NCBI RefSeq assembly: GCF_003054195.1
Contig: NZ_QBKP01000007.1
Location: forward strand, 124,001 to 188,000
DNA from: Gemmobacter caeni
GTDB lineage: Bacteria > Pseudomonadota > Alphaproteobacteria > Rhodobacterales > Rhodobacteraceae
Length of the DNA: 64,000 nucleotides
Reading direction: 5' to 3'
The notes under the pieces were generated by a model. That model searched no databases and had not been told where the DNA came from. It saw nothing but the letters and a program-made list of their open reading frames with translations. The position numbers were made by a program, and so were the translations under genes. Of the stretch, positions 1 to 64,000 are shown one piece after another. The first letter of the stretch is position 1, and every line of letters begins with the position of its first letter.

Positions 1-17
1 CCAAGAAGATCCTGCAT
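1..17 (-). CDS. kdpA: Start of probable KdpA (partial, runs off the left edge)
   Basis: Only the first five codons (M-Q-D-L-L) are in the window. The ATG follows a GGGGG ribosome-binding stretch and lies 10 bases after the kdpF stop. KdpA, the potassium-translocating subunit of the Kdp P-type ATPase, normally follows kdpF directly, so the assignment rests on gene order and not on the five residues themselves. Confidence 0.5.
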
Positions 18-27
18 GATGCCCCCT

Positions 28-114
28 TCAGAACCGGCCGGGGCGGATCAGCGCCAGCACCAGAAAGCCGAAGACCCCAACAGCGGCTGCGAGGCCAAGG
101 ATGATGTCAAACAT
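28..114 (-). CDS. kdpF: KdpF, small subunit of the potassium-transporting ATPase
   Basis: This 28-residue protein begins MFDIILGLAAAVG and ends LALIRPGRF. It is a single hydrophobic helix followed by a short basic tail, which is the size and pattern of KdpF. KdpF sits in the inner membrane and stabilises the KdpABC complex, which takes up K+ at low external potassium. The gene lies just upstream of the presumed kdpA start and reads leftward with it, so the rest of kdp should lie outside the window. Confidence 0.8.
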   Translation of the reverse strand: MFDIILGLAAAVGVFGFLVLALIRPGRF

Positions 115-124
115 GGATACCCCC

Positions 125-208
125 TCAGATCCGCGCGATCAGAAAGGTGAGGCCGGAGAAGGCGGCAAACCCGCCAAGCCCCAGCGCAAGATAAATCAGG
201 TCAGCCAT
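125..208 (-). CDS. Tiny membrane protein preceding kdpF
   Basis: A 27-residue frame starts MADLIYLALGLGGF and ends in TFLIARI. A GGGAG ribosome-binding site lies about 6 bases upstream of its ATG, and it ends 10 bases before kdpF on the same strand. The composition is one transmembrane helix, similar in size to KdpF but different in sequence. Its place at the head of the kdp operon suggests an accessory Kdp microprotein or a leader peptide. I cannot name a family. Confidence 0.55.
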   Translation of the reverse strand: MADLIYLALGLGGFAAFSGLTFLIARI

Positions 209-345
209 TGCAGCTCTCCCCCAAGGGTTTACTGGCAGAGCTTCCTGCGCTGGCCCGCAAAGGGGCTATTCGGAAGTGTCGGGTGCAGCGTAAAGAACGC
301 GTGAATCCGGCCAGCGCAGGCAGCTCATATACAACAGGTAAACAC

Positions 346-519
346 GCGGTCCCGTCCGGCATTGCTGCCGCCTTGCCGGCCGGAGTTCTTTTGCAATTCG
401 GCGCGTTTGGCGGCACCAGCGTCGAACCAGCCCTGATCGGCAGCTATCTGATGATGATGGCGCTCGTCGGCTCGCATGCCTTCAACGTTGCGCCCGTTAT
501 CGCATCCGTCGTTCCGTGA
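346..519 (+). pseudogene. Remnant resembling a BenE-type benzoate/H+ symporter
   Basis: The 57 codons before the stop at 517-519 read as hydrophobic membrane protein, including A-V-P-S-G-I-A-A-A-L-P-A-G-V-L-L-Q-F-G and later P-A-L-I-G. By eye this resembles an internal stretch of BenE-family permeases (I-P-x-x-I-A-x-A-x-x-A-G-V-L-L). Nothing upstream or downstream continues the protein, so it would be a fragment left by deletion. The family match is tentative. Confidence 0.3.
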
Positions 520-589
520 GGCGCGCATCTTTTCCGTTCGCGGATGGCCAGCCGGATCGAAACCTGCTTCGTCGCTTCCTCAAGCGCCA

Positions 590-1003
590 TCAAAGAATGG
601 TCGCCTCCCCACCGCTGCGCTGCATCTCCTCCGAGATGAGTTCGGCCAGCGGCATCAGGGCATAATCCTTGAAGGCCAGCGTCGGGCCATGAAACAGCTC
701 CAGCGCATGACAACGCTCGGTCAGCGCCGTCACCGGCGGCGCCCCGGCTGTGGAAAAGCGCGCTTAGGCACGGGCAATCGCTGCCCGTGTCGCGGACCCG
801 GCTTCAGGCCGGTCGTCAAACAGTGCGATCAGCGCCGCCACCAGATCGGCAAAGGGCAGCGCCCCCAGGGCCAGCGCGCACTGAAGGTCCGGGGCGGGAA
901 AGTTTTGCGGCATGTAAAGCCCGCCATCCGGTGCCGTGCCCCGCGTCAACAAGGCCCGCAGCGGGACGGGTGCCGCGTGGCCGCGCGTGCTTGTAAAGAT
1001 CAT
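590..1003 (-). pseudogene. thrC: Threonine synthase remnant with internal stop and lost 3' end
   Basis: The frame opens with M-I-F-T-S-T-R-G and D-G-G-L-Y-M-P, the hallmark N-terminus of threonine synthase. It hits an in-frame TAA at 764-766, then continues in the same frame with A-R-F-S-T-A-G and the conserved [13 protein letters not shown], which contains the PLP lysine. Family members usually have A-Y-A-R-F at the stop, so a single change of a tyrosine codon to TAA explains it. The frame ends for good at 590 after E-A-T-I-L, before the A-T-S-G-D-T-G region, so roughly two thirds of the enzyme is missing. Its start overlaps the upstream small gene by 4 bases. Confidence 0.85.
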
Positions 1004-1203
1004 AGCTTCTCCTTCCCGGCGACAAGGGTCATCCCCTGCCCGCGATCGCGTAAAAACAACAGAAAGTCCGGCGATGCTTCCCCTACAGGCACGGGCGAGT
1101 GCAGATCACAGGCGCGTGCCTGAAACGGACCAGCACCATCCAGCTCACGGGCAATCCGTTCGGCCTGACCCGCCTCTCCGATGATTTCAAGCAAGACCGG
1201 CAT
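1000..1203 (-). CDS. Small protein of unknown function between aldehyde dehydrogenase and the thrC remnant
   Basis: A 67-residue protein starts at an ATG (M-P-V-L-L-E-I-I-G-E) preceded by GGAAGGG about 8 bases upstream. Its stop overlaps the thrC remnant start as ATGA, which implies former translational coupling. It is charged, has no signal peptide or membrane helix, and I do not recognise a domain. It probably belonged to the hom / aldehyde dehydrogenase / thrC operon. Confidence 0.5.
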   Translation of the reverse strand: MPVLLEIIGEAGQAERIARELDGAGPFQARACDLHSPVPVGEASPDFLLFLRDRGQGMTLVAGKEKL

Positions 1204-1320
1204 CGGGATATCCCTTCCTTTCCGGCAGAATACCGGCCCCACCCGCCGAAAATCTGCAATCTTTTAGCCAGTTCCGGGCTTTTCCCGCGCAGATGCGACA
1301 ACCTGCGCGGCGATGCGGTG

Positions 1321-2739
1321 TCACCCCCGATTCAGGCAGATGGCGCGCGGCTGGGTCATCTCCTCATAGGCAAACCGCACTCCTTCGCGCCCCAGACTGC
1401 CATATTTGAACCCGCCAAACGGCATGGCATCAAAACGGTAATCCGAACTGTCGTTGATCATCACACCGCCAGCCTCGATCCGTTCGGCTGCCGCCAGTGC
1501 GGTTTCAAGGCTCGCAGTGAAAATCCCCGCATGCAGGCTGAACGGGATCGCATTGGCGCGGGCAATCGCCTCCTCGAAATTATCGAACGGCTCCAGCATC
1601 ACGACCGGCGCAAAGGCCTCTTCCTGCCACAGCGCCGCCGCATGCGGCACACCTTCCAGCACGGTCGGGGCATGCAGCGCGCCCTGCCGCTGGTGCCCGC
1701 ACAGGACTGTCGCCCCAAGTGCCACCGCTGCCTCTGTCCGCGCGGCGATCAGACCTGCCGCCGCCTCCGAGATCATCGGCCCCATATCGCTGTCCTCTGC
1801 CATCGGATCGCCTGTCACCAGCGCCCGTGTGGCCGTGACAAAGCGATCCCGGAAGGCCTCATAGACCGGGCGGGCGATCAGCCGCCGCTGCGCGCCGATG
1901 CAATTCTGCCCTGCCGCCCAGAACGCCCCCGACACACAACCCGCCACCGCCTTGTCCAGATCGGCATCGGCCATCACGATCACAGGGGCATTGCCCCCAA
2001 GGTCCATCGCCAACTTTTTCAGCCCCGCCGCCGCTGCAATCGCCCCGCCGGTGCGGAAGCCGCCGGTAAAGCTGACCATCCGCACATCGCGGGCCGACAC
2101 CAGCGCCCTGCCCAGACCGGCCTCGCCGATCATCGGCGTCACCACCACCTCCGGCAAACCGGCTGCAACCAACGCATCCACCAGCGCCAGCGCCGAGAGC
2201 GGCGCGAGTTCCGACGGTTTCAACAGAACCGCGTTACCTCCGGCAATGGCCGGGCCAAGCTTATGCGCCACAAGGTTGAGCGGATCGTTGAAGGGCGTGA
2301 TGGCCGCAATCATTCCCAGGGGCTCACGCGTGAACCAGCCCTGACGGCTTTCCGACCCCGGAAAGGCATCAAAGGGGAACACCTCGCCGCCCCCGCGACG
2401 CGCCTCATCCGCCGACAGGCGCAACGTGTTCACACAGCGCGCCACTTCCTTGCGAGCCTGCCGGATGGTCTTGCCCGCCTCCAGCACGATGCGCCGGGCA
2501 AAGATTTCGGTGTCAGCGGCGATCTGCGCCGCCGCCCTGTCCAGAATGGCGGCGCGGGCATGGCGGGGCAAGGCCCGCGCCACCCCGGCCCCGATCCGCG
2601 CCCGCGCCAGCAAGGCCGGCAGATCGGCGACCTGGGTTTCAGGAACATCCGCCAGCCAGGCTCCATCAAAGGGAGAGCGGACTGCAATGGTCGGGGTGAG
2701 AGTCATCTCGCGCGGGGTGAGCGGGGCTTGCAACGTCAT
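1321..2739 (-). CDS. NAD(P)-dependent aldehyde dehydrogenase
   Basis: The 472-residue protein has the ALDH superfamily layout: cofactor-binding I-T-P-F-N-D-P-L-N and K-P-S-E-L-A-P, the catalytic cysteine in G-Q-N-C-I-G-A-Q-R, and the C-terminal M-P-F-G-G-F-K signature. It most resembles the semialdehyde/phosphonoacetaldehyde-type group. The usual general-base glutamate motif E-L-G-G reads M-D-L-G-G here, an E-to-D change. The ATG overlaps the stop of the homoserine dehydrogenase gene (ATGA), so the two are translationally coupled. The substrate is unknown; coupling to a homoserine dehydrogenase-like enzyme suggests a 4-carbon semialdehyde or hydroxy-aldehyde. Confidence 0.85.
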
Positions 2740-3806
2740 TCTGCGGCCTCGCAGCATTTGGCGGCAACCCCGTCGCGATGCAGCGCGATGATATCCGAGA
2801 GGATCGCATAGGCGGTTTCCACCCGTCCGGCGCCCGGACCCGAGATCGTCACATCCCCCAGAAGATCGGTGGCAAAGGTCACCGCATTCACTGCGCCGCT
2901 GATCCCCGCCAGTGGATGCGACAGCGGCAGGCATTTCGCCTGCACCTGCGCCGTTACCTGACCATCCGCCTGCCGCATGGCAGAGCCGATAAGTTTCCAG
3001 CGCCGCCCCTGCGCCGCCGCCTCGGCCAGATGCGCAGGCGTAATGGCAGTGATCCCAGAACACTCTACCTGAGCAGGCAGAAGATCAGCCCCCAGCAGCT
3101 CATTTGCCAGGATCACGACCTTAAGCCGCACATCATGGCCCTCCACATCCGCCGTCGGGTCGGCCTCGGCATAGCCTGCGGCCTGTGCCTCGTGCAGCGC
3201 TGCCGCGAAATTCAGCCCCGCCTCCATCCGGCCCAGAATGAAATTGGAGGTGCCATTCAGCACGCCCTTGAATCCGGTGATCTGTGATCCCGCCAAAGCC
3301 TCACGCGCAAGGCGCAGCACCGGCGTGCCGCTCATCACGCTGCCTTCGCATTCGAACCGCAGGCCAAGACGATTGGCCTGTTCCGTCAGCGCGCGGGCTG
3401 CCAGCGCCACCGGCCCCTTGTTGTTGGTGACGACATGGCGCCCTGCCGCCACCGCCGCGCGGCAATGCGAGATGGCAGGCTCCCCCGTCTGCGCATCGGT
3501 GAAAGTGGCCTCGACCACGATATCGGCCGGGGCGTTGCGCACCACGATCAGACTGCGCGGATCGGCGCTGCCCCCCGAAAGAGCCGCAAAGCCACCCGGC
3601 TCGAACCGGCTCCGGGTCAGAACCCGCGGGTCAATGCCACCCGGCGCAATGATCGAGCCCAGTGTCAGATCGCTGACCCCGACGATCATCAGCCGAAAGC
3701 CAAGCTCGCGCTGCCAGACATCGTTCCGGGTGACGATCAGTTCGGCCAAAGCGCGGTTCACGCCGCCAAACCCGATCAGAGAAATGCTGTAGGTGGTGGC
3801 TGTCAC
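2736..3806 (-). CDS. Homoserine dehydrogenase-like protein without ACT domain
   Basis: The 356-residue protein opens with a Rossmann motif (I-G-F-G-G-V-N). It carries the family residues A-T-F-T-D, T-N-N-K-G-P, G-T-S-N-F-I-L and [10 protein letters not shown]. Homoserine dehydrogenase interconverts aspartate semialdehyde and homoserine. The C-terminal ACT regulatory domain of biosynthetic enzymes is absent, and the gene is coupled to an aldehyde dehydrogenase and a dead threonine synthase gene, so it may be a catabolic or specialised paralogue. I chose GTG at 3806 because AGGGAG lies about 7 bases upstream; an ATG at 3839 would add 11 residues. Confidence 0.85.
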
Positions 3807-4046
3807 GGTGTCGCTCCCTGCTGTGCATGCCTGAACCAAGGCTGGCCTGCTGCCACCGCTTCCACCACCTGGCAGTCACACCAAACTGCGGCGCATTTTG
3901 CGCAGCCGATGCGCAGAAAGCGCAGCGGTGACGGATCGCCCTGCCAATTCATCCACTTCCATAGCCTTTTCACGCCAGCTCTGTCCGGCCCTTCGCATGC
4001 CAGATGTCTCCGGGGTTTTCGACAGGACTGCCCTGAATTGTCTGCC
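3807..4046. other. Intergenic stretch upstream of the homoserine dehydrogenase gene
   Basis: No convincing gene lies between the permease terminator and the homoserine dehydrogenase start. It should hold the promoter of the leftward hom operon. A short GCGCA-TTT-TGCGC repeat is visible near 3892-3904, but I could not pick a convincing -35/-10 pair. Confidence 0.4.
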
Positions 4047-4076
4047 AAAAAAACCGGCTCGCGCGCGGCGAGCCGG
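4047..4076 (-). terminator. Rho-independent terminator after the NCS1 permease gene
   Basis: On the minus strand a perfect 9-bp GC-rich stem (4054-4062 with 4068-4076, 5-base loop) is followed by seven T residues. It sits 40 bases past the permease stop and closes the leftward hydantoin operon. Confidence 0.85.
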
Positions 4077-4115
4077 AGTTTGGGCGCCCTCCGGGGAGGG
4101 AGGCAGCGCCGATAA

Positions 4116-5618
4116 TCAGAGATCTTCCCGCGCCGGCAGTTCATGCCCGGCATCGCAGTCCACACGGGCAAAGGCCCCAAAGCCGGTATGGACCCAGTCT
4201 TTACCCACAGATGCTGCAAGGAACTCATCGCCGTTGCCGCGACCCAATTCGGCCTGCGGATGATTCGGCAATACCAGCGCCTTCATCAGCAAGAGGTAGG
4301 CTATAAAGCCTGCCGGAAAGCCGATGACGAAGGCGTATTGTGACCACCAGGCCGCAAGGCCGCCAGCAATGAACCACGCCAGCAAGCCCGCAATGTTGAA
4401 GCCCCCCGTGTAACGGTACTGTCCGTTTGAGTTGAACAGATCCGGCACGTTCAGCTTGCGACCCCGAAGCGCGTAATAGTCCGCCACCATGATGCCGCCA
4501 ATGGCCGACAGGAAGGCGCCATAGTAGCCGAGGAAGACAAAGAGATTGCCCAGAATTTCCCACGGAAAGCAAAGTGTACCGACAACACCTGCCAGCGCCA
4601 CGCCAGTCTTGTAGGTGATGGCACGCGGCGCAAGGTTGATGAAGGTCAGCGCAGCGGGGATCAGGTTGGCAGAGTTGTTGGTAGACCACTGCGCCAGAAC
4701 GACCAGAGCCAGCAGGATCACCAGCGCCATGCCCTGCGCATCGCCCTGAATCACCTCGACGGGGTTCCAGTTGCCGGTTGCGATGAACGACACCGCCCCG
4801 ATCCCCGCAATCATCGCCTGCGTTACCGGCAGCGCCAGAAGCTGCGCCGCAAAGATGTTGCGGTTGCGGGCGAAGAAGCCGCGCTGGCGTGTCCCGGTTT
4901 TCACAAAGCGCGTCAGGTTGGGAATATCAATGGCCAGAGTAGACCAGAAGCCCATGTTCGCAATGAACAATACCAGCAGCGACATCTGCCCTTCGGCGCG
5001 GAAGGTCCAGATATTCAGCCCGTTGGTCCGGGCAAGCCCTTCCAGCGAGAAATACATCCACACCGAAATCGCGATGATCGCAGGCGCCGCCAGGGCGGCG
5101 AGGCGCTCCACCGACTTCATTCCCAGCATGGTGTTGCCGATCTGGACAAGGCCGAACACCAGATACCAGACGAACCAGTTGGAAAAGCCCAGGAAATATT
5201 CTCCGATCCCGTTCAGCGCCAGCGCCCCCAGATAGGTCTGGATACCGAACCACATCGCGGCAACCAGCCCGCGTGACACCGCCGGAAGATGTGTGCCATG
5301 GATACCGAAGGGCGCGCGCAGATACACGGCGAAGGACAGGCCGTGTTCGGTGCCGATATCCGCGGTCAGGATCATGAAAGCGCCTATGGCAAGGTTCGCG
5401 GCAAAGATAGTCAGGATCACCGTGGTCAGCGAAAATCCCCCGGCAACGCCGCTCGCGCCCAGCGAATAGGTGGCGATGATCACAGCGATGCCGACCCAGA
5501 TCCACGCATAGCCCAGCATCCCGATGGGCCTCTGACAGGCCCTTGTGGGCAGGATACTTTCCTCGATAAGCGCGGTTCGGTCAGATGACTGCGCGCCCGT
5601 GTTGTCTGTCGTTGTCAT
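4116..5618 (-). CDS. NCS1-family nucleobase/hydantoin permease
   Basis: About 500 residues with roughly twelve hydrophobic helices and the NCS1 pattern near the N-terminus (Y-A-W-I-W-V-G-I, then G-L-S-F-A-V-Y-L-R-A-P-F-G). Family members import hydantoins, allantoin, cytosine or thiamine by cation symport. As last gene of an operon with HyuA/HyuB and an N-carbamoylsarcosine hydrolase-like enzyme, it probably imports the hydantoin-type substrate. Start chosen at M-T-T-T-D-N with AGGGAA about 9 bases upstream; a longer frame to 5687 lacks a better site. Confidence 0.85.
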   Translation of the reverse strand: MTTTDNTGAQSSDRTALIEESILPTRACQRPIGMLGYAWIWVGIAVIIATYSLGASGVAGGFSLTTVILTIFAANLAIGAFMILTADIGTEHGLSFAVYLRAPFGIHGTHLPAVSRGLVAAMWFGIQTYLGALALNGIGEYFLGFSNWFVWYLVFGLVQIGNTMLGMKSVERLAALAAPAIIAISVWMYFSLEGLARTNGLNIWTFRAEGQMSLLVLFIANMGFWSTLAIDIPNLTRFVKTGTRQRGFFARNRNIFAAQLLALPVTQAMIAGIGAVSFIATGNWNPVEVIQGDAQGMALVILLALVVLAQWSTNNSANLIPAALTFINLAPRAITYKTGVALAGVVGTLCFPWEILGNLFVFLGYYGAFLSAIGGIMVADYYALRGRKLNVPDLFNSNGQYRYTGGFNIAGLLAWFIAGGLAAWWSQYAFVIGFPAGFIAYLLLMKALVLPNHPQAELGRGNGDEFLAASVGKDWVHTGFGAFARVDCDAGHELPAREDL

Positions 5619-5700
5619 AGTCACGTTTTCCCTGTTGTCGGGATGAGTGTTTTCTTCGTGCGCCACCTTCACGCGGGCCCGTGTCATCCCTGGATGAGAG

Positions 5701-5725
5701 AAGGGGCCGCATGCGGCGGCCCCTT
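5701..5725 (-). other. Intercistronic hairpin between hyuB and the permease gene
   Basis: A perfect 10-bp inverted repeat (5701-5710 with 5716-5725, loop 5 bases) starts 7 bases past the hyuB stop. On the minus strand it is followed by a pyrimidine-rich but not T-only tract. It may be a partial terminator or an mRNA-stabilising element that sets permease expression below that of hyuAB. Confidence 0.6.
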
Positions 5726-5731
5726 TCGCTG

Positions 5732-7519
5732 TCAGCTGGCTTTCTGCATGGCGGCACGGCGCTTTTCAGTCGCGGCCATGTCCACCGTTTCGGCGCCAAT
5801 GTCGAGGATGACCCCATATACCTCGCGTGCATCGGCGACGGTGCAGAACCCGTCCAGCACGTCTTCCAGCACCTTTACGGGCGGACGGTTCAGCGGATCG
5901 CCGTACCCGCCGCCGTTCGGGCTGTAGTAGGTCATCACATCATTGGCCTCGACAGCCAGACCCGAGAACTTCGACGGCATGTCGCGCAGGTCTCCGGGGC
6001 GGTTCGGGTTGGTGATGGTGCAGCGGCCCACCGTCCCGTCCCGCCCGCCAAAGATGCCCCAGGGCGCATCCGTGTGCCGTTCGGATTCGTGGGTGATGAA
6101 GGCGGTCGTCAGCACCCGCTGAGCCTTGACCACCCCGATACCGCCACGGAACTCGCCGGCGCCGGGCGGCTGGTCGTCGCGCAATTCATAGCGGTCGCAG
6201 ATCATGGGAATATGCATCGCAAGATCTTCAAGCGGGTTGTTGCGCGTATTGGCCATCAGGTTGTCAATGCTGTCAGGACCATCCGAACGGGGACGCCCGC
6301 CATAGGCGCCTTCGTTGACCTCAAGAAACACCCAGTATTCACCGGACGGCCGCACGCCCGAATAGGCCGCGAAGCTGATCGAGGCCGAAGACCCTGCAAT
6401 CACTTTTTCCGGCATCACAGGGGCCAGCGCGCGGATAATCAGGTCGATCATGCGGTTGCACTGGGTAAAGCGTGCCTCCGCGCTGGCGGGGGCACGGGGG
6501 TTGAAGATCGACCCCAGAGGCGCTGTCACCCTGATCGGGCGGAAAGACCCTTCATTCGACGGGACACGCACATCCGAGGTGGCGGCATCCAGCAGGAGCT
6601 TGCGAAACCCTGCATAAGCCGCGACCTTGGTCGACCCCTCGAAGGGCACGTTATAGGCGGTCGGCGTCTGATCGGCGGAACCCGTCAGATCCACCTCCAC
6701 CTCATCCCCCCGCACGCGGACAGTGACCTTGACCTTCAGCTGCCTGTCGCGGTTGCGCCCGTCATCGTCCAGCCAGCCTTCGGCGGTATAGTCGCCATCG
6801 GGAATTTCGCTGATGCGCTGTCGCGTCATGCGTTCGGCATAATCCATCAACTGGTTCGCCGCACCGAAGACCGTTGCCTCACCATATTTGTCGAGCAGCT
6901 CGACAAACCGCTTCGCCCCCAGCCGGGCCGAAGCAATCTGCGCTTCGATATCCGCCACGAGCTGCTGTGCGGCGCGGCTGTTGCGGCGGATGTAGTTCCA
7001 CATCGCGTTGTTGGGTTCACCCTTGCGGTAGAGCTTGGTCCCCGCGAAAAGCATACCTTCGGCATAGACGTCGGGCACATCGATGATCAGGCCCGGCGTC
7101 GCGGCGCCGATATCGACATGGTGCGCCGTGTTGCCCGCGAAGCCCACCAGCCGTCCCTGATAGAAAACAGGCACCACGATGGCGAGGTCGGGCGTATGAC
7201 TGGACCCGAAATAGGGGTGGTTATGAACGACCACATCCCCCTCGTACCATGTGTCATCCTCCAGCGTTTCGGCGATGCCCCGCAGATAGCCGGGGATCGA
7301 CCCGATATGCATGGGCGTCGATTCCGACTCGCACAGCGTGTTGAAGTTCACATCAAACAGACCCGCACCAAGATCCTGGCTTTCTCGGATGATCGAGGAA
7401 AAGGACATGCGATAGAGGACGTGCCCCATCTCTTCCGCAATGGTTTCAAAGCTGCCGCGGATCACCTGCAGCGTGATCGGATCGACGGTGATGGCATCAG
7501 GATTGGTCATGACATTCAT
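5732..7519 (-). CDS. hyuB: Hydantoinase B / oxoprolinase beta-type subunit
   Basis: The 595-residue protein matches the HyuB family: D-P-I-T-L-Q-V-I-R-G at the start, A-E-E-M-G-H-V-L-Y-R-M-S-F-S-S-I-I-R-E-S, then the H-N-H-P-Y-F-G-S-S-H metal-type segment and a C-terminal G-G-G-Y-G-D-P. HyuB pairs with HyuA in ATP-dependent opening of hydantoin, N-methylhydantoin or 5-oxoproline rings. The gene starts 12 bases after hyuA. The cysteine hydrolase in the same operon favours a hydantoin over an oxoproline substrate. Confidence 0.9.
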   Translation of the reverse strand: MNVMTNPDAITVDPITLQVIRGSFETIAEEMGHVLYRMSFSSIIRESQDLGAGLFDVNFNTLCESESTPMHIGSIPGYLRGIAETLEDDTWYEGDVVVHNHPYFGSSHTPDLAIVVPVFYQGRLVGFAGNTAHHVDIGAATPGLIIDVPDVYAEGMLFAGTKLYRKGEPNNAMWNYIRRNSRAAQQLVADIEAQIASARLGAKRFVELLDKYGEATVFGAANQLMDYAERMTRQRISEIPDGDYTAEGWLDDDGRNRDRQLKVKVTVRVRGDEVEVDLTGSADQTPTAYNVPFEGSTKVAAYAGFRKLLLDAATSDVRVPSNEGSFRPIRVTAPLGSIFNPRAPASAEARFTQCNRMIDLIIRALAPVMPEKVIAGSSASISFAAYSGVRPSGEYWVFLEVNEGAYGGRPRSDGPDSIDNLMANTRNNPLEDLAMHIPMICDRYELRDDQPPGAGEFRGGIGVVKAQRVLTTAFITHESERHTDAPWGIFGGRDGTVGRCTITNPNRPGDLRDMPSKFSGLAVEANDVMTYYSPNGGGYGDPLNRPPVKVLEDVLDGFCTVADAREVYGVILDIGAETVDMAATEKRRAAMQKAS

Positions 7520-7531
7520 GGGCGTGTCTCC

Positions 7532-9610
7532 TTACGCGCCGATCAGGCGGATGCGCGTGTTCCCGTAATCCAGCGTCTCGGCCACATAGCCGGGCGGGAC
7601 GAGGGTCGTCGCGTTGTGCTGGTGCAAGAGCGCCGGCCCCGGAACGCGGTCCCCCGCCAGAAGCCTCGTGCGGTCATAACGCGGGGTTTCCAGCGTCCGG
7701 CCATCATCAAAGGTCGTCGGGCGCACGAACATCAGCGCACGGTCGATTCCGGAGCCGTCGGTCCGAGGGATTGCCGGGATCTCGATCCTGCGGACCGCAG
7801 CGGACCCGATGGCCCGAAGCGTGATCAGTTCCACTTCGGCCTTGCGGTAGCTGTAGCCGTAATCCTGCTGATGCTGGTCGTGGAAGCTGTCGGTGATGAC
7901 ATGCACATTCTGCCGGACAACCGGCCCTTCGGGCATCACCGCGCGCAATTCGAAACCCTGCCCATGATAGCGGCATTCCGCAATCACGGTGATGGTCTGC
8001 TGGTCGCGCGGAATGCCGTCATTGTCCAGTTCTGCCTGAACCCGGTCCCGCAGGGAGGCGACGGCGGCATTGATGCGCGCAAACTCCGCCTCTCCCGCCT
8101 TCAGCAATTCGACGATCACCGCTTCGGTGTGTTCATATTGCAGATCGGTCTTCAACAGCCCGACTGCGGCGGTGATGCCAGGCGCGACAGGCACGATCAC
8201 GTCCTTGCAGGACATCGCCTCGGCCAGCGCGACACCATGCAGCGGACCCGCCCCGCCAAACGGCATGATCGAGAATTCACGCGGGTCGATGCCCCGGGCA
8301 ACCGAGTTTGACCGGATCGCCAGCGCCATGTTGTTGTTGATGATACGGATGATTCCCAGCGCCGCGTCCTTGACCGTCATGCCCAGCGGAACGGCAATCT
8401 TTTCCTCTATCGCTTTGTGAGACAGGCTTGCATCCAGCTTCAGATCGCCCCCCAGCGCCATATCTGGGTCCAGCCGTCCCAGCACGATCTGCGCATCGGT
8501 TACAGTGGGTTCGGTGCCGCCACGGCCATAGCAGGCAGGCCCCGGTTCCGATCCGGCCGAACGCGGGCCGACATGGAAAGCCCCCGCCTCGTCGATATAG
8601 GCAACCGATCCGCCGCCCGCACCGATGGTGACAAGGTCAATCATCGGCGTCAGCACGGGATGGCCTGACACATAGGTGTCGCGCGGGTTCATGATCTTCA
8701 CCGCGCCCGCAGGAATGGTGGAAATATCTGCCGAGGTTCCGCCGATATCGACGGTAATGATGTTGGCTTCACCCGCCATCGCGCCTTCGGAAGCGCCGCC
8801 GATAACCCCGCCCGCCGGGCCGGACATCAGGATGCGAATGGGCCGCCTCGCGCAGGATTCGACCGTGGAAACACCTCCATTCGACTGCATGATCCGAAGC
8901 TTGGATTTCACCCCCGCCTCGCGCAGCCGCGAGTCGAGGTCACGCAGGTAGAAGGCGGTCTTGGGTCCGACATAGGAATTCATCGCGGCGGTCGAGAAAC
9001 GTTCATACTCCCGCATCACCTTGGCAACCTCGGACGACAGGGTGACATAGGCGTCGGGCATCTCTTCCAGCACGATTTCCTTGGCCCGTACCTCATGCGC
9101 GTCGTTCAGGAAGGCGAACATGAAGCCGATGACGACCGAATTGATCCCGCGCTTCCTGAACACCGCGCAGGCATCGCGCACGGCCCGTTCGTCAAGAGGG
9201 GTCGCGATCTCGCCCGTGGGGGGCAGGATACGCTCGGCCACCGGAATCCGGTTGCGCCGCTTGACCAGAGGCTGACTTTGCCACGGCACATCGAAATGGA
9301 GAGAGAAGTTATAGGGCCGTTTGTGCCGCCCGATGTGCAGGATGTCGCGAAACCCTTCGGTCGTGATCATCCCGCATTCGGCACCGTTATGTTCGATCGT
9401 GATATTCGTCGCAGTGGTGGTGCCATGGACGATGATTTCCACCTCGGCCGGATCAATACCCGCTTTGCGGCAGATGCCCTGCACGCCTTCGACCACGCCT
9501 ATGGACTGGTTCTTCAGGGTCGTGGGAATCTTGTGGTAGAATACGCCCTTCGCGCATTCCAGCACGAGGTCGGTGTTCGTTCCGCCGACGTCGACGCCAA
9601 TTCTGGCCAT
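7532..9610 (-). CDS. hyuA: Hydantoinase A / oxoprolinase alpha-type subunit (ATP-binding)
   Basis: The 692-residue protein begins M-A-R-I-G-V-D-V-G-G-T-N-T-D, the phosphate-binding loop of the HyuA actin-like fold. It also has H-G-T-T-T-A-T-N and T-V-D-I-G-G-T-S-A-D. HyuA supplies the ATPase half of N-methylhydantoinase/oxoprolinase complexes and acts in the cytoplasm with HyuB. The start is placed at 9610, preceded by GGAGAG; upstream in-frame sequence enters a strong hairpin and is unlikely to be coding. Confidence 0.9.
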   Translation of the reverse strand: MARIGVDVGGTNTDLVLECAKGVFYHKIPTTLKNQSIGVVEGVQGICRKAGIDPAEVEIIVHGTTTATNITIEHNGAECGMITTEGFRDILHIGRHKRPYNFSLHFDVPWQSQPLVKRRNRIPVAERILPPTGEIATPLDERAVRDACAVFRKRGINSVVIGFMFAFLNDAHEVRAKEIVLEEMPDAYVTLSSEVAKVMREYERFSTAAMNSYVGPKTAFYLRDLDSRLREAGVKSKLRIMQSNGGVSTVESCARRPIRILMSGPAGGVIGGASEGAMAGEANIITVDIGGTSADISTIPAGAVKIMNPRDTYVSGHPVLTPMIDLVTIGAGGGSVAYIDEAGAFHVGPRSAGSEPGPACYGRGGTEPTVTDAQIVLGRLDPDMALGGDLKLDASLSHKAIEEKIAVPLGMTVKDAALGIIRIINNNMALAIRSNSVARGIDPREFSIMPFGGAGPLHGVALAEAMSCKDVIVPVAPGITAAVGLLKTDLQYEHTEAVIVELLKAGEAEFARINAAVASLRDRVQAELDNDGIPRDQQTITVIAECRYHGQGFELRAVMPEGPVVRQNVHVITDSFHDQHQQDYGYSYRKAEVELITLRAIGSAAVRRIEIPAIPRTDGSGIDRALMFVRPTTFDDGRTLETPRYDRTRLLAGDRVPGPALLHQHNATTLVPPGYVAETLDYGNTRIRLIGA

Positions 9611-9655
9611 TTCAGCTCTCCTGTCGTTCGCTCGCCTCTTTCGGGCGAATGGCAA

Positions 9656-9679
9656 ATGCCGGGCCTTCCGGCCCGGCAT
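9656..9679 (-). other. Intercistronic hairpin between the cysteine hydrolase gene and hyuA
   Basis: A perfect 10-bp stem (9656-9665 with 9670-9679) encloses a 4-base loop that reads GGAA, a GNRA tetraloop, in the leftward mRNA. It starts 5 bases after the hydrolase stop. There is no T tract, so it looks like an mRNA processing or stability element more than a terminator. Confidence 0.6.
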
Positions 9680-9684
9680 GACGA

Positions 9685-10407
9685 TCACTCGGCAGCGACC
9701 TTCTGCGCAGCGAGGCTGTCGATATAGGCCACGCATTCATCGACGGTGTGGACGTCACCGAACTTGGCGTCGATATCGAACAGATTCCACGCCACCGCGC
9801 CCGGTACGCGGTCACCGATGGCTTCCTTGACCGCGATGGTGCGGAAGCCGTCCGCAATGCCGTCGCAGATGGTCTGACGCACACAGGCGCAGGCCGTCAC
9901 GCCGGTCACGAGGATCGTATCCACATTGTTCGCCCGAAGGATACCCGCCAGTTCTGTGCCATGGAAGGACGAGGCGCGTTTCTTCAGCAGGGTATATTCG
10001 CCATCGACCGGCGCAATGCGGCTGTCGATCGCCCACAGATCCTTGTTCTTCAGATCCACCACATCGACAGGGATCTTGTTGTGCCACAGGCCCATGTCGG
10101 TGAAATCGGCTTTGCGGTCGGTGATTTCGTAGGCCGTGGTCACATGCACGACCGGCAGCTGCGCGGCGCGGAAGGCCTTGAGCAGTTTCTGCATGCCGGG
10201 GATGATCTCGTTATCCATCTTCTCCTGATCGCAGGTGAAGGGATTGCCGGGACGGGTCCAGGCGTTGGCGAGGTCGACGCTCACCAGTGCAGGACGCCTG
10301 CCAAAGCCCACGCGGCGCTGGAAGCCACGCTGCTGATACAGCTTGCTGGCCGTGTCGAAAGCCTGCTGCAACAGCCGGTCCAGTTCCTTCGCGTCAACAT
10401 CGCTCAT
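9685..10407 (-). CDS. Isochorismatase-fold cysteine hydrolase, N-carbamoylsarcosine amidohydrolase-like
   Basis: The 240-residue protein has the cysteine hydrolase triad in order: Asp45 in L-V-S-V-D-L, a lysine at 142/143 in L-K-K-R-A-S-S-F, and Cys175 in T-G-V-T-A-C-A-C-V-R-Q-T. N-carbamoylsarcosine amidases and ureidoacrylate hydrolases share this arrangement. Its place as first gene of an operon with HyuAB fits N-methylhydantoin to N-carbamoylsarcosine to sarcosine, the lower part of creatinine breakdown. An N-carbamoyl amino acid from another hydantoin is equally possible. The gene diverges from a LysR regulator. Confidence 0.8.
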   Translation of the reverse strand: MSDVDAKELDRLLQQAFDTASKLYQQRGFQRRVGFGRRPALVSVDLANAWTRPGNPFTCDQEKMDNEIIPGMQKLLKAFRAAQLPVVHVTTAYEITDRKADFTDMGLWHNKIPVDVVDLKNKDLWAIDSRIAPVDGEYTLLKKRASSFHGTELAGILRANNVDTILVTGVTACACVRQTICDGIADGFRTIAVKEAIGDRVPGAVAWNLFDIDAKFGDVHTVDECVAYIDSLAAQKVAAE

Positions 10408-10559
10408 TCTAGTCTCCTGTCATCCTCTGATGCCGATCACGCACAAGCGCAATCGAATGTTCCGAGCTGCCGACGACCTTGGGGAGCTTGGGTTCGGCGG
10501 CCCTGAAACAGAATTTGGCAGGCAGATTGACGGCTGTGAAATGACGCTTCATCCTTTAT

Positions 10560-10578
10560 TGATGCATCATTTGCATCA
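10560..10578. promoter_or_regulatory. Probable LysR-type operator
   Basis: A perfect inverted repeat, TGATGCA-TCATT-TGCATCA, has two 7-bp arms and a 5-bp spacer. It lies in the 203-bp gap between divergent genes, 32 bp before the LysR start. The size and symmetry match a LysR binding site, so it probably controls the hydantoin operon and the regulator itself. Confidence 0.7.
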
Positions 10579-10610
10579 CTCAAATCACCGCGACGAACGG
10601 GACCAATCGC

Positions 10611-11519
10611 ATGAAGACACTGCCTGGCCTTGAAAACATCCAGACATTTCTTGCCCTTGCACAGGACCTGAATTTCCGGCGTACGGCAGAGCGGCTGAAC
10701 CTTGACCAATCGGCCCTCAGCCGCCGCATTCAGAAGCTGGAACAAAGCCTCGGCTTCCGCCTGCTGGACCGGACGACACGGGAAGTCTCGCTGACGCAGG
10801 CGGGCCAGAGATTCTTCACCGACAACTCCGAATTGCTGCGCGGCTATGATGAAGCCATTCAGGCTGCCCGGCGCCTCGCAGAAGGCAAGTCCGGGCTTTT
10901 GCGTATCGCCTACATGGCATTCGCCGCGACCGAGTTGATGCCCTCGGCCGTCCTGCGCTTCAGGCGGGCGCATCCCTATATTGATGTCCGGCTGGAATAT
11001 ATCCGCACGCAGGGCCAGAAGATCGCCCTTGCAAACGGAGAGGTGGATGTCGGCTATATGATCGGTCCCTTCGATCACCCGGATTTCCACGCGCTTCAGC
11101 TGACCTCCGAACCGCTCTATGTCGTGACCCCCCGCAACCATCCGCTTCTGTTACGCCCCAAAATCGTCCCTTCAGATTTTGCAGACCAGCCGGTCATCCT
11201 GGGCAACATGCGAGAATGGGAGGAATATCGCTGGCGCCTGAACGATCTGTTTTCGGCCGAGGGCATTGCTTTGAACGTGGCGCTTGAAGCGTCAAATACC
11301 CTGGCTCTCAACGGCCTGGTGGCTGCCGGGCTTGGTATAACAATCTATCCCGAAAGCCTGATCGGGTTTCTCGGCCGCGCCGTAGAAGTCCGGCAAATCA
11401 TGCATCCGTCGTTCCGCAGCCGGACGGTGCTGGTCTGGAAACGTGCAAACAAGTCGCCTCAGGTACAAACCTTCGTTCAGGTGGCAAGGCAGATCGGGAT
11501 ACAATCTGCTTCGCCGTAA
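10611..11519 (+). CDS. LysR-family transcriptional regulator
   Basis: A 302-residue protein with an N-terminal winged helix (L-E-N-I-Q-T-F-L-A-L-A, then A-E-R-L-N-L-D-Q-S-A-L-S-R-R-I-Q-K-L-E) and a C-terminal effector-binding domain from about residue 90. LysR regulators usually control the divergent operon, here the hydantoin cluster, in response to a pathway metabolite. A perfect inverted repeat in the shared promoter supports this. The effector cannot be read from the sequence. Confidence 0.9.
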   Translation: MKTLPGLENIQTFLALAQDLNFRRTAERLNLDQSALSRRIQKLEQSLGFRLLDRTTREVSLTQAGQRFFTDNSELLRGYDEAIQAARRLAEGKSGLLRIAYMAFAATELMPSAVLRFRRAHPYIDVRLEYIRTQGQKIALANGEVDVGYMIGPFDHPDFHALQLTSEPLYVVTPRNHPLLLRPKIVPSDFADQPVILGNMREWEEYRWRLNDLFSAEGIALNVALEASNTLALNGLVAAGLGITIYPESLIGFLGRAVEVRQIMHPSFRSRTVLVWKRANKSPQVQTFVQVARQIGIQSASP

Positions 11520-11650
11520 AGCCGCAGTCACCCGACACAGATCGTCGGGCATCGCATCCCGCGATATGACGGGACTGTCATCCAGGGTACTTTGGCCGGG
11601 AAAATCGGCACCGCGCCTGTCGTCGACCCTCTTACGCACCGCTCTTCCGC

Positions 11651-12814
11651 TCAGCCGCGCCAGTTTTCCAGCGCGTCCACAAAACGTGTCAGCCAAGCAT
11701 TCGTCTGATGCCCGTCGAGCACACGATGGTCGATGGTCAGCGAGACATAGGCCATCGGGCGGATCTGGATGGTGTCGATCCCACCAACTTCGCGTACGAC
11801 AACACGCTTTTCCAGCTTGCCAATCCCAAGGATGGCGGACTGTTGCTGGTGAATGAGGATTGGCGCGGCGAGCAGCGAACCTGAGACCCCGTGGTTCGAG
11901 ATGGTGAATGTTCCGCCCCGCATATCCTCGGGGGGCAGCCTGCCCTCACGCGCGCGGCCGGTCAGATCCTGAAGCTGTGCGGCCACCCCCTGAAGCGACA
12001 GATCCTGTACCCGGCGCAGCACCGGCACCACCAGTCCGCGGTCGCCCAGGGCTGTGCCGACACCGATATTGATGTCGCTGAACAGCTCCAGATGGCTGTC
12101 ATGCCAGCGGCTGTTGACCTGAGGTGCGGATTGCATCGCCTGTGCCGCCGCCAGAACGATATAGGCAGTGTAAGACAGCGCGATACCCTGCGCCTCGAAC
12201 GCTTTCCGGTGGGCGGTGCGATGGGCCATGATCGCGCTGAAATCCGCCTCGAACACCGCTGTCACCTGCGGCGCCTCGCTGACCGATTTCTGCATGTTGC
12301 GGGCAATGGCCAGCCGCATGGTATCATGCGGCACGCTTTGGCCATGCAATCCCGGCGCGCGTTTCGGCCGGGGTGCCGGTGAGGCGACAACGGGTGCGCT
12401 GGCTGCCGCCCGGTCCACATCGGCCCGCGTCAGCCTGCCGCCCCGGCCCGAGCCGGTGATCGCCGCCGGGTCCAGCCCGGTTTCGGCCAGCGCTTTGCGC
12501 ACCGCAGGCGAATGCCAGCCCGACATATCCGGCTGATCCGGCGCCGCCTGCGGTTGCGGCGACGCCACTTCGACCCGAGCGTCAGCGGTATCTATCCGCG
12601 CCAGCACCATGCCCGGAGTCGCCTGACTGCCTGCCGCGACCAGAATTTCCGCCAGCCGCCCGGCCACGGGCGCAGGCACCTCGACCGAAACCTTGTCGGT
12701 TTCGAGCTCAACCAGCGGATCGTTCAGCGCGACCTGATCGCCCACCGCCTTCAGCCAGTTGGAAATCACCGCCTCAGTGCCTTCCTGCTCCAGCGGGACA
12801 AGAACATCGATCAT
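11651..12814 (-). CDS. Dihydrolipoamide acyltransferase (E2) of a 2-oxoacid dehydrogenase
   Basis: The 387-residue protein has one N-terminal lipoyl domain with the lipoylated lysine at about 41 in E-L-E-T-D-K-V. A peripheral-subunit-binding domain follows at about 101-135 (S-P-A-V-R-K-A-L-A), and then a catalytic core ending in D-H-R-V-L-D-G. It transfers the acyl group from E1 to CoA. The ATG lies one base after the stop of the fused E1 gene. No E3 gene is in the window, so a chromosomal dihydrolipoamide dehydrogenase is presumably shared. Confidence 0.9.
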   Translation of the reverse strand: MIDVLVPLEQEGTEAVISNWLKAVGDQVALNDPLVELETDKVSVEVPAPVAGRLAEILVAAGSQATPGMVLARIDTADARVEVASPQPQAAPDQPDMSGWHSPAVRKALAETGLDPAAITGSGRGGRLTRADVDRAAASAPVVASPAPRPKRAPGLHGQSVPHDTMRLAIARNMQKSVSEAPQVTAVFEADFSAIMAHRTAHRKAFEAQGIALSYTAYIVLAAAQAMQSAPQVNSRWHDSHLELFSDINIGVGTALGDRGLVVPVLRRVQDLSLQGVAAQLQDLTGRAREGRLPPEDMRGGTFTISNHGVSGSLLAAPILIHQQQSAILGIGKLEKRVVVREVGGIDTIQIRPMAYVSLTIDHRVLDGHQTNAWLTRFVDALENWRG

Positions 12815-12815
12815 G

Positions 12816-14894
12816 TCAGAACCCCATCAGATCTTCGAGCTTCGCCCGGATCGCCGCCACCGAGGGCACGGCCCAATTCAGGAAAGCCGGGTTATGCGGG
12901 CTGGGAATATCGGGCATGGTCAGACGCTCCACCGGCGCATCCAGCGCAGTGAAGGCTTCCGAGGCGACCACCGCCGCAATTTCTGCGCCAAAGCCGGCGG
13001 TTTGCAGGTCTTCATGCACGATCAGGCAGCGATGGGTCCGCGCAACCGAGGCCAGAACCGCCGCGCGGTCCCATGGCATCAGCGTGCGCAGGTCGATCAC
13101 ATCGACCGACAGGCCATTCGCGGCCTCAAGACAGCGATCCACCATGCCGCCCCATGTGACCAGCGTGGCCCCCCGCCCTTCCGCCACCAGCCGCGCTTTG
13201 CCGAAGGGCAGACCGTAATCGTCACCCGGCCAGGGGCGCCGCGCCCAAGGGTGATCCAGCATGGCGCGATGTTCCAGAAAGATCACCGGATCATTGCCAC
13301 GCAAGGCGCTGCGCAACAGACCCACCGCATCCTCGGCATTCGAGGGCGCCGCCACTTTCCAGCCCGGGCTGTGGATGAAGGCGACCTCGTTGGTCTGGCT
13401 GTGCCAGGGGTCGCCACATTTGAAGAACCCGACCGGCATCCGTACCACCATGGGCGCAGCAAAGCGGTTGTTGGTGCGCCAGCGCATCGAGCCGCAGTCG
13501 TTCAGCTGTTCTGTGGCCGGTTCGGAATATTTGCGGAACTGGATTTCCGGCACCGGCAACAGACCCGCCAGCGCCATGCCGACCGCCCGACCGATGATAC
13601 CTTCTTCGGACAGCGAGGTGTCGAACACCCGCTCGCCCCCGAACTTGTCCTGCAAGCCCAGCGTCACGGCATGAACTCCGCCCTTCGGCCCGACATCCTC
13701 GCCAAACACCACCATGCGGGGATTGGAGGCAAGCTCCTGCTCCAGTACGCGGCGGATGGCAGTGACCATGTTCAGCCGCTGGCCTTCGGGCCGGGGCGTG
13801 TCGGACATCGGCGGCGGCTCCCAGCCAGCGGGGCGCAAGCCGCCCATCTGCTGCATTTCGCCATCATCAAAAACATGCCGCAACACGGTGGTCGGCTCGG
13901 CCACCGGCCGCGCCTCGGCGGCAAATCGCGCGGCTTCGGCGGTTTCGGCGGCAGTCTGCACCATCTCGTCCCATTCTGCCGCAGTCATCCGCGAAGGGAC
14001 GAGGAAGGCCTTCAGCTTGTCCCAGGGGTCGCGGGCGCGTTCCGCCTGCACCAGCTTTTCGGATTTGTAGGCCTGCGTATCCTGAAAGCTGTGGCCTTGC
14101 AGGCGCGGCACTGTGAGGCGAAGCATGGCGGGCGCACGTTCCTCGCGCACATAGGCCACCGCATCGGCAGTCAGTTGCACGGCTTCCGCCGGATCGGTGC
14201 CATCGCCCGCAAAGATCTTCAGCCCCCGCCATGACGCAAGATTGGCTGCGATATTGCCGCCCGGCGTCTGCATGGTCGAAGCGACGGAAATGCCGAAACC
14301 GTTGTCCTCGATATAGAACAGCATCGGAAGGCGCTGCGTGGTGGCCATGGTCAGCGCCGACCAGAACCCGTTGGAGGCAACCGAGCCATCGCCGCCCAGA
14401 ACGACGGCAATCGACTTGCCATGTTCGGCGGAACCCAGCACGCGGGCATGAAACTCCAGCGCCTGCGCCCAGCCTGCGGTCGGCGTGTATTGCGCGCCGA
14501 CCCCGCCGCACATCGGCAGGGCGGTTGCACCATTCGGGTTCGGATGGTTGAACACCACGCCAATATCGCGCCCGTCGGAATAGCCCCCTGCCCGGCCCAT
14601 CGCCGACCCCAGCGCATCTTCCGGGTCCACCCCCAGCGACAACAGAAGCGGACGCGAGCGGTAGTAGCCGCAGACCGCGTCATGCCTGCCGTCCAGCCGC
14701 AGCCCGAGAAGGATCTGCGCCATGTCGTGCCCCCGCGCCGAAAACTGGTAAAGCACCTTCTTTTCCGGGACGAGGCGGGTTTCCTCCATCGCGTCCAGCG
14801 CGCGGCTGAGCGCCATGTGTCGCAACACCGCCTGCCAGTCCACCGCAACCTCGGGCGCATTGCGCCGCATGATCCTTGCCGTGTTTCCTGCCAT
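12816..14894 (-). CDS. Fused alpha/beta E1 of a branched-chain-type 2-oxoacid dehydrogenase
   Basis: A 692-residue fusion. The N-terminal half is an E1-alpha with R-G-H-D-M-A-Q, G-G-D-G-S-V-A-S-N-G-F and the thiamine-diphosphate segment E-D-N-G-F-G-I-S-V. The C-terminal half is an E1-beta (V-F-G-E-D-V-G, F-D-T-S-L-S-E-E-G-I-I-G, H-E-D-L-Q-T-A-G-F-G-A-E). It decarboxylates a 2-oxoacid and loads the acyl group onto the adjacent E2. The divergent Lrp-type regulator favours branched-chain oxoacids. ATG at 14894 has AAGGAG 7 bases upstream and is preferred over the one at 14909. Confidence 0.9.
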   Translation of the reverse strand: MAGNTARIMRRNAPEVAVDWQAVLRHMALSRALDAMEETRLVPEKKVLYQFSARGHDMAQILLGLRLDGRHDAVCGYYRSRPLLLSLGVDPEDALGSAMGRAGGYSDGRDIGVVFNHPNPNGATALPMCGGVGAQYTPTAGWAQALEFHARVLGSAEHGKSIAVVLGGDGSVASNGFWSALTMATTQRLPMLFYIEDNGFGISVASTMQTPGGNIAANLASWRGLKIFAGDGTDPAEAVQLTADAVAYVREERAPAMLRLTVPRLQGHSFQDTQAYKSEKLVQAERARDPWDKLKAFLVPSRMTAAEWDEMVQTAAETAEAARFAAEARPVAEPTTVLRHVFDDGEMQQMGGLRPAGWEPPPMSDTPRPEGQRLNMVTAIRRVLEQELASNPRMVVFGEDVGPKGGVHAVTLGLQDKFGGERVFDTSLSEEGIIGRAVGMALAGLLPVPEIQFRKYSEPATEQLNDCGSMRWRTNNRFAAPMVVRMPVGFFKCGDPWHSQTNEVAFIHSPGWKVAAPSNAEDAVGLLRSALRGNDPVIFLEHRAMLDHPWARRPWPGDDYGLPFGKARLVAEGRGATLVTWGGMVDRCLEAANGLSVDVIDLRTLMPWDRAAVLASVARTHRCLIVHEDLQTAGFGAEIAAVVASEAFTALDAPVERLTMPDIPSPHNPAFLNWAVPSVAAIRAKLEDLMGF

Positions 14895-14907
14895 CGCGCC
14901 CTCCTTC

Positions 14908-14920
14908 ATCCTTGAAGGAT
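14908..14920. promoter_or_regulatory. Palindrome in the E1/Lrp divergent promoter
   Basis: ATCCTT-G-AAGGAT is a perfect 6+1+6 palindrome in the 121-bp gap between the E1 gene and the Lrp-type regulator, close to the E1 ribosome-binding site. AT-rich sequence follows to about 14985. It is a candidate Lrp-family operator, and its position over the E1 leader would suit repression. Confidence 0.4.
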
Positions 14921-15015
14921 TCTACAGCAGGAAACGCGAAATTTTCTTTCATATCTTCCAAGATTCAGGATAAATTCGATACAGACAGTTCACTCATGCC
15001 ACGAATGCGAACCAT

Positions 15016-15477
15016 ATGACCCAGATAGATGCGATGGATCGCAAAATCCTTGAAACCTTGCAGCGCGAGGCCGGCCTGTCCAATCAGGACCTGGCCGAAC
15101 GGATCGGATCTTCTGCCGCATCCTGCTGGCGGCGTGTGAAGGCGCTTGAGGAAGCGGGGGTTCTTGGCCCCGAAATCCGACTGGTCGATCCGGCCCGGCT
15201 GGGCCGCGGGCTGGATATCTTCTGCCAGATCCGGCTGAACGCTCAGACCCGCAAGATGCGCGCCGCCTTCGAGGCGTTCATTGACCGGCAGGAGGCTGTG
15301 ATCGAATGCTATTCGATCAGCGGCGACTGGGATTATCTGCTGCATATCGTGGCGCAGGACGTGGCAGATTATGAACGGGTGCTGATGCACGGGATTCTGG
15401 ATCACGAGGCGATCGCCAGTTCCTCGTCGATCTTCGTATTGCGGCGAGTGAAGCACACCACCGCCATCCCGGTCTGA
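15016..15477 (+). CDS. Lrp/AsnC-family transcriptional regulator
   Basis: A 153-residue protein with the Lrp/AsnC layout: an N-terminal helix-turn-helix (D-R-K-I-L-E-T-L-Q-R-E-A then S-A-A-S-C-W-R-R-V-K-A-L-E) and a C-terminal ligand-binding domain with G-D-W-D-Y-L-L. It diverges from the E1-E2 operon, the arrangement seen for BkdR and branched-chain oxoacid dehydrogenase genes in pseudomonads. Branched-chain amino acids are the likely effectors, by analogy only. The ribosome-binding site is weak. Confidence 0.9.
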   Translation: MTQIDAMDRKILETLQREAGLSNQDLAERIGSSAASCWRRVKALEEAGVLGPEIRLVDPARLGRGLDIFCQIRLNAQTRKMRAAFEAFIDRQEAVIECYSISGDWDYLLHIVAQDVADYERVLMHGILDHEAIASSSSIFVLRRVKHTTAIPV

Positions 15478-15502
15478 CCGGGCGGGTCGCTCCGCCCGGT
15501 CA
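15475..15502. terminator. Hairpin between the convergent lrp and TonB-receptor genes
   Basis: A perfect 11-bp stem (15475-15485 with 15492-15502, loop 6 bases) starts inside the Lrp-type gene's stop codon and ends 9 bases before the receptor's stop. The downstream T run is poor, but position and strength suggest a bidirectional terminator. Confidence 0.6.
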
Positions 15503-15511
15503 TGCCTTGTG

Positions 15512-17656
15512 TCAGAACCGTTTCGACAGGGTCAGTGTCACTTCACGCCCCTCGCCCCGGATGCAACCGACCGATGCATCGCATGTCGCCGCGTAATCCT
15601 TGTCGAAAAGGTTGGTCACACCAAGCGCGGCGGAATAACCCTCCCAGTCATAGCGCAGCGCCATATCGGCCAGAACATATGAATCCACTGACCGGGTATT
15701 CGCCGTATCGCCCCAGGTTTCACCGACATAGCGCAGACCAGCCCCGAGGCTCAGCCCCTCGGCCTTGCCCGTGAAGGCGTAATCCGCCCAGATCGAGGCC
15801 TGATGCCTGGGCGCCAGCGGAGTGCGGTTGCCCGCATCGCCGTCATTCGATTTGGTGATCCTGGCATCAAGATAGGTGTAGCCTGCCACCACCGACAATT
15901 GTTCGGTGACCTGTCCGCGCGCCTCAAGCTCCACGCCCCGATGCCGGACTTCGCCGGTCTGTACCGAGAAGCCGGGGTTGCCGGGGTCCGAGGTCAGCAC
16001 ATTGGTCTTGGTGATGTCGAACAGCGCCGCCGCGAATTGCAGGTTGCTGCCTTCGGGGCGATAGCGCAGACCGACCTCGACCTGCTTGCCCTCGGTCGGC
16101 CGGAACTGCTCACCGCTGAAGCTGCTGCCGATATTCACCGTAAAGCTTTCGGCATAGCTCGCATAGGGCACGAAGCCGTTGCCCAGATCCCAGGTTGCAC
16201 CGATCATGCCGGTGGTGGCAGTATCGTCCTGCCGGCTGGTGGAGCCCGACAGATGGTTGTCGGTGGTATTTTCCACCCACGACCGCCGCAATCCGCCGGT
16301 CACCGTCACCCCGTTGGAAAACCGGAGATGGTCCTGCAGGTAGAGGCCCTTCTCGATCACCTTGGTGGTGTTGTCCTGATAGATGCCGGGCGCGGTCACC
16401 ACGAAATCATAGGACGGATCGCTGACCGGCACGGAATAGCTGTTGTCCCAGCCCATCCTGCCCGAAACCTCGCGCCGCGACAGGTCGATACCGAAGGTCA
16501 GGATGTTCTCACCCCCCGCGAGGGTCGAGCGATACTCAAGCTGCGTATCCAGCGCGGCGGTCTTCGCCGTCTCGTCCACCGAGAAGGCCGCGAAGTTCAT
16601 CGTGTCGTCCGAAGGCGTGTAATCCGGCAGGATCATCCCGTTGAAATAGATGTGCCGGTAGTCGGTGGTCTGCCGGGCATAGCGAAAATTCTGCCGCAGC
16701 TTCAGCGCATCGTTGAAGGCATGTTCCGCCTGCCAGCCAATCGAGGCCTGTTCGGTGTCGAAACGGTTCCACGGATGCTGGGCATTGGTGAAGGAAGCGG
16801 CCAGCTCTCCCTTTTCCGCCGGATAATCCTCGCCCGCGACCGGTATGAAGCTGTTGGGCGCCAGCCGGTCGCGCTGGATGTGCCCAAGGAAGGTGACCGA
16901 TGTGCGGTCGGTCGGCGCCCAGGTCAGGCCAAGCGCCAGAAGATCGCGGTCGTCGCGGGTGTTCTTCTCGGCATTGGCCCCCTCGCGGGTCAGCGCGGTC
17001 AGACGCCAGGCGAGTGTCTGATCCGCGTTGCTGCCGCCGGTGTCCAGACCCGCCTCGACCGTATTATGCGAGCCATAGGACAGACGCGCCTCGGTAAAGG
17101 GGGCAAAGACCGGCCGTTTGGTAATGATGTTCACCATGCCTGCCGCATCATTCGACCCGTACAGCACCGAGGACGGCCCCTTCAGCACGTCGATGCGCTG
17201 CACCATGAACGGATCGACCTTGAAGCCCGAAAAGTTCATCGCCTTGTTCAGCAGGCCATCCCGGTAGATGCCCGAAGTGCCCAGATCAAATCCCCGCAGG
17301 GCAAACTGGTCATAGCGGTCATCCACCCCCCAGACAGAGGCGGTCACACCCGGCACATAGGCCAGCGCATCCTCGATCTGGACCGGGTCACGGTCTTTCA
17401 GTTCCTGCTCGGTCACCACGCCAACGGCCTGCGGCACTTCGGTCACCGGCACGCCAGCCTTTATGCCGGTCGCGGTTTCGCTGACAGTATAGCCCGTTCC
17501 GCCCGAGATCGCGCCGCCGTCCCCGCCTTCAAGGTAGATCGTGCCCAGCCTGACGGCCTCTTCAGCATGAAGCGATGCGGGGGTGAAAGCCGCGCCGCAA
17601 AGGGCAAGCGCGAGAAGCGGGCGTCGGCAGCGGGAAAAGATCATAGGTCCTGACAT
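15512..17656 (-). CDS. TonB-dependent outer-membrane siderophore receptor
   Basis: About 714 residues. A signal peptide (to about A-S-L-H-A) is followed by a plug domain (V-P-Q-A-V-G-V-V-T and D-V-L-K-G-P-S-S-V-L-Y-G) and a 22-strand barrel ending in L-T-L-S-K-R-F with the terminal phenylalanine. The plug motifs are those of FhuA/FoxA-type ferric hydroxamate receptors. It would import the ferri-siderophore made by this island, handing it to the binding protein encoded just upstream. There is no N-terminal sigma-signalling extension, so it probably does not act as an ECF transducer. A second start at 17644 removes four residues. Confidence 0.9.
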   Translation of the reverse strand: MSGPMIFSRCRRPLLALALCGAAFTPASLHAEEAVRLGTIYLEGGDGGAISGGTGYTVSETATGIKAGVPVTEVPQAVGVVTEQELKDRDPVQIEDALAYVPGVTASVWGVDDRYDQFALRGFDLGTSGIYRDGLLNKAMNFSGFKVDPFMVQRIDVLKGPSSVLYGSNDAAGMVNIITKRPVFAPFTEARLSYGSHNTVEAGLDTGGSNADQTLAWRLTALTREGANAEKNTRDDRDLLALGLTWAPTDRTSVTFLGHIQRDRLAPNSFIPVAGEDYPAEKGELAASFTNAQHPWNRFDTEQASIGWQAEHAFNDALKLRQNFRYARQTTDYRHIYFNGMILPDYTPSDDTMNFAAFSVDETAKTAALDTQLEYRSTLAGGENILTFGIDLSRREVSGRMGWDNSYSVPVSDPSYDFVVTAPGIYQDNTTKVIEKGLYLQDHLRFSNGVTVTGGLRRSWVENTTDNHLSGSTSRQDDTATTGMIGATWDLGNGFVPYASYAESFTVNIGSSFSGEQFRPTEGKQVEVGLRYRPEGSNLQFAAALFDITKTNVLTSDPGNPGFSVQTGEVRHRGVELEARGQVTEQLSVVAGYTYLDARITKSNDGDAGNRTPLAPRHQASIWADYAFTGKAEGLSLGAGLRYVGETWGDTANTRSVDSYVLADMALRYDWEGYSAALGVTNLFDKDYAATCDASVGCIRGEGREVTLTLSKRF

Positions 17657-17815
17657 GACGGGTCCATCCGGGCAGGGCCGCGAGCATCAGGGGCGGGGAA
17701 AGTCCCGGCAGGTCACGGCGCGAGGTCTGAAAGCGTGCGGGCACGCGGGTTCCTGCCGTGGTTGCGCCGGGGCGCTGCCTTGGTGGGGCGGTTGTGGTCA
17801 CCCCTCACGCAAATG

Positions 17816-18817
17816 TCAAGGCGCGCCGGGCATCTCTGCCGGAACCGCCGGGATGGCCGTTGCCGCATCGCCATCCACCGCTGCGGTCAGCATCGGCACC
17901 AGACGCTCCAGCGCCCAGTCGATCGACAGCGGAGACTGGAAGCTCATCGCCCCCGTCATCATTTGGTCGGCCCAGATCGCCCGCCCTTCCCGTGCCACCC
18001 GCAGATTGCGCCAGGTCGGCAGCGCTTCGATCTCGGACTGCATCGGACCATCCACAAGCCACAGCAGGACATCCAGATCAAACAGATCAAACCGTTCGGA
18101 GCTGACCATGAAATTGCCGCCCGCACTCGCCATGTCATCAAAGGCAGGCGGCGTCAGGATACCGAACTGGCCCAGCAGACGGTTCGCCCCGTCACTGGGG
18201 CGATAGCCGATGATCTGTCCGTCGTTGAAAAAAGCGGCCGTGCCGCTCAGCCCGCGAAACTCAGGGTGGCTCGCGACCGCATCAGCAATCCGCGCGCCGG
18301 TACGGGCGATGACGGTTTCGGCTGCCGCCTCCCGGCCTGTCGCGCGGCCGATCAGGCGCAACTCCTCTTCCCAGGGCGCGCCCCAGGCCGGATAGCCCTC
18401 GGGCCGCCCAACCACCGGGGCAATCTCCGACAACAGGGCGTAGGTCTGGGCATCCATCGGGGCGAAGGTCGCCACGATCAGGTCAGGTTCCATCATCCAG
18501 ACCCATTCGACGTCGATTTCGAAACCAGTCTGCACCTCGGGCCGTGCCCCGAGCGCGATGCGCGCGGGTTCCGCCCAGGGCCAGGTCGCATAGGGGTGGC
18601 CGCCGAACCATTCATGCACCCCTACCGGGGCCAGCCCCAGCGCATAGAGGAAATCCTGTTCGTGGTAGCCGACCGATACGATGCGTCGCACTTTGGCCGG
18701 ATCGACCGTGATTTCGCCGAAGGCATGGCGCAATTGCACCGGATCGGCCTGCGCGCGCGGCGCGGAAAACAGGCAAAGCAGAAACAGGAGGCAGAGGGCA
18801 GGCAGCAGCCGGGGCAT
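17816..18817 (-). CDS. Periplasmic iron-siderophore binding protein
   Basis: A 333-residue protein with a signal peptide (M-P-R-L-L-P-A-L-C-L-L-F-L-L-C, cleavage near A-Q-A). The class III periplasmic-binding fold shows as V-R-R-I-V-S-V-G-Y-H-E-Q-D and P-D-L-I-V-A-T-F-A-P. It delivers ferric siderophore to the FecCD permeases encoded divergently. The TonB receptor gene lies downstream on the same strand after a 159-bp gap. Confidence 0.85.
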   Translation of the reverse strand: MPRLLPALCLLFLLCLFSAPRAQADPVQLRHAFGEITVDPAKVRRIVSVGYHEQDFLYALGLAPVGVHEWFGGHPYATWPWAEPARIALGARPEVQTGFEIDVEWVWMMEPDLIVATFAPMDAQTYALLSEIAPVVGRPEGYPAWGAPWEEELRLIGRATGREAAAETVIARTGARIADAVASHPEFRGLSGTAAFFNDGQIIGYRPSDGANRLLGQFGILTPPAFDDMASAGGNFMVSSERFDLFDLDVLLWLVDGPMQSEIEALPTWRNLRVAREGRAIWADQMMTGAMSFQSPLSIDWALERLVPMLTAAVDGDAATAIPAVPAEMPGAP

Positions 18818-18884
18818 GGTCGACCTTTCAGTTGACGGAATGCCTGGCGACGGGCTGGGGACAGGACCGGGCTACCGTGATCTC

Positions 18885-18919
18885 CGGCGCGGGTCAAGCG
18901 AAGGGGTTGACCCGCGCCG
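18885..18919. promoter_or_regulatory. Long perfect inverted repeat between divergent uptake genes
   Basis: Two 13-bp arms (CGGCGCGGGTCAA at 18885-18897 and its exact complement at 18907-18919) flank a 9-base loop in the 175-bp gap between the binding-protein and permease genes. It could be an operator for both transcripts or a leader hairpin. It is too GC-rich for a classical Fur box. Confidence 0.6.
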
Positions 18920-18992
18920 TCCGGGCGGGCATGGATCATTCCGCAGTCAGCACGAAGCCAGCCGCCCCTCCTTCCCCGCGCAGGTTTTCATC

Positions 18993-20003
18993 GTGCTCTC
19001 TTCCGTACTTCCGCAACGCTCCGTCCCCCCTGCCCTGCCGTTGCTGTGCGCCGGGGTTGCCGTGGTGTTCGTGGCGGCGCTGTGCCTGGGCGCACAGGAT
19101 TATGGCCCCGGCCTGCTGTGGCAGGCGCTGGTCGCGCGCGACCCGAAGGATCTTGCGCAGGCCGTGGTGGTGGAAATGCGGCTGCCCCGCGCGCTGGCCG
19201 CGCTGATGATCGGGGCGGCGCTGGCAGTTTCCGGCCTTATGATGCAGGCGCTGACGCGCAATCCGCTGGCCGATCCCGGCCTGACCGGCGTCAACGCGGG
19301 GGCAGCACTGGCCGTCGTCGCAGGGCTGTGGTTTCTGGGTCCGATGGGATCGGCCGCGACCGCGGCCTTCGCGCTGAGCGGGGCGGCCGCTGCCGCCGTG
19401 CTGGTGCGGTTGCTGGCCGGTTCCGGCGGTGGCACGCTGCGGCTGCCACTGGCGGGCGCCGCTTTCGCAAGTCTCTGCCTGTCGGTCGTGTCTTTCGTCG
19501 TGCTGATGAACCCCGAGGCCCGCAACCTCTATCGCTTCTGGATGGTAGGCTCGCTTGCGCTGGCCGATACCGGGCGGCTGGCCGCCCTCGCGCCGCTGGG
19601 CCTTGCGGGCATCTGCCTCGGCCTTGCCGTTTCACGTCAGGTGGAATCGCTGATGCTGGGCGAGGATCTGGGGGCCGCCCTTGGTCTGCATCCGGGCCGG
19701 GTGCTGAGCCTCGCGCTGGCCGCCATCGCGATGACATCAGGGGCGGCGGTCGCCATCGCTGGGCCGGTTGGCTTCATCGGCCTGATTGCGCCGCACCTGG
19801 CGCGGCGGCTGGCATCGGGCGCGGGGCTGGGGGTCACAATGCTTCTGGCCTGCCCGCTGGGCGCCGGTTTGACCCTGCTTGCCGATATTGCCGGGCGCTG
19901 GTTGATGCGCCCCGCAGAACTGCCGCTGGGCATCGTTCTGGCGATGATCGGGGCGCCGGTGTTCATGCTGCTCATCCGGTCGATCCTGCGAAAGGAAGAC
20001 TGA
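18993..20003 (+). CDS. FecCD-family iron-siderophore permease, first subunit
   Basis: About 336 residues with roughly ten membrane helices and the FecCD signatures L-R-L-P-R-A-L-A-A-L, L-T-R-N-P-L-A-D-P and G-P-V-G-F-I-G-L-I-A-P-H. It forms half of the inner-membrane channel for ferric siderophore. The GTG at 18993 is the best start I see, because the frame upstream runs through the divergent promoter hairpin. The stop and the next gene's ATG overlap as TGATG. Confidence 0.9.
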   Translation: MLSSVLPQRSVPPALPLLCAGVAVVFVAALCLGAQDYGPGLLWQALVARDPKDLAQAVVVEMRLPRALAALMIGAALAVSGLMMQALTRNPLADPGLTGVNAGAALAVVAGLWFLGPMGSAATAAFALSGAAAAAVLVRLLAGSGGGTLRLPLAGAAFASLCLSVVSFVVLMNPEARNLYRFWMVGSLALADTGRLAALAPLGLAGICLGLAVSRQVESLMLGEDLGAALGLHPGRVLSLALAAIAMTSGAAVAIAGPVGFIGLIAPHLARRLASGAGLGVTMLLACPLGAGLTLLADIAGRWLMRPAELPLGIVLAMIGAPVFMLLIRSILRKED

Positions 20004-20959
20004 TGCGGCTTGTTCTGATGCTTCTGGCACTGGTCGCCCTCGCGGGTCTGGCATTGGCCGCCGGGCGAAGCTGGCTTGGGCCGGTCGAGGTTATGCAGGC
20101 GCTTTTCTCCGGTCCCGAGGGGGTGGGACGGATGCTGTGGTCGCTGCGGCTGCCGCGCCTGATCACCGGGCTGGTTGCGGGCATGTGCCTTGGCGCGGCG
20201 GGTCTGGTGTTCCAGACACTGCTGCGCAATCCGCTGGCCTCGCCCGATGTCATCGGGCTGACGCAATGCGCCGCCTTTGGCGCCGTGGCGGCGCTTATGG
20301 CGGGATTACCCCCGATGGCAGGCGCATGGGTGGGGGCGGTTTCGGCCATCATCCTGCTGGGCTGGCTGGCCGCACATCCGCGCGAAGGGCTGGCCCCGCG
20401 CGCGGTCGTGCTTCAGGGGCTGGGCCTTGCCCTGCTGGCCGGAGCGGGAACCGAGGCACTGATCCTGCGGGCGGGCGACGGCAATGCCTCGATGGCGATG
20501 GCCTGGCTGACCGGCACGCTGAATGGCGCAGGCTGGCCCGAGGTGGGCCACGCGCTCTGGCTGGTGCCGCTGCTGGCGCCGCTGTTTACCGCGCGGCGCA
20601 TCCTTGACCGGCTGGAACTGGGTGATGATCTGGCCCGGTCGCTGGGCCTGCGGGTCGGGGTGTTGCGCGCCGCGCTGGGTCTGCTTGCCGCATTGATCGC
20701 GGCGGGCGCGGTGTCACTCTGCGGGCCGCTTGGCTTTGTCGCGCTGGCGGCGGGGCCGGTATCGCGCTGGCTCGCACGCGGGCGCCCCGACCCGTTTCTG
20801 GCCGCGCTGGTGGGCGCCGGGTTCGTGACGCTGGCCGATGTGCTGGCACGCGGTCTGGCCCCCGCAGCGCTGTTGCCGACCGGGCTTTACACCGCGCTGA
20901 TCGGCGCACCGATCCTGCTGGTCGTATTGCGCCGCCAGATGTCTGACAAGTCGAGCTAG
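20003..20959 (+). CDS. FecCD-family iron-siderophore permease, second subunit
   Basis: A 318-residue polytopic protein with L-R-L-P-R-L-I-T-G-L-V-A-G, L-L-R-N-P-L-A-S-P-D-V-I-G and C-G-P-L-G-F-V-A-L. In this copy the coupling-region G-P-V-G-F-I-G-L is relaxed and A-P-H is absent. It overlaps the first permease gene by one base and would pair with it as a heterodimer. The ATPase gene follows after 9 bases. Confidence 0.9.
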   Translation: MRLVLMLLALVALAGLALAAGRSWLGPVEVMQALFSGPEGVGRMLWSLRLPRLITGLVAGMCLGAAGLVFQTLLRNPLASPDVIGLTQCAAFGAVAALMAGLPPMAGAWVGAVSAIILLGWLAAHPREGLAPRAVVLQGLGLALLAGAGTEALILRAGDGNASMAMAWLTGTLNGAGWPEVGHALWLVPLLAPLFTARRILDRLELGDDLARSLGLRVGVLRAALGLLAALIAAGAVSLCGPLGFVALAAGPVSRWLARGRPDPFLAALVGAGFVTLADVLARGLAPAALLPTGLYTALIGAPILLVVLRRQMSDKSS

Positions 20960-20968
20960 GAGACCGCC

Positions 20969-21739
20969 ATGCCTTTCGCCGTGCAGGATCTGACCCTGCG
21001 GCTTGGCCGCACCGAAGTGCTGCACGGGCTGAGCTTTGCCCTGCCACAAGGGGGGATCACCGGCATCATCGGCCCGAACGGTTGTGGCAAGACCACCCTT
21101 CTGCGCTGCCTCGCCGGATTGTTGCCACCGGAAAGCGGCAGCCTGCACCACGCGGGCCAGCCCGTCGCCAGCCTGACCCACCGCGACCGCGCGCGACGCA
21201 TCGCGCTGATGCCGCAAAGCGCCATCGCACCGCCGGGCCTGACTGTCCGTCAGCTGGTCGCGCGCGGTCGTACACCGTGGTTGCGGCCCTTTCGGCCAAT
21301 GACCCGCGCGGACGAGGCCGCGGTGGCGGGGGCGCTGGACGAGGTTGGGCTGACCCCGCTTGCGGATCGCGCGGTCGAAAGCCTGTCGGGTGGGCAGCGG
21401 CAAAGGGCCTGGATTGCGCTGGTACTGGCGCAGGCCTCCGGCACCCTGCTGCTGGACGAGCCGCTGAACTTTCTGGATCTGCCGCATCAGGCCGGGCTAG
21501 TGCAGATGCTGCGGCGTCTGGGAGAAAGCCGCAGCGTTGTGATGATCCTGCATGACCTGACGATTGCCGCGCGGCTGTGCGACCATGTGCTTGCACTGCG
21601 TGACGGGCGGCTGGTGGCCAGCGGGCCACCGTCCGATGTGCTGGCCGATGGCCCGCTGCGCGAGACCTTCGGCATCGGCTTTGACTGCCTGCACCTGCCG
21701 GGCAGCGGCGGTCCGGTGGTGCTGCCTGCGGGGCTGTGA
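20969..21739 (+). CDS. Iron-siderophore ABC transporter ATPase
   Basis: A 256-residue FecE/FhuC-type ATPase with Walker A G-P-N-G-C-G-K-T-T, signature L-S-G-G-Q-R-Q-R and Walker B T-L-L-L-D-E-P-L. It drives the two FecCD permeases. The gene ends 2 bases before the convergent ECF sigma gene with no room for a terminator. Confidence 0.9.
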   Translation: MPFAVQDLTLRLGRTEVLHGLSFALPQGGITGIIGPNGCGKTTLLRCLAGLLPPESGSLHHAGQPVASLTHRDRARRIALMPQSAIAPPGLTVRQLVARGRTPWLRPFRPMTRADEAAVAGALDEVGLTPLADRAVESLSGGQRQRAWIALVLAQASGTLLLDEPLNFLDLPHQAGLVQMLRRLGESRSVVMILHDLTIAARLCDHVLALRDGRLVASGPPSDVLADGPLRETFGIGFDCLHLPGSGGPVVLPAGL

Positions 21740-21741
21740 GC

Positions 21742-22284
21742 CTATTCCGGCACAGGCTCCGGGCGCAAAGGTGCAAGCTGGCTGTGCAGCCGCGCGATGA
21801 TCGCATTGACCCGCGCCGTCGACAGGCCGAATTCGGCCGCGAGACGGTTCTGCGGCTCGCCCAGCAGCCGATGCCGCAGGAACAGTTCACGGTCGCGGGG
21901 CGGGCAGTCCCTGAGCCGGGCGTCAAGCTGGCGCAGGGCTTGCCGGCCAGCCAGTCGCGCCTCGGGATTGTCGATGCTGGTCGCGGGTTCTTCCTGCGTT
22001 CCCGTCACCAGATGACGTTCGCGCCGCAGCCGGTCAATGGCAAGATTGCGCACCATCCGTCGGGCGAATTGTGTGGGCCGGTCGATCCGGGGCGGGTCGC
22101 TGCGGTCAAGGCAGCGCAACATCGCCTCTTGCAGCACATCCTCGGCGCGGTCGGTCGCGCCAAGGATGCGGATGGCGTCGCACAGCAGCATTTGCCGCTT
22201 GTCGATCATTTCCTGCAAGAGATGGGCAAAGGACGAAGGCAGGGCCGGTGCAGAACGCACGGGCAGCGGGGCGACAGAGGTCAC
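21742..22284 (-). CDS. ECF RNA polymerase sigma factor of the iron-uptake type
   Basis: A 180-residue protein with sigma region 2 (A-E-D-V-L-Q-E-A-M-L-R, M-V-R-N-L-A-I-D-R-L-R-R-E) and region 4 (R-D-R-E-L-F-L-R-H-R-L-L-G, then S-T-A-R-V-N-A-I-I). It resembles FecI-like factors. No FecR-type anti-sigma gene is next to it and the nearby receptor lacks a signalling domain, so control may be by iron-dependent transcription alone. It is the last gene of the leftward siderophore-synthesis operon. Confidence 0.85.
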   Translation of the reverse strand: MTSVAPLPVRSAPALPSSFAHLLQEMIDKRQMLLCDAIRILGATDRAEDVLQEAMLRCLDRSDPPRIDRPTQFARRMVRNLAIDRLRRERHLVTGTQEEPATSIDNPEARLAGRQALRQLDARLRDCPPRDRELFLRHRLLGEPQNRLAAEFGLSTARVNAIIARLHSQLAPLRPEPVPE

Positions 22285-22410
22285 AGCCAGACTCCACGGG
22301 CAGGGCCGTCCGGGGAACGGACGGCGAGGCGGTTGCTGTCTGCCGACGCTCTGCGTGGGTGGATACCGCCAGATTGCACAACCTCAGGCTGCGCTCAAGC
22401 CCTTATCCAG

Positions 22411-23679
22411 CTATTCCGCTGCCAGAAGCTGCCCCCGGTGCGCCGCTTCGACCGAAGCGGCGATTTCCTGCGCACGCACGGCCAGAACGGATAGCAGCGT
22501 ATCCGACAGACCATGGGTCTGTTCGCTATAGCCCTGCACATGGATCGCCGGAAGGAACCCCGGCCGCATCGGCAGGCGATACTGCCGGTCGGGCTGCCCG
22601 CACTGAATCCACGAGGCAATACCAGTCAGGCCAAGTGTTTCAGCCTCGCGCCGGTAGCCGGTGCACAGGATCACATGGTCATAATGCCGGTCCTGCCGCC
22701 CCTGCGGGGTCTTCAGTGTCAGAGCCAGCCCCGCCGGGCCAGGCCGGAGGCCCGCCACCGCCGTATCACGCCGCAGTGCAAGCCGTTCTTCGCCGATGAC
22801 CGACTGTTCGTAGAGCAGGCCATGGATCTGCTGAAGCAGGTCGGTATCCGTCACCGCATAGTTGGTCGCCGCGAAATCCTGCCGGAACGCCTGCTGCTGC
22901 CGGGGCGGCATTCCGAACAGAAGATCAGTATGCGCAATGTCAAAGATCTCATTGACGAAGGGGCTGTCATCCGCCGGTTTCAGCGCATGCCCCCGCAGGA
23001 TCAGATCGACCGAAAGGCCCGCCGGATGCGCGGCCAGCGCGGCAAAGATTTCAGAGGCGCTTTGCCCGCCGCCGATCACCGCGACGCTTTGGCCCGGCCT
23101 CACACGGGGCAGCACGGCATGGGTGAAATCACTGGAATGGCTCAGCCCCGGCACGCCCTGATGATCGGCGAAAGGGGCGGGCCAATGCGGTGCCCCACCG
23201 GGCGCCAGCACGATCTGCCGCGCCAGGCGGGTGGTGACGCAGCCACATTCGTCTTCGGCCCGAATGCGCAACAGCGTGATCTGCCCCTGCCGTTCCACCG
23301 GCTCGATGGCTGTCACCCGCTGGTCATAGGCGCAGATGGTTCCCAGCTTTGCCGCCGCCCAGCCGAGATAATCGTTGAACTCCACCCGGCTGGGGAAAAA
23401 GCTCTTGCGGTTGACGAAGCGTTCCAGCCGCCCCCTTTCGTGCAGGTAGCTGAGGAAGGAAAACCCCGAGGCGGGATTGTGCAGCGTGACAAGATCCTTG
23501 AGAAACGACACCTGCATGTCGGCACCGGGGATCATCATGCCCGGATGCCAGGCAAAGCCGGGCCGCGCCTCAAGAAACAGCGCGTCAACCGGGCTTTGAC
23601 GTTCGTGCAGCGCAATGGCCAGCGCAAGGTTCGAAGGGCCGAAGCCCACGCCGATCAGATCGTGAATGGTCTCGGTCAT
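22411..23679 (-). CDS. L-ornithine/L-lysine N-monooxygenase of siderophore synthesis
   Basis: A 422-residue class B flavin monooxygenase. FAD-binding G-V-G-F-G-P-S-N-L-A-L-A comes at the N-terminus, then H-P-G-M-M-I-P-G-A-D-M-Q-V-S-F-L-K-D-L typical of PvdA/IucD/SidA enzymes, and NADPH-binding V-I-G-G-G-Q-S-A-S-E. It hydroxylates the side-chain amine of ornithine or lysine, the first step of hydroxamate formation. The gene starts 7 bases after the acyltransferase stop. Ornithine is likelier than lysine given the NRPS, but motifs alone do not decide. Confidence 0.9.
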   Translation of the reverse strand: MTETIHDLIGVGFGPSNLALAIALHERQSPVDALFLEARPGFAWHPGMMIPGADMQVSFLKDLVTLHNPASGFSFLSYLHERGRLERFVNRKSFFPSRVEFNDYLGWAAAKLGTICAYDQRVTAIEPVERQGQITLLRIRAEDECGCVTTRLARQIVLAPGGAPHWPAPFADHQGVPGLSHSSDFTHAVLPRVRPGQSVAVIGGGQSASEIFAALAAHPAGLSVDLILRGHALKPADDSPFVNEIFDIAHTDLLFGMPPRQQQAFRQDFAATNYAVTDTDLLQQIHGLLYEQSVIGEERLALRRDTAVAGLRPGPAGLALTLKTPQGRQDRHYDHVILCTGYRREAETLGLTGIASWIQCGQPDRQYRLPMRPGFLPAIHVQGYSEQTHGLSDTLLSVLAVRAQEIAASVEAAHRGQLLAAE

Positions 23680-23686
23680 ATCTGCC

Positions 23687-24712
23687 TCAAAGTAACGTGG
23701 CGGGGGACAGGCGCAGCGGCATGCCGTCGGTTTCCGGCGGCCTGGCCCAGAGCCTGCTTTCAAAGAAGTGCTGGCGATCAAGCTGCACCAGCGCGGCGCG
23801 CTTGTGTGAAAAGTCGAAATCGCGCAGCCGGGCGAAACCGCCGCGCATCAGATTTCGCAATTGCTGCGCATGGCTGGCCTTCGGCTCGCCCAGAAGGCTG
23901 CGCGTGCGCGGTTCGGCAAGGAACATGTAATGCATCAGCGAGGGCAGCCAGGCGGTGACATAATCGGCGCCGCGCACATCTTCCTCGCCGATCAGCACAT
24001 GCCAGCCCCGATCCCATGCGCCACAGTCGTGCACAGCCCCGAGCCGGTTCTCGCGCGCCCAATAAAGCTCGAAATAGGCAAAGTCCCGGCCGTCCAGTGC
24101 CCCGATGACCGGCAGCATATGTGAATCGGCAGCGAGGCGCGCAATGTAGGCGCGATGATCCTCAAGCGTGCCCGCCTCTTCAAAGAAGGCCGCAACGCGG
24201 GGATCGTTCTGCCAGCGATGGAAGGCTGGCAGGTCGCCCATATGCAGGGCCCGCAGCGTGAACCACTGGTCCAGCCACGGAATATGGCGGCGATACAGCA
24301 GCCCCTGCGGCTTGGGCGGACGCAAGGGGTGACGGCCGTGCGGGCCACGGCAGAAAAGTTCGGGCCATGCCGGGGCCGGGTACATCAGCCAGCGGTCAGG
24401 CACCTGCCAGAACAGCGCCGGAAACACCGCCAGCGTGCCGTCGAAGGGTACAGCGATCCCGCGTTCGGTCAGGTCGGGTGCCAGCCGCTCCCATCCCGGC
24501 CCCTCCAGCAGGACCACCGTTTCATCGCCCGTCGCGGTCAGAGCCTCGAAGGCCGCGAGTGCGGTGGTCAGGCCGCCTGCGGGGGCCGCCAGCCGCAGGC
24601 GACCCGCCCCGTCATCGGCCAGTGAAAGCACCTCTTCCACCGGGTCGCCGATCAGGATGCGGTCTCCGTCGCGCCGCGCGAGGAGAGGAACAGGAATAGC
24701 GTCGAAGCTCAT
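23687..24712 (-). CDS. Siderophore N-acyltransferase (IucB/RhbD/VbsA-like GNAT)
   Basis: A 341-residue protein with a variable N-terminal half and a C-terminal GNAT domain. It has the siderophore-acylase pattern F-H-R-W-Q-N-D-P-R-V-A-A-F-F-E-E, then W-H-V-L-I-G-E-E-D-V-R-G-A-D-Y. It acylates the N-hydroxylated amine made by the neighbouring monooxygenase, completing the hydroxamate. Start at 24712 has AAGGA about 8 bases upstream. The acyl donor is unknown. Confidence 0.85.
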   Translation of the reverse strand: MSFDAIPVPLLARRDGDRILIGDPVEEVLSLADDGAGRLRLAAPAGGLTTALAAFEALTATGDETVVLLEGPGWERLAPDLTERGIAVPFDGTLAVFPALFWQVPDRWLMYPAPAWPELFCRGPHGRHPLRPPKPQGLLYRRHIPWLDQWFTLRALHMGDLPAFHRWQNDPRVAAFFEEAGTLEDHRAYIARLAADSHMLPVIGALDGRDFAYFELYWARENRLGAVHDCGAWDRGWHVLIGEEDVRGADYVTAWLPSLMHYMFLAEPRTRSLLGEPKASHAQQLRNLMRGGFARLRDFDFSHKRAALVQLDRQHFFESRLWARPPETDGMPLRLSPATLL

Positions 24713-24731
24713 GAATGATCCTTCGGATTTG

Positions 24732-24748
24732 CAGGGGTCATACCCCTG
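24732..24748. promoter_or_regulatory. Small hairpin before the acyltransferase gene
   Basis: CAGGGGT-CAT-ACCCCTG is a perfect 7-bp inverted repeat with a 3-base loop, in the 78-bp gap between the esterase and acyltransferase genes. It is either an intercistronic mRNA element or an operator for an internal promoter. Confidence 0.4.
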
Positions 24749-24790
24749 TGACGCGCGACGCCGGGGGATATTCACCCCGCGAGCCGATTT

Positions 24791-25660
24791 TCATTGCGGT
24801 GCCCCCAGCGCAAAGACGCAGTGCAGCGCCCGGTTCACCGCCACCGGCAGAACAGACATATGGGTTTCACCTGCATAAGTTTCATAGCGGACAGCCAGAC
24901 CCAAAGCGGCAAGATGAGCGGCCATCTCCTGCGCGGCCGCGATGGTGCGGGTTGTCGCCTTTTCCGCCAGCCGCCTTTCGGCATCCGGTGCCGCACGCTG
25001 GAACGGCGCCAGATCATCGCCTTCCCATTCGCCCGCTGACAGAAGCACCACCAACCGTCGTCCGGCGGGATCGAACCCGTCGCGGTGCGTCAGCAGGAAG
25101 CTGTTTTCCCAGGTGATGGCCGGGCTGGCCGCGATCCAGTGGGTGAAGGCATCCGGTCGGGTGAACAGCAGCCAAAGCGCGAAAAGCCCGCCGAAGGAAT
25201 GGCCGAACAGCCCGGCGTGCGCCGGATCAAGTGCCACGCGGGTTGAAAGGAAATCGCGCAGATCCTCCAGGAGAAAGCGCGCCATCTCGGCCCCGCCGCC
25301 GGTTCTGACCTCCGGCGTATCGGGCCAGAAGGGCGGATAGCTGGCGCCGGGCGGCGGCCCCAGATCCCAGCTGCGGCGAAACGGGTCATAGGCGTCATCG
25401 GTGGGATAGCCGACCGCGATCAGCACGCCCCAGCCCAGATTGGTGCCGGTCGGATAGAAGGCTTGCGCCCGCATCGCATCGACCGCCGTGCCGATCACCG
25501 CATTGCCATCCGTCATCAAAAGCGAAGGCCAACCCTCCGCCGGAGCCTCGCCCGGAGGCACCCAAAGGAACACCCGCCGTACGACGCCGGTCACGCGGTC
25601 GGCCAGATCGAACCAGCGGGCGCCGCCGCATTGCGCCAGGCCCTCGGCCACCGGGATCAC
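24791..25660 (-). CDS. Ferri-siderophore esterase-like alpha/beta hydrolase
   Basis: A 289-residue esterase of the IroE/Fes/BesA type. The nucleophile serine is in G-L-F-G-H-S-F-G-G-L-F-A-L, the catalytic histidine in A-G-E-T-H-M-S-V, and an S-P-A-I-T-W motif follows the nucleophile. There is no clear signal peptide, so it acts in the cytoplasm. In this cluster it would hydrolyse ester bonds of the imported ferri-siderophore to free iron, implying that the product contains lactone links. Confidence 0.8.
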   Translation of the reverse strand: MIPVAEGLAQCGGARWFDLADRVTGVVRRVFLWVPPGEAPAEGWPSLLMTDGNAVIGTAVDAMRAQAFYPTGTNLGWGVLIAVGYPTDDAYDPFRRSWDLGPPPGASYPPFWPDTPEVRTGGGAEMARFLLEDLRDFLSTRVALDPAHAGLFGHSFGGLFALWLLFTRPDAFTHWIAASPAITWENSFLLTHRDGFDPAGRRLVVLLSAGEWEGDDLAPFQRAAPDAERRLAEKATTRTIAAAQEMAAHLAALGLAVRYETYAGETHMSVLPVAVNRALHCVFALGAPQ

Positions 25661-26829
25661 AGCCGCGCCTCGTCGATGGCTGCCAGCACATCGGCGACAA
25701 GCGCCCCGGTCTCCTCCAACCCTGCCGCAAAACGGATCGACCGCCCGCTGACCCCGAAGCGCCGGAAGGAATTGGCGCTGCCCGCCAGCTCCAGCGCGGC
25801 CTTAGCCGGGATGATCAGGCTTTCCGGCCCGCCCCAGCTGACGCCGATCTTCGTCAGTCGCAGCGCATTGGCAAAACGGGGGATGTCGATAGTTTCGGCC
25901 AGATCGAAGGCGAACAGCGCGCCGAACCCCGACAACCCGGCCCGCCCCGGATGGGGATGGAAAGCCGGGTGCCGCAGGGCAGTCACCTCGGGGTGGTCAG
26001 ACAGCGCCCGCCCCAGCGCAAGGCCGTTTTCCATATGCCGGGCCATGCGCAGATGCAGGCTGCGCATCCCGCGCAGGACGAGCCAGGCATCGAAAGGCGA
26101 CATCTTGCCGCCAAGGTAGTGGTAGGCTTCGTGATTGATGCGCGCGATCAGATGCTTCGGCCCGGCCACCAGCCCGGCAATCGTGTCACTGTGCCCGGCA
26201 AGGTATTTGGAGGCGGCATGGATCACGAGGTCGATCCCCGCCTCGGCCGGGCGCTGGTACAGCGGCGTGGCCCAGGAATTGTCGATGACCGAGATCACAC
26301 CTTCCGCCCGCGCGGCACGGGCGATCACGGGCAGGTCTTGCAGGGTAAAGGTCCAGCTTGTCGGGCTTTCAAGGTAGAGCAGTTTCGCGCCCGGCAGGGC
26401 GGCGATCACCGCCGCGCTGTCGCTGCCATCCACATAGGTGGTGGTGACACCGAATTTCTTCAGCACCACCTCGAACAGCCGGAACGCATCGGAATAAAGG
26501 TTTTCCACCGCGACAACCCGGTCGCCCGACTGTACGAAAGGCATCACCGCCGCCGCAATCGCGGCCATGCCCGAGGCGAAGCCTCGTGCGGCTTCGGTGC
26601 CCTCCAGCCCGGCGATCAGGCGCTCCAGCTCTGCCACGGTCGGGTTGTTGCCGCGAGTGTAGATGAACCTGTCAGAACTGCCGTCGAAAACCGCCGCCAT
26701 CTCCTCGTAGCGGTCGAAAAGAAAAGAGGAGGTCTGGAAGATCGGCACCGATGTGGCGTGATGCGGCTGGGCGGCGGCGGCAAGCAGGGCTTGGGTCAGG
26801 TCGGGTGATAGGGGCGGCAGATGGGTCAT
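25657..26829 (-). CDS. Cystathionine lyase-like PLP enzyme (Cys/Met metabolism family)
   Basis: A 390-residue protein with the cystathionine beta-lyase pattern: Y-T-R-G-N-N-P-T, F-A-S-G-M-A-A-I, D-N-S-W-A-T-P-L-Y and the PLP lysine in H-A-A-S-K-Y-L-A-G-H-S-D. These enzymes cleave C-S bonds or perform gamma-replacements on homoserine esters. The gene overlaps both neighbours by 4 bases inside the siderophore operon, so it is co-expressed with iron genes. Its role in siderophore synthesis is not obvious; a sulphur-supply or side-chain function is speculation. Confidence 0.85.
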   Translation of the reverse strand: MTHLPPLSPDLTQALLAAAAQPHHATSVPIFQTSSFLFDRYEEMAAVFDGSSDRFIYTRGNNPTVAELERLIAGLEGTEAARGFASGMAAIAAAVMPFVQSGDRVVAVENLYSDAFRLFEVVLKKFGVTTTYVDGSDSAAVIAALPGAKLLYLESPTSWTFTLQDLPVIARAARAEGVISVIDNSWATPLYQRPAEAGIDLVIHAASKYLAGHSDTIAGLVAGPKHLIARINHEAYHYLGGKMSPFDAWLVLRGMRSLHLRMARHMENGLALGRALSDHPEVTALRHPAFHPHPGRAGLSGFGALFAFDLAETIDIPRFANALRLTKIGVSWGGPESLIIPAKAALELAGSANSFRRFGVSGRSIRFAAGLEETGALVADVLAAIDEARL

Positions 26830-28160
26830 GCGGGGGCTCCGGTCAGGGGCACGCGGGTCGCGCGCCAAAGAAGAACAAGCGCCGCCAGACCGGCAAGCCC
26901 GGCAGCTAAGGAAAGCGACAATGGCAGGGCAAGGAAGCCGTGCTGCGGGACCAGCACGGCGAGCAGCGGAAGCAGAAGCCAGCCCCAGGTGGCGAGACCA
27001 AGCGCCAGCGCGGTTCCGGCGCGTTCGGTCGCTTGCAGCAAGACCTGCGCCACCGCCCGCAGCGCCATCAGCGGCAGGGCCGGCAGAAGCAGCAGCAAGG
27101 CAGGCCGCGCCAGCGCCGCCGTTTCCGGCGTGGCGGCGAAAGCCCGCAGCGCCAGATCGGGCACCAGCACCAGCAGAACCGCCGCAACGGCGGTGGCCCC
27201 CGCCGTCACCGCAGCCAGACGCCAGACCGCCCGTGCCAGCCGCCCGGTATCGCCCCGCCCGGCGGCATGGGCCAGCACGGCCTGCGCCCCCAGACAAAAC
27301 CCCTCGACCGGCAGAACCGCCAGTGTCAGCAACCGCAGCACCATACCCAACGCGGCAAGCCCCTCCACCCCGGCCTCCATCGCGGCGAGGCGATAGAGCA
27401 GCAAGGTCGCGCCGGTGGTGGCAAGCAGTGCCAGTGCCTCGGGCGCGCCGACCCGAAGGACGGGGCCGATCCGGCGCCATGCGGAAGAAGGCAGATGCAG
27501 GCGCACCGACCCGCGCCACGTGTGGAAATACCAAAGGTATACACCCAGCGTCACAAGCTGCGCGATGATCGTGGCAAGGGCCGCGCCTGCCACCCCCCAG
27601 CCCGCGCCGAAGATCAGCAACGGATCAAGCCCGAGGTTCAGGCCGAAACACAGGATCAGGCTCTGCAGGCTGAAGCGCGCGTTGCCCTCGCCAATCGCAA
27701 TGAAATCACACAGGATCTGCACTGTGCCCAGCCCGGCGGAAACCGCCATCAGCCGCAGATAGATGTCTGCCTGCGGCCTAAGGTCGGCCTCTGTCCCCAG
27801 CAGGGTCAGCAATGGCCCCCGCGCCAGAAACAGCACAACCGCCGCCAGCAGCGCCAATCCCAGACAGAGGCCCATGGCGGCAGAGGCAATTTGCCCGGCC
27901 TCCTCCTGCCGCCCTGCACCAAGGCGCCGCGCGATGGCGGTCGCGGTGCCCGCCCCCAGCCCGACACCAAGTGCCGCCGTCACCCCGGTGAGCGGCAGCA
28001 CAAGGCTCACCGCGGCCAGTGCCCCGGTGCCCAAATGGCCCAGATAGGCACCATCCACACTCTGATGAACCGCATTGATTGCAAGTCCCGCCATCGCGGG
28101 CAGGCCGCAACGCCAGAGCGTTCGGGTCAGGTCAGGGGCGCCAAGGTCTGTCGCGGTCAT
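26826..28160 (-). CDS. MATE-family efflux transporter, probable siderophore exporter
   Basis: A 444-residue protein with about twelve hydrophobic helices in two repeats, and MATE features near the N-terminus (G-L-P-A-M-A-G-L-A-I-N, then D-G-A-Y-L-G-H-L-G). It is the first gene of the leftward siderophore operon, divergent from mbtH and the NRPS. By context it probably exports the siderophore or a precursor across the inner membrane, using an ion gradient. Confidence 0.8.
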   Translation of the reverse strand: MTATDLGAPDLTRTLWRCGLPAMAGLAINAVHQSVDGAYLGHLGTGALAAVSLVLPLTGVTAALGVGLGAGTATAIARRLGAGRQEEAGQIASAAMGLCLGLALLAAVVLFLARGPLLTLLGTEADLRPQADIYLRLMAVSAGLGTVQILCDFIAIGEGNARFSLQSLILCFGLNLGLDPLLIFGAGWGVAGAALATIIAQLVTLGVYLWYFHTWRGSVRLHLPSSAWRRIGPVLRVGAPEALALLATTGATLLLYRLAAMEAGVEGLAALGMVLRLLTLAVLPVEGFCLGAQAVLAHAAGRGDTGRLARAVWRLAAVTAGATAVAAVLLVLVPDLALRAFAATPETAALARPALLLLLPALPLMALRAVAQVLLQATERAGTALALGLATWGWLLLPLLAVLVPQHGFLALPLSLSLAAGLAGLAALVLLWRATRVPLTGAPA

Positions 28161-28299
28161 CGGTCATTCACAGCTGTTTCATCGTCAGGACGGAAGAGCC
28201 GCGCGAAAATTCACCTCGCGCCGAAAATATTTGCCGCAGATGTGAATTATCCTCCCGGCCCCACGTCATTGAGGCGACCGAGATGCACGAGGGAGTAGC
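28161..28299. promoter_or_regulatory. Divergent promoter region of the siderophore genes
   Basis: This 139-bp gap separates the MATE operon from mbtH-NRPS. It has an AT-rich core near 28221-28232 and a 7-bp inverted repeat, AATTCAC at 28208-28214 and GTGAATT at 28242-28248, spaced by 27 bp. An iron-responsive regulator or the local ECF sigma factor is expected to act here. I could not match a classical Fur box. Confidence 0.4.
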
Positions 28300-28506
28300 A
28301 TGACCCGTTCTCTGACTGCCGGTGGCGACTGGCATATCGTCCGCAATGGCGAGGGCCGCCATTCCGTCTGGCCCGCCCTGCTTCCGCTGCCCGAAGGGTG
28401 GATCGCGGAGGGTGCCAAAGGGACGCGCGATGCCTGCCTCGCGCAGATCGAAACCCTCTGGGCCGATCCGCGCCCGGTTGCGCTGCGGAAGGTGATGGAC
28501 GCATGA
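28300..28506 (+). CDS. MbtH-like NRPS helper protein
   Basis: A 68-residue protein with the invariant MbtH residues: S-V-W-P-A near the middle, P-E-G-W, then C-L-A-Q-I-E-T-L-W-A-D-P-R-P. MbtH proteins bind adenylation domains and enable their activity. Its stop overlaps the NRPS start as ATGA, so the two are produced together. Confidence 0.95.
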   Translation: MTRSLTAGGDWHIVRNGEGRHSVWPALLPLPEGWIAEGAKGTRDACLAQIETLWADPRPVALRKVMDA

Positions 28507-31500
28507 ACGACCTGCATCCCACACCCGCACAGAACGGATTTGCGCTGACAGCAAAAGAGCGCCAGATCCTTGCCCATGATCAGGTGGGTGAGCTTGGCCC
28601 CTTCGCGCGGCCCGATCTGGTATTGCACTTTCCTGCCCGTTTCGGCGGAGCGACCCTGACGATGGCGGCCGAAGCGATGATTGCCGCGCATCCGGCCTTC
28701 AGCGCAGAGTTGCTGCGCCGGCCGGGCGGCGAGGTGTTGCGTCTGCAAGCCGCCCGTCCCCGCACCGAGCTGCGGCGGCACGGCCCCGCCACCGACCCGG
28801 CAGCCCGTGCCGTTGCATTGCTGGCCAACCGGCACCTTGCGCTGGACGCGGGGCCGCTGGCCACGGTCGATCTTGTTCCGGGCTTTGGCGGGACACATGC
28901 GCTGGCCATCGCCCTGCATCCGATCCTTGGCGATGCGGCGACGCTGGCCGCGATGGAGCGGACGCTGTTTGCAGCCCTTGCCGGACAAAGCCCGACACCG
29001 CTGTTGCTGGGCGCGCAGATGCCGGAAAGCGCACCCCGGGCAAAGATGCAGCGCTGGCGGGACCGGCTGGGCCAGGGCCATGCCCTCGCCCGGCTGCCGC
29101 AGCGCCATGGCGGGTCGGAAGGCAGAGTGCGGTTGCTGACCACGCACCCCCTTTCGATCCCTCTGCCCCCGGCAGAGGCAGAACATATCCTGGCCACCGG
29201 GTTTGCAGCCCTGCTGGCCCGCTACTGCGGACAGGACAGGCTACGGTTCGCACTCGGGCAGCCCTCGCCCGATCCTGCGCGGCGGGGGGAGGATCTGTTG
29301 CCACTGCTGGTCAGCTACGATCCGGGCGAAGGCTTTGCCGCTTTCAGTGACCGGATCGCGGCGGCTATCGACGAGGCGCGGGCCGACGCCCTGCCCTCGG
29401 AGCTTCTGGTACAGGACATGCTGCGCCATGCCGGGGCAGACCGGCATCCGCTGGGTGCGCTGACGCTGCATATATGGCCGGCCAATCCGCTGCCGGACGG
29501 TGTGACCCGGATCACCCGCCCCCGGCCCGCCTCACAGGGTGAATGCGTGGTTCTGGCCGAAGTGGCGGCAGACGGGCAGGTAACGCTCAGCGCAGATCAT
29601 TCAGAAGGGCTGCATGAACCGGCGCTGATCGCGCGGTTGCTTGAACACCACGACCGCCTGCTGGCTGCGGTGCTGACCGATCCGCAGCGCCCGCTGGCTC
29701 TTTTTCCCCTGCTCAGCGATACGGAACTGGCCGGTCTGTCGGCCCCTTATCCTGATGACACCCCGGCCGATCCGCGCGCCACGCATGAAATCATCGCGGC
29801 CCATGCCGCACAGACGCCCGACAAGCTGGCCATCATCTGCGGGCCGGACCGGCTGAGCCACGATGCCATGAACCGGGGGGCGAACCGGCTGGCACATCGG
29901 CTGATCACGCTGGGCGTGGGCGCCGAGGTGCCGGTGGCCATTCTCGTCGAGCGCGGCGCCGAAGCGGTGATCGCGATCCTTGCCACGCTGAAGGCTGGCG
30001 GCGCCTATATTCCGGTCGAGCCGGATCACCCCGCCAGCCGCAACCATCACATTCTGACCGATGCGGGGGTTCGCGTCGTCCTGACCCGCCGCCGTTACCG
30101 GGATCGGCTGCCTGCCGGGCTTGCGGCGCATGTGCTGTGCCTTGATGACCTGCCGCACGGGGATTTCCCTGACACCGATCCGGCAGTCACGATCCATCCC
30201 GACCAGCTTGCCTATGTGATGTACACCTCCGGCTCGACAGGCAAGCCAAAGGGGGTGGCGGTCGAACACGGGCCGCTGAGCCTGCACAACCAGACCACCG
30301 CCCGCGTCTATGAGATGAGCGCGGAGAGCCGCGAACTGCCCTTCCTGCCGTTTTCGTCCGATGGCGGGCATGAACGCTGGATGGTGCCGCTTATGATGGG
30401 CGGTTCCGTCGTGATCCCCGACGGGCCACTGTGGACGCCGGAGCAGACCCTGGCGGCGATGCGGGAACACGGCTGCAACAATGCCTCTATCCCGACCACC
30501 TATCTGCAACAGCTTGCCGAATGGGCCGAAACGACGGGAGAGGTACCACCGATGCGGCTTTATTCCTTTGGCGGCGAGGGGCTGGCCCAAAGCACCTTCG
30601 ACCTGCTGAGCCGCGCGCTGAAGGCCCGGACGCTCATCAACGGCTATGGCCCGACCGAAACCATCATGACGCCGATGGTTTGGAAGGTTGCGGCGGGCAC
30701 GCGGTTCGACGGGGCCTATGCCCCGCTGGGTCGGGCGGTAGGCGACCGCCGGGCCTATGTGCTGGACCCAGACATGATGCCCTGCCCCATCGGCGTGGTG
30801 GGCGAGATCCATCTGGGCGGCTCGGGCGTGGCGCGGGGCTATGTCGGGCGGCCCGGAACCACCGCAGACCGGTTTGTTCCCGATCCTTTCGGGCCGCGAC
30901 TTGGCGGGCCTGCGGGCGCGCGGCTTTACCGTTCCGGCGATCTGGGGCGCTGGCGTGAGGATGGCACCATCGAATTCCTTGGCCGGGTCGATCTTCAGGT
31001 AAAGCTGAATGGCTACCGGATCGAACCCGGCGAGATCGAGGCCGCGCTTCTGGCCGAGCCAGGCGTCAGCGAGGCCCTTGTGCTGCTGCGCGAGGAGGAG
31101 GGCGGGAAGCGGCTGATCGGCTATGTCGTCGCGCCCGCAACCGTAGCAGGCGAGGATCTGCTGGCCGCGCTGGAGAGCCGGTTGCCGCGCCACATGCTGC
31201 CGCAGGCGGTGGTGGTACTGGACAGGATGCCAACCAATCCGAATGCCAAGCTGGATCGGGCCGCCCTGCCTCTGCCGGGCCGGGTGCAGCGGAAAGCGGA
31301 AGGCGTGACCCCGGCGACAGACACCGAAGCCCGGATGCTGTCCGTCTGGCGGGCCGAGATCGGGCATGACGGGATCGGAGTGACCGATGATTTCTTTGCT
31401 ATGGGCGGGCGGTCTCTGGTGGCGCTGAAGGTTCTGGCCCGGCTGCGCGGGCTGTGGCCCGGTGTGGCGCTGACGGTGGCCGACCTGTTCGACGCCCCGA

Positions 31501-32378
31501 CGGTCCGCGCACTTTCTGGCCGGATAGACGCGGGAAATGCCACAGGGCGCAGCGCCATTGCCCTGCGCGCCACCGGCACCCTGCCCCGGCTGTATTGCTT
31601 CCCCGGATTGCTGGTCTCGACCCGCGAATATCAACGGCTGACCGATTACCTTGGGCCGGACCAGCCCGTCACCGGCTTCCTGTGCCATTCGCTGAACGAG
31701 CAGAAGGCGCTGAATGTTTCGGTCGAGGCGGTGGTGGCAGATTACGTTGCCCATATCCGGGCCGAGGCGCGCGGCGGCCCTTGCGCCTTTCTGGGCTGGT
31801 CGTGGGGCGGGCTTCTGGCCTGGGAGGCAGCGCGGCAGTTGCAGGACGAGATCGACCTGAGGCTGGTCGCACAGGTCGATGTCTGCGATCTGGGCACCGA
31901 CTTCGCGCCCGGCGCCGCCCCGCAGTTCGCCCCCGGCGAACGCGCGCGGCTGAAAGCCGAGCTTGACGCCTGGCTGGCCCGCACCCGGATGCGGCCGGAA
32001 TGGGACCGGCTGATCGGGCTTATGGATGCCGAATGCTTTGACCAGTTTCTGCGCTTCATCGGCAACGAGGCGGACCCCCTGCCCTTCGACGGGCCGGAAG
32101 TGTCCAGCCGCGAACATACGTTCTGGGTGCTGATCGACAATGCGCTGGTGTTTCGCAGGCACCAGCTGGCCGCGCTGGACGTGCCTGTCGCCTCGTTCAG
32201 CGCGGGGGACAGCCTCAGCCGCGGGCTCAATCTCGTGGACTGGCGGCGCCTGTCGCCGCGCGCCACAGCCTCCGAGATCGTGTCCGGCACCAATCACCTG
32301 CACATCATCGGAGACCGGCTGTTCCATGCCCGGCTGAAAGACCGACTGGCCCAGGCCTGGCAGCAGAGCGGCGGGTAA
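28503..32378 (+). CDS. Single-module siderophore NRPS (degenerate C, A, T, TE)
   Basis: A 1291-residue synthetase. Residues 1 to about 430 look like a condensation domain, but the H-H-x-x-x-D-G motif reads H-P-I-L-G-D-A near 138, without the catalytic second histidine. An adenylation domain follows (Y-T-S-G-S-T-G-K-P-K-G near 573, Y-G-P-T-E-T, Y-R-S-G-D-L-G-R-W). The carrier protein has its pantetheine serine near 970 in M-G-G-R-S-L, and the thioesterase has serine near 1100 in G-W-S-W-G-G and histidine in N-H-L-H. A lone module with thioesterase suggests iterative loading and oligomerisation or cyclisation of a hydroxamate amino acid, as in vicibactin- or enterobactin-type logic. The first specificity positions read D-G-x-x-E by eye. 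Confidence 0.9.
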   Translation: MNDLHPTPAQNGFALTAKERQILAHDQVGELGPFARPDLVLHFPARFGGATLTMAAEAMIAAHPAFSAELLRRPGGEVLRLQAARPRTELRRHGPATDPAARAVALLANRHLALDAGPLATVDLVPGFGGTHALAIALHPILGDAATLAAMERTLFAALAGQSPTPLLLGAQMPESAPRAKMQRWRDRLGQGHALARLPQRHGGSEGRVRLLTTHPLSIPLPPAEAEHILATGFAALLARYCGQDRLRFALGQPSPDPARRGEDLLPLLVSYDPGEGFAAFSDRIAAAIDEARADALPSELLVQDMLRHAGADRHPLGALTLHIWPANPLPDGVTRITRPRPASQGECVVLAEVAADGQVTLSADHSEGLHEPALIARLLEHHDRLLAAVLTDPQRPLALFPLLSDTELAGLSAPYPDDTPADPRATHEIIAAHAAQTPDKLAIICGPDRLSHDAMNRGANRLAHRLITLGVGAEVPVAILVERGAEAVIAILATLKAGGAYIPVEPDHPASRNHHILTDAGVRVVLTRRRYRDRLPAGLAAHVLCLDDLPHGDFPDTDPAVTIHPDQLAYVMYTSGSTGKPKGVAVEHGPLSLHNQTTARVYEMSAESRELPFLPFSSDGGHERWMVPLMMGGSVVIPDGPLWTPEQTLAAMREHGCNNASIPTTYLQQLAEWAETTGEVPPMRLYSFGGEGLAQSTFDLLSRALKARTLINGYGPTETIMTPMVWKVAAGTRFDGAYAPLGRAVGDRRAYVLDPDMMPCPIGVVGEIHLGGSGVARGYVGRPGTTADRFVPDPFGPRLGGPAGARLYRSGDLGRWREDGTIEFLGRVDLQVKLNGYRIEPGEIEAALLAEPGVSEALVLLREEEGGKRLIGYVVAPATVAGEDLLAALESRLPRHMLPQAVVVLDRMPTNPNAKLDRAALPLPGRVQRKAEGVTPATDTEARMLSVWRAEIGHDGIGVTDDFFAMGGRSLVALKVLARLRGLWPGVALTVADLFDAPTVRALSGRIDAGNATGRSAIALRATGTLPRLYCFPGLLVSTREYQRLTDYLGPDQPVTGFLCHSLNEQKALNVSVEAVVADYVAHIRAEARGGPCAFLGWSWGGLLAWEAARQLQDEIDLRLVAQVDVCDLGTDFAPGAAPQFAPGERARLKAELDAWLARTRMRPEWDRLIGLMDAECFDQFLRFIGNEADPLPFDGPEVSSREHTFWVLIDNALVFRRHQLAALDVPVASFSAGDSLSRGLNLVDWRRLSPRATASEIVSGTNHLHIIGDRLFHARLKDRLAQAWQQSGG

Positions 32379-32402
32379 GCCGAACCCGGAGCGGCCCTGC
32401 GG

Positions 32403-33608
32403 CTATTGGTGTCGCAGGGCCTCGATCGGGTCGAGCCGCGCCGCGGCGCGGGCCGGAAAATAGCCGAACACCATCCCGACCACCGCCGAAAACCCGAAGG
32501 CAAGGGCCACAACTCCGGGGCTGGGAGAAAACGGGATCGCCATGATCTGCGCCGCTACGAAGGCCAGCCCCAGACCGGCCAGAATACCAACAATCCCGCC
32601 CAGCACCGAAAGCACGACCGCCTCCACCAGAAACTGCATCAGCACCTGGCTGGCCTGCGCACCAACCGAAAGACGGATGCCGATTTCGCGAGTCCGTTCG
32701 GTGACGGAGACGAGCATGATGTTCATGATTCCTATTCCGCCGACCAGCAGGCTGACCGCCGCGACCGAGGACAGAAGCCCCGTCAGCACGGAATTGACGG
32801 AATTGAGCATCGAGGCCAGTTCCTTCATATCATTGACCGCGAAATTATCCTCCTGCCCCGGCGCGATATGCCGCCGGTCGCGCATCAGGGTCTGGATATC
32901 CGACATCGCACGTTCGCTGGACCGGCCCGGCGCAACCTGTACCATGACGGAGGCCACATCCTGACTGCCCAGCAAACGGCGCTGCACCGTCCGCACAGGC
33001 ATGATGACCATATCGTCCTGATCCTGCCCGAAGGAACCCGCGCCCTTGGCCACCAGCAGCCCGATCACCTCGCAGGAAATCGCCTTGATGCGGATTTTCT
33101 CGCCCGTCGGATCTGTCGCGCCGAACAGTGCGGTGCGTACCGTCTCGCCAATGATACACACATTGGCCCCGCTGCGGTCCTCGGCCGGCGTGAAGCCCCG
33201 CCCGCGCGCGATCTGCCAGCCGCCGATGTCAAGATAGGCCGAGGTCGTTCCCGTCACGCTGGTGGTACGGTTGGTATTGCCGAAAACGGCGGTCTCCGAG
33301 GTCGAGACGACGGGCGCCACTGACGACAGACTGTCGAGATCCTGAAGCGCCTGAATATCGGCCAGCCGGAAAGCGGGCGCGGTATTGCGGGCGCCCGGCC
33401 CCATCATGCGGGTGCCGGGGCGGAGGATCAGCATGTTGGTGCCAAGCGCCTCGACATTGGCCGAAACCTGCTCTGACGATCCCTGCCCCACCGTGACCAT
33501 GGCGATGACCGCCGCAACGCCGATCACGACACCCAGCACGGTCAGGAAGGACCGCAGCGCATTGCGGATGATGGCGGTCAGCGCGAGACGAATGGTTTCA
33601 AGCAGCAT
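32403..33608 (-). CDS. MacB/FtsX-type ABC exporter permease
   Basis: A 401-residue protein with one N-terminal helix, a large periplasmic domain (about 50-270), and three C-terminal helices with the FtsX pattern G-G-I-G-I-M-N-I-M-L-V-S-V-T-E-R-T-R-E-I-G-I-R. Unlike MacB itself, the ATPase is a separate protein encoded upstream with a TAATG overlap. The set is comparable to PvdT-type systems that secrete or recycle siderophores, which fits its location. The gene ends 24 bases from the convergent NRPS stop. Confidence 0.85.
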   Translation of the reverse strand: MLLETIRLALTAIIRNALRSFLTVLGVVIGVAAVIAMVTVGQGSSEQVSANVEALGTNMLILRPGTRMMGPGARNTAPAFRLADIQALQDLDSLSSVAPVVSTSETAVFGNTNRTTSVTGTTSAYLDIGGWQIARGRGFTPAEDRSGANVCIIGETVRTALFGATDPTGEKIRIKAISCEVIGLLVAKGAGSFGQDQDDMVIMPVRTVQRRLLGSQDVASVMVQVAPGRSSERAMSDIQTLMRDRRHIAPGQEDNFAVNDMKELASMLNSVNSVLTGLLSSVAAVSLLVGGIGIMNIMLVSVTERTREIGIRLSVGAQASQVLMQFLVEAVVLSVLGGIVGILAGLGLAFVAAQIMAIPFSPSPGVVALAFGFSAVVGMVFGYFPARAAARLDPIEALRHQ

Positions 33609-34312
33609 TACGTCCCCTTTGCGCGGGTCGGCACATCGCGCACTACCTTGCCATCTGTAAAAACCACCAGCCGCCCGGCATAGGCGGCCATGTCTTCCTC
33701 GTGTGTCACCATGACAATGGTCAGCCCGGCATCGCGGTTGAGCTGTTGCAGCAGCTCCATGATCTCGACGCTGCGGCGGGTATCGAGGTTGCCGGTCGGT
33801 TCATCCGCCAGCATCACCATCGGCTCGCCCGCCAGCGCACGCGCGATGGCCACGCGCTGTTGCTGGCCCCCGGACAGCTGCGCGGGGGTGTGATCTTCTC
33901 GCCCGTCCAGCCCGACACGGGCCAGTGCCTGCCGCGCGCGCGCCACCCGCTCTGCCTTGGGCTGGCCCTTGTAGATCAGCGGCAGTTCCACATTTTCCAG
34001 CGCCGTGGTGCGCGGCAGCAGATTGAAGCCCTGAAACACGAAGCCGAGGTAGTGACGGCGCAGAAGCGCGCGCTGATCCTGATCCAGCGTCGCGACCTCG
34101 ACACCGTTGAACAGGTAGTTGCCGGAACTCGGCCGGTCGAGGCAACCGATGATGTTCATCGCGGTCGACTTGCCGGACCCGGACGGCCCCATGATGGCGA
34201 CGAACTCGCCGCGGCTGATGGTCAGGTCCACCCCGTCCAGCGCCCGCACCAGCGCCTCGCCGCTCCCATAGAGACGGGTAATGCCGCGCAATTCGATCAG
34301 CGGCGCGGTCAT
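33608..34312 (-). CDS. ATPase of the MacAB-type exporter
   Basis: A 234-residue LolD/MacB-type ATPase with Walker [10 protein letters not shown], signature L-S-G-G-Q-Q-Q-R and Walker [12 protein letters not shown]. It overlaps the membrane-fusion gene upstream by 4 bases (ATGA) and the permease gene downstream by 1 base. It powers the mechanotransmission-type exporter encoded by the three genes. Confidence 0.9.
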
Positions 34313-35556
34313 TTGGGCGCTTCGTGCTGATCGGTGATGACCTGATCACCCTCGGCAAGCTCGCCCGAGGTGATGACGGTGCGCCTGCCGTCGGAAGCGC
34401 CGGGGATCACCTGTACCTCGACCGGCACACCCGCCCGCAACACCCAGACCGTCTTGCCACTGGCAACCCCGCTTTGAGTGCCCGAAGGCGCGGGCATGAT
34501 CAAACCGATCAGCCCCCCTGCCCCGCCGCCGCCCGTATCTTCCGCTATCTGCGGCGGCGCATAACGCAGCGCGGCGTTCGGCACCTGGATTACACCCTTT
34601 GCCTCGGTCACCACGATGGTCGCAGTCGCCGTCATGCCGGGGCGCAGGGTCAGATCGGCGTTGTCCACCGCCAGCACGCCCTTGTAGGTCACCACATCAT
34701 CCGTGGTTTCGGGCGCATAGCGAACCTGGGTGATCGTCGCGGGGAAACTGCGGCCCGAATAGGCATCGACAGTGAAGCTGGCCGCGTTGCCCACCGCGAT
34801 TTCACCAATATCGGCCTCGTCGATATCCACCAGCACCTGCATGCGGCGCAGATCCTCTGCCAGAGTGAACAGCGTCGGCGCCGACAGCGAGGCGGCAACG
34901 ATCTGCCCGGCCGAAACATCGCGCTTCAGCACCACCCCGGCAATTGGCGAGCGGATGGCGGTCTTGTCCAGATCGGTGCGTTGCAGTGACAGATTGGCCT
35001 CGGCCAGTGTCAGGGATGCCCGCGCCGCCTCCGTCGCCGCGCGAGCACGGTCACGGTTCGCCTCATAGGTGATGAAGTCGCTGTGCTTCACCACCCCGCG
35101 CTTCTGCAACTCGGCCTGGGTTTCATAAAGCTCTTCCGTTTCGCGCTGTGTCGCTTCGGCCTGCACGAGCTGGGCCCGCGCCGCAGCCAGCGCCGCCTCG
35201 GCATTGGCAACCTGCGCCCGCAACTTGGTATCATCCAGCCGCGCCAGCACCTGTCCCACCGAAACCTCATCGTTGTAATCGACATCGACGGACAGCAGCG
35301 TTCCCGACAGTTCGGACGATACCTCGACCTCGGTGGTCGGCTGCACCGTGCCGGTCGCCGTGACCGTGGCGGTCAGGTCGCCACGCAGGACAGGCTCGGT
35401 CACATAGACTGTTCCACCTGAATCGGGACTGCGCCAGAGCCATAGCACCCCCGCCAAAAGGATGATCAGCAAGGGGAGCAGCAGCCAGCGCCCGCGATTG
35501 CGCCGCCCTGCCCCCGCGATCATCCGCTGGATTTCCTCTGTGCCCTGATCCGGCAT
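34309..35556 (-). CDS. MacA/HlyD-type periplasmic adaptor
   Basis: A 415-residue membrane-fusion protein with an N-terminal helix (W-L-L-L-P-L-L-I-I-L-L-A-G-V), a lipoyl half-motif with V-S-S-E-L-S-G-T-L, a coiled-coil hairpin (about 100-200, rich in A-A-L-A-A-A-R-A) and K-T-A-I-R-S-P-I-A-G-V-V. It links the inner-membrane MacB-like permease to an outer-membrane channel. No TolC-type gene is in the window, so a chromosomal one must be used. Start placed at M-P-D-Q-G-T, with a purine-rich site upstream. Confidence 0.85.
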   Translation of the reverse strand: MPDQGTEEIQRMIAGAGRRNRGRWLLLPLLIILLAGVLWLWRSPDSGGTVYVTEPVLRGDLTATVTATGTVQPTTEVEVSSELSGTLLSVDVDYNDEVSVGQVLARLDDTKLRAQVANAEAALAAARAQLVQAEATQRETEELYETQAELQKRGVVKHSDFITYEANRDRARAATEAARASLTLAEANLSLQRTDLDKTAIRSPIAGVVLKRDVSAGQIVAASLSAPTLFTLAEDLRRMQVLVDIDEADIGEIAVGNAASFTVDAYSGRSFPATITQVRYAPETTDDVVTYKGVLAVDNADLTLRPGMTATATIVVTEAKGVIQVPNAALRYAPPQIAEDTGGGGAGGLIGLIMPAPSGTQSGVASGKTVWVLRAGVPVEVQVIPGASDGRRTVITSGELAEGDQVITDQHEAPK

Positions 35557-35696
35557 GCTGTCCCGCCTTCCGATGCGCCGCCCGTCGACGGCCCTTGCAT
35601 GATACGGATATCCGCGCCGAATCCGTCGGTTGCCGTTCTTGTCCCGCCGCGACAAAATATCCCCGCAGGATTCGCCACAGGACCGGCCCGCTCACC

Positions 35697-35718
35697 TGTG
35701 GATAACTCTTGTGGATAT
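35697..35718. promoter_or_regulatory. Two DnaA-box-like sites upstream of repABC
   Basis: TGTGGATAA at 35697-35705 is a perfect complement of the DnaA box TTATCCACA. TGTGGATAT at 35710-35718 differs at one base. They are directly repeated 13 bp apart in the otherwise gene-free 35557-35990 region, which shows nothing else I can assign apart from the repA promoter. Confidence 0.5.
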
Positions 35719-35781
35719 CTTTCAGCAACACCCGCACGTCTGGCAGCAGATGGCCCTGAGGCCGCGCGTGGGGCGAGATGT

Positions 35782-35811
35782 TTGACTTTTTCAAGTTATA
35801 TCAGCTATTTA
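35782..35811 (+). promoter_or_regulatory. Probable repA promoter
   Basis: TTGACT (35782-35787) and TATTTA (35806-35811) with an 18-bp spacer form the best sigma-70-like pair upstream of repA. They would give a leader of about 170 bases. RepABC operons are normally repressed by RepA at such a promoter. Confidence 0.45.
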
Positions 35812-35990
35812 CCCGCATGATTTCGACCACAGGATGAACTTCCTGACACGACTGCGCGCCATAGCGACGAAAAATTCTGTTGCCGCGTGACAAGTTGCGT
35901 GCCATCACTCCAGTTGTCGCATGGTTTCGTTTTTGACGCCCTTCTGCGACGAAAGAGAAAGTGGTCCGCAAAGAGACCATCGAGGATAGG

Positions 35991-37190
35991 ATGACGAGCG
36001 ACAGACTCCCCGAACCCGGCAGCATTGCCGGCATGATCAGCGCCAACGCCACCCGGCTTTCCGAGGCGCTGAACAACCATATGCGGAACAGCTTCCACCC
36101 CGGAAGCCGCAAAACGCTGCGCAAGTTTCATCCCGCCGAAGTATCGGAACTGACGGGCATCTCGATGTCCAATCTGAGAACGCGCCACCAAGAGGGCGAT
36201 TTCCCGGATGTAGAGACGGATTCCCGCGGTCGCAGGCTCTATTCCGCGGAAGAGATCGACCAGATCCGCGATGTCATGGCCCGCACGGGGCGCAATGGCG
36301 AGACCTATCGCCCAGGTCGGCGCGAAGGCGATGGTTTGCAGGTCATTTCCATCGTCAATTTCAAGGGCGGGTCCAGCAAGACCACGACCGCGATCCATCT
36401 GGCGCAGCGCTATGCCCTGCGCGGCTATCGGGTTCTGGCCATCGACATGGACCCGCAGGCCAGTTTGACCACCATGTTCGGCTACCGCCCCGAGATCGAA
36501 TTCGCGGAAGCAGGGACTGTTTATGATGCCTTGCGCTATGAAGACCCGGTGCCGCTGAGCCAGATCATCCGCAAGACCTATTTCCACAATCTCGACCTTG
36601 CGCCGGCCGGGCTGCTGCTTTCGGAATACGAGACCGAAACCGCCTATGCCTTGCAACACCGGATCGAGCCGCCGTTCACGCAGCGGCTGGCCATCGCGCT
36701 CAGCGAGGTCGAGAACGCCTATGATCTGGTGATCATCGACTGCCCGCCGCAACTTGGCTTTACCACCATGTCTTCGCTGCTGGCCTCTACCGGCCTGCTG
36801 ATTACAGTGGTGCCCAGCATGCTGGATGTCGCCTCTATGGCGCAATTCCTTGAAATGGCAGGTGAAACTGTCAGAACGCTGGAGGAATCCATGGGACCGA
36901 CCGATTGGAAGTTTCTCAAATTCCTCATCGCCCGGTACGAGCCGACCGATGTGCCACAGGCGCAGATGGCGGGCTTTCTGCGTTCGATCCTGCTGGAGCA
37001 GGTGCTGAATACGCCGATGCTCAAATCCACCGCGATTTCCGATGCGGGGATGACGCAACAGACGATTTACGAGCTGGACCCCAATCAGGTCGTCCGCAAG
37101 ACGCTGGATCGCATTCTGGAAAGCGTGAATGGGGTCGCAGACGAGTTTGAGGCGGTGATCCAGCAGGCCTGGGGTCGGAGGAACAGCTGA
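35991..37190 (+). CDS. repA: RepA, ParA-type partition ATPase of a repABC replicon
   Basis: A 399-residue protein. The N-terminal region carries a helix-turn-helix (F-H-P-A-E-V-S-E-L-T-G-I-S-M-S-N-L-R), and the P-loop is K-G-G-S-S-K-T-T-T at 125-133, followed by D-M-D-P-Q-A-S-L-T. RepA segregates the replicon and represses its own operon. The ATG at 35991 has GAGG 5 bases upstream. Its stop overlaps repB by 1 base. Confidence 0.95.
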   Translation: MTSDRLPEPGSIAGMISANATRLSEALNNHMRNSFHPGSRKTLRKFHPAEVSELTGISMSNLRTRHQEGDFPDVETDSRGRRLYSAEEIDQIRDVMARTGRNGETYRPGRREGDGLQVISIVNFKGGSSKTTTAIHLAQRYALRGYRVLAIDMDPQASLTTMFGYRPEIEFAEAGTVYDALRYEDPVPLSQIIRKTYFHNLDLAPAGLLLSEYETETAYALQHRIEPPFTQRLAIALSEVENAYDLVIIDCPPQLGFTTMSSLLASTGLLITVVPSMLDVASMAQFLEMAGETVRTLEESMGPTDWKFLKFLIARYEPTDVPQAQMAGFLRSILLEQVLNTPMLKSTAISDAGMTQQTIYELDPNQVVRKTLDRILESVNGVADEFEAVIQQAWGRRNS

Positions 37191-38161
37191 TGGCGCGCCG
37201 CAACATCTTTCAACCTCCCCCGCCGCCCGCCCCGCAAACAGAGACTGTTCCTGCGGAATCGCGCCCACGTTTCCCGAATACCGGGCCGATGTCCGGGGTG
37301 AAATCGACCCTGCGCGACCTGTCCTCCAATGCGATCCGGGAGCTTGATCCCGCATTGATCGAGGATGATGGCCCCCGCGACCGCCTTGCGATCACGGATT
37401 CGGATGTCGCTGAGCTGGCTGAAAGCATCCGGCTGCACGGACAACAGGTGCCGATCATGGTGCGCCCGCTGGCCGAGGCGCCCGGACGCTATCGCATCGT
37501 CTATGGCCGTCGCCGGTTGCAAGCGCTGAAACTGGCCGGACTGCCTGCGAAGGCCCTGATCCGGTCATTGACCGATGAACAGGCCATTCTTGCGCAAGGT
37601 CAGGAAAACAGCCTTCGGGTCGATCCGAGCTTCATCGAAAAGGCGGTTTTCGTCTCTGAACTGGCCGAAAACGGCTATGAGCCTGCGGTGATTCTGGACG
37701 CACTTGCCATCGACAAACCTATGCTGTCACGCATGACGAAAGTGGCGCGCACCATTCCGGGCGAGGTCATCCGTTTCGTTGGCCCCGCCCACGGGATCGG
37801 TCGCCGCCGCTGGGAAGAGCTGGCCGATGCCGCGCGGGATCACGGGCTGGATCTTGTGGATCTGGTGCAGGCCCTTCCACCTGCGGCCGCCGCCCTGCCC
37901 TCTGACGACCGCTTTGCGCAGCTTCAGTCCGCAGCGACCAGAGCAACCACACCAGCGGCGCAACCAGCTCCTGCCTCGCCCGGCCTCACGGTAAAAGACG
38001 CCACCGGCGCGACAATTGCAGAGGTGAAGGCCACTCCGCGCTCGGTCACGATCCGCCTTGGTCAGGGCGACGCCGCATTCACAAGCTGGATGCGTGCAAA
38101 CGCCGAACACGAGATCCTGCGCCTGTACCGGACTTGGAAAGCCGGACAGCGCAGCGACTGA
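37190..38161 (+). CDS. repB: RepB, ParB-type centromere-binding protein
   Basis: A 323-residue ParB family protein. It has the N-terminal I-V-Y-G-R-R-R-L-Q-A-L nuclease-like fold and Q-E-N-S-L-R-V-D-P-S-F-I-E-K-A-V-F, then a helix-turn-helix (D-K-P-M-L-S-R-M-T-K-V-A-R) and a C-terminal dimerisation region. It binds parS palindromes and works with RepA in partition. Start and repA stop overlap as TGATG. Confidence 0.95.
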   Translation: MARRNIFQPPPPPAPQTETVPAESRPRFPNTGPMSGVKSTLRDLSSNAIRELDPALIEDDGPRDRLAITDSDVAELAESIRLHGQQVPIMVRPLAEAPGRYRIVYGRRRLQALKLAGLPAKALIRSLTDEQAILAQGQENSLRVDPSFIEKAVFVSELAENGYEPAVILDALAIDKPMLSRMTKVARTIPGEVIRFVGPAHGIGRRRWEELADAARDHGLDLVDLVQALPPAAAALPSDDRFAQLQSAATRATTPAAQPAPASPGLTVKDATGATIAEVKATPRSVTIRLGQGDAAFTSWMRANAEHEILRLYRTWKAGQRSD

Positions 38162-38206
38162 CGATATCGAGCAACACAACAACAAGGAGCACATCGCAGC
38201 CACAGG

Positions 38207-38261
38207 AAAAGAAAGAGCCCCCCAAGGTCACCCTCGGAGAGCCCAATCTGTTGCTTAGCAC
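38207..38261 (-). ncRNA. Predicted antisense counter-transcribed RNA (ctRNA/incA) of repABC
   Basis: On the minus strand between repB and repC a promoter is followed about 20 bases later by a terminator-like hairpin. The stem is 8 bp (38220-38227 with 38232-38239, two G-U pairs), the loop is GTGA (a GNRA tetraloop), and a T-rich tail ends near 38207. The implied RNA is about 55 bases, the usual size of repABC ctRNAs that block repC translation. Not tested experimentally. Confidence 0.7.
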
Positions 38262-38266
38262 CCACA

Positions 38267-38294
38267 GATTTACCAGCTTCTCCGCTCCAGTCAA
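38267..38294 (-). promoter_or_regulatory. Promoter of the predicted ctRNA
   Basis: Minus-strand TTGACT (38289-38294) and TAAATC (38267-38272) with a 16-bp spacer. It lies in the repB-repC gap, pointing against repC, as expected for the incompatibility RNA of repABC replicons. Confidence 0.6.
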
Positions 38295-38391
38295 GACAGC
38301 CGATTCGGCTGATTGATGGAATTTTGCCTGTTTCTGGCAAAATGCTCGGCCATTGATCAGGGCACTCACCCTGGGTTTGCCGTGAAATGCC

Positions 38392-39474
38392 ATGGCTTTC
38401 AGACATGCCTCTGCACCGATCCGGTCGCAGGCCGATTCTTCATTGTCCGCGGACAATCCTATCCCCGACCGCTTTGCCATGATCGAGGCGCTGCGGCGCG
38501 CAGCGCCGGCTCTTGGCCTGCGCCCCCCTGTCATTGCGACGCTGGATACGCTGTTGTCCTGCTTGCCGCCCAAGCGCAATCACAACCGGGTCTTCGCCTC
38601 AAATGCCACCTTGGCACTGCGCCGCAACGGCGTGTCTGATCGCACGTTGCGACGGCACTTCGCTGAACTGATCGAAGCGGGCTTCCTCCTGCGGATCGAC
38701 AGTCCGAACGGCAAGCGATACTGCAAGCACGACCCCGAGATGGGCACGGTCCTGCGCTTCGGCCTGGACCTCTCGCCTCTTTTCAATGCCTATGAGCGGC
38801 TTTGCAGCCTCGCAAGGCAGGTAGCCGATCAACAGGCCCATCTGGATTACCTTCGCACGAAGCTTCGGTCGACCATCGCCTCATGCCTCGCCAAGCAAGG
38901 TGAGACCCCTCTGCTGGAAGACGCCAGGCGCGTCCTGCGCCGCAAACCGTCTGCCGAAGAACTGGGGCATTGGCTGTCACTTCTGTCTGCTGAAACTTTG
39001 CAGGCAGAAAGCGAAGAACCGGCAGAAGAACTGTCCGCCAGCAACGGCCAAAATGTCCGCCACCATCATAGTTCAAAAAAAGAACTTATTGATAAGAAGG
39101 CAGCGGAAACTGAGCCTGACACCTCCGTACTGTCAGAAATCACTCAGATCTGCCCACAAGCGGCCTCCTTCCTTCAGACCTCAATTCGTAACGCAGCGGA
39201 CATCACCTCACATGCAAGACAGATGGCTCCAATGATGGGCATTGAACGTCAATGCTACGAACGTGCCGAAGACAAGCGAGGAGCCATGGAAGTAGCCCTG
39301 ACGATCTGGCTTTTACTGGAAATGCAGGATCGCATTCATCAGCTCGGTGCATATTTCAGGTCGGTAATGCTGGGCGCCCGGAGCGAAACGTTCTGTCCCT
39401 GGCAATTACTGGAGAAACTTCGCAAGCGCGGAGAGCATCAGAGAATTGTCCGCGGACAACAATATGCCTGCTGA
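38392..39474 (+). CDS. repC: RepC replication initiator
   Basis: A 360-residue RepC. The N-terminal winged-helix part includes V-F-A-S-N-A-T-L-A-L-R-R-N-G-V-S-D-R-T-L-R-R-H, F-L-L-R-I-D-S-P-N-G-K-R-Y and the family-typical F-G-L-D-L-S-P-L. RepC starts replication at an origin inside its own gene. An in-frame TGA at 38383 fixes the ATG at 38392, and the ribosome-binding site is poor, consistent with control by the antisense RNA. It is slightly shorter than the roughly 400 residues usual for the family. Confidence 0.95.
   Translation: MAFRHASAPIRSQADSSLSADNPIPDRFAMIEALRRAAPALGLRPPVIATLDTLLSCLPPKRNHNRVFASNATLALRRNGVSDRTLRRHFAELIEAGFLLRIDSPNGKRYCKHDPEMGTVLRFGLDLSPLFNAYERLCSLARQVADQQAHLDYLRTKLRSTIASCLAKQGETPLLEDARRVLRRKPSAEELGHWLSLLSAETLQAESEEPAEELSASNGQNVRHHHSSKKELIDKKAAETEPDTSVLSEITQICPQAASFLQTSIRNAADITSHARQMAPMMGIERQCYERAEDKRGAMEVALTIWLLLEMQDRIHQLGAYFRSVMLGARSETFCPWQLLEKLRKRGEHQRIVRGQQYAC
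38442..38457. repeat. Palindrome copy 1, at the start of repC
   Basis: ATTGTCCGCGGACAAT is a perfect 16-bp palindrome inside the first codons of repC. A second copy of its 14-bp core lies at the end of repC. Palindromes next to repC often serve as parS/RepB sites in repABC replicons. Confidence 0.65.
39060..39110. other. Candidate oriV: AT-rich patch inside repC
   Basis: An AT-rich run with GTTC-AAAAAAA-GAAC (39071-39085) and TTATTGATAAG interrupts the otherwise GC-rich repC reading frame. In repABC replicons the origin lies in such an AT-rich patch within repC. Confidence 0.55.
39446..39459. repeat. Palindrome copy 2, at the end of repC
   Basis: TTGTCCGCGGACAA, the 14-bp core of the palindrome at 38442-38457, recurs 15 bases before the end of repC and about 1 kb from the first copy. 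The pair brackets the candidate origin. Confidence 0.65.
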
Positions 39475-39798
39475 GGAAACCTGTCCTCCGCTGCAACACG
39501 CGCCAATGGCGGTGATCAGATCGAAGTGCCCCTGCCTGCCTCAACGTCCATGTGGAACCCTTCGATCATTCAATGCCAGCTCATGCACGTTCATTCCCTT
39601 TCGAAATTCCGCATCAATGTTCGTATTGAGTCAAAATTTCTGCGCCACAGCATGAATCAGGCTCAATTTAGCCCTGAATCGAACGTTTCCAGCGGTGTTT
39701 CCTCTGAAAAAGATGAAAACCGAAAATAATCGCTTGACCGATAGCGCAAACTGGCTACTCCTTGAACACATCAAGATGACCTGCCAACGGAGGGCGAC
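39475..39798. promoter_or_regulatory. Intergenic region before glpD with a GlpR-like motif
   Basis: This 324-bp gap has no gene. Near its end, TTTTCGGTTTTC on the minus strand (about 39713-39726) resembles the TTTTCG direct repeats bound by DeoR-type GlpR repressors. TTGACC (39734-39739) follows and is a plausible -35 for glpD. No glpR gene is in the window. Confidence 0.4.
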
Positions 39799-41403
39799 GT
39801 GCCTGTAACCGGCTCGCCAGCGATAACCGATCTGTTCGTCATTGGCGGCGGCATCAACGGCTGTGGCATTGCCCGCGACGCCGCCGGGCGGGGTCTGTCT
39901 GTCACGCTTGCTGAACAGGGCGATCTGGCGCAGGCAACGTCATCCGCCTCCACCAAGATGTTTCACGGCGGGTTGCGGTATCTGGAATATTTCGAGTTTC
40001 GTCTGGTGCGCGAGGCTCTGGAGGAACGTGAGACGCTGCTGGTTGCGATGCCGCATATCAGCTGGCCGATGCGGTTCGTGCTGCCAATCTCACCCGAGAT
40101 GCGGTTTGAGGGAAGCACTCCGACCTCCCGTCTGTTGTCCGTGGTCATGCCCTGGCTGAAGGGGCGCCGTCCGGCCTGGCTGATCCGGCTGGGGCTGTTC
40201 CTCTATGACACGTTGGGGGGGCGGCAGATTTTGCCGGGCACGCGCCGCCTGAATCTGACGCAGGACGAGGCGGGCAAGCCGCTGCGGCCGGGGTTCCGGT
40301 TGGCCTATGAATATTCTGATTGCTGGGTGCAGGACTCCCGTCTGGTCTCGCTGAATGCGCGTGATGCGGCAGATCGGGGCGCCCGGATCATGGTGGGCAC
40401 GCGGGTCGTTTCTGCCTTACGCGTGGGTGACCTGTGGCGGGTTGAAACCGACGGGGTGCATGGCCCGCAAATCCATCAGGCGCGCGCGCTGGTCAATGCG
40501 GGCGGGCCGTGGGTTGAGGATGTGATCCGCAATGTTGCCCGCGTGCCTTCGACCGAAGGCGTCCGACTGGTGCGTGGCAGCCATATCGTGACGAGGCGGC
40601 TGTATGACCATGATCGCTGCTATTTCTTTCAGGGCGGTGACGGGCGGATCATCTTCGCCATTCCTTATGAGCAGGACTTCACCCTGATCGGAACCACCGA
40701 CCAGGATCATCACGGCGCGCCGGGGGAGGCGCGTTGTTCCGAGGCAGAGCGGGATTATCTGTGCGCCTTCGCGAGCCAGTATTTCGCCCGGCCGGTGACG
40801 CCCGATGATGTGGTCTGGACCTATTCGGGGGTGCGACCGCTTTACAATGACGGGGCGAAATCCGCGACAGCCGCGACGCGCGACTATGTGCTGAGCCTGC
40901 ATGCCGACGGGGCACCATTGCTCAATGTGTTCGGGGGCAAGATCACGACCTACCGGCGGCTTGCGGAAAGTGCGCTTGCGAAACTCTCGCCTTATTTCCC
41001 CAAGGCGAAAGGGCCGTGGACAGCCCGCATTCCGCTGCCGGGCGGGGATTTCCCGCATGACGGCGTCGGTGCCCTGCAAAACCGTCTGATCGCGGAATAT
41101 CCGTTTCTCGACGCCCGAGACAGCCTTCGTCTTGTACGCACCTATGGAACAGATGTGTTCGATGTTCTGGGCGGGGCAAAAAGCCTCGCTGAACTGGGGC
41201 AGCCGTTTGGGGCCGGGCTGACCGCGGCAGAAGTGAACTGGCTGGTCGAAAAGGAATTTGCCCGCAGCGCCGAGGATATCCTGTGGCGGCGTACCAAGCT
41301 CGGGCTGCACATGACCCCGGAACAGATTGCCGCGCTGGAGGGCTTCATGGCTGAGCGCGGTGCAACATCGACCGGCCGGATGGCCAGTCCCGCAGCGGAA
41401 TAG
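39799..41403 (+). CDS. glpD: Aerobic glycerol-3-phosphate dehydrogenase
   Basis: A 534-residue flavoprotein with FAD motif V-I-G-G-G-I-N-G-C-G-I-A-R-D-A-A-G-R-G, then K-M-F-H-G-G-L-R-Y-L-E and G-G-K-I-T-T-Y-R-R-L-A-E-S. It oxidises glycerol-3-phosphate to dihydroxyacetone phosphate at the membrane. I use the GTG at 39799 because GGAGGG is well placed before it. It heads the glpDSTPQUVK operon, supplying the step after GlpK. Confidence 0.95.
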   Translation: MPVTGSPAITDLFVIGGGINGCGIARDAAGRGLSVTLAEQGDLAQATSSASTKMFHGGLRYLEYFEFRLVREALEERETLLVAMPHISWPMRFVLPISPEMRFEGSTPTSRLLSVVMPWLKGRRPAWLIRLGLFLYDTLGGRQILPGTRRLNLTQDEAGKPLRPGFRLAYEYSDCWVQDSRLVSLNARDAADRGARIMVGTRVVSALRVGDLWRVETDGVHGPQIHQARALVNAGGPWVEDVIRNVARVPSTEGVRLVRGSHIVTRRLYDHDRCYFFQGGDGRIIFAIPYEQDFTLIGTTDQDHHGAPGEARCSEAERDYLCAFASQYFARPVTPDDVVWTYSGVRPLYNDGAKSATAATRDYVLSLHADGAPLLNVFGGKITTYRRLAESALAKLSPYFPKAKGPWTARIPLPGGDFPHDGVGALQNRLIAEYPFLDARDSLRLVRTYGTDVFDVLGGAKSLAELGQPFGAGLTAAEVNWLVEKEFARSAEDILWRRTKLGLHMTPEQIAALEGFMAERGATSTGRMASPAAE

Positions 41404-41450
41404 GCGGCGCGTCAGCCAGAGGAGGGCAGGCGCATCGTGGAGGAGATCGA

Positions 41451-42539
41451 ATGACGTTGGAACTGCAAGGCGTGTCGCGCGTGGTCGGCGGGCGGGATCA
41501 CATCCACCCGACCAGCATGACATTGCGAAACGGCACGATGAACGTGCTGCTGGGGCCGACGCTGTCGGGCAAGACCAGCCTGATGCGGTTGATGGCCGGG
41601 CTGGATAAGCCAAGTGCCGGACGCATCCTGTGGGAAGGCCGCGACGTGACCGGCTTGCGGGTGCAGGACCGGGGCGTTGCCATGGTCTATCAGCAGTTCA
41701 TCAATTACCCCGGTCTGACGGTGTATGAAAACATCGCCTCGCCGCTGCGTATCCTGCGCCGCAGCACGGCCGAGATTGATCGTGCCGTGCGACATACAGC
41801 CGAGATGCTGCGCCTGACCCCGATGCTGGAGCGCAAGCCACTGGAGCTGTCGGGCGGGCAGCAACAACGCTGTGCGCTGGCGCGGGCGTTGGTGAAAGGG
41901 GCAGGGCTGGTGCTGCTGGACGAGCCGCTGGCGAACCTCGATTACAAACTGCGCGAGGAGTTGCGGGTCGAAATCCCGAAGATCTTCGAGGCTTCGGGCG
42001 CGATCTTCGTTTATGCGACCACTGAACCGGAAGAGGCGCTGCTGCTGGGTGGCCATACCGCGACGCTTTGGGAAGGCCGGGTAACGCAGTTCGGACCTAC
42101 CGCAAAGGTGTATAGAAATCCTCATGATGCAACTACCGCAAGAGTCTTCTCGGACCCGCCAATGAACTTCGTGCCGGCGGTCAAGACGGGCGGGCAGGTC
42201 CGCTTTGGCGAAAGTGCCTCCGTTGCGGCGGACGGAGCGATGTCCGCTTTGCCTGATGGTCGCTATCTGGCCGGGTTCAGGGCCAATCATCTGGCGCTGC
42301 ATCGCCCGTCCGGGGCTGCTGTGGAATTTGCCTGCAAACTCGCGGTGACGGAAATCACCGGATCGGAAACCTTCATCCACGTCAGCCATGGCACGGATCG
42401 CTGGGTCGGTCTGGTCGGCGGGGTGCATGACCTGACACCGGGGCAGGGGGTGCAGGTCTGGCTGGACCCGGCGCACGTCTATCTGTTTGACGCGGACGGG
42501 CGGCTTGCCGCGCCTGCCGCCTATGCAAAGGCGGCCTGA
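41451..42539 (+). CDS. glpS: Glycerol ABC transporter ATPase GlpS
   Basis: A 362-residue ATPase with Walker A G-P-T-L-S-G-K-T-S, an intact signature L-S-G-G-Q-Q-Q-R, Walker B L-V-L-L-D-E-P-L-A-N-L-D, and a C-terminal TOBE-like domain. The switch histidine position reads Y-A-T-T-E-P, without the usual T-H-D. It pairs with GlpT; gene order matches the rhizobial glpSTPQUV glycerol transporter. Strong GGAGGAG site upstream. Confidence 0.9.
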   Translation: MTLELQGVSRVVGGRDHIHPTSMTLRNGTMNVLLGPTLSGKTSLMRLMAGLDKPSAGRILWEGRDVTGLRVQDRGVAMVYQQFINYPGLTVYENIASPLRILRRSTAEIDRAVRHTAEMLRLTPMLERKPLELSGGQQQRCALARALVKGAGLVLLDEPLANLDYKLREELRVEIPKIFEASGAIFVYATTEPEEALLLGGHTATLWEGRVTQFGPTAKVYRNPHDATTARVFSDPPMNFVPAVKTGGQVRFGESASVAADGAMSALPDGRYLAGFRANHLALHRPSGAAVEFACKLAVTEITGSETFIHVSHGTDRWVGLVGGVHDLTPGQGVQVWLDPAHVYLFDADGRLAAPAAYAKAA

Positions 42540-42542
42540 GCC

Positions 42543-43624
42543 ATGGCACAGATCACGCTGAAGAACCTCGCGCACAGCTACCTGCCCAATCCGAAGGGCG
42601 AACAGGATTACGCGCTGAAGGAAATGGATCATGTCTGGCAGGATGGTGGCGCCTATGCCCTGCTGGGCTCGTCCGGCTGCGGCAAGACTACGCTGCTGAA
42701 CATCATCTCGGGCCTGCTGCGGCCAAGCCATGGGAGGGTGTTGTTCGGCGACCGCGATGTGACCGATGCCGCCACGGCCGAGCGCAATATCGCGCAGGTG
42801 TTCCAGTTCCCGGTCGTATACGACACGATGACCGTCCGCGACAATCTGGCCTTCCCGCTGCGCAATCGCGGGCAGGACGCAGCCTATATCAAGCGTCGCG
42901 TCGATCAGATTGCGAAGATGATCGGGATGGAGGCGATGCTGTCGCGAAAGGCGCAGGGCCTGACCGCCGATGCCAAGCAGAAGATCAGCCTTGGCCGTGG
43001 CATGGTGCGCGAGGATGTCAACGCGATCCTGTTCGACGAGCCACTGACCGTCATTGACCCACACATGAAGTGGGAGCTGCGCACACAGCTCAAGCAGCTG
43101 CACCGCGAGTTCGGCCATACGATGATTTATGTCACGCATGACCAGACCGAAGCGCTGACCTTCGCCGACAAGGTGGTGGTGATGTATGACGGTCGCGTAG
43201 TGCAGCTCGGCACGCCTGAGGAACTTTTCGAAACCCCGGCACATACATTCGTGGGGTATTTCATCGGCTCCCCCGGCATGAACTTTCTGGAAGCGCGAGT
43301 ATCGGGCACCCGTGCCATGCTGGTCAGCGGGGCAGGGGTGGATCTGGGCGACGATCACGGGACCCCCTCGGGTCGTGTGCAGATCGGCATTCGTCCTGAA
43401 CATGCCGTTCTGACGGAAGGGCAGGGGCTGCCGGTCACCATTCGCCGGGTCGAGGATGTCGGGCGCCATCGCATCCTGCGGGCCGAACTGGAGGGGCAGC
43501 CTTTCAACATTGTTCAGCCGGAAGGGCAGCCCGTTCCGGCGCTGCCGCGCGTGGCCTTCGTGCCTGGCAAGATCAACGTCTATGCCGACGACTGGCGCGT
43601 CGCACCGCAGGGGAGGGCGGCCTG

Positions 43625-43625
<1 letters not shown>
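42543..43625 (+). CDS. glpT: Glycerol ABC transporter ATPase GlpT
   Basis: A 360-residue ATPase with Walker A G-S-S-G-C-G-K-T-T, Walker B A-I-L-F-D-E-P-L-T-V-I-D and switch Y-V-T-H-D-Q-T. Its signature reads L-T-A-D-A-K-Q-K-I-S instead of L-S-G-G-Q. GlpS is the opposite (good signature, poor switch), so the two should form an asymmetric heterodimer with one consensus site. It starts 3 bases after glpS and overlaps glpP by 1 base. Confidence 0.9.
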
Positions 43626-45300
<1,675 letters not shown>

Positions 45301-45314
45301 AGGAGGGCTGGATC

Positions 45315-45731
45315 ATGTCTGCAACCACGGCAAACCGCGTCAACTGGCCCGCGATCTACGTTACCGCCGCCGCAGTCCTTGGCGCCGCACTGATCTTCCT
45401 GATCTGGGCTACCCCGGTAAAAGACGGCGCGAAGGATTGGTTCGCGCCGATGATCAAGGGCGGCTGGATGGCCTGGACCTTCCCGGTCGCGCTGTTCTTC
45501 TGGATCATCGCGAGCCTGCTCGTGACCTTCACCATCCTTGCGATCCGGTTCCCCGAAACCCCGCGCGTCGGACTCCTGCGGATCGAGACGACGCGCGGCG
45601 ACCGGCTGTTCATCTCTCTTCTCGGCTCGGCCTTCATCTGTCTGGCCTGGCTGTTCTTCGCGGGCCCCCCTGTCTGGGGCGGGCTCGCACTGTGCCTTGT
45701 CTATGCCGTGGCGGTTTTCGTCTGGGTTTAG
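45315..45731 (+). CDS. glpU: GlpU, small membrane protein of the glycerol transporter operon
   Basis: A 138-residue protein with four hydrophobic helices, matching the conserved small DUF2160-type membrane protein found between glpQ and glpV in this transporter family. Its role is not established; genetic position suggests an auxiliary subunit. ATG at 45315 has AGGAGGG about 8 bases upstream. Confidence 0.85.
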   Translation: MSATTANRVNWPAIYVTAAAVLGAALIFLIWATPVKDGAKDWFAPMIKGGWMAWTFPVALFFWIIASLLVTFTILAIRFPETPRVGLLRIETTRGDRLFISLLGSAFICLAWLFFAGPPVWGGLALCLVYAVAVFVWV

Positions 45732-45741
45732 ACCGGAAGAT

Positions 45742-45774
45742 CCCTCTGGTGCGGCTGGACCCCGCGCCAGAGGG
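45742..45774 (+). other. Intercistronic hairpin before glpV
   Basis: A 13-bp stem with one G-U pair (45742-45754 with 45762-45774, loop 7 bases) begins 10 bases past glpU. There is no T tract. Such hairpins often protect or separate the strongly expressed binding-protein segment of transporter mRNAs. Confidence 0.6.
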
Positions 45775-45818
45775 CAAGAATGCTCAACGCCTGTTTCACA
45801 TTCCAAGGGAGGAATACA

Positions 45819-47537
45819 ATGAGACTGACATCAACCGCAATGGCGCTGGCGCTGCTGGCCGTGGGGGCCCCCGCCTGGGCCGACATGGACGCCGCCAAGA
45901 AATTCCTCGATTCCGAAATCGCGGGCATGACCGTCCTGTCGCCCGAAGATCAGGAAAAGGAAATGCAGTGGTTCATCGACGCGGCCAAGCCCTTTTCGGG
46001 CATGGATATCAAGGTCGTGTCCGAAACCATCGCGACGCATGAATATGAATCCAAGGTTCTGGCCCCGGCCTTCACTGCCATCACCGGCATCAAGATCACC
46101 CATGATCTGATCGGCGAGGGTGATGTCGTCGAGAAGCTGCAAACCCAGATGCAGACCGGCGAGAACATCTATGACGCCTATGTCAACGATTCCGACCTGA
46201 TCGGGACGCACTGGCGCTATCAGCAGGCCCGCAACCTGACCGACTGGATGACGGGCGAGGGCAAGGATGTCACCAGCCCCGGTCTGGATCTGGCCGATTT
46301 CATCGGCACCCAGTTCACCACCGCGCCGGATGGCAAGCTTTACCAGCTTCCTGACCAGCAGTTCGCCAACCTCTACTGGTTCCGCTACGACTGGTTCACC
46401 GATCCCAAGACCATGGAGGATTTCAAGGCCAAATATGGCTATGACCTCGGCGTGCCGGTCAACTGGTCGGCCTATGAGGATATCGCCGAATTCTTCACCG
46501 GCCGCGACATGAGCTATGCGGGCGGGCCGTCCTCGGGCGTCTATGGCAACATGGACTACGGCAAGAAAGACCCGAGCCTCGGCTGGCGCTATACCGATGC
46601 CTGGATGTCGATGGCCGGTATGGGCGACAAGGGCGAGCCGAACGGCCTGCCGGTCGATGAATGGGGTGTCCGGGTCGATGAAAACTCGCGGCCCGTCGGC
46701 TCTTGCGTGGCGCGGGGTGGGGCAACCAACGATGCGGCTGCGGTCTATGCCGTGACCAAGGCGATCGACTGGTTGCAGAAATATACCCCGCCGGAAGCCA
46801 TGGGCATGACCTTCGGTGAGGCCGGTCCGGTTCCGGCGCAGGGTTCCATCGCGCAACAGATGTTCTGGTATACTGCTTTCACCGCCGACATGGTGAAGCC
46901 GGGCCTGCCGGTAATGAACGAGGATGGCACGCCGAAATGGCGCATGGCTCCCAGCCCGCATGGTGCGTATTGGACCGAGGGCACCAAGATCGGCTATCAG
47001 GATGTGGGGTCGTGGACGCTGATGAAATCCACCCCGGTGGATCGTGCGCAGGCCGCATGGCTTTATGCGCAATTCGTGACCTCGAAGCTGGTTGATCTGA
47101 AGAAATCCGATGTCGGCCTGACCTTCATCCGTCAGTCCACCATCGACAGCCAGCACTTCACCGACCGTGCGCCGAAGCTTGGCGGATTGATCGAGTTCTA
47201 CCGCTCGCCCGCCCGGACCCAGTGGTCGCCCACCGGCACCAATATCCCGGACTATCCGAAGCTGGCGCAGCTGTGGTGGCAGAATATCGGCGACGCGCTG
47301 TCGGGGGCCAAATCCCCGCAGGAGGCGCTGGACGCGCTGTGCGCCGATCAGGAAAAGGTGCTGATCCGGCTTGAGAAGTCGGGCGTTCAGGGCGACATCG
47401 GCCCGAAGATGAACGAAGAGCAGGACCCGCAATACTGGATCGACCAGCCGGGCGCGCCGGTCGGCAAGCTGGACAACGAAAAGCCGCAGGGCGAAACCGT
47501 GTCCTATGACGAGCTGATCAAATCCTGGCAGAACTGA
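45819..47537 (+). CDS. glpV: Glycerol-binding periplasmic protein GlpV
   Basis: A 572-residue extracellular solute-binding protein with a signal peptide ([16 protein letters not shown], cleavage near A-W-A). It is longer than typical sugar-binding proteins, as GlpV proteins are. It captures glycerol for GlpPQ. ATG at 45819 follows GGGAGG, and a hairpin stands on each side of the gene. Confidence 0.9.
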
Positions 47538-47547
47538 TGCCATGAAG

Positions 47548-47575
47548 GGTCCGGGCGGCTGCGGTCGCCCGGACC
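47548..47575 (+). terminator. Strong hairpin between glpV and glpK
   Basis: A perfect 10-bp GC-rich stem (47548-47557 with 47566-47575, loop 8 bases) lies 10 bases after glpV and is followed by TGTCTCTTCC. The tail is pyrimidine-rich, so partial termination is likely and would lower glpK relative to the transporter genes. Confidence 0.6.
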
Positions 47576-47607
47576 TGTCTCTTCCACGACCACGGGACCG
47601 CGCTGCC

Positions 47608-49098
47608 ATGACCCATATCCTTGCCATCGACCAGGGCACCACCTCGTCACGGGCGATCCTGTTCGACGCGGATCTTCGCCCGGTCGCTTCGGCGCAAGAG
47701 GAGTTTCCGCAGCATTATCCTGCCTCCGGCTGGGTTGAACATGATCCGGCAGATCTTTGGGCCACCACGGCGGCAACAGCGCGGGCGGCCATTGAACGCG
47801 CGGGGCTAGGCGTCGCGGCGGTTTCCGCCATCGGCATTACCAACCAGCGCGAAACCACCCTGCTGTGGGACCGCGCGACCGGCCAGCCATTGCACAATGC
47901 GATTGTCTGGCAGGACCGCCGCACTGCCCCGATCTGCGAGGGCTTGCGTGCCGCCGGACACGAGGCACTGATTACCGCGCGGACCGGGCTGCTGCTGGAC
48001 CCCTATTTCTCGGGCACCAAACTGAAATGGCTGCTTGATACCATTCCCGGCGCCCGTGAGCGTGCCAGAAGGGGTGAACTGGCTTTCGGCACTGTGGATA
48101 GCTGGCTGATCTGGAATCTGACCGCCGGCAAGGTGCATGCCACCGATGCCACCAATGCCTCGCGCACCCTGCTTTATGACATCGGGGCGAACCGCTGGGA
48201 TGCCGATATCTGCGCGCTTCTGGATATTCCCATGGCGCTGCTGCCCGAGGTGCGCGACTGCGCGGATGATTTTGGCACCACGCGGCCCGATCTGTTCGGA
48301 CGGGAAATCCCGATCCTCGGTGTTGCGGGTGACCAGCAGGCGGCGGCAATGGGGCAGGCGTGCTTTCAGCCCGGCATGATGAAATCGACCTATGGCACCG
48401 GCTGTTTCGCCTTGCTGAACACCGGGGCGGATCGGGTGCCCTCGACCAACCGGCTGCTGACCACCATTGCCAGCCGTCTGGACGGCAAGACCAGCTATGC
48501 GCTGGAAGGTTCGATCTTCATCGCAGGGGCAGTGGTGCAATGGCTGCGTGATGGTTTGAAGATCATCCGCAGCGCGCCGGAAACGCAGCCCCTCGCCGAA
48601 AGTGCCGATCCGGCGCAAGAGGTGATCCTCGTTCCCGCCTTCACCGGCCTTGGCGCGCCCTACTGGCGGCCCGAATGCCGGGGGGCGATCTTCGGATTGA
48701 CCCGCAACTCCGGCCCGGCCGAACTGGCACGGGCTGCACTGGAAAGCGTGGGCTACCAGACGCGTGATCTGCTGCAGGCGATGCGCTCTGACTGGGGCGC
48801 GGCTGCCGATGGTGTGCTGCGGGTTGACGGTGGCATGGCGGCAAGTGACTGGGCGATGCAGTTTCTGGCTGACCTTCTTGGCGCGCCGGTGGATCGGCCG
48901 GTTGTGACGGAAACCACCGCGCTCGGCGCGGCCTGGCTTGCCGGCTACCGGGCCGGTCTTTACCCCGGACCCGAGCAATTCGCCAAGACCTGGGCGCTGG
49001 AACGCCGTTTCGTACCGGCTATGGGCGGGGCAGAACGGGACGCGAGATACGCGCGCTGGACCCGCGCCGTCAGCGCCACTGTGGCCGCGTCCGAATGA
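47608..49098 (+). CDS. glpK: Glycerol kinase
   Basis: A 496-residue FGGY kinase with the phosphate-binding [10 protein letters not shown], the substrate motif T-N-Q-R-E-T-T, and K-S-T-Y-G-T-G-C-F. It phosphorylates incoming glycerol, feeding GlpD. Length is normal for the family. It is the last gene of the glp operon. Confidence 0.95.
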
Positions 49099-49210
49099 AA
49101 ATCCGCTCCGTCATTTGCTGCGTCAGACAGGAATGACGATGCGCTGACGCAAGGCAGGTCATTGTCCTTTCAAGCACCGCGGCTGTTGCCGCATCGCCGA
49201 GGACCGAACG

Positions 49211-50533
49211 ATGACCTGCACTCTCGACAGCACTGAAGTTGCCAGCGCCACGGCGATGGACCAGTTCGATGCCGGATGCGTCTCGCTGATGGATCGCTGG
49301 CAGCCGATGACGGAATGGTATGACGAGCGGCTGAAATCTGGGCTTGATGCCACATGCAAGGCCAATGCCTGCCGCATCGGCCCGCGCGTGGTGGCGCGTG
49401 ATCGGGCAGGGCGCGGGCTGGCGGGAATCAATATGGCCTCGCAGGATTTCCTGAGCCTCGCCTCGCATCCCAAGATCCTTGCGGCGGCTTCGGCGGCGGC
49501 ACGGCGCTACGGGGTCCATTCGGCGGGCACTGCGGTCCAGATGGGGCTGACCACGCTGACCACCTCGCTGGAAGAGCGGATTGCCGCTTTCGTCGGCATG
49601 GCACAGGCCATCGTGTTTCCAAGCGGCTGGACCGCCGGTTTCGGCGCCATTCGCGCGCTGGTGCGGCCGGGCGATCATGTGCTGGTGGACGCCCATGCCC
49701 GGGAATGTCTTCAGGACGGCGCCGCCGCTTCCGGTGCAACCGTGCATCAGATCCAGCACGGCTCGACCGAGGCGCTGGTCCGCCGGCTGGAACGACTGCG
49801 GGATGAAGACCCGCAGGCCGGCATCATCGTTGTGACCGAGGCGCTGTTCGCCATGGAACCGGGCAGCGCCAGCCTGCCCGAATTGCAGCAGCTTTGCCGT
49901 CGCTATGCGGCGACGCTACTGGTGGATGTGGCCAATGACCTGGGTGCGCTTGGCGCCACAGGGCGTGGTGTCTGCGAGATGCAGGGCATCCTTGGCGGTA
50001 TCGACATCCTCACCGGCAGCTTCTCCAAGACTTTCGCGGCGAATGGCGGGTTTGTCGCCTCCAACCATCCGGCCCTGCGGCTTGCCATGCGGGTGGGCAG
50101 TTCGGTGCAGGGATGCAGCAATGCGATATCGCCCCTTCAGGCAGCGGTGGTGCTGGCCGCGCTGGAAATCGTGGACAGCGAGGAAGGCGCCGAACGGCGC
50201 AACCGGCTGATGCAGAACATCGAAAGGCTGCGCACCGGGCTGGAGGACGCAGGGTTTGAGGTCACCGGTGCGCCGGGCGCGGTCGTGACCGTCAGGCTCG
50301 GGCGGCTGGCCTGCGCGCGGCGGCTGACGGCCGACATGCTGTCGCGGGGCGCGCTGCTCAACCTGACCGAGCCGCTGACGCCGGGAAGCGCCGATGCGCT
50401 GTGGCGGCTGAAGCTTCTCGCCGATCACGGAACCAGCGAGGTCGATGGCTTCGTGGCGATTGCCCGCGAGGCGAAAGCCCGGCTTGACGAAGAAAATGCG
50501 CGCAGTGCCGCGCTTCAGTATGCGGTGGCCTGA
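49211..50533 (+). CDS. Atypical alpha-oxoamine synthase (AONS/KBL/ALAS family)
   Basis: A 440-residue PLP enzyme of the family that condenses an amino acid with an acyl-CoA. The PLP lysine is kept (Lys273 in T-G-S-F-S-K-T-F), as is the G-A-L-G-A-T-G-R-G segment. Aligned by eye, the PLP-stacking histidine of the D-x-x-N-H-A-S motif is Arg164 (D-A-H-A-R-E-C). The histidine of the D-E-A-H motif is Asn242 (D-V-A-N-D). Product and substrate are unknown. An 8-bp inverted repeat (49119-49126 and 49144-49151) lies in the 112-bp gap upstream. The next gene is a SARP-type regulator, so specialised metabolism is plausible. Confidence 0.8.
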   Translation: MTCTLDSTEVASATAMDQFDAGCVSLMDRWQPMTEWYDERLKSGLDATCKANACRIGPRVVARDRAGRGLAGINMASQDFLSLASHPKILAAASAAARRYGVHSAGTAVQMGLTTLTTSLEERIAAFVGMAQAIVFPSGWTAGFGAIRALVRPGDHVLVDAHARECLQDGAAASGATVHQIQHGSTEALVRRLERLRDEDPQAGIIVVTEALFAMEPGSASLPELQQLCRRYAATLLVDVANDLGALGATGRGVCEMQGILGGIDILTGSFSKTFAANGGFVASNHPALRLAMRVGSSVQGCSNAISPLQAAVVLAALEIVDSEEGAERRNRLMQNIERLRTGLEDAGFEVTGAPGAVVTVRLGRLACARRLTADMLSRGALLNLTEPLTPGSADALWRLKLLADHGTSEVDGFVAIAREAKARLDEENARSAALQYAVA

Positions 50534-50559
50534 CGATCCCCTCAGGGCCACTGTATCGG

Positions 50560-50623
50560 TGCGGATCGGTCAATGACGGCAGGTGGCGGGGCAACCCGGA
50601 ATGTCGTCTTTGGCCGATCCGCA
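50560..50623. promoter_or_regulatory. Widely spaced inverted repeat upstream of the SARP gene
   Basis: TGCGGATCGG (50560-50569) and its exact complement CCGATCCGCA (50614-50623) face each other across 44 bp, just before the SARP start at 50700. It may be a pair of regulator half-sites. Confidence 0.45.
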
Positions 50624-50699
50624 TCTGCCACGGGTTTACGCCCGCACCGCACACGGCTATCCCTAGAATCAGACTTCGATTTCTGGGGATGTATCGAAG

Positions 50700-52634
50700 A
50701 TGGCCGGGTGCACCTACTTCCGCATCCTTGACAGATTTTGCTTGTCGGTCGACGGGCAGGAACTGCCCGTAAAGGGGCAGAAGCAGAAGGCTATTCTCGC
50801 ATGGTTCAGCCTGACCGGCGAAAGCGGTATCGCGCGCGACCGGCTGGCTGATCTTTTGTGGTCCGATTCCGGCGCGGAAAAGGCTCGTGGTTCTCTGCGC
50901 AATACCCTGCATGTGCTGGCACGCGACTGTGCGGGGATTTCGCTGTTCGAGGCTGACCGTCTGGCGGTGCGGGCACGGTTCGCGGGCGCGCCGTGTGACA
51001 TATCGCAGGCTTTGGCGGCTTTCGACGCGGGGGATACAGCACCGCTTGCGGCGCGGTCGCTTGCCGATGCCGACATCCGCTTCGCCGCCGATCTGTGGGG
51101 GCTGGACCCGGAGTTCGATGGCTTCCTGACCGAACGCAAGGCAGCCTATCTGGCGCATCTTTCAGCGCAGCTGCGCTCCCGTCTGCACGCGGCTGGCGAA
51201 AAAACCGGCGCGCGTCTGCTGGCCGAGCGCCTGCGCGAGCTGGAACCTCAGGATGAAGAGGCAACGCGGGCGCTGATGCGTCTGGATATCGCGGCGGGTA
51301 ATAACGCTGCTGCGATGGAACATTATCGCAAGCTCTGGACGCTTCTGGACGAGGAATTCGATCTGGAACCCGCCGAGGAAACCCAGGCGCTTGCGATTTC
51401 GCTCAAGCTTTCCGGTTCGGCTGCGCCCTTGCCGGCGCAGCTTGACGACAAACGGATCACGATTTTCGTCCAGTCCTTCGCCTTGTCCGCGCTGCCTGAT
51501 GACGAACAGATTCTGGTGGCGGCGGTGCAGGCCGAACTGGGATCGGCGCTTTATGCGGTCGAAGACTGGGTGACCATCGAAACCAGCCCCGGAATGCAAC
51601 TGCCCGCCCGCCCCGGCAATTACGAACTGCGTGGTTCGCTGTCGCCGGGGCTGGAGGAAATGCGGCTGATCCTGTCGCTGAAGGATCTGTCCACTGGCGC
51701 GATTATCTGGTCATGGCCGCTGCATATCCGGCGCGGCGACTGGGTGCGCAACTCGGGTTTCGCGGTGCAGCGTATCGCCATGCGCCTGACCGGCAAGCTG
51801 GAGTCGCATTACATCAGCGGGCTGGAAGGCCTGTCCGATGCCCAGCTTGCCGATTATCGCAAGCTGATGCGCGCGGGCTGGCTGATGCGCGACTGGTCTT
51901 CGGATGCGGACCGGCGGGCGGAGGCGCTGCTGCGCTCGGTTTCCTCCGGCGGCGATCTGGGGCTGCGCGCGCGTATCGGGCTGGCCGAATTGCTCAACAG
52001 CCGCGAACTGATCTTTCCGGGCTCGGGTCCGGTTCATGCCGGTGTACCCGAAGCGCTGGAAATCGGGCGGGCCTGCACCGCCGAGGCGCCCGACCGTGGC
52101 GATGCCTGGCTTGCCTTCGGCTGGAGCTCGATCCTGCTGGATCACGTCGACGCCGCGGCCGAGGCCGCGAATGTGGTGGCCGACCTGTCGCAAAGCAATC
52201 CGCGCCGCCTGTCGGCGGCGTCGGAAATGATGGCGCTGACCGGGCAGGTGACTCGCGCGACCCGCCTGGCCGAGGCGGCTTCGGCGCTTGATGCCGGGGT
52301 GTGCCGGGTGTCGATGGGCTATCGGACGCCGGTCGCGCTGTTGTTGGGCGATTATGCCACAGCGATGGATCTGGCCGACCGGGCCGCCGGGGCCATTCCC
52401 TTTACCTATGCCTATGGCTGCGCCGCCGCCGTGATGGCGGGGGATATGGCGCGGGCGGCCGGGTTCTGGCACCGTTTCAGCACCGATATTTCCGGCCGCT
52501 GGCAGGGCGCAGGTGCGCCAGATCCGCTGTCGTGGTTTCTGGCGGCGACGTCGATGCGGTCAGCCTACGGACTTGACCGCATCGCCGAGGCCCTGTGGCA
52601 GATCGCCGGTCAGCGGCAGGATCGCGTGGTATAA
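50700..52634 (+). CDS. SARP/BTAD-type transcriptional activator
   Basis: A 644-residue protein. An OmpR-like winged helix comes at about 1-95 (G-Q-K-Q-K-A-I-L-A-W-F-S-L then R-L-A-D-L-L-W). A bacterial transcriptional activation domain follows at about 100-240 (A-E-R-L-R-E-L-E-P-Q-D-E-E-A-T-R-A-L-M-R, H-Y-R-K-L-W-T-L-L-D-E-E-F). A central region is reminiscent of TolB/adenylate-cyclase-associated domains, and the C-terminal part is TPR-like and helical. No transmembrane segment is seen. Such SARP proteins activate nearby biosynthetic or export genes; the flanking oxoamine synthase and the convergent YcaO operon are candidate targets. Its 3' end overlaps the convergent gene by 25 bases. Confidence 0.8.
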   Translation: MAGCTYFRILDRFCLSVDGQELPVKGQKQKAILAWFSLTGESGIARDRLADLLWSDSGAEKARGSLRNTLHVLARDCAGISLFEADRLAVRARFAGAPCDISQALAAFDAGDTAPLAARSLADADIRFAADLWGLDPEFDGFLTERKAAYLAHLSAQLRSRLHAAGEKTGARLLAERLRELEPQDEEATRALMRLDIAAGNNAAAMEHYRKLWTLLDEEFDLEPAEETQALAISLKLSGSAAPLPAQLDDKRITIFVQSFALSALPDDEQILVAAVQAELGSALYAVEDWVTIETSPGMQLPARPGNYELRGSLSPGLEEMRLILSLKDLSTGAIIWSWPLHIRRGDWVRNSGFAVQRIAMRLTGKLESHYISGLEGLSDAQLADYRKLMRAGWLMRDWSSDADRRAEALLRSVSSGGDLGLRARIGLAELLNSRELIFPGSGPVHAGVPEALEIGRACTAEAPDRGDAWLAFGWSSILLDHVDAAAEAANVVADLSQSNPRRLSAASEMMALTGQVTRATRLAEAASALDAGVCRVSMGYRTPVALLLGDYATAMDLADRAAGAIPFTYAYGCAAAVMAGDMARAAGFWHRFSTDISGRWQGAGAPDPLSWFLAATSMRSAYGLDRIAEALWQIAGQRQDRVV

Positions 52635-53173
52635 TCGCCCACATTGCCCCAGACGAACTGCATCGCGGTTGTCTTGCCCGCAAAGTAATCGTCCAGATAG
52701 GTCAGGTTCTGGAACCTGCTGCCCTCAGCCTGGTGCTGGAGCGCCAGATCCTCCTTGGCGGCGATGTTGTTCTTTTCGGGCAGGCGGATATTCACATGGT
52801 CGGCGGTGTTCTGGAACAGGCTCATCGTCGCGGCTTTGTGGACATGCTGGACCTCAAGCACCCCGTCGACAACCCAATGCCCCAGCGGATCATCGGAGGT
52901 GTCCCCGTCCAGCGGTTTGAAATAGGCGGCGAACAGCGGCGACTTGACCGTTTCGGTCACGATGTCGGGCGAACGGGCGAGGCTGCCCTCTCCCTCGGCG
53001 AGCTGCGCGGCGAATTTGCGGGCATAATTCGCCAGCAGATTGCAGAATGCCTCGACCGTTGTCGGGTAGTTCGCCGCGGGCTGCCGCGTCATGGCAATCA
53101 TGAAGGCGCCGACGGTTTCAAAGTCGATGGTATTGTATTTCACATCCGGCTGGGCCGGGCTTCCGGTGGTCAT
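52610..53173 (-). CDS. Unknown 187-residue protein linked to a haem peroxidase and YcaO gene
   Basis: I do not recognise a family. The protein is hydrophilic, without signal peptide or membrane helix. It has only two cysteines, one in E-A-F-C-N-L-L and one at the very C-terminus, which reads T-T-R-S-C-R. It is the last gene of a leftward three-gene operon (YcaO-like, peroxidase, this gene). The ATG at 53173 lies 2 bases after the peroxidase stop with GCGGAG upstream. The Thr/Ser/Cys-rich tail next to a YcaO gene makes it a speculative modification substrate. Confidence 0.6.
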   Translation of the reverse strand: MTTGSPAQPDVKYNTIDFETVGAFMIAMTRQPAANYPTTVEAFCNLLANYARKFAAQLAEGEGSLARSPDIVTETVKSPLFAAYFKPLDGDTSDDPLGHWVVDGVLEVQHVHKAATMSLFQNTADHVNIRLPEKNNIAAKEDLALQHQAEGSRFQNLTYLDDYFAGKTTAMQFVWGNVGDYTTRSCR

Positions 53174-53175
53174 TG

Positions 53176-54699
53176 TCACACTCCGCTGTTGAGGGTCAGA
53201 AATCGTATCAGGCTGGGCATGTCGGGGATATCCGGCATGTCAGGGTCGACGGGGGCGTCTGGCAGGGCGGCTTCGGCAGTTTCAACCGCCGCGCGGATCG
53301 CCCCCCACAGAAGTGCCGACCCCAGCGCGCCCAGTCGCAGACCGTCGCCAAAGCCCTGCGTGGCGGGCCCGCGACCGGCCTCAAGCAGCGTGTAAAGATA
53401 TAGCGGCGGATCGGCAGCCAGATGCGGTGGCGCCAGATGCCCGCAGGCGTTGCACCAGTCGCTGATCAGCTTTGCCCGTGCGGGGCCATCCCATAGCAGC
53501 CAGTCGGGAAAGCGGCTCCGCAGGGCAGGGGCCAACCGGGTGGCGAGGCTTGACACGGATTGCAGGCCGCCATCGGTGCTGCGGGCCAGATCGCGCAACG
53601 CCAGATCGTTGTCGCTGGTGACAAGCGAGGAGTGAATCTCCATCGCATCCGGCAGGCCGAAATCACTGCCGAACATGGCCGCCAGCCCGCCTTCCATCCG
53701 CATGGCCTTTTGCGGTGGTGAGAGCAGATCGAGATCAAAGAAATTGCGCCAGTCGATGCGCCAGAAATTCTCTGCCCCCGGCCGGGCGCGCAGGGCGGCG
53801 ATATCGGGATCGCCACGCAGCAACAGGCGCACGGGAACGGTGTTGACGTTCAGCCTGTACTGGCTGCGCACCAGCCAGTGTCCTGCGCGCAGGATGGCCG
53901 CCATCACTTCAACCGGGATATCGGCGGCGCCGGGCGGTCCCAGGTCGGCAGGCGTATCGGCCAGCGCGGGCAGGGCGAGGCGCGGCAGCAGATCGCGCAG
54001 CAACAGCCCGTGCCACATCCGAACCGTGGCGGTCTTGGCCCCGCGCAGGCTGTCGGCAGGCGAATGACCGCGTGCGGCAAGCCGGGTGGTCACCGCCCCG
54101 GCATGGGCGATGAACAGCGCCGAAAGCTGTGCGATCATCGGGTTGTCGTCATTGCGCGTATCAGGCAGCGCGCCCAGCGTCCGGCCAAGGCCGCTTGCAG
54201 GTTTCCGGCGCGTGATGTCGGCGGCGAAATACGGATAGAACAGCGGTGCCGGGGGAAACCTGTGCAATTCGGGCAGGGACAGATCGGCGGAAACCGGGCC
54301 GAACAGGCTTTCCAGATGCAGCGGCTGGGTCCGCTCGGCCTGTGTCACCGTTGTGCGGGTAAGCTCTGGCGCGGGGTCGGACAGCGCATAATCGAATTCA
54401 CCTTCCGTCGGCGTGCACAGGTCATGGGCCAGCAGTTGCCCGAGGTAGGTATACCCCGCAGGCATCTCGCCTTCGGCACCGGCCTGCGCGGGTTTGACCA
54501 GCCGCGCCGCCAGATCCGGCAGGTCGCGCACCGACCCCAGCAGCGATTGCCCACCGCAATAGAGCGATGCGGACTCTGCCATCTTCGGACAGCCGAAACT
54601 GCGCCGCCCCGCGGGCAGGGCAGGCGGCGGCAGTTGTGCCGCCGCTTTCAGCATACGCCATGCCATGTAAGGGCTGGTCCCTCCGGGTGGATTCGGCAT
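53176..54699 (-). CDS. Animal-type (peroxidase-cyclooxygenase) haem peroxidase
   Basis: A 507-residue protein with the family landmarks in order: distal G-Q-L-L-A-H-D, L-H-L-E-S-L-F-G, the catalytic-arginine region D-T-R-N-D-D-N-P, H-A-G-A-V in place of the usual H-N, and R-A-G-H-W-L-V with the likely proximal histidine. No signal peptide is evident, which is unusual for a secreted defence enzyme and suggests cytoplasmic action. It could oxidise a peptide or small molecule made by its neighbours. GTG at 54717 is an alternative start, but ATG 54699 has GGGAG well placed. Confidence 0.75.
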   Translation of the reverse strand: MPNPPGGTSPYMAWRMLKAAAQLPPPALPAGRRSFGCPKMAESASLYCGGQSLLGSVRDLPDLAARLVKPAQAGAEGEMPAGYTYLGQLLAHDLCTPTEGEFDYALSDPAPELTRTTVTQAERTQPLHLESLFGPVSADLSLPELHRFPPAPLFYPYFAADITRRKPASGLGRTLGALPDTRNDDNPMIAQLSALFIAHAGAVTTRLAARGHSPADSLRGAKTATVRMWHGLLLRDLLPRLALPALADTPADLGPPGAADIPVEVMAAILRAGHWLVRSQYRLNVNTVPVRLLLRGDPDIAALRARPGAENFWRIDWRNFFDLDLLSPPQKAMRMEGGLAAMFGSDFGLPDAMEIHSSLVTSDNDLALRDLARSTDGGLQSVSSLATRLAPALRSRFPDWLLWDGPARAKLISDWCNACGHLAPPHLAADPPLYLYTLLEAGRGPATQGFGDGLRLGALGSALLWGAIRAAVETAEAALPDAPVDPDMPDIPDMPSLIRFLTLNSGV

Positions 54700-54750
54700 C
54701 GGTTTCTCCCTTGTCACGGGGAATATGTCGCGCGATGCGTCAGCGTAACG

Positions 54751-55626
54751 TCAGTCAGCGGGGGCAAGCAACGGGCGGGAGCGGGGCCAGGCCGGACAGA
54801 CAAAGCGCCAGACAGGTACCCGGAGTTGTGGTGATGTCAGGTCAGAAAATCCATAAGTTGTAACGAGATCGCCAAGAAGCTTTTCCAGCGATCCGCCTGC
54901 CGGTTCCGGTGCGGCAGCCTGCGCTGTATGCAACGCGGGCAGACGCGGAGCCAGTGCGGTCTGCACATGGTCGCGGAAGGGTGTATCGGGGTGATGCGCC
55001 GGGGCGAGCCAGGCCAGTTCGGCCTGCAACATCTCGCGCGTGGCGGCCTCGGCGGCGCGGGCCGGATCGGGAGAGGCGGCGCTGCCAAGCGCGATCTGCC
55101 CGCCCGTGCCGTCGTCGCCCAGCATCAGCCGTACAGACAGACCCGGAAGAAAGGGCAAGGCCAGACACAGTACCCGCCGTCCCGTATGGCCCGCGCGGTA
55201 GGCGGCGAGTTCGGGCGGCTCGGCGCAGGCGTGGCCGGGCAGTTTGCCCTGCCACCACAGCGCCAGCGCCGCGCGTTCGGCCGCTTCGCAGAAAGCCGCC
55301 AGCCGGGCCGCCGCGTCGCTGTCCTGCGCCGCCGCCCCTTCGCTGCCCAGCCCCTCTGGCCCCGGCAGGGCGCGGGCATCTTCCAGCACGATCCTGCCCG
55401 TGGCATCCCGCGCGGGTACGGGTTCAGGATGCGCCTCCGGTCCCAATGACAGGCCCTCTGCCACCTCCCCCAGCGCGCGCAGGCGGGCGCTCCCGGCGGA
55501 AGGTCCGGTTCCGGTGCCGGGCTGGCCGCTGGCATGTCGTGCAAAGACCACGCAAAGCGCGGGCGCCCAGGGCGCACGCAACTGGTGCAGATCTGTCGTT
55601 TCGGCAAGCGGTGCGAGCGGGTTCAT
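54751..55626 (-). CDS. Short YcaO-domain-like protein
   Basis: A 291-residue protein with YcaO-type landmarks: R-A-L-G-E-V-A-E-G near 50, an E-A-A-E-R-A helix near 113, the G-S-A-A-S-P-D-P-A-R-A-A-E-A-A then E-M-L-Q-A-E-L segment, and a C-terminal D-L-T-S-P-Q-L-R-V-P-V-W-R-F-V-C-P. YcaO enzymes use ATP to activate peptide backbones and form azolines, thioamides or amidines. This copy is shorter than the usual 380-450 residues, and no leader-binding or dehydrogenase partner is adjacent. It is the first gene of the leftward operon. The match is by motif and pattern. Confidence 0.65.
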   Translation of the reverse strand: MNPLAPLAETTDLHQLRAPWAPALCVVFARHASGQPGTGTGPSAGSARLRALGEVAEGLSLGPEAHPEPVPARDATGRIVLEDARALPGPEGLGSEGAAAQDSDAAARLAAFCEAAERAALALWWQGKLPGHACAEPPELAAYRAGHTGRRVLCLALPFLPGLSVRLMLGDDGTGGQIALGSAASPDPARAAEAATREMLQAELAWLAPAHHPDTPFRDHVQTALAPRLPALHTAQAAAPEPAGGSLEKLLGDLVTTYGFSDLTSPQLRVPVWRFVCPAWPRSRPLLAPAD

Positions 55627-55729
55627 TCCCGCAGCCTAAGGTGCGCGGGGACCGCCCTCAAGCCGGGTTCTCGACCTCGCGCCGATTGCCCGCTAGGCTC
55701 GCCCCGTCGCAGCGAGGGGAGACGCCGAC

Positions 55730-57103
55730 ATGACCATGCCACCCGTGGCCATCGAGGATGCGGCGCTGACGCGGCTTCTGTCGCGTGCCCGCGTTCTGGT
55801 GGTGGATGACGAAGCCGGGATGCGCAACTTCCTGATGAAGACGCTGGCGCCCTTCTGTCAGGCGGTCGAGGTCGCGGGCACCACGGCCGAGGCCGATGCC
55901 CAGCTGGATCGCGGCAATTTCGACATCGTGATCCTCGACAATATCATGCCCGGCCTGAAAGGGCTGGATTGGCTGGCCGAACAGCGCCGTCGCGGCGGCT
56001 TTGCCGAAACCATCATGATCACCGCCTACGCCGATCTGGAAACCGCCATCGAGGCGCTGCGGGCGGGCGCGTCGGACTTCGTGCTGAAACCCTTCCGGTC
56101 GAACCAGTTGCTGAACGCCGTGCGGCGGGCCTTGCAGATGGCGCAACTGCGGCGTGAGAATCTGCTTCTGCGGCATGAGCTGGCCAGCGGCGATACCGGG
56201 CCGGGGCGGCGCAACCGGCTGATCGGCAGTTCCGCCAGCATCGCCGCGGTGCGGGACATGCTGGCACGGGTGGCGGGAGTGACCACGCCGCTTCTGATCA
56301 CCGGGGCTTCGGGTACCGGCAAGGAAGTCGCAGCGCGGCATCTGCACGGGATCTCCGACCGCGCCGACCGGCCCTTCGTGCCGATCAACTGCGCCGCCAT
56401 CCCGCCCGACCGGATCGAGGCGGAACTGTTCGGCCATATCGCCGGTGCTTTGCCCGGCATTCCCGAAGGGCGCGAGGGTTTTCTGCCTTCGGCGCAAGGA
56501 GGCACGGTTTTTCTGGACGAGGTCGCCGAACTCAGCCCCGCGGCACAATCGGCGCTGCTGCGGGTGGTGGAGGATGGCCGGATCCGTCCGCTGGGGGCGG
56601 CGCGGGATCTGGCGCTGGACCTGCGTTTCGTCCTCGCCTCCAGCCGCCCGCTGGAACCCGAAGTGGCAGCGGGGCGCTTCCGGCAGGACCTGTTCTTCCG
56701 CATCAACGTGCTTCAGATCGACATGCCGCCGCTACGCCAGCGCGAAACCGATGTGATCGACCTTGCCGAACTGTTCCTGACCGAAATCGCACAGCGGCAA
56801 AGCCTCGCGTCTTTGCAGATGGACAGCACGACCCGCGCGGCCCTGTTGCGGCATGACTGGCCCGGCAATATCCGCGAGTTGCGCAATTTCATCGAACGCG
56901 CCCTGATCTTCGGGCGGTTTCCGCTGGAAACGCTGGCTCCGCCACAGCGGCAGGCCGAGGCCATCGAGCCTCTGGATGCGGTGGAACGCCGCCTGATCCT
57001 GCGCGCGCTGGATCTGACCGGCGGCAACCGCAGCGAGGCGGCGCGGCGTCTGGGCATTTCGCGCAAGACGATTGACCGCAAATGCGCGGGCTGGGGGCTT
57101 TAG
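55730..57103 (+). CDS. NtrC-family response regulator with degenerate GAFTGA loop
   Basis: A 457-residue protein. The receiver domain has Asp26/Asp27 and phospho-acceptor Asp70, followed by an AAA+ domain with Walker A G-A-S-G-T-G-K-E at 192-199 and Walker B G-G-T-V-F-L-D-E, and a Fis-type helix-turn-helix at the C-terminus (G-N-R-S-E-A-A-R-R-L-G-I-S). The sigma-54-contacting G-A-F-T-G-A loop reads G-A-L-P-G-I at 239-244, so it may work without sigma-54, as Rhodobacter NtrC does. It is coupled to the kinase gene by a TAGTG overlap. Confidence 0.9.
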   Translation: MTMPPVAIEDAALTRLLSRARVLVVDDEAGMRNFLMKTLAPFCQAVEVAGTTAEADAQLDRGNFDIVILDNIMPGLKGLDWLAEQRRRGGFAETIMITAYADLETAIEALRAGASDFVLKPFRSNQLLNAVRRALQMAQLRRENLLLRHELASGDTGPGRRNRLIGSSASIAAVRDMLARVAGVTTPLLITGASGTGKEVAARHLHGISDRADRPFVPINCAAIPPDRIEAELFGHIAGALPGIPEGREGFLPSAQGGTVFLDEVAELSPAAQSALLRVVEDGRIRPLGAARDLALDLRFVLASSRPLEPEVAAGRFRQDLFFRINVLQIDMPPLRQRETDVIDLAELFLTEIAQRQSLASLQMDSTTRAALLRHDWPGNIRELRNFIERALIFGRFPLETLAPPQRQAEAIEPLDAVERRLILRALDLTGGNRSEAARRLGISRKTIDRKCAGWGL

Positions 57104-59064
57104 TGGCGCGGGTCCTGCGCTCGGTCCGGGTGCGGCTGCTGCTGATTGCGCTGTTGCCCATGCTGGTGCTGCTGCCGCTTCTGCTTGGCGCCACGATGCA
57201 GCGCTGGTCTGGCAAGGTGGACGACCTGCTGATCGTCAAGGTGAATGGTGACCTGACCATCGCTGACCAGTATCTCGCCCGGCTGCTGGAACTTTCGGGC
57301 GAAAGGCTGGATGCGCTGGCGCAATCGGTGGCGATGGAACGCGCGCTTCAGAGGCCGGACGATCTGACGGCACTGATCGCGACGCAAAGGCAGACGCTGG
57401 GGCTGGATTTCCTGTATGTGACCGATGGTACTGACGCCCCGACCGGGTTTTTGCCTGCCGATTGGCCGGTGATCGGCGCCGCGCTGCAAGGGCAGGGCAA
57501 GGCGGCGGTGGATATCCTGTCACCTGCCGCGATGGAGGCTTTGGCCCCCGGCTTGGCGGCACGGGCGGCGGTGCCGCTGGTGGCCACTCCCAATGCCGCG
57601 CCGACCGACCGGCTGACCGAGGATCGTGGCATGATCATCCATTCCGCCGCGCCGCTGCGCCTGCCCGACGGCCGTGCGGCGGCGCTGGTGGGTGGGTTGC
57701 TTCTGAACCGTAACCTCGATTTCATCGACACGATCAACGCACTGGTCTACCAGTCGCGCAGCCTGCCCGAGGGCAGCCAGGGCACCGCGACGCTGTTTCT
57801 TGACGATGTGCGCATCTCGACCAATGTGCGCCTGTTCGAGAATGTCCGGGCCCTTGGTACCCGTGTTTCGCAGGCGGTGCGCGCGCGGGTTCTGGGTGAG
57901 GGGCAGACATGGCTCGACAGCGCCTTCGTGGTGAACGACTGGTATATCTCGGCCTATGAGCCGATCATCGACAGCCACGGTGCGCGGATCGGGATGCTGT
58001 ATGTCGGCTTTCTGGAAGCGCCGTTCCGGGCCGAGAAAACCCGCTCTTACCTGATTGCCACGCTGGTGTTCCTGGCCATCGCCGCGCTGTCGGTGCCGAT
58101 CTTCCTGCGATGGGCGGGGCGCATCTTCCTGCCGCTGGAGCGGATGGGCCAGACTATCGCACGGGTCGAGGCGGGCGAGATGGATGCCCGTAACCGGATC
58201 GGCGCCGGGGATGACGAAATCTCGCGCGTGGCCGATCACCTCGACGGGTTGCTGGATACTGTGCAGGAGCGTGACCGCCAGTTGCGCGACTGGAACGAGC
58301 AACTGAACCAGAAAGTCGAAGAACGCACCCGTGACCTGCGCGACGCCAACCGGAGGCTGGAACGCACGACCGAACGGCTGATCATGTCGGAAAAGCTTGC
58401 GGCAGTGGGCGAGATCACGGCAGGCGTCGCGCATGAGATCAACAATCCCATCGCGGTCATCCAGGGCAATCTGGATGTGGCGCGCATGGTGCTGGGCGAA
58501 GGCGCGGCGCCGGTAAAGACCGAATTCGACCTGATCGACGATCAGGTTTACCGCATCGGTACCATCGTCTCGAAACTGCTGCAATTCGCGCGGCCCGGCG
58601 AATATTCCGGCGCGGCCAACATCATCTCGCCCGCACAGGTGGTGCGGGACTGTCTGGTGTTGACCCGTCGTCAGATCGAGGGAGCAGGCATCGAAATCCG
58701 CACCGATCTGGCAACGGAGGCGCAGGTGTTCATGGAACGGACCGAACTTCAGCAAGTGGTCGTCAACCTGATCCTCAACGCCGTTCACGCCATGCCGGGC
58801 GGTGGCGTGCTGTCCCTGTCTGTGGCGCTGCGGCAGGGCAGGGTCGAGATCGGCGTGGCCGATAGCGGCACCGGGATGAGTGCAGAGATCCAGCGCCGCA
58901 TCTTCGACCCGTTCTTCACCACCAAGCAGGCGCAAGGCACCGGGCTGGGTCTGTCGATCAGCCAAACGCTGATCACCCGCGCCGGAGGGCGGATCGGGGT
59001 CCGCTCGGCGCCGGGTAAGGGCAGCCGCTTCGTGATCCGCCTGCCGGTCGTGGAAAGTCCGTAA
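57103..59064 (+). CDS. Membrane sensor histidine kinase
   Basis: About 653 residues. An N-terminal helix precedes a large periplasmic Cache-like sensor domain (about 35-310), then a second helix, HAMP, coiled coil, phospho-acceptor histidine in V-A-H-E-I-N-N-P-I-A-V, and an ATPase domain with N-L-I-L-N-A, D-S-G-T-G-M and T-G-L-G-L-S-I-S. It resembles DctB/DctS-type kinases that sense small carboxylates. The GTG at 57103 overlaps the regulator's stop and has a GGGGG site; an in-frame ATG at 57082 is the alternative. The next gene is a carboxylate-type MFS transporter. Confidence 0.9.
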   Translation: MARVLRSVRVRLLLIALLPMLVLLPLLLGATMQRWSGKVDDLLIVKVNGDLTIADQYLARLLELSGERLDALAQSVAMERALQRPDDLTALIATQRQTLGLDFLYVTDGTDAPTGFLPADWPVIGAALQGQGKAAVDILSPAAMEALAPGLAARAAVPLVATPNAAPTDRLTEDRGMIIHSAAPLRLPDGRAAALVGGLLLNRNLDFIDTINALVYQSRSLPEGSQGTATLFLDDVRISTNVRLFENVRALGTRVSQAVRARVLGEGQTWLDSAFVVNDWYISAYEPIIDSHGARIGMLYVGFLEAPFRAEKTRSYLIATLVFLAIAALSVPIFLRWAGRIFLPLERMGQTIARVEAGEMDARNRIGAGDDEISRVADHLDGLLDTVQERDRQLRDWNEQLNQKVEERTRDLRDANRRLERTTERLIMSEKLAAVGEITAGVAHEINNPIAVIQGNLDVARMVLGEGAAPVKTEFDLIDDQVYRIGTIVSKLLQFARPGEYSGAANIISPAQVVRDCLVLTRRQIEGAGIEIRTDLATEAQVFMERTELQQVVVNLILNAVHAMPGGGVLSLSVALRQGRVEIGVADSGTGMSAEIQRRIFDPFFTTKQAQGTGLGLSISQTLITRAGGRIGVRSAPGKGSRFVIRLPVVESP

Positions 59065-59066
59065 AT

Positions 59067-59079
59067 GGACAAAATGTCC
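59067..59079. promoter_or_regulatory. Operator palindrome 1 upstream of the OFA transporter gene
   Basis: GGACA-AAA-TGTCC, a perfect 5-bp inverted repeat with 3-base spacer, begins 2 bases after the kinase stop. An identical arrangement recurs 42 bp downstream, four helical turns away. It is the probable binding site of the adjacent response regulator. Confidence 0.75.
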
Positions 59080-59108
59080 CACATTCAGCGCAAGGCCTGC
59101 ACCGTTGC

Positions 59109-59121
59109 GGACAGAATGTCC
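59109..59121. promoter_or_regulatory. Operator palindrome 2 upstream of the OFA transporter gene
   Basis: GGACA-GAA-TGTCC matches the first palindrome in both arms and differs by one spacer base. Same-face spacing of the two sites suggests cooperative binding of regulator dimers. Confidence 0.75.
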
Positions 59122-59230
59122 CTGTTTTGGCGGATCAGAGAAATTATTACAGCCAAAATGACAATTTAACTCATTGAAATTATTGATAAATTTTGTTGAC
59201 CTGCAAATGATTCCCTCGCAAGGCTGAAGC

Positions 59231-59248
59231 GGCATGCTGTCGCATGCC
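59231..59248. other. Hairpin in the leader of the OFA transporter gene
   Basis: GGCATGC-TGTC-GCATGCC is a perfect 7-bp inverted repeat 68 bases before the transporter start, downstream of an AT-rich stretch (59149-59205) that probably contains the promoter. It could be an mRNA leader structure or a further operator. Confidence 0.4.
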
Positions 59249-59316
59249 AGATCGGGAGAGGCGCAAGGCAGGAGGGGCCGGCGCGTCATCCCCCGCCAAA
59301 AAGGGAGGGAAAACCC

Positions 59317-61050
59317 ATGAGCAACGTCAAGTCAGGCGGCGCTTTCGGCTTCTTGCGGAAAGACCACATCGTCGCCAAGCCCGGCTTCAACCGCTGGCTG
59401 GTGCCACCGGCCTCCATCGCCATTCATCTGTGCATCGGATCGGTCTACGCATGGTCGGTGTTCAATCCGGCGCTGACCAAGCAGCTTGGTGTCGTGGCCC
59501 CTGCGGCTGACGACTGGTCGCTGGCCTCGGTCGTCTGGATCTTCTCGGTCGCGATCGTGTTTCTTGGTCTTTCCGCCGCTTTTGCAGGGCGGTGGCTGGA
59601 AGAAGTGGGCCCCCGCATGGTGGGCGTGGTCGCGGCGATCTGCTGGGGCGGTGGATTTGTCATCGGCTCGGTCGGGATTGCCACCCATCAGCTCTGGCTT
59701 GTGTATCTTGGCTATGGGGTGATCGGCGGCTGCGGGCTGGGGCTTGGCTATGTCTCGCCGGTGTCCACCCTGATCCGCTGGTTCCCCGACCGGCGCGGCA
59801 TGGCGACGGGGCTTGCGATCATGGGCTTTGGTGGCGGGGCTATCATTGCCACGCCGCTGAAGGGCTGGCTGATGCAGACTTTCGCCAAGGCGCCTGAGTT
59901 TCTGGGTGCGCAGGAGACGGTGACGCTCGTCACCGAAGGCGGCCGGCAATTCGCGGAAACCGCAGCAGGCAAGGTCGAGGTCGTGGTGGCCTCCGCCGCG
60001 CAGGCGGCGGCACTGCCGGGTGGCGGCGAGGCAGGTGTTTACGCCGTTGGCACCGGCAATACCGGCGCGGCGGCCACCTTCCTTGCGCTTGGCATCGGCT
60101 ATTTCGTCGTGATGATCGTGGCGGCCTTCCTTTATCGCGTGCCCGCACCGGGCTGGAAGCCCGCAGGCTGGCAGCCGAAACCCGCCGCCGCCAATGGCCT
60201 CATCACCTCTGCCAATGTTGACATCAATCAGGCGCTGAAAACCCCGCAGTTCTGGCAGCTCTGGATCATGCTTTGCTTCAACGTGACCGCCGGGATCGGT
60301 GTGATCGGCGTCGCCAAGACCATGATGTCGGAAATCTTCGGCACCACCATGCCGCTGGTCGTCACCGCCGCCTTCGCCTCGACCTATGTGCTGATGATCT
60401 CGGTCTTCAACATGCTCGGGCGGTTCTTCTGGGCCTCGACCTCGGATTATATCGGGCGCAAACCGACCTATATGATCTTCTTCCTGCTGGGGACGCTGCT
60501 GTATCTGTCGATCCCCTATTTCGCCAGCACCGGCAGCGCCAGCCCGTCGATGTTCTATCTGGTAGGGTTCTACATCGCCACCATGGTTATCTTCACCATG
60601 TATGGCGGCGGCTTCGCCACCATCCCGGCCTATATCGCGGATCTGTTCGGGACGATGCATGTCGGCGGCATCCATGGCCGCATCCTGACCGCCTGGTCCA
60701 CCGCCGGGGTGCTGGGGCCGCTGGCCATCACCAGCCTGCGCGACATGTCGGTGGGCAGCGCAATCCGGGATCTGGCCTCGCGCGTCGATCCGGCGGCCTT
60801 TTCCGAAAAGTTCGGGGCGCCGCTCGATCAGCTAGACAGCCTTGTCGCCGCCAAGACGGTGACTATCGCCCGGCTGATGGAGATTGCACCCGCGGGCACC
60901 ATTGACCCGACGCCAAGCCTTTACAACACGACGATGTATGCGATGGCGGCGCTGCTGGTGATTGCCTTCATTGCCAACATGCTGATGCGGCCGGTGAAGG
61001 AACATCACCATCACGACGAACCAAAGCTGGCGCGCGTTCCGGCAGAATGA
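59317..61050 (+). CDS. OFA-family MFS transporter (oxalate/formate antiporter type)
   Basis: A 577-residue transporter with twelve predicted helices and the OFA pattern Y-A-W-S-V-F-N-P-A-L at helix 1 and Y-V-S-P-V-S-T-L-I-R-W-F-P-D-R-R-G-M-A-T-G-L. It is longer than usual owing to an insertion at about 190-290 and a C-terminal loop plus a histidine run (H-H-H-H). OFA members exchange oxalate/formate or import monocarboxylates. The two-component system just upstream, with paired operators in between, probably induces it. GGGAGGG site before the ATG. Confidence 0.9.
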   Translation: MSNVKSGGAFGFLRKDHIVAKPGFNRWLVPPASIAIHLCIGSVYAWSVFNPALTKQLGVVAPAADDWSLASVVWIFSVAIVFLGLSAAFAGRWLEEVGPRMVGVVAAICWGGGFVIGSVGIATHQLWLVYLGYGVIGGCGLGLGYVSPVSTLIRWFPDRRGMATGLAIMGFGGGAIIATPLKGWLMQTFAKAPEFLGAQETVTLVTEGGRQFAETAAGKVEVVVASAAQAAALPGGGEAGVYAVGTGNTGAAATFLALGIGYFVVMIVAAFLYRVPAPGWKPAGWQPKPAAANGLITSANVDINQALKTPQFWQLWIMLCFNVTAGIGVIGVAKTMMSEIFGTTMPLVVTAAFASTYVLMISVFNMLGRFFWASTSDYIGRKPTYMIFFLLGTLLYLSIPYFASTGSASPSMFYLVGFYIATMVIFTMYGGGFATIPAYIADLFGTMHVGGIHGRILTAWSTAGVLGPLAITSLRDMSVGSAIRDLASRVDPAAFSEKFGAPLDQLDSLVAAKTVTIARLMEIAPAGTIDPTPSLYNTTMYAMAALLVIAFIANMLMRPVKEHHHHDEPKLARVPAE

Positions 61051-61052
61051 TG

Positions 61053-61079
61053 AAAGGGGGCGCCAGTGGCGCCCTTTTT
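61053..61079. terminator. Bidirectional terminator between convergent genes
   Basis: A GGGCGCC-AGT-GGCGCCC stem (61058-61064 with 61068-61074) is followed by TTTTT on the plus strand, and an A run on the other side gives T residues leftward. It follows the OFA transporter stop by 2 bases and lies just beyond the kynureninase-like gene's stop. Confidence 0.9.
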
Positions 61080-61083
61080 CGCA

Positions 61084-62208
61084 TCAGGAGTGCAGCAGGT
61101 GGCGCAGCGCCGTGACCAACGTTTGCACCCCGTCATCGGTGGTGACGGGACCGGGCGAGGTGCGCAGAATCTGCCCGCGCCCGTCGGTGGCAATACCTGC
61201 CGAACGCAGCGCCGCTACGATCTCTGGGGCCGGGTGGCTGTCGGGCAGCCGCAACATGACCGAGCCGCCGCGTGCGGTTTCCGCGCGCGGGGTGATCAGG
61301 TCCAGCCCCATCTCATCCGCGGCGGCGATGATCCGCGCGGTCTGCCGCCGGTTCTGTGCCAGCAGTGCCGCGCGATCCTGCGCGGCATGCCAGTCCAGCG
61401 CGGGCAGCGAGGCGATGGCCGCCATGCAGCCCGGCGTGCCGTTGTCAAAGCGGCGGATGTCGGGGGCATAGGCGAAGCGGTCCAGCGCCCAGTTGAACGG
61501 GTCGGGCTGGCTGAACCAGCCGCGCAGCTCGGGCAGACACTGGCTGATCAGATCCGGCGCCACATGCAGGATGCCCGCGCCGGGCGTGCCACACATCCAT
61601 TTCAGGCTGGTCGAGATGGTGAAATCCACCGCCGGATCGGCGACGTCGAAGGGCAGCAGCCCCGCGCCCTGTGTAATGTCCACCCCGATCAGGCTGCCCA
61701 TCGTCCGGCCATGCGCCACCATCGCGGGCAGGTCGATCCGGTGCGAGGTGGTGGAGGCGACCCATGTCAGCAGCGCTACAGCCACATCCGGCCCCCAATG
61801 CGCAAGGAAATCCTCGGGCTCCACCCAGGCGGCACCCTGCCGCATCGGCACGGTTTCCAGTGTGAACCCCAGCCGGTCCTGCAATTTCGTCAGAAGGAAG
61901 TGGTTCGACGGAAAGCAATCTGCCGCCACCAGCACCCGCTTACCGGACAGCCGCTCGGGCGGCAGCGCGGTCATCAGCATGTGCAGGCCCTGCGTGACAT
62001 TTTCGCAGGTGGTCAGGCTGCCTTCCGGGGCGCCGATGATGCCGCGCCAGTGTTCGATGAAGCCCGCGCGTTTGCCCAGCAGGTAGCCCCATTGCGCGTC
62101 ATCCGGCGCTGCCCAGACGGCTGCAAATTCGGCCATGGCGTGGGCCAGATCCTCGGCCTTGCCGGGATACTGGCCGATGGAGTGATAAAGGAAATAGCTG
62201 TCTTGCAT
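61084..62208 (-). CDS. Kynureninase-like class V PLP enzyme
   Basis: A 374-residue fold-type I enzyme of the kynureninase / class V aminotransferase group. It has C-E-N-V-T-Q-G near 88, D-I-T-Q-G-A-G-L-L-P-F-D, and the PLP lysine in T-S-L-K-W-M-C-G-T-P-G. Kynureninase cleaves kynurenine to anthranilate and alanine. No other tryptophan-degradation gene is present, and the neighbours are an amino-acid ABC permease and a DUF1445 protein, so the true substrate may be a different imported amino acid. Confidence 0.75.
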   Translation of the reverse strand: MQDSYFLYHSIGQYPGKAEDLAHAMAEFAAVWAAPDDAQWGYLLGKRAGFIEHWRGIIGAPEGSLTTCENVTQGLHMLMTALPPERLSGKRVLVAADCFPSNHFLLTKLQDRLGFTLETVPMRQGAAWVEPEDFLAHWGPDVAVALLTWVASTTSHRIDLPAMVAHGRTMGSLIGVDITQGAGLLPFDVADPAVDFTISTSLKWMCGTPGAGILHVAPDLISQCLPELRGWFSQPDPFNWALDRFAYAPDIRRFDNGTPGCMAAIASLPALDWHAAQDRAALLAQNRRQTARIIAAADEMGLDLITPRAETARGGSVMLRLPDSHPAPEIVAALRSAGIATDGRGQILRTSPGPVTTDDGVQTLVTALRHLLHS

Positions 62209-62213
62209 AGGTC

Positions 62214-62888
62214 TTACCGTTGATAGGCGCGCTGGAAGCGTTGCTCCAGCCAGCCGGTCAGCCGCACCAGCGGCCAGAGGATCGCCACATAGATCAGCGC
62301 GGCGCCGATCAGGGGCGTGGGATTGGCGAACAGGGCCTGCGCATCGGTGGCCTGTTTCAGCAGGTCGGTCATTGCCACCACCGACGCAAGCGAGGTGTCC
62401 TTGATGATGCTCACGCAGTTCGAGGCATGCGGCGGGATCACGATGCGCATGGCCTGCGGCAGCACGACCTTGCGCATGGCCAGCCAGAAATGGATGCCAA
62501 GCGCGGCTGCGGCCTCGAACTGACCCTTCGGGACCGCCTGAATGCCCGCCCGCATCACCTCTGCCGTATAGGCGCCCAGCACCAGCGACAGCGCGATGGC
62601 GGCGGCGGCGAAGGAGGACAGCACGACCCCCGCGAAGGGCAGGGCGTAATAGATCAGGATGAGCACCACCAGAACCGGCATGGCGCGCATGAGATCGGTA
62701 TACAGCACCGCGAACAGCCGCAGCGGTTTCGGCGCATAAAGCCGCATCAGCGCGATGCCGACCCCCAGCGCCGTGCCCATCACGATGGCGGTGACACCAA
62801 GCGCCAGCGTCATTCCCAGTCCGCGCAACAGGATCGGGAAAGCGCGTCGCATCACATCGGCGTTGAAGAAGATGTCTACGGCGTCCAT
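62214..62888 (-). CDS. Polar amino-acid ABC transporter permease
   Basis: A 224-residue HisM/GlnP-type permease with about five helices and the loop A-A-L-G-I-H-F-W-L-A-M-R-K-V-V-L-P-Q-A-M-R. It would import an amino acid with a partner permease, binding protein and ATPase that must lie outside the window. It overlaps the upstream hydro-lyase-like gene by 13 bases and precedes the kynureninase-like gene by 5 bases. Confidence 0.9.
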   Translation of the reverse strand: MDAVDIFFNADVMRRAFPILLRGLGMTLALGVTAIVMGTALGVGIALMRLYAPKPLRLFAVLYTDLMRAMPVLVVLILIYYALPFAGVVLSSFAAAAIALSLVLGAYTAEVMRAGIQAVPKGQFEAAAALGIHFWLAMRKVVLPQAMRIVIPPHASNCVSIIKDTSLASVVAMTDLLKQATDAQALFANPTPLIGAALIYVAILWPLVRLTGWLEQRFQRAYQR

Positions 62889-63655
62889 GCGCTCGCTCCA
62901 TGCGGCTGGGCGGGAAGGTCGGTGATCAGCATGTGCCCCGGTGCATGGGTGATGGCGAAGGGCAGCCGGGCGGAGGCGATGGCGCGTTCCATCGTCACGC
63001 CGCAGGCCCAGAACACCGCGACTTCGCCGGGCCGAACGTCGGTCAGCCCCAGCCCGTCGATCGGGCGTGACAGGTCGACCCCGATCACCGCCGGATCGCC
63101 GGTATGGACGGGCGCGCCATGCGCCTGGGGATGGTTGCGTGTGACCTCGGTCGCCAGCGCGACCTGATCCGCCGCGACCGCCCGCATCGTCACCACCAGA
63201 TTGCCGCCGAACAACCCAGCCGCCCGGTTGGGCAGCGCAGTATCAAAGGCGGAACAGCTTCGCCCCGGAGCATGGCAGCGCAGGGGAACGCCTGCCGCCA
63301 CCAGATCGGCTTCGAAACTCAGCGAACAGCCGATGGCGAAGGGCACCAGATCGTCGCGCCAATGCGCGGCGATGTCGGGCAGGGTGCCGGTTGGCTGCCC
63401 GTCGCGGAACGTCCGGTAAAGCGGCAGGTCGTGGCGCAGGTCGATGTCGCCCAGATCCGGCAGCGCCGGATCGCCCGCACTTCCACGCGCCAGCAAGGGG
63501 CAGGCGGCAGGATTGGCGTGCAGAAACGCCTCGAAATCATCGGCGAAGGCGGCGGGGATCAGCGCCAGATTGGCCTGTGTCCAGCCCGGACACAGCGCCG
63601 CCGTCTGCCGCACCTCGCCCGCGCGAAATCGTTGCCGCCAGTCCGCCGGGGTCAT
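62876..63655 (-). CDS. DUF1445 / D-glutamate cyclase-like hydro-lyase family protein
   Basis: A 259-residue protein with the family pattern P-G-W-T-Q-A-N-L-A-L-I-P, F-A-I-G-C-S-L-S-F-E, and H-T-G-D-P-A-V-I-G-V-D-L then F-W-A-C-G-V-T. Members are annotated as putative hydro-lyases or D-glutamate cyclases. Co-transcription with an amino-acid permease and a PLP enzyme suggests amino-acid catabolism. Its ATG overlaps the preceding gene's stop as ATGA. Confidence 0.8.
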   Translation of the reverse strand: MTPADWRQRFRAGEVRQTAALCPGWTQANLALIPAAFADDFEAFLHANPAACPLLARGSAGDPALPDLGDIDLRHDLPLYRTFRDGQPTGTLPDIAAHWRDDLVPFAIGCSLSFEADLVAAGVPLRCHAPGRSCSAFDTALPNRAAGLFGGNLVVTMRAVAADQVALATEVTRNHPQAHGAPVHTGDPAVIGVDLSRPIDGLGLTDVRPGEVAVFWACGVTMERAIASARLPFAITHAPGHMLITDLPAQPHGASAWTP

Positions 63656-64000
63656 GCCGCGTGCCAGTCGGTTTCGATCTGCGCTTTGAACAGCAGCACC
63701 TCAAGCTCATGCGTCTTGCGGGTGCGCATCCAGCGGTCGTCATCCATCCAGCCTGCGCGCCAGGTCGTCATCGCGACGAGGCAGGCGCCCGCAGGCAACC
63801 CCCAATCAGGCCCGGGCGTCACGCGGATAGAGACCCGCGGCACCCGCGCACCCGCCGCGCCAAGGTGAAAGTCGATCAGCCCCAGATCGGGATGCGGTCG
63901 GATTTCCACCGCCGCCTCCGACCCGTCGAAGAGCGATACCCCGCGCCAGAGGCCGGGTTCGGCCTCCGGCTGCAAATCCATCGACCCCAGTGCCCAACGG
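63652..64000 (-). CDS. Unknown protein, partial (start lies beyond the right edge)
   Basis: The C-terminal 115 codons are visible. The protein is soluble and tryptophan-rich (P-G-L-W-R-G-V-S-L-F-D, T-T-W-R-A-G-W-M-D-D-D-R-W) and ends K-A-Q-I-E-T-D-W-H-A-A. The frame stays open to the window edge, so an internal ATG near 63981 is not necessarily the start. I cannot name a family. It is translationally coupled to the DUF1445 gene. Confidence 0.7.
   Translation of the reverse strand, partial: RWALGSMDLQPEAEPGLWRGVSLFDGSEAAVEIRPHPDLGLIDFHLGAAGARVPRVSIRVTPGPDWGLPAGACLVAMTTWRAGWMDDDRWMRTRKTHELEVLLFKAQIETDWHAA

What the first reader, a model, noticed from the sequence alone, without database searches (positions are those of the whole stretch)
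49211..55626. Unfamiliar SARP / YcaO / animal-type haem peroxidase / oxoamine synthase neighbourhood
A SARP-type activator, typical of antibiotic clusters, sits between an atypical alpha-oxoamine synthase and a convergent three-gene operon encoding a short YcaO-like protein, a cytoplasmic-looking haem peroxidase and an unrecognised 187-residue protein. YcaO enzymes modify peptides and haem peroxidases oxidise or crosslink, so together they could build a modified peptide or small molecule. I know of no described pathway with this set. That the genes form one system is inference from adjacency.
Basis: partly seen in the sequence, partly recalled or inferred. Interest (0 to 1): 0.8.

Follow-up and report, generated by a model that had tools for sequence, protein, structure and literature searches.

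The report
YcaO-peroxidase cassette with conserved protein tail
A small set of bacterial genes that travel together appears to chemically modify the tail end of a small protein, using a peptide-modifying enzyme paired with a haem peroxidase, a combination we did not find described in the papers we could search.

Summary
The window (a Gemmobacter-type genome) carries AOS-SARP facing an operon YcaO-peroxidase-187aa. All five genes keep this arrangement in 5 other genomes of the genus; a seventh lacks only the peroxidase. Outside the genus YcaO, haem peroxidase, BTAD/SARP regulator and small protein recur across Alphaproteobacteria, including plasmids of Phaeobacter inhibens and Paracoccus, without the AOS. 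The 'unrecognised' protein is the key: in 22 of 22 loci it ends [GA]x[YF]xxxxCx(1-2) (here NVGDYTTRSCR), a tail matched by only 3 of 4,962 other ORFs (pattern made from these tails). A profile of it found 6 new loci, all with peroxidase and regulator alongside. Best reading: a RiPP-like system in which YcaO activates the backbone at the invariant C-terminal Cys of a folded small protein and the peroxidase oxidises the product. The chemistry is inferred, not shown. Five YcaO ATP/Mg residues are kept in 19 of 19. The AOS is a Gemmobacter add-on whose PLP lysine is lost in 3 of 7. New variant of a known kind (YcaO-modified RiPPs).

The parts
52610..53173 (-). Small protein, 187 aa, proposed substrate; folded body plus C-terminal tail
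   Evidence: Position and tail shared by 22 loci; AF2 pLDDT 83.6 with 16 sequences; no family or PDB fold match
52610..52657 (-). Codons of the tail FVWGNVGDYTTRSCR and stop; proposed modified region with the invariant penultimate Cys
   Evidence: 14 of the last 15 residues identical in 7 Gemmobacter sequences, 8 of those 14 codons with synonymous changes; Cys in 22 of 22 loci, Tyr in 21
53176..54717 (-). Divergent animal-type haem peroxidase, proposed oxidising enzyme
   Evidence: Profile A2 finds relatives (E 8.8e-41 to L048) that hit PF03098; His/Arg motifs
54751..55626 (-). Short YcaO enzyme (291 aa), proposed ATP-dependent modifier of the tail
   Evidence: PF02624 E 2.9e-15; E54, E57, E114, E117, R118 match E. 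coli E75, E78, E199, E202, R203 and are kept in 19 of 19
50700..52634 (+). BTAD/SARP-type regulator, convergent to the operon, 3' end overlapping the small gene by 25 nt
   Evidence: PF03704; same family in all 16 loci
49211..50533 (+). Alpha-oxoamine-synthase-like protein, Gemmobacter-specific addition

Best explanation
The cassette is a RiPP-like post-translational modification system. The small protein is its substrate: the folded body serves as a structured leader and the C-terminal tail (G/A-x-Tyr-x4-Cys-x, here VGDYTTRSCR) is the target. The YcaO enzyme, which keeps its ATP/Mg-binding glutamates, activates a backbone amide beside the invariant Cys near the C-terminus, most likely so that the Cys thiol closes a thiazoline. 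The haem peroxidase then oxidises the product, most simply thiazoline to thiazole, in place of the flavin dehydrogenase of ordinary azole clusters; this step is dispensable. The BTAD/SARP protein regulates the cassette. In Gemmobacter an oxoamine-synthase-like gene has been added upstream of the regulator. Shown by sequence: the recurring gene set, the conserved tail, the intact YcaO residues, the peroxidase kinship, the AOS lysine loss. Inferred: that the small protein is the substrate (the claim to which the confidence applies), that Cys is the site, the ring chemistry (about 0.4), the peroxidase step (about 0.3) and the regulator's target. No protease or exporter gene recurs, so the modified tail may stay on the protein.
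For: Gene set: YcaO, peroxidase, small gene, SARP and AOS lie in the window's order in 5 of 5 other Gemmobacter loci, while NtrC/HK/MFS match in only 1 of 5 and GlpK and the binding protein in 0 of 5; a seventh genome has all but the peroxidase. Of 24 class-wide YcaO neighbourhoods from 23 of the 26 non-self genomes matched, 3 have SARP, peroxidase and a small protein with the tail. Prediction test: small-protein profile A9 gave 6 new loci (1 new in 18 genomes, 0 new in 23, 0 new in 1, 5 new in 398); 6 of 6 have a peroxidase directly upstream and a convergent SARP, 4 of 6 an intact YcaO. Plasmids of Paroceanicella, Paracoccus, Phaeobacter and Rhodobacteraceae QY30. Tail: Cys 22 of 22, Tyr 21 of 22, 3 hits among 4,962 other ORFs; kept where SARP and small gene do not overlap (L048, L050, L082). 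YcaO residues 19 of 19. Pairwise distances of the four proteins correlate over 13 loci, r 0.91-0.96. Folded leader plus C-terminal core modified by a YcaO is established for MprE7/MprC (PMC12455567: abstract and section 4 part 1 read).
Against: No product was seen. The small protein's body is itself conserved within Gemmobacter, as in a protein with a function of its own. E1-like/RRE partner and dehydrogenase genes were not among recurring families, and the aligned YcaOs show no C-terminal PxPxP; both features are recalled as usual for azoline formation. SagD is the best NCBIfam model but below cut-off (window 45 bits, five relatives 99-124, cut-off 219). E. coli YcaO positions K9, S16, E191 and R286 (recalled as ligands) are not conserved in these proteins. 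The peroxidase is absent in L016, has Gln for the putative proximal His in L014, and the DxRN[DE] motif was not found in L086 nor in 5 of 6 plasmid forms, the distal-His pattern not in 1 of 6. YcaO has an internal deletion in L084. No BTAD gene is listed beside the cassette in L098. The gene arrangement differs in L094. The tail pattern was made after seeing the tails; small proteins of L094 and L095 were picked by position and tail, not by profile. Within the 6 Gemmobacter loci alone the distance correlations are weaker (0.74-0.93; 7 to 78 of 2000 permutations reach them), and shared ancestry contributes throughout.
Confidence: 0.6

Rival explanations
1. The small protein is a partner, not a substrate: its body or tail docks on the YcaO (like a recognition element or an allosteric part), and YcaO plus peroxidase act on another, unlinked protein or peptide.
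For: Body conserved within Gemmobacter; no other partner protein recurs; E. coli YcaO has a substrate that is not gene-linked (PMC13063428, passages).
Against: The most constant part across distant loci is a C-terminal tail with Cys and Tyr; a docking partner need not keep a Cys. A second YcaO-peroxidase architecture also has a small protein ending in Cys.
Confidence: 0.2
2. The peroxidase makes a Tyr-Cys crosslink in the tail, and YcaO does something else.
For: Tyr and Cys keep a fixed spacing in 21 of 22 tails.
Against: L094 has Phe at the Tyr place and keeps a peroxidase; L016 keeps Tyr and Cys without the peroxidase; tails of the second architecture have no Tyr there yet have a peroxidase.
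Confidence: 0.1
3. YcaO installs a thioamide or other backbone change at the tail, or elsewhere in the small protein, rather than an azoline.
For: YcaO proteins of McrA and E. coli uL16 thioamidate proteins (PMC13063428, passages); PxPxP not seen.
Against: The SagD model scores higher than the McrA thioamidation model in all five relatives scanned; the invariant Cys suggests a cyclisation.
Confidence: 0.25
4. The AOS is the heart of a small-molecule pathway and the SARP controls it; the operon opposite is unrelated.
For: AOS and SARP are same-strand neighbours in all 7 Gemmobacter loci.
Against: SARP goes with peroxidase and small protein without an AOS in the 9 other loci; PLP lysine lost in 3 of 7 AOS copies.
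Confidence: 0.04
5. Chance adjacency of unrelated genes.
For: None found here.
Against: Recurrence in distant genomes and 6 of 6 newly predicted loci.
Confidence: 0.01

Closest known systems
YcaO-modified RiPPs with long folded leaders (nitrile hydratase-like leader peptides; MprE/MprC/MprD, PMC12455567)
   Same: ATP-dependent YcaO, a folded N-terminal body, a C-terminal Cys-bearing stretch as proposed core, an oxidase acting after YcaO
   Different: Our small proteins match no leader or other family model; the oxidase is a haem peroxidase, not the FMN oxidase MprD; MprC has an RRE domain, whereas no RRE-bearing partner gene recurs here (no RRE model was run)
Linear azol(in)e / TOMM clusters (SagD family)
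   Same: Best NCBIfam model of the YcaO is TIGR03604
   Different: All below the model's cut-off; no dehydrogenase, E1-like or exporter family recurs
YcaO thioamidation of proteins (McrA; E. coli uL16, PMC13063428, passages only)
   Same: A YcaO changes the backbone of a protein rather than a short peptide
   Different: Thioamidation model scores lower than SagD in five of five relatives; the putative substrate is gene-linked and carries a near-terminal Cys
Peroxidase-cyclooxygenase superfamily (animal haem peroxidase, PF03098)
   Same: Relatives hit PF03098 (4 of 4, 2 of 3)
   Different: The window protein itself is below detection
SARP/AfsR regulators
   Same: BTAD domain; Phaeobacter and Paracoccus homologues are annotated as BTAD regulators
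   Different: No N-terminal DNA-binding domain model matched; long C-terminal part

Membership tests
YcaO enzymes (PF02624) | Pfam gathering score | tested here: met
   56.9 vs 25.7 bits
YcaO enzymes (PF02624) | ATP/Mg-binding residues (E. coli E75, E78, E199, E202, R203; list recalled) | tested here: met
   Kept in 19 of 19 cassette YcaOs, window included; positions K9, S16, E191, R286 (recalled) are not conserved
Azol(in)e RiPP / TOMM | SagD-family score above curated cut-off | tested here: not met
   45 bits (window), 99-124 (five relatives), cut-off 219
Azol(in)e RiPP / TOMM | E1-like/RRE partner and FMN dehydrogenase in the cluster | tested here: inconclusive
   No such family recurs in 16 loci by blastp; no PF00881 hit among 10 ORFs beside the peroxidase-less L016, 7 of which had no hit at all; no dedicated RRE or E1 model was run
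Azol(in)e RiPP / TOMM | Azole or azoline in the product | not testable with these tools
   Needs mass spectrometry
RiPP (general) | Gene-encoded precursor with conserved core beside the modifying enzyme | tested here: inconclusive
   Small protein with conserved tail in 22 of 22 loci; modification not shown
RiPP (general) | Protease and exporter for release | tested here: inconclusive
   No such family recurs; a pro-kumamolisin/subtilase-type protease lies in L048; neighbours were not annotated one by one
NHLP-type precursor | Match to leader-peptide models | tested here: not met
   16 members, no match above a curated cut-off in NCBIfam or Pfam
Animal haem peroxidase (PF03098) | Pfam gathering score | tested here: inconclusive
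   Window protein no hit; relatives 4 of 4 and 2 of 3 hit
Animal haem peroxidase (PF03098) | Distal His, Arg and proximal His motifs (assignment recalled) | tested here: met
   Window has all three; over 13 loci distal 13, Arg 12, proximal His 12; over 6 plasmid forms 5, 1 and 6
SARP regulators | BTAD domain | tested here: met
   33.9 vs 22.1 bits
SARP regulators | N-terminal OmpR-type DNA-binding domain | tested here: not met
   No such Pfam hit at E<=1; may be too divergent for the model
Alpha-oxoamine synthases | PLP-binding lysine (identity of the residue recalled) | tested here: met
   Lys in window GSFSK aligned to GTFSK of serine palmitoyltransferase; lost in 3 of 7 homologues

The most novel reading that the evidence does not exclude
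A previously undescribed alphaproteobacterial family of modified proteins: a folded small protein whose C-terminal Tyr-x4-Cys tail is turned by a stand-alone YcaO and an animal-type haem peroxidase into a heterocyclic, perhaps redox-active or metal-binding, protein-borne group that is never cut off. The near-constant tail, unlike the variable cores of many antibiotics, would mean one conserved cofactor-like product, and the second architecture with a Cys-rich tail (L056, L091, L092) would be a sister branch using the same enzyme pair.
Probability: 0.3. Interest if true: 0.87.

Novelty: new variant of a known kind. Interest (0 to 1): 0.74.

Why it matters
YcaO enzymes make antibiotics, toxins and rare protein modifications, and new partner enzymes have opened new chemistry. 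A haem peroxidase working with a YcaO would be a pairing for which we found no description. The gene-linked putative substrate, its fixed tail and its presence on plasmids of cultured bacteria (Phaeobacter inhibens, Paracoccus) make the idea directly testable, and the tail motif helps to find members that annotation calls hypothetical.

Tried and rejected
AOS as a core enzyme: rejected (no hit outside Gemmobacter; lysine lost in 3 of 7). Tyr-Cys crosslink as the universal peroxidase job: lowered (L094, L016, second architecture). Tail conservation as a mere by-product of the overlap with the SARP gene: rejected as sole cause, because the tail is kept in loci without overlap and conservation extends beyond the roughly seven overlapped codons.

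Led nowhere: PDB sequence searches with YcaO and two peroxidases (no hits); Foldseek of the small protein with a poor model and a better one, no match at E<=0.001; NCBIfam and Pfam scans of 16 small proteins at E<=5, only chance-level matches; plasmid search with the window small protein (none) and window peroxidase (one weak Nonomuraea hit, not followed). A single-sequence search (1 of 295 genomes, the own one) and the genus-level profile A1 (2 of 390) did not show the Paracoccus and Phaeobacter forms found later by other routes, so these low counts probably understate the spread. The small protein, SARP and AOS were not searched for separately in the 4 Gemmobacter genomes without YcaO and peroxidase. 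Loci L096-L098 were not run with the AOS or SARP profiles; for them I rely on the record's gene table. G645, G730 and G863 were not fetched.

Literature: ten searches of open-access PMC full text. 0 papers hold YcaO with 'heme peroxidase' or 'haem peroxidase'; 0 for Gemmobacter+YcaO (41); 0 for at least three of YcaO, heme peroxidase, RiPP, oxoamine synthase (40). Searches (1 paper, not opened; PMC8776678), and the capped lists of 72 (15 of 115 shown), 75 (15 of 27) and 103 (8 of 68) showed no title on this set; the unlisted papers were not seen. PMC4603692: term search only, 0 occurrences of peroxidase, SARP, BTAD, haem, heme, Alphaproteobacteria. PMC8776678: passages, about a DyP-type peroxidase in a linocin cluster. 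PMC13063428: passages. PMC12455567: abstract and section 4 part 1 of 2. Subscription papers are not in that library, so a description elsewhere is possible.


Full report
What is in the window. The minus-strand genes YcaO-peroxidase-small protein are tightly spaced (33 nt and 2 nt; sequence), and the small gene ends inside the last codons of the convergent SARP gene (25 nt shared). The genome belongs to the genus of Gemmobacter lutimaris and G. caeruleus: the two named contigs found with the peroxidase have the lengths of the contigs in genomes G300 and G297 of the window's genus. One search returned only these two loci, and records close to the window genome may be left out there.

The genes form a unit. 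Of 11 genomes of the genus (own included), 6 have the peroxidase and 7 the YcaO. In the 5 other genomes with the peroxidase all five genes keep order and orientation, at about 40 to 91% identity, while NtrC, histidine kinase and MFS from one flank match only in L010 (G. lutimaris) and glycerol kinase and a binding protein from the other flank match in none. The seventh genome, G303 (L016), has AOS, SARP, small gene and YcaO but no peroxidase match; 189 bp separate YcaO and small gene there.

The system is not confined to Gemmobacter. A YcaO profile matched 27 of 337 class genomes, own included. I fetched 24 neighbourhoods from 23 of the 26 others (G645, G730 and G863 not fetched; several are cut by contig ends). 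In 3 (L048, L050, L051) the YcaO sits beside SARP (E 1.4e-66 or lower) and peroxidase (E 6.1e-21 or lower) matches; a fourth (L056) has YcaO and peroxidase; two (L063, L066) have weaker SARP matches (E 3e-15 and 1e-12) and no peroxidase; the other 18 have neither. L048 and L050 carry a 130- and a 157-residue protein ending RVGDYTVANCA and RVGDYTIAQCG, L051 one ending RFADYTLSHCGP, each beside the peroxidase and facing the SARP, the place of the window's 187-residue protein.

Test by prediction. A profile of ten small proteins (A9: seven Gemmobacter, L048, L050, L051) was searched in 18, 23 and 1 genomes of three orders and in 398 genomes of the phylum. It gave six loci not seen before. Six of six have a peroxidase directly upstream and a convergent SARP. 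Four have an open YcaO frame beyond the SARP; in L084 the YcaO has lost about 210 internal residues; in L081 the contig ends beside the SARP. By another route, a SARP from L082 found three plasmid records at E<=1e-30, all three with YcaO and peroxidase profile matches nearby, one of them (L094) in a different gene arrangement. A small protein from one of these (L095) found five further records, of which I opened three: Phaeobacter inhibens P78 pP78_a, Paracoccus aminovorans JCM7685 plasmid IV and Paracoccus sp. SMMA_5_TC. All three have the order YcaO-peroxidase-small; the peroxidases of the last two are annotated hypothetical but match the profile. A BTAD regulator is listed beside the cassette in two, not in the third (that gene table is incomplete by design). 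In Phaeobacter the small gene overlaps the BTAD gene, as in the window.

The tail. In 16 aligned small proteins the invariant columns are M1, P37, P132, D180, Y181, T182 and C186. The plasmid forms relax D and T (VGIYATNMCR, VGIYITNMCD, LGDYVLQHCD) and once Y (IATFAFTRCR). The common pattern [GA]x[YF]xxxxCx(1-2) at the C-terminus holds in 22 of 22, with Tyr in 21. Among 4,983 frames of 80 residues or more from 44 of these sources it matched 24: 21 small proteins and 3 others. The pattern was made from these tails, so this measures its specificity and is not an independent test; the small proteins of L094 and L095 were identified by position and tail, not by the profile. In Gemmobacter 14 of the last 15 residues are identical in seven sequences, and 8 of those 14 codons carry synonymous changes. 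About seven tail codons overlap the SARP gene in the window, but the tail persists in loci without overlap (L048, L050, L082).

The enzymes. The window YcaO is short, but the residues matching E. coli YcaO E75, E78, E199, E202 and R203 are present in 19 of 19 cassette YcaOs aligned (L048, truncated by its contig, L081, L084 and the second YcaO of L095 are not among them). Other positions recalled as E. coli ligands are not conserved. The best curated model is the SagD cyclodehydratase, below cut-off: 45 bits here, 99-124 in five longer relatives, cut-off 219; the McrA thioamidation model scores lower in those five. The peroxidase is divergent: relatives hit PF03098 in 4 of 4 and 2 of 3, the window protein does not. 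Over 13 loci a distal-His pattern is found in 13, DxRN[DE] in 12, and His at the putative proximal place in 12 (Gln in L014); over six plasmid forms the patterns are found in 5, 1 and 6. The small protein is predicted folded (pLDDT 83.6, pTM 0.79 with 16 sequences; residues 181-187 mean 55) with no PDB match at E<=0.001. In 16 loci the gene families shared between Gemmobacter and other lineages are SARP (16), peroxidase (15) and YcaO (14), plus a regulator-like frame shared by window, L010 and L085; the small proteins form two blastp groups joined only by profile; AOS is in the seven Gemmobacter loci (antisense shadow frames ignored). No dedicated RRE, E1, protease or exporter model was run. 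Distances of the four proteins correlate over 13 loci (r 0.91-0.96), less so within the 6 Gemmobacter loci (0.74-0.93), and include shared ancestry.

How it most likely works. A folded small protein with a Cys-bearing tail, beside an ATP-competent YcaO, is most simply a substrate with a structured leader, as described for the nitrile hydratase-like leader of MprE7 and the YcaO MprC, where the FMN oxidase MprD follows (PMC12455567, abstract and first part of section 4). Here a haem peroxidase stands in the neighbouring place. That it acts on the Cys-derived group rather than on the Tyr is favoured by L094 (Phe for Tyr, peroxidase kept), by L016 (Tyr and Cys kept, peroxidase gone), and by a second architecture: in L056, L091 and L092 a YcaO and an animal-type peroxidase accompany another small protein ending HLIRSCASC, HLIRCCAAC or HLIRCCSEC, with a different regulator. 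Three of 7 genomes of that order had this small gene, and 3 of 3 kept YcaO, peroxidase and regulator. All chemistry is inference.

Accessory AOS. It resembles serine palmitoyltransferase but the lysine aligned with the PLP lysine is Arg in two and Ser in one of seven copies, and it was not found outside the genus. It is best seen as a lineage-specific addition, perhaps no longer catalytic in some species.

Limits. Genomes were sampled, not exhausted; the small protein diverges fast, so absence counts are probably lower bounds. The literature check covers open-access PMC only, partly through capped lists. None of these required a change of odds.

Noticed in passing
L056:6665-12075; L091:719-6224; L092:5121-10575: Second YcaO plus animal-type peroxidase architecture: a divergent small protein ending HLIR(S/C)C(A/S)xC and a cyclase/TPR-type regulator; 3 of 3 loci keep all four genes.
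   Followed up: partly
L050:6513-8165: Vanadium chloroperoxidase-like gene (PF17897, PF01569) beside the cassette, another oxidase.
   Followed up: no
L048:3410-5002: Pro-kumamolisin/subtilase-type protease gene near the cassette, a possible releasing protease in that locus.
   Followed up: no
L086:13711-15555: A second, weaker peroxidase match on the far side of the YcaO gene.
   Followed up: no
L095:5206-6768: The Paracoccus denitrificans plasmid locus has a second, longer YcaO gene (520 aa, PF02624 242 bits) upstream of the SARP-type gene.
   Followed up: no
L084:12305-13006: YcaO gene with a large internal deletion while small gene, peroxidase and SARP remain open.
   Followed up: partly
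L063, L066: YcaO genes (399 aa frames) beside weakly SARP-like genes without a peroxidase match, in two genomes of one genus.
   Followed up: no
window 61084-62901 (-): An ORF whose C-terminal part reads by eye like a kynureninase (recalled), next to an MFS transporter-like gene; no family search was run on it.
   Followed up: no
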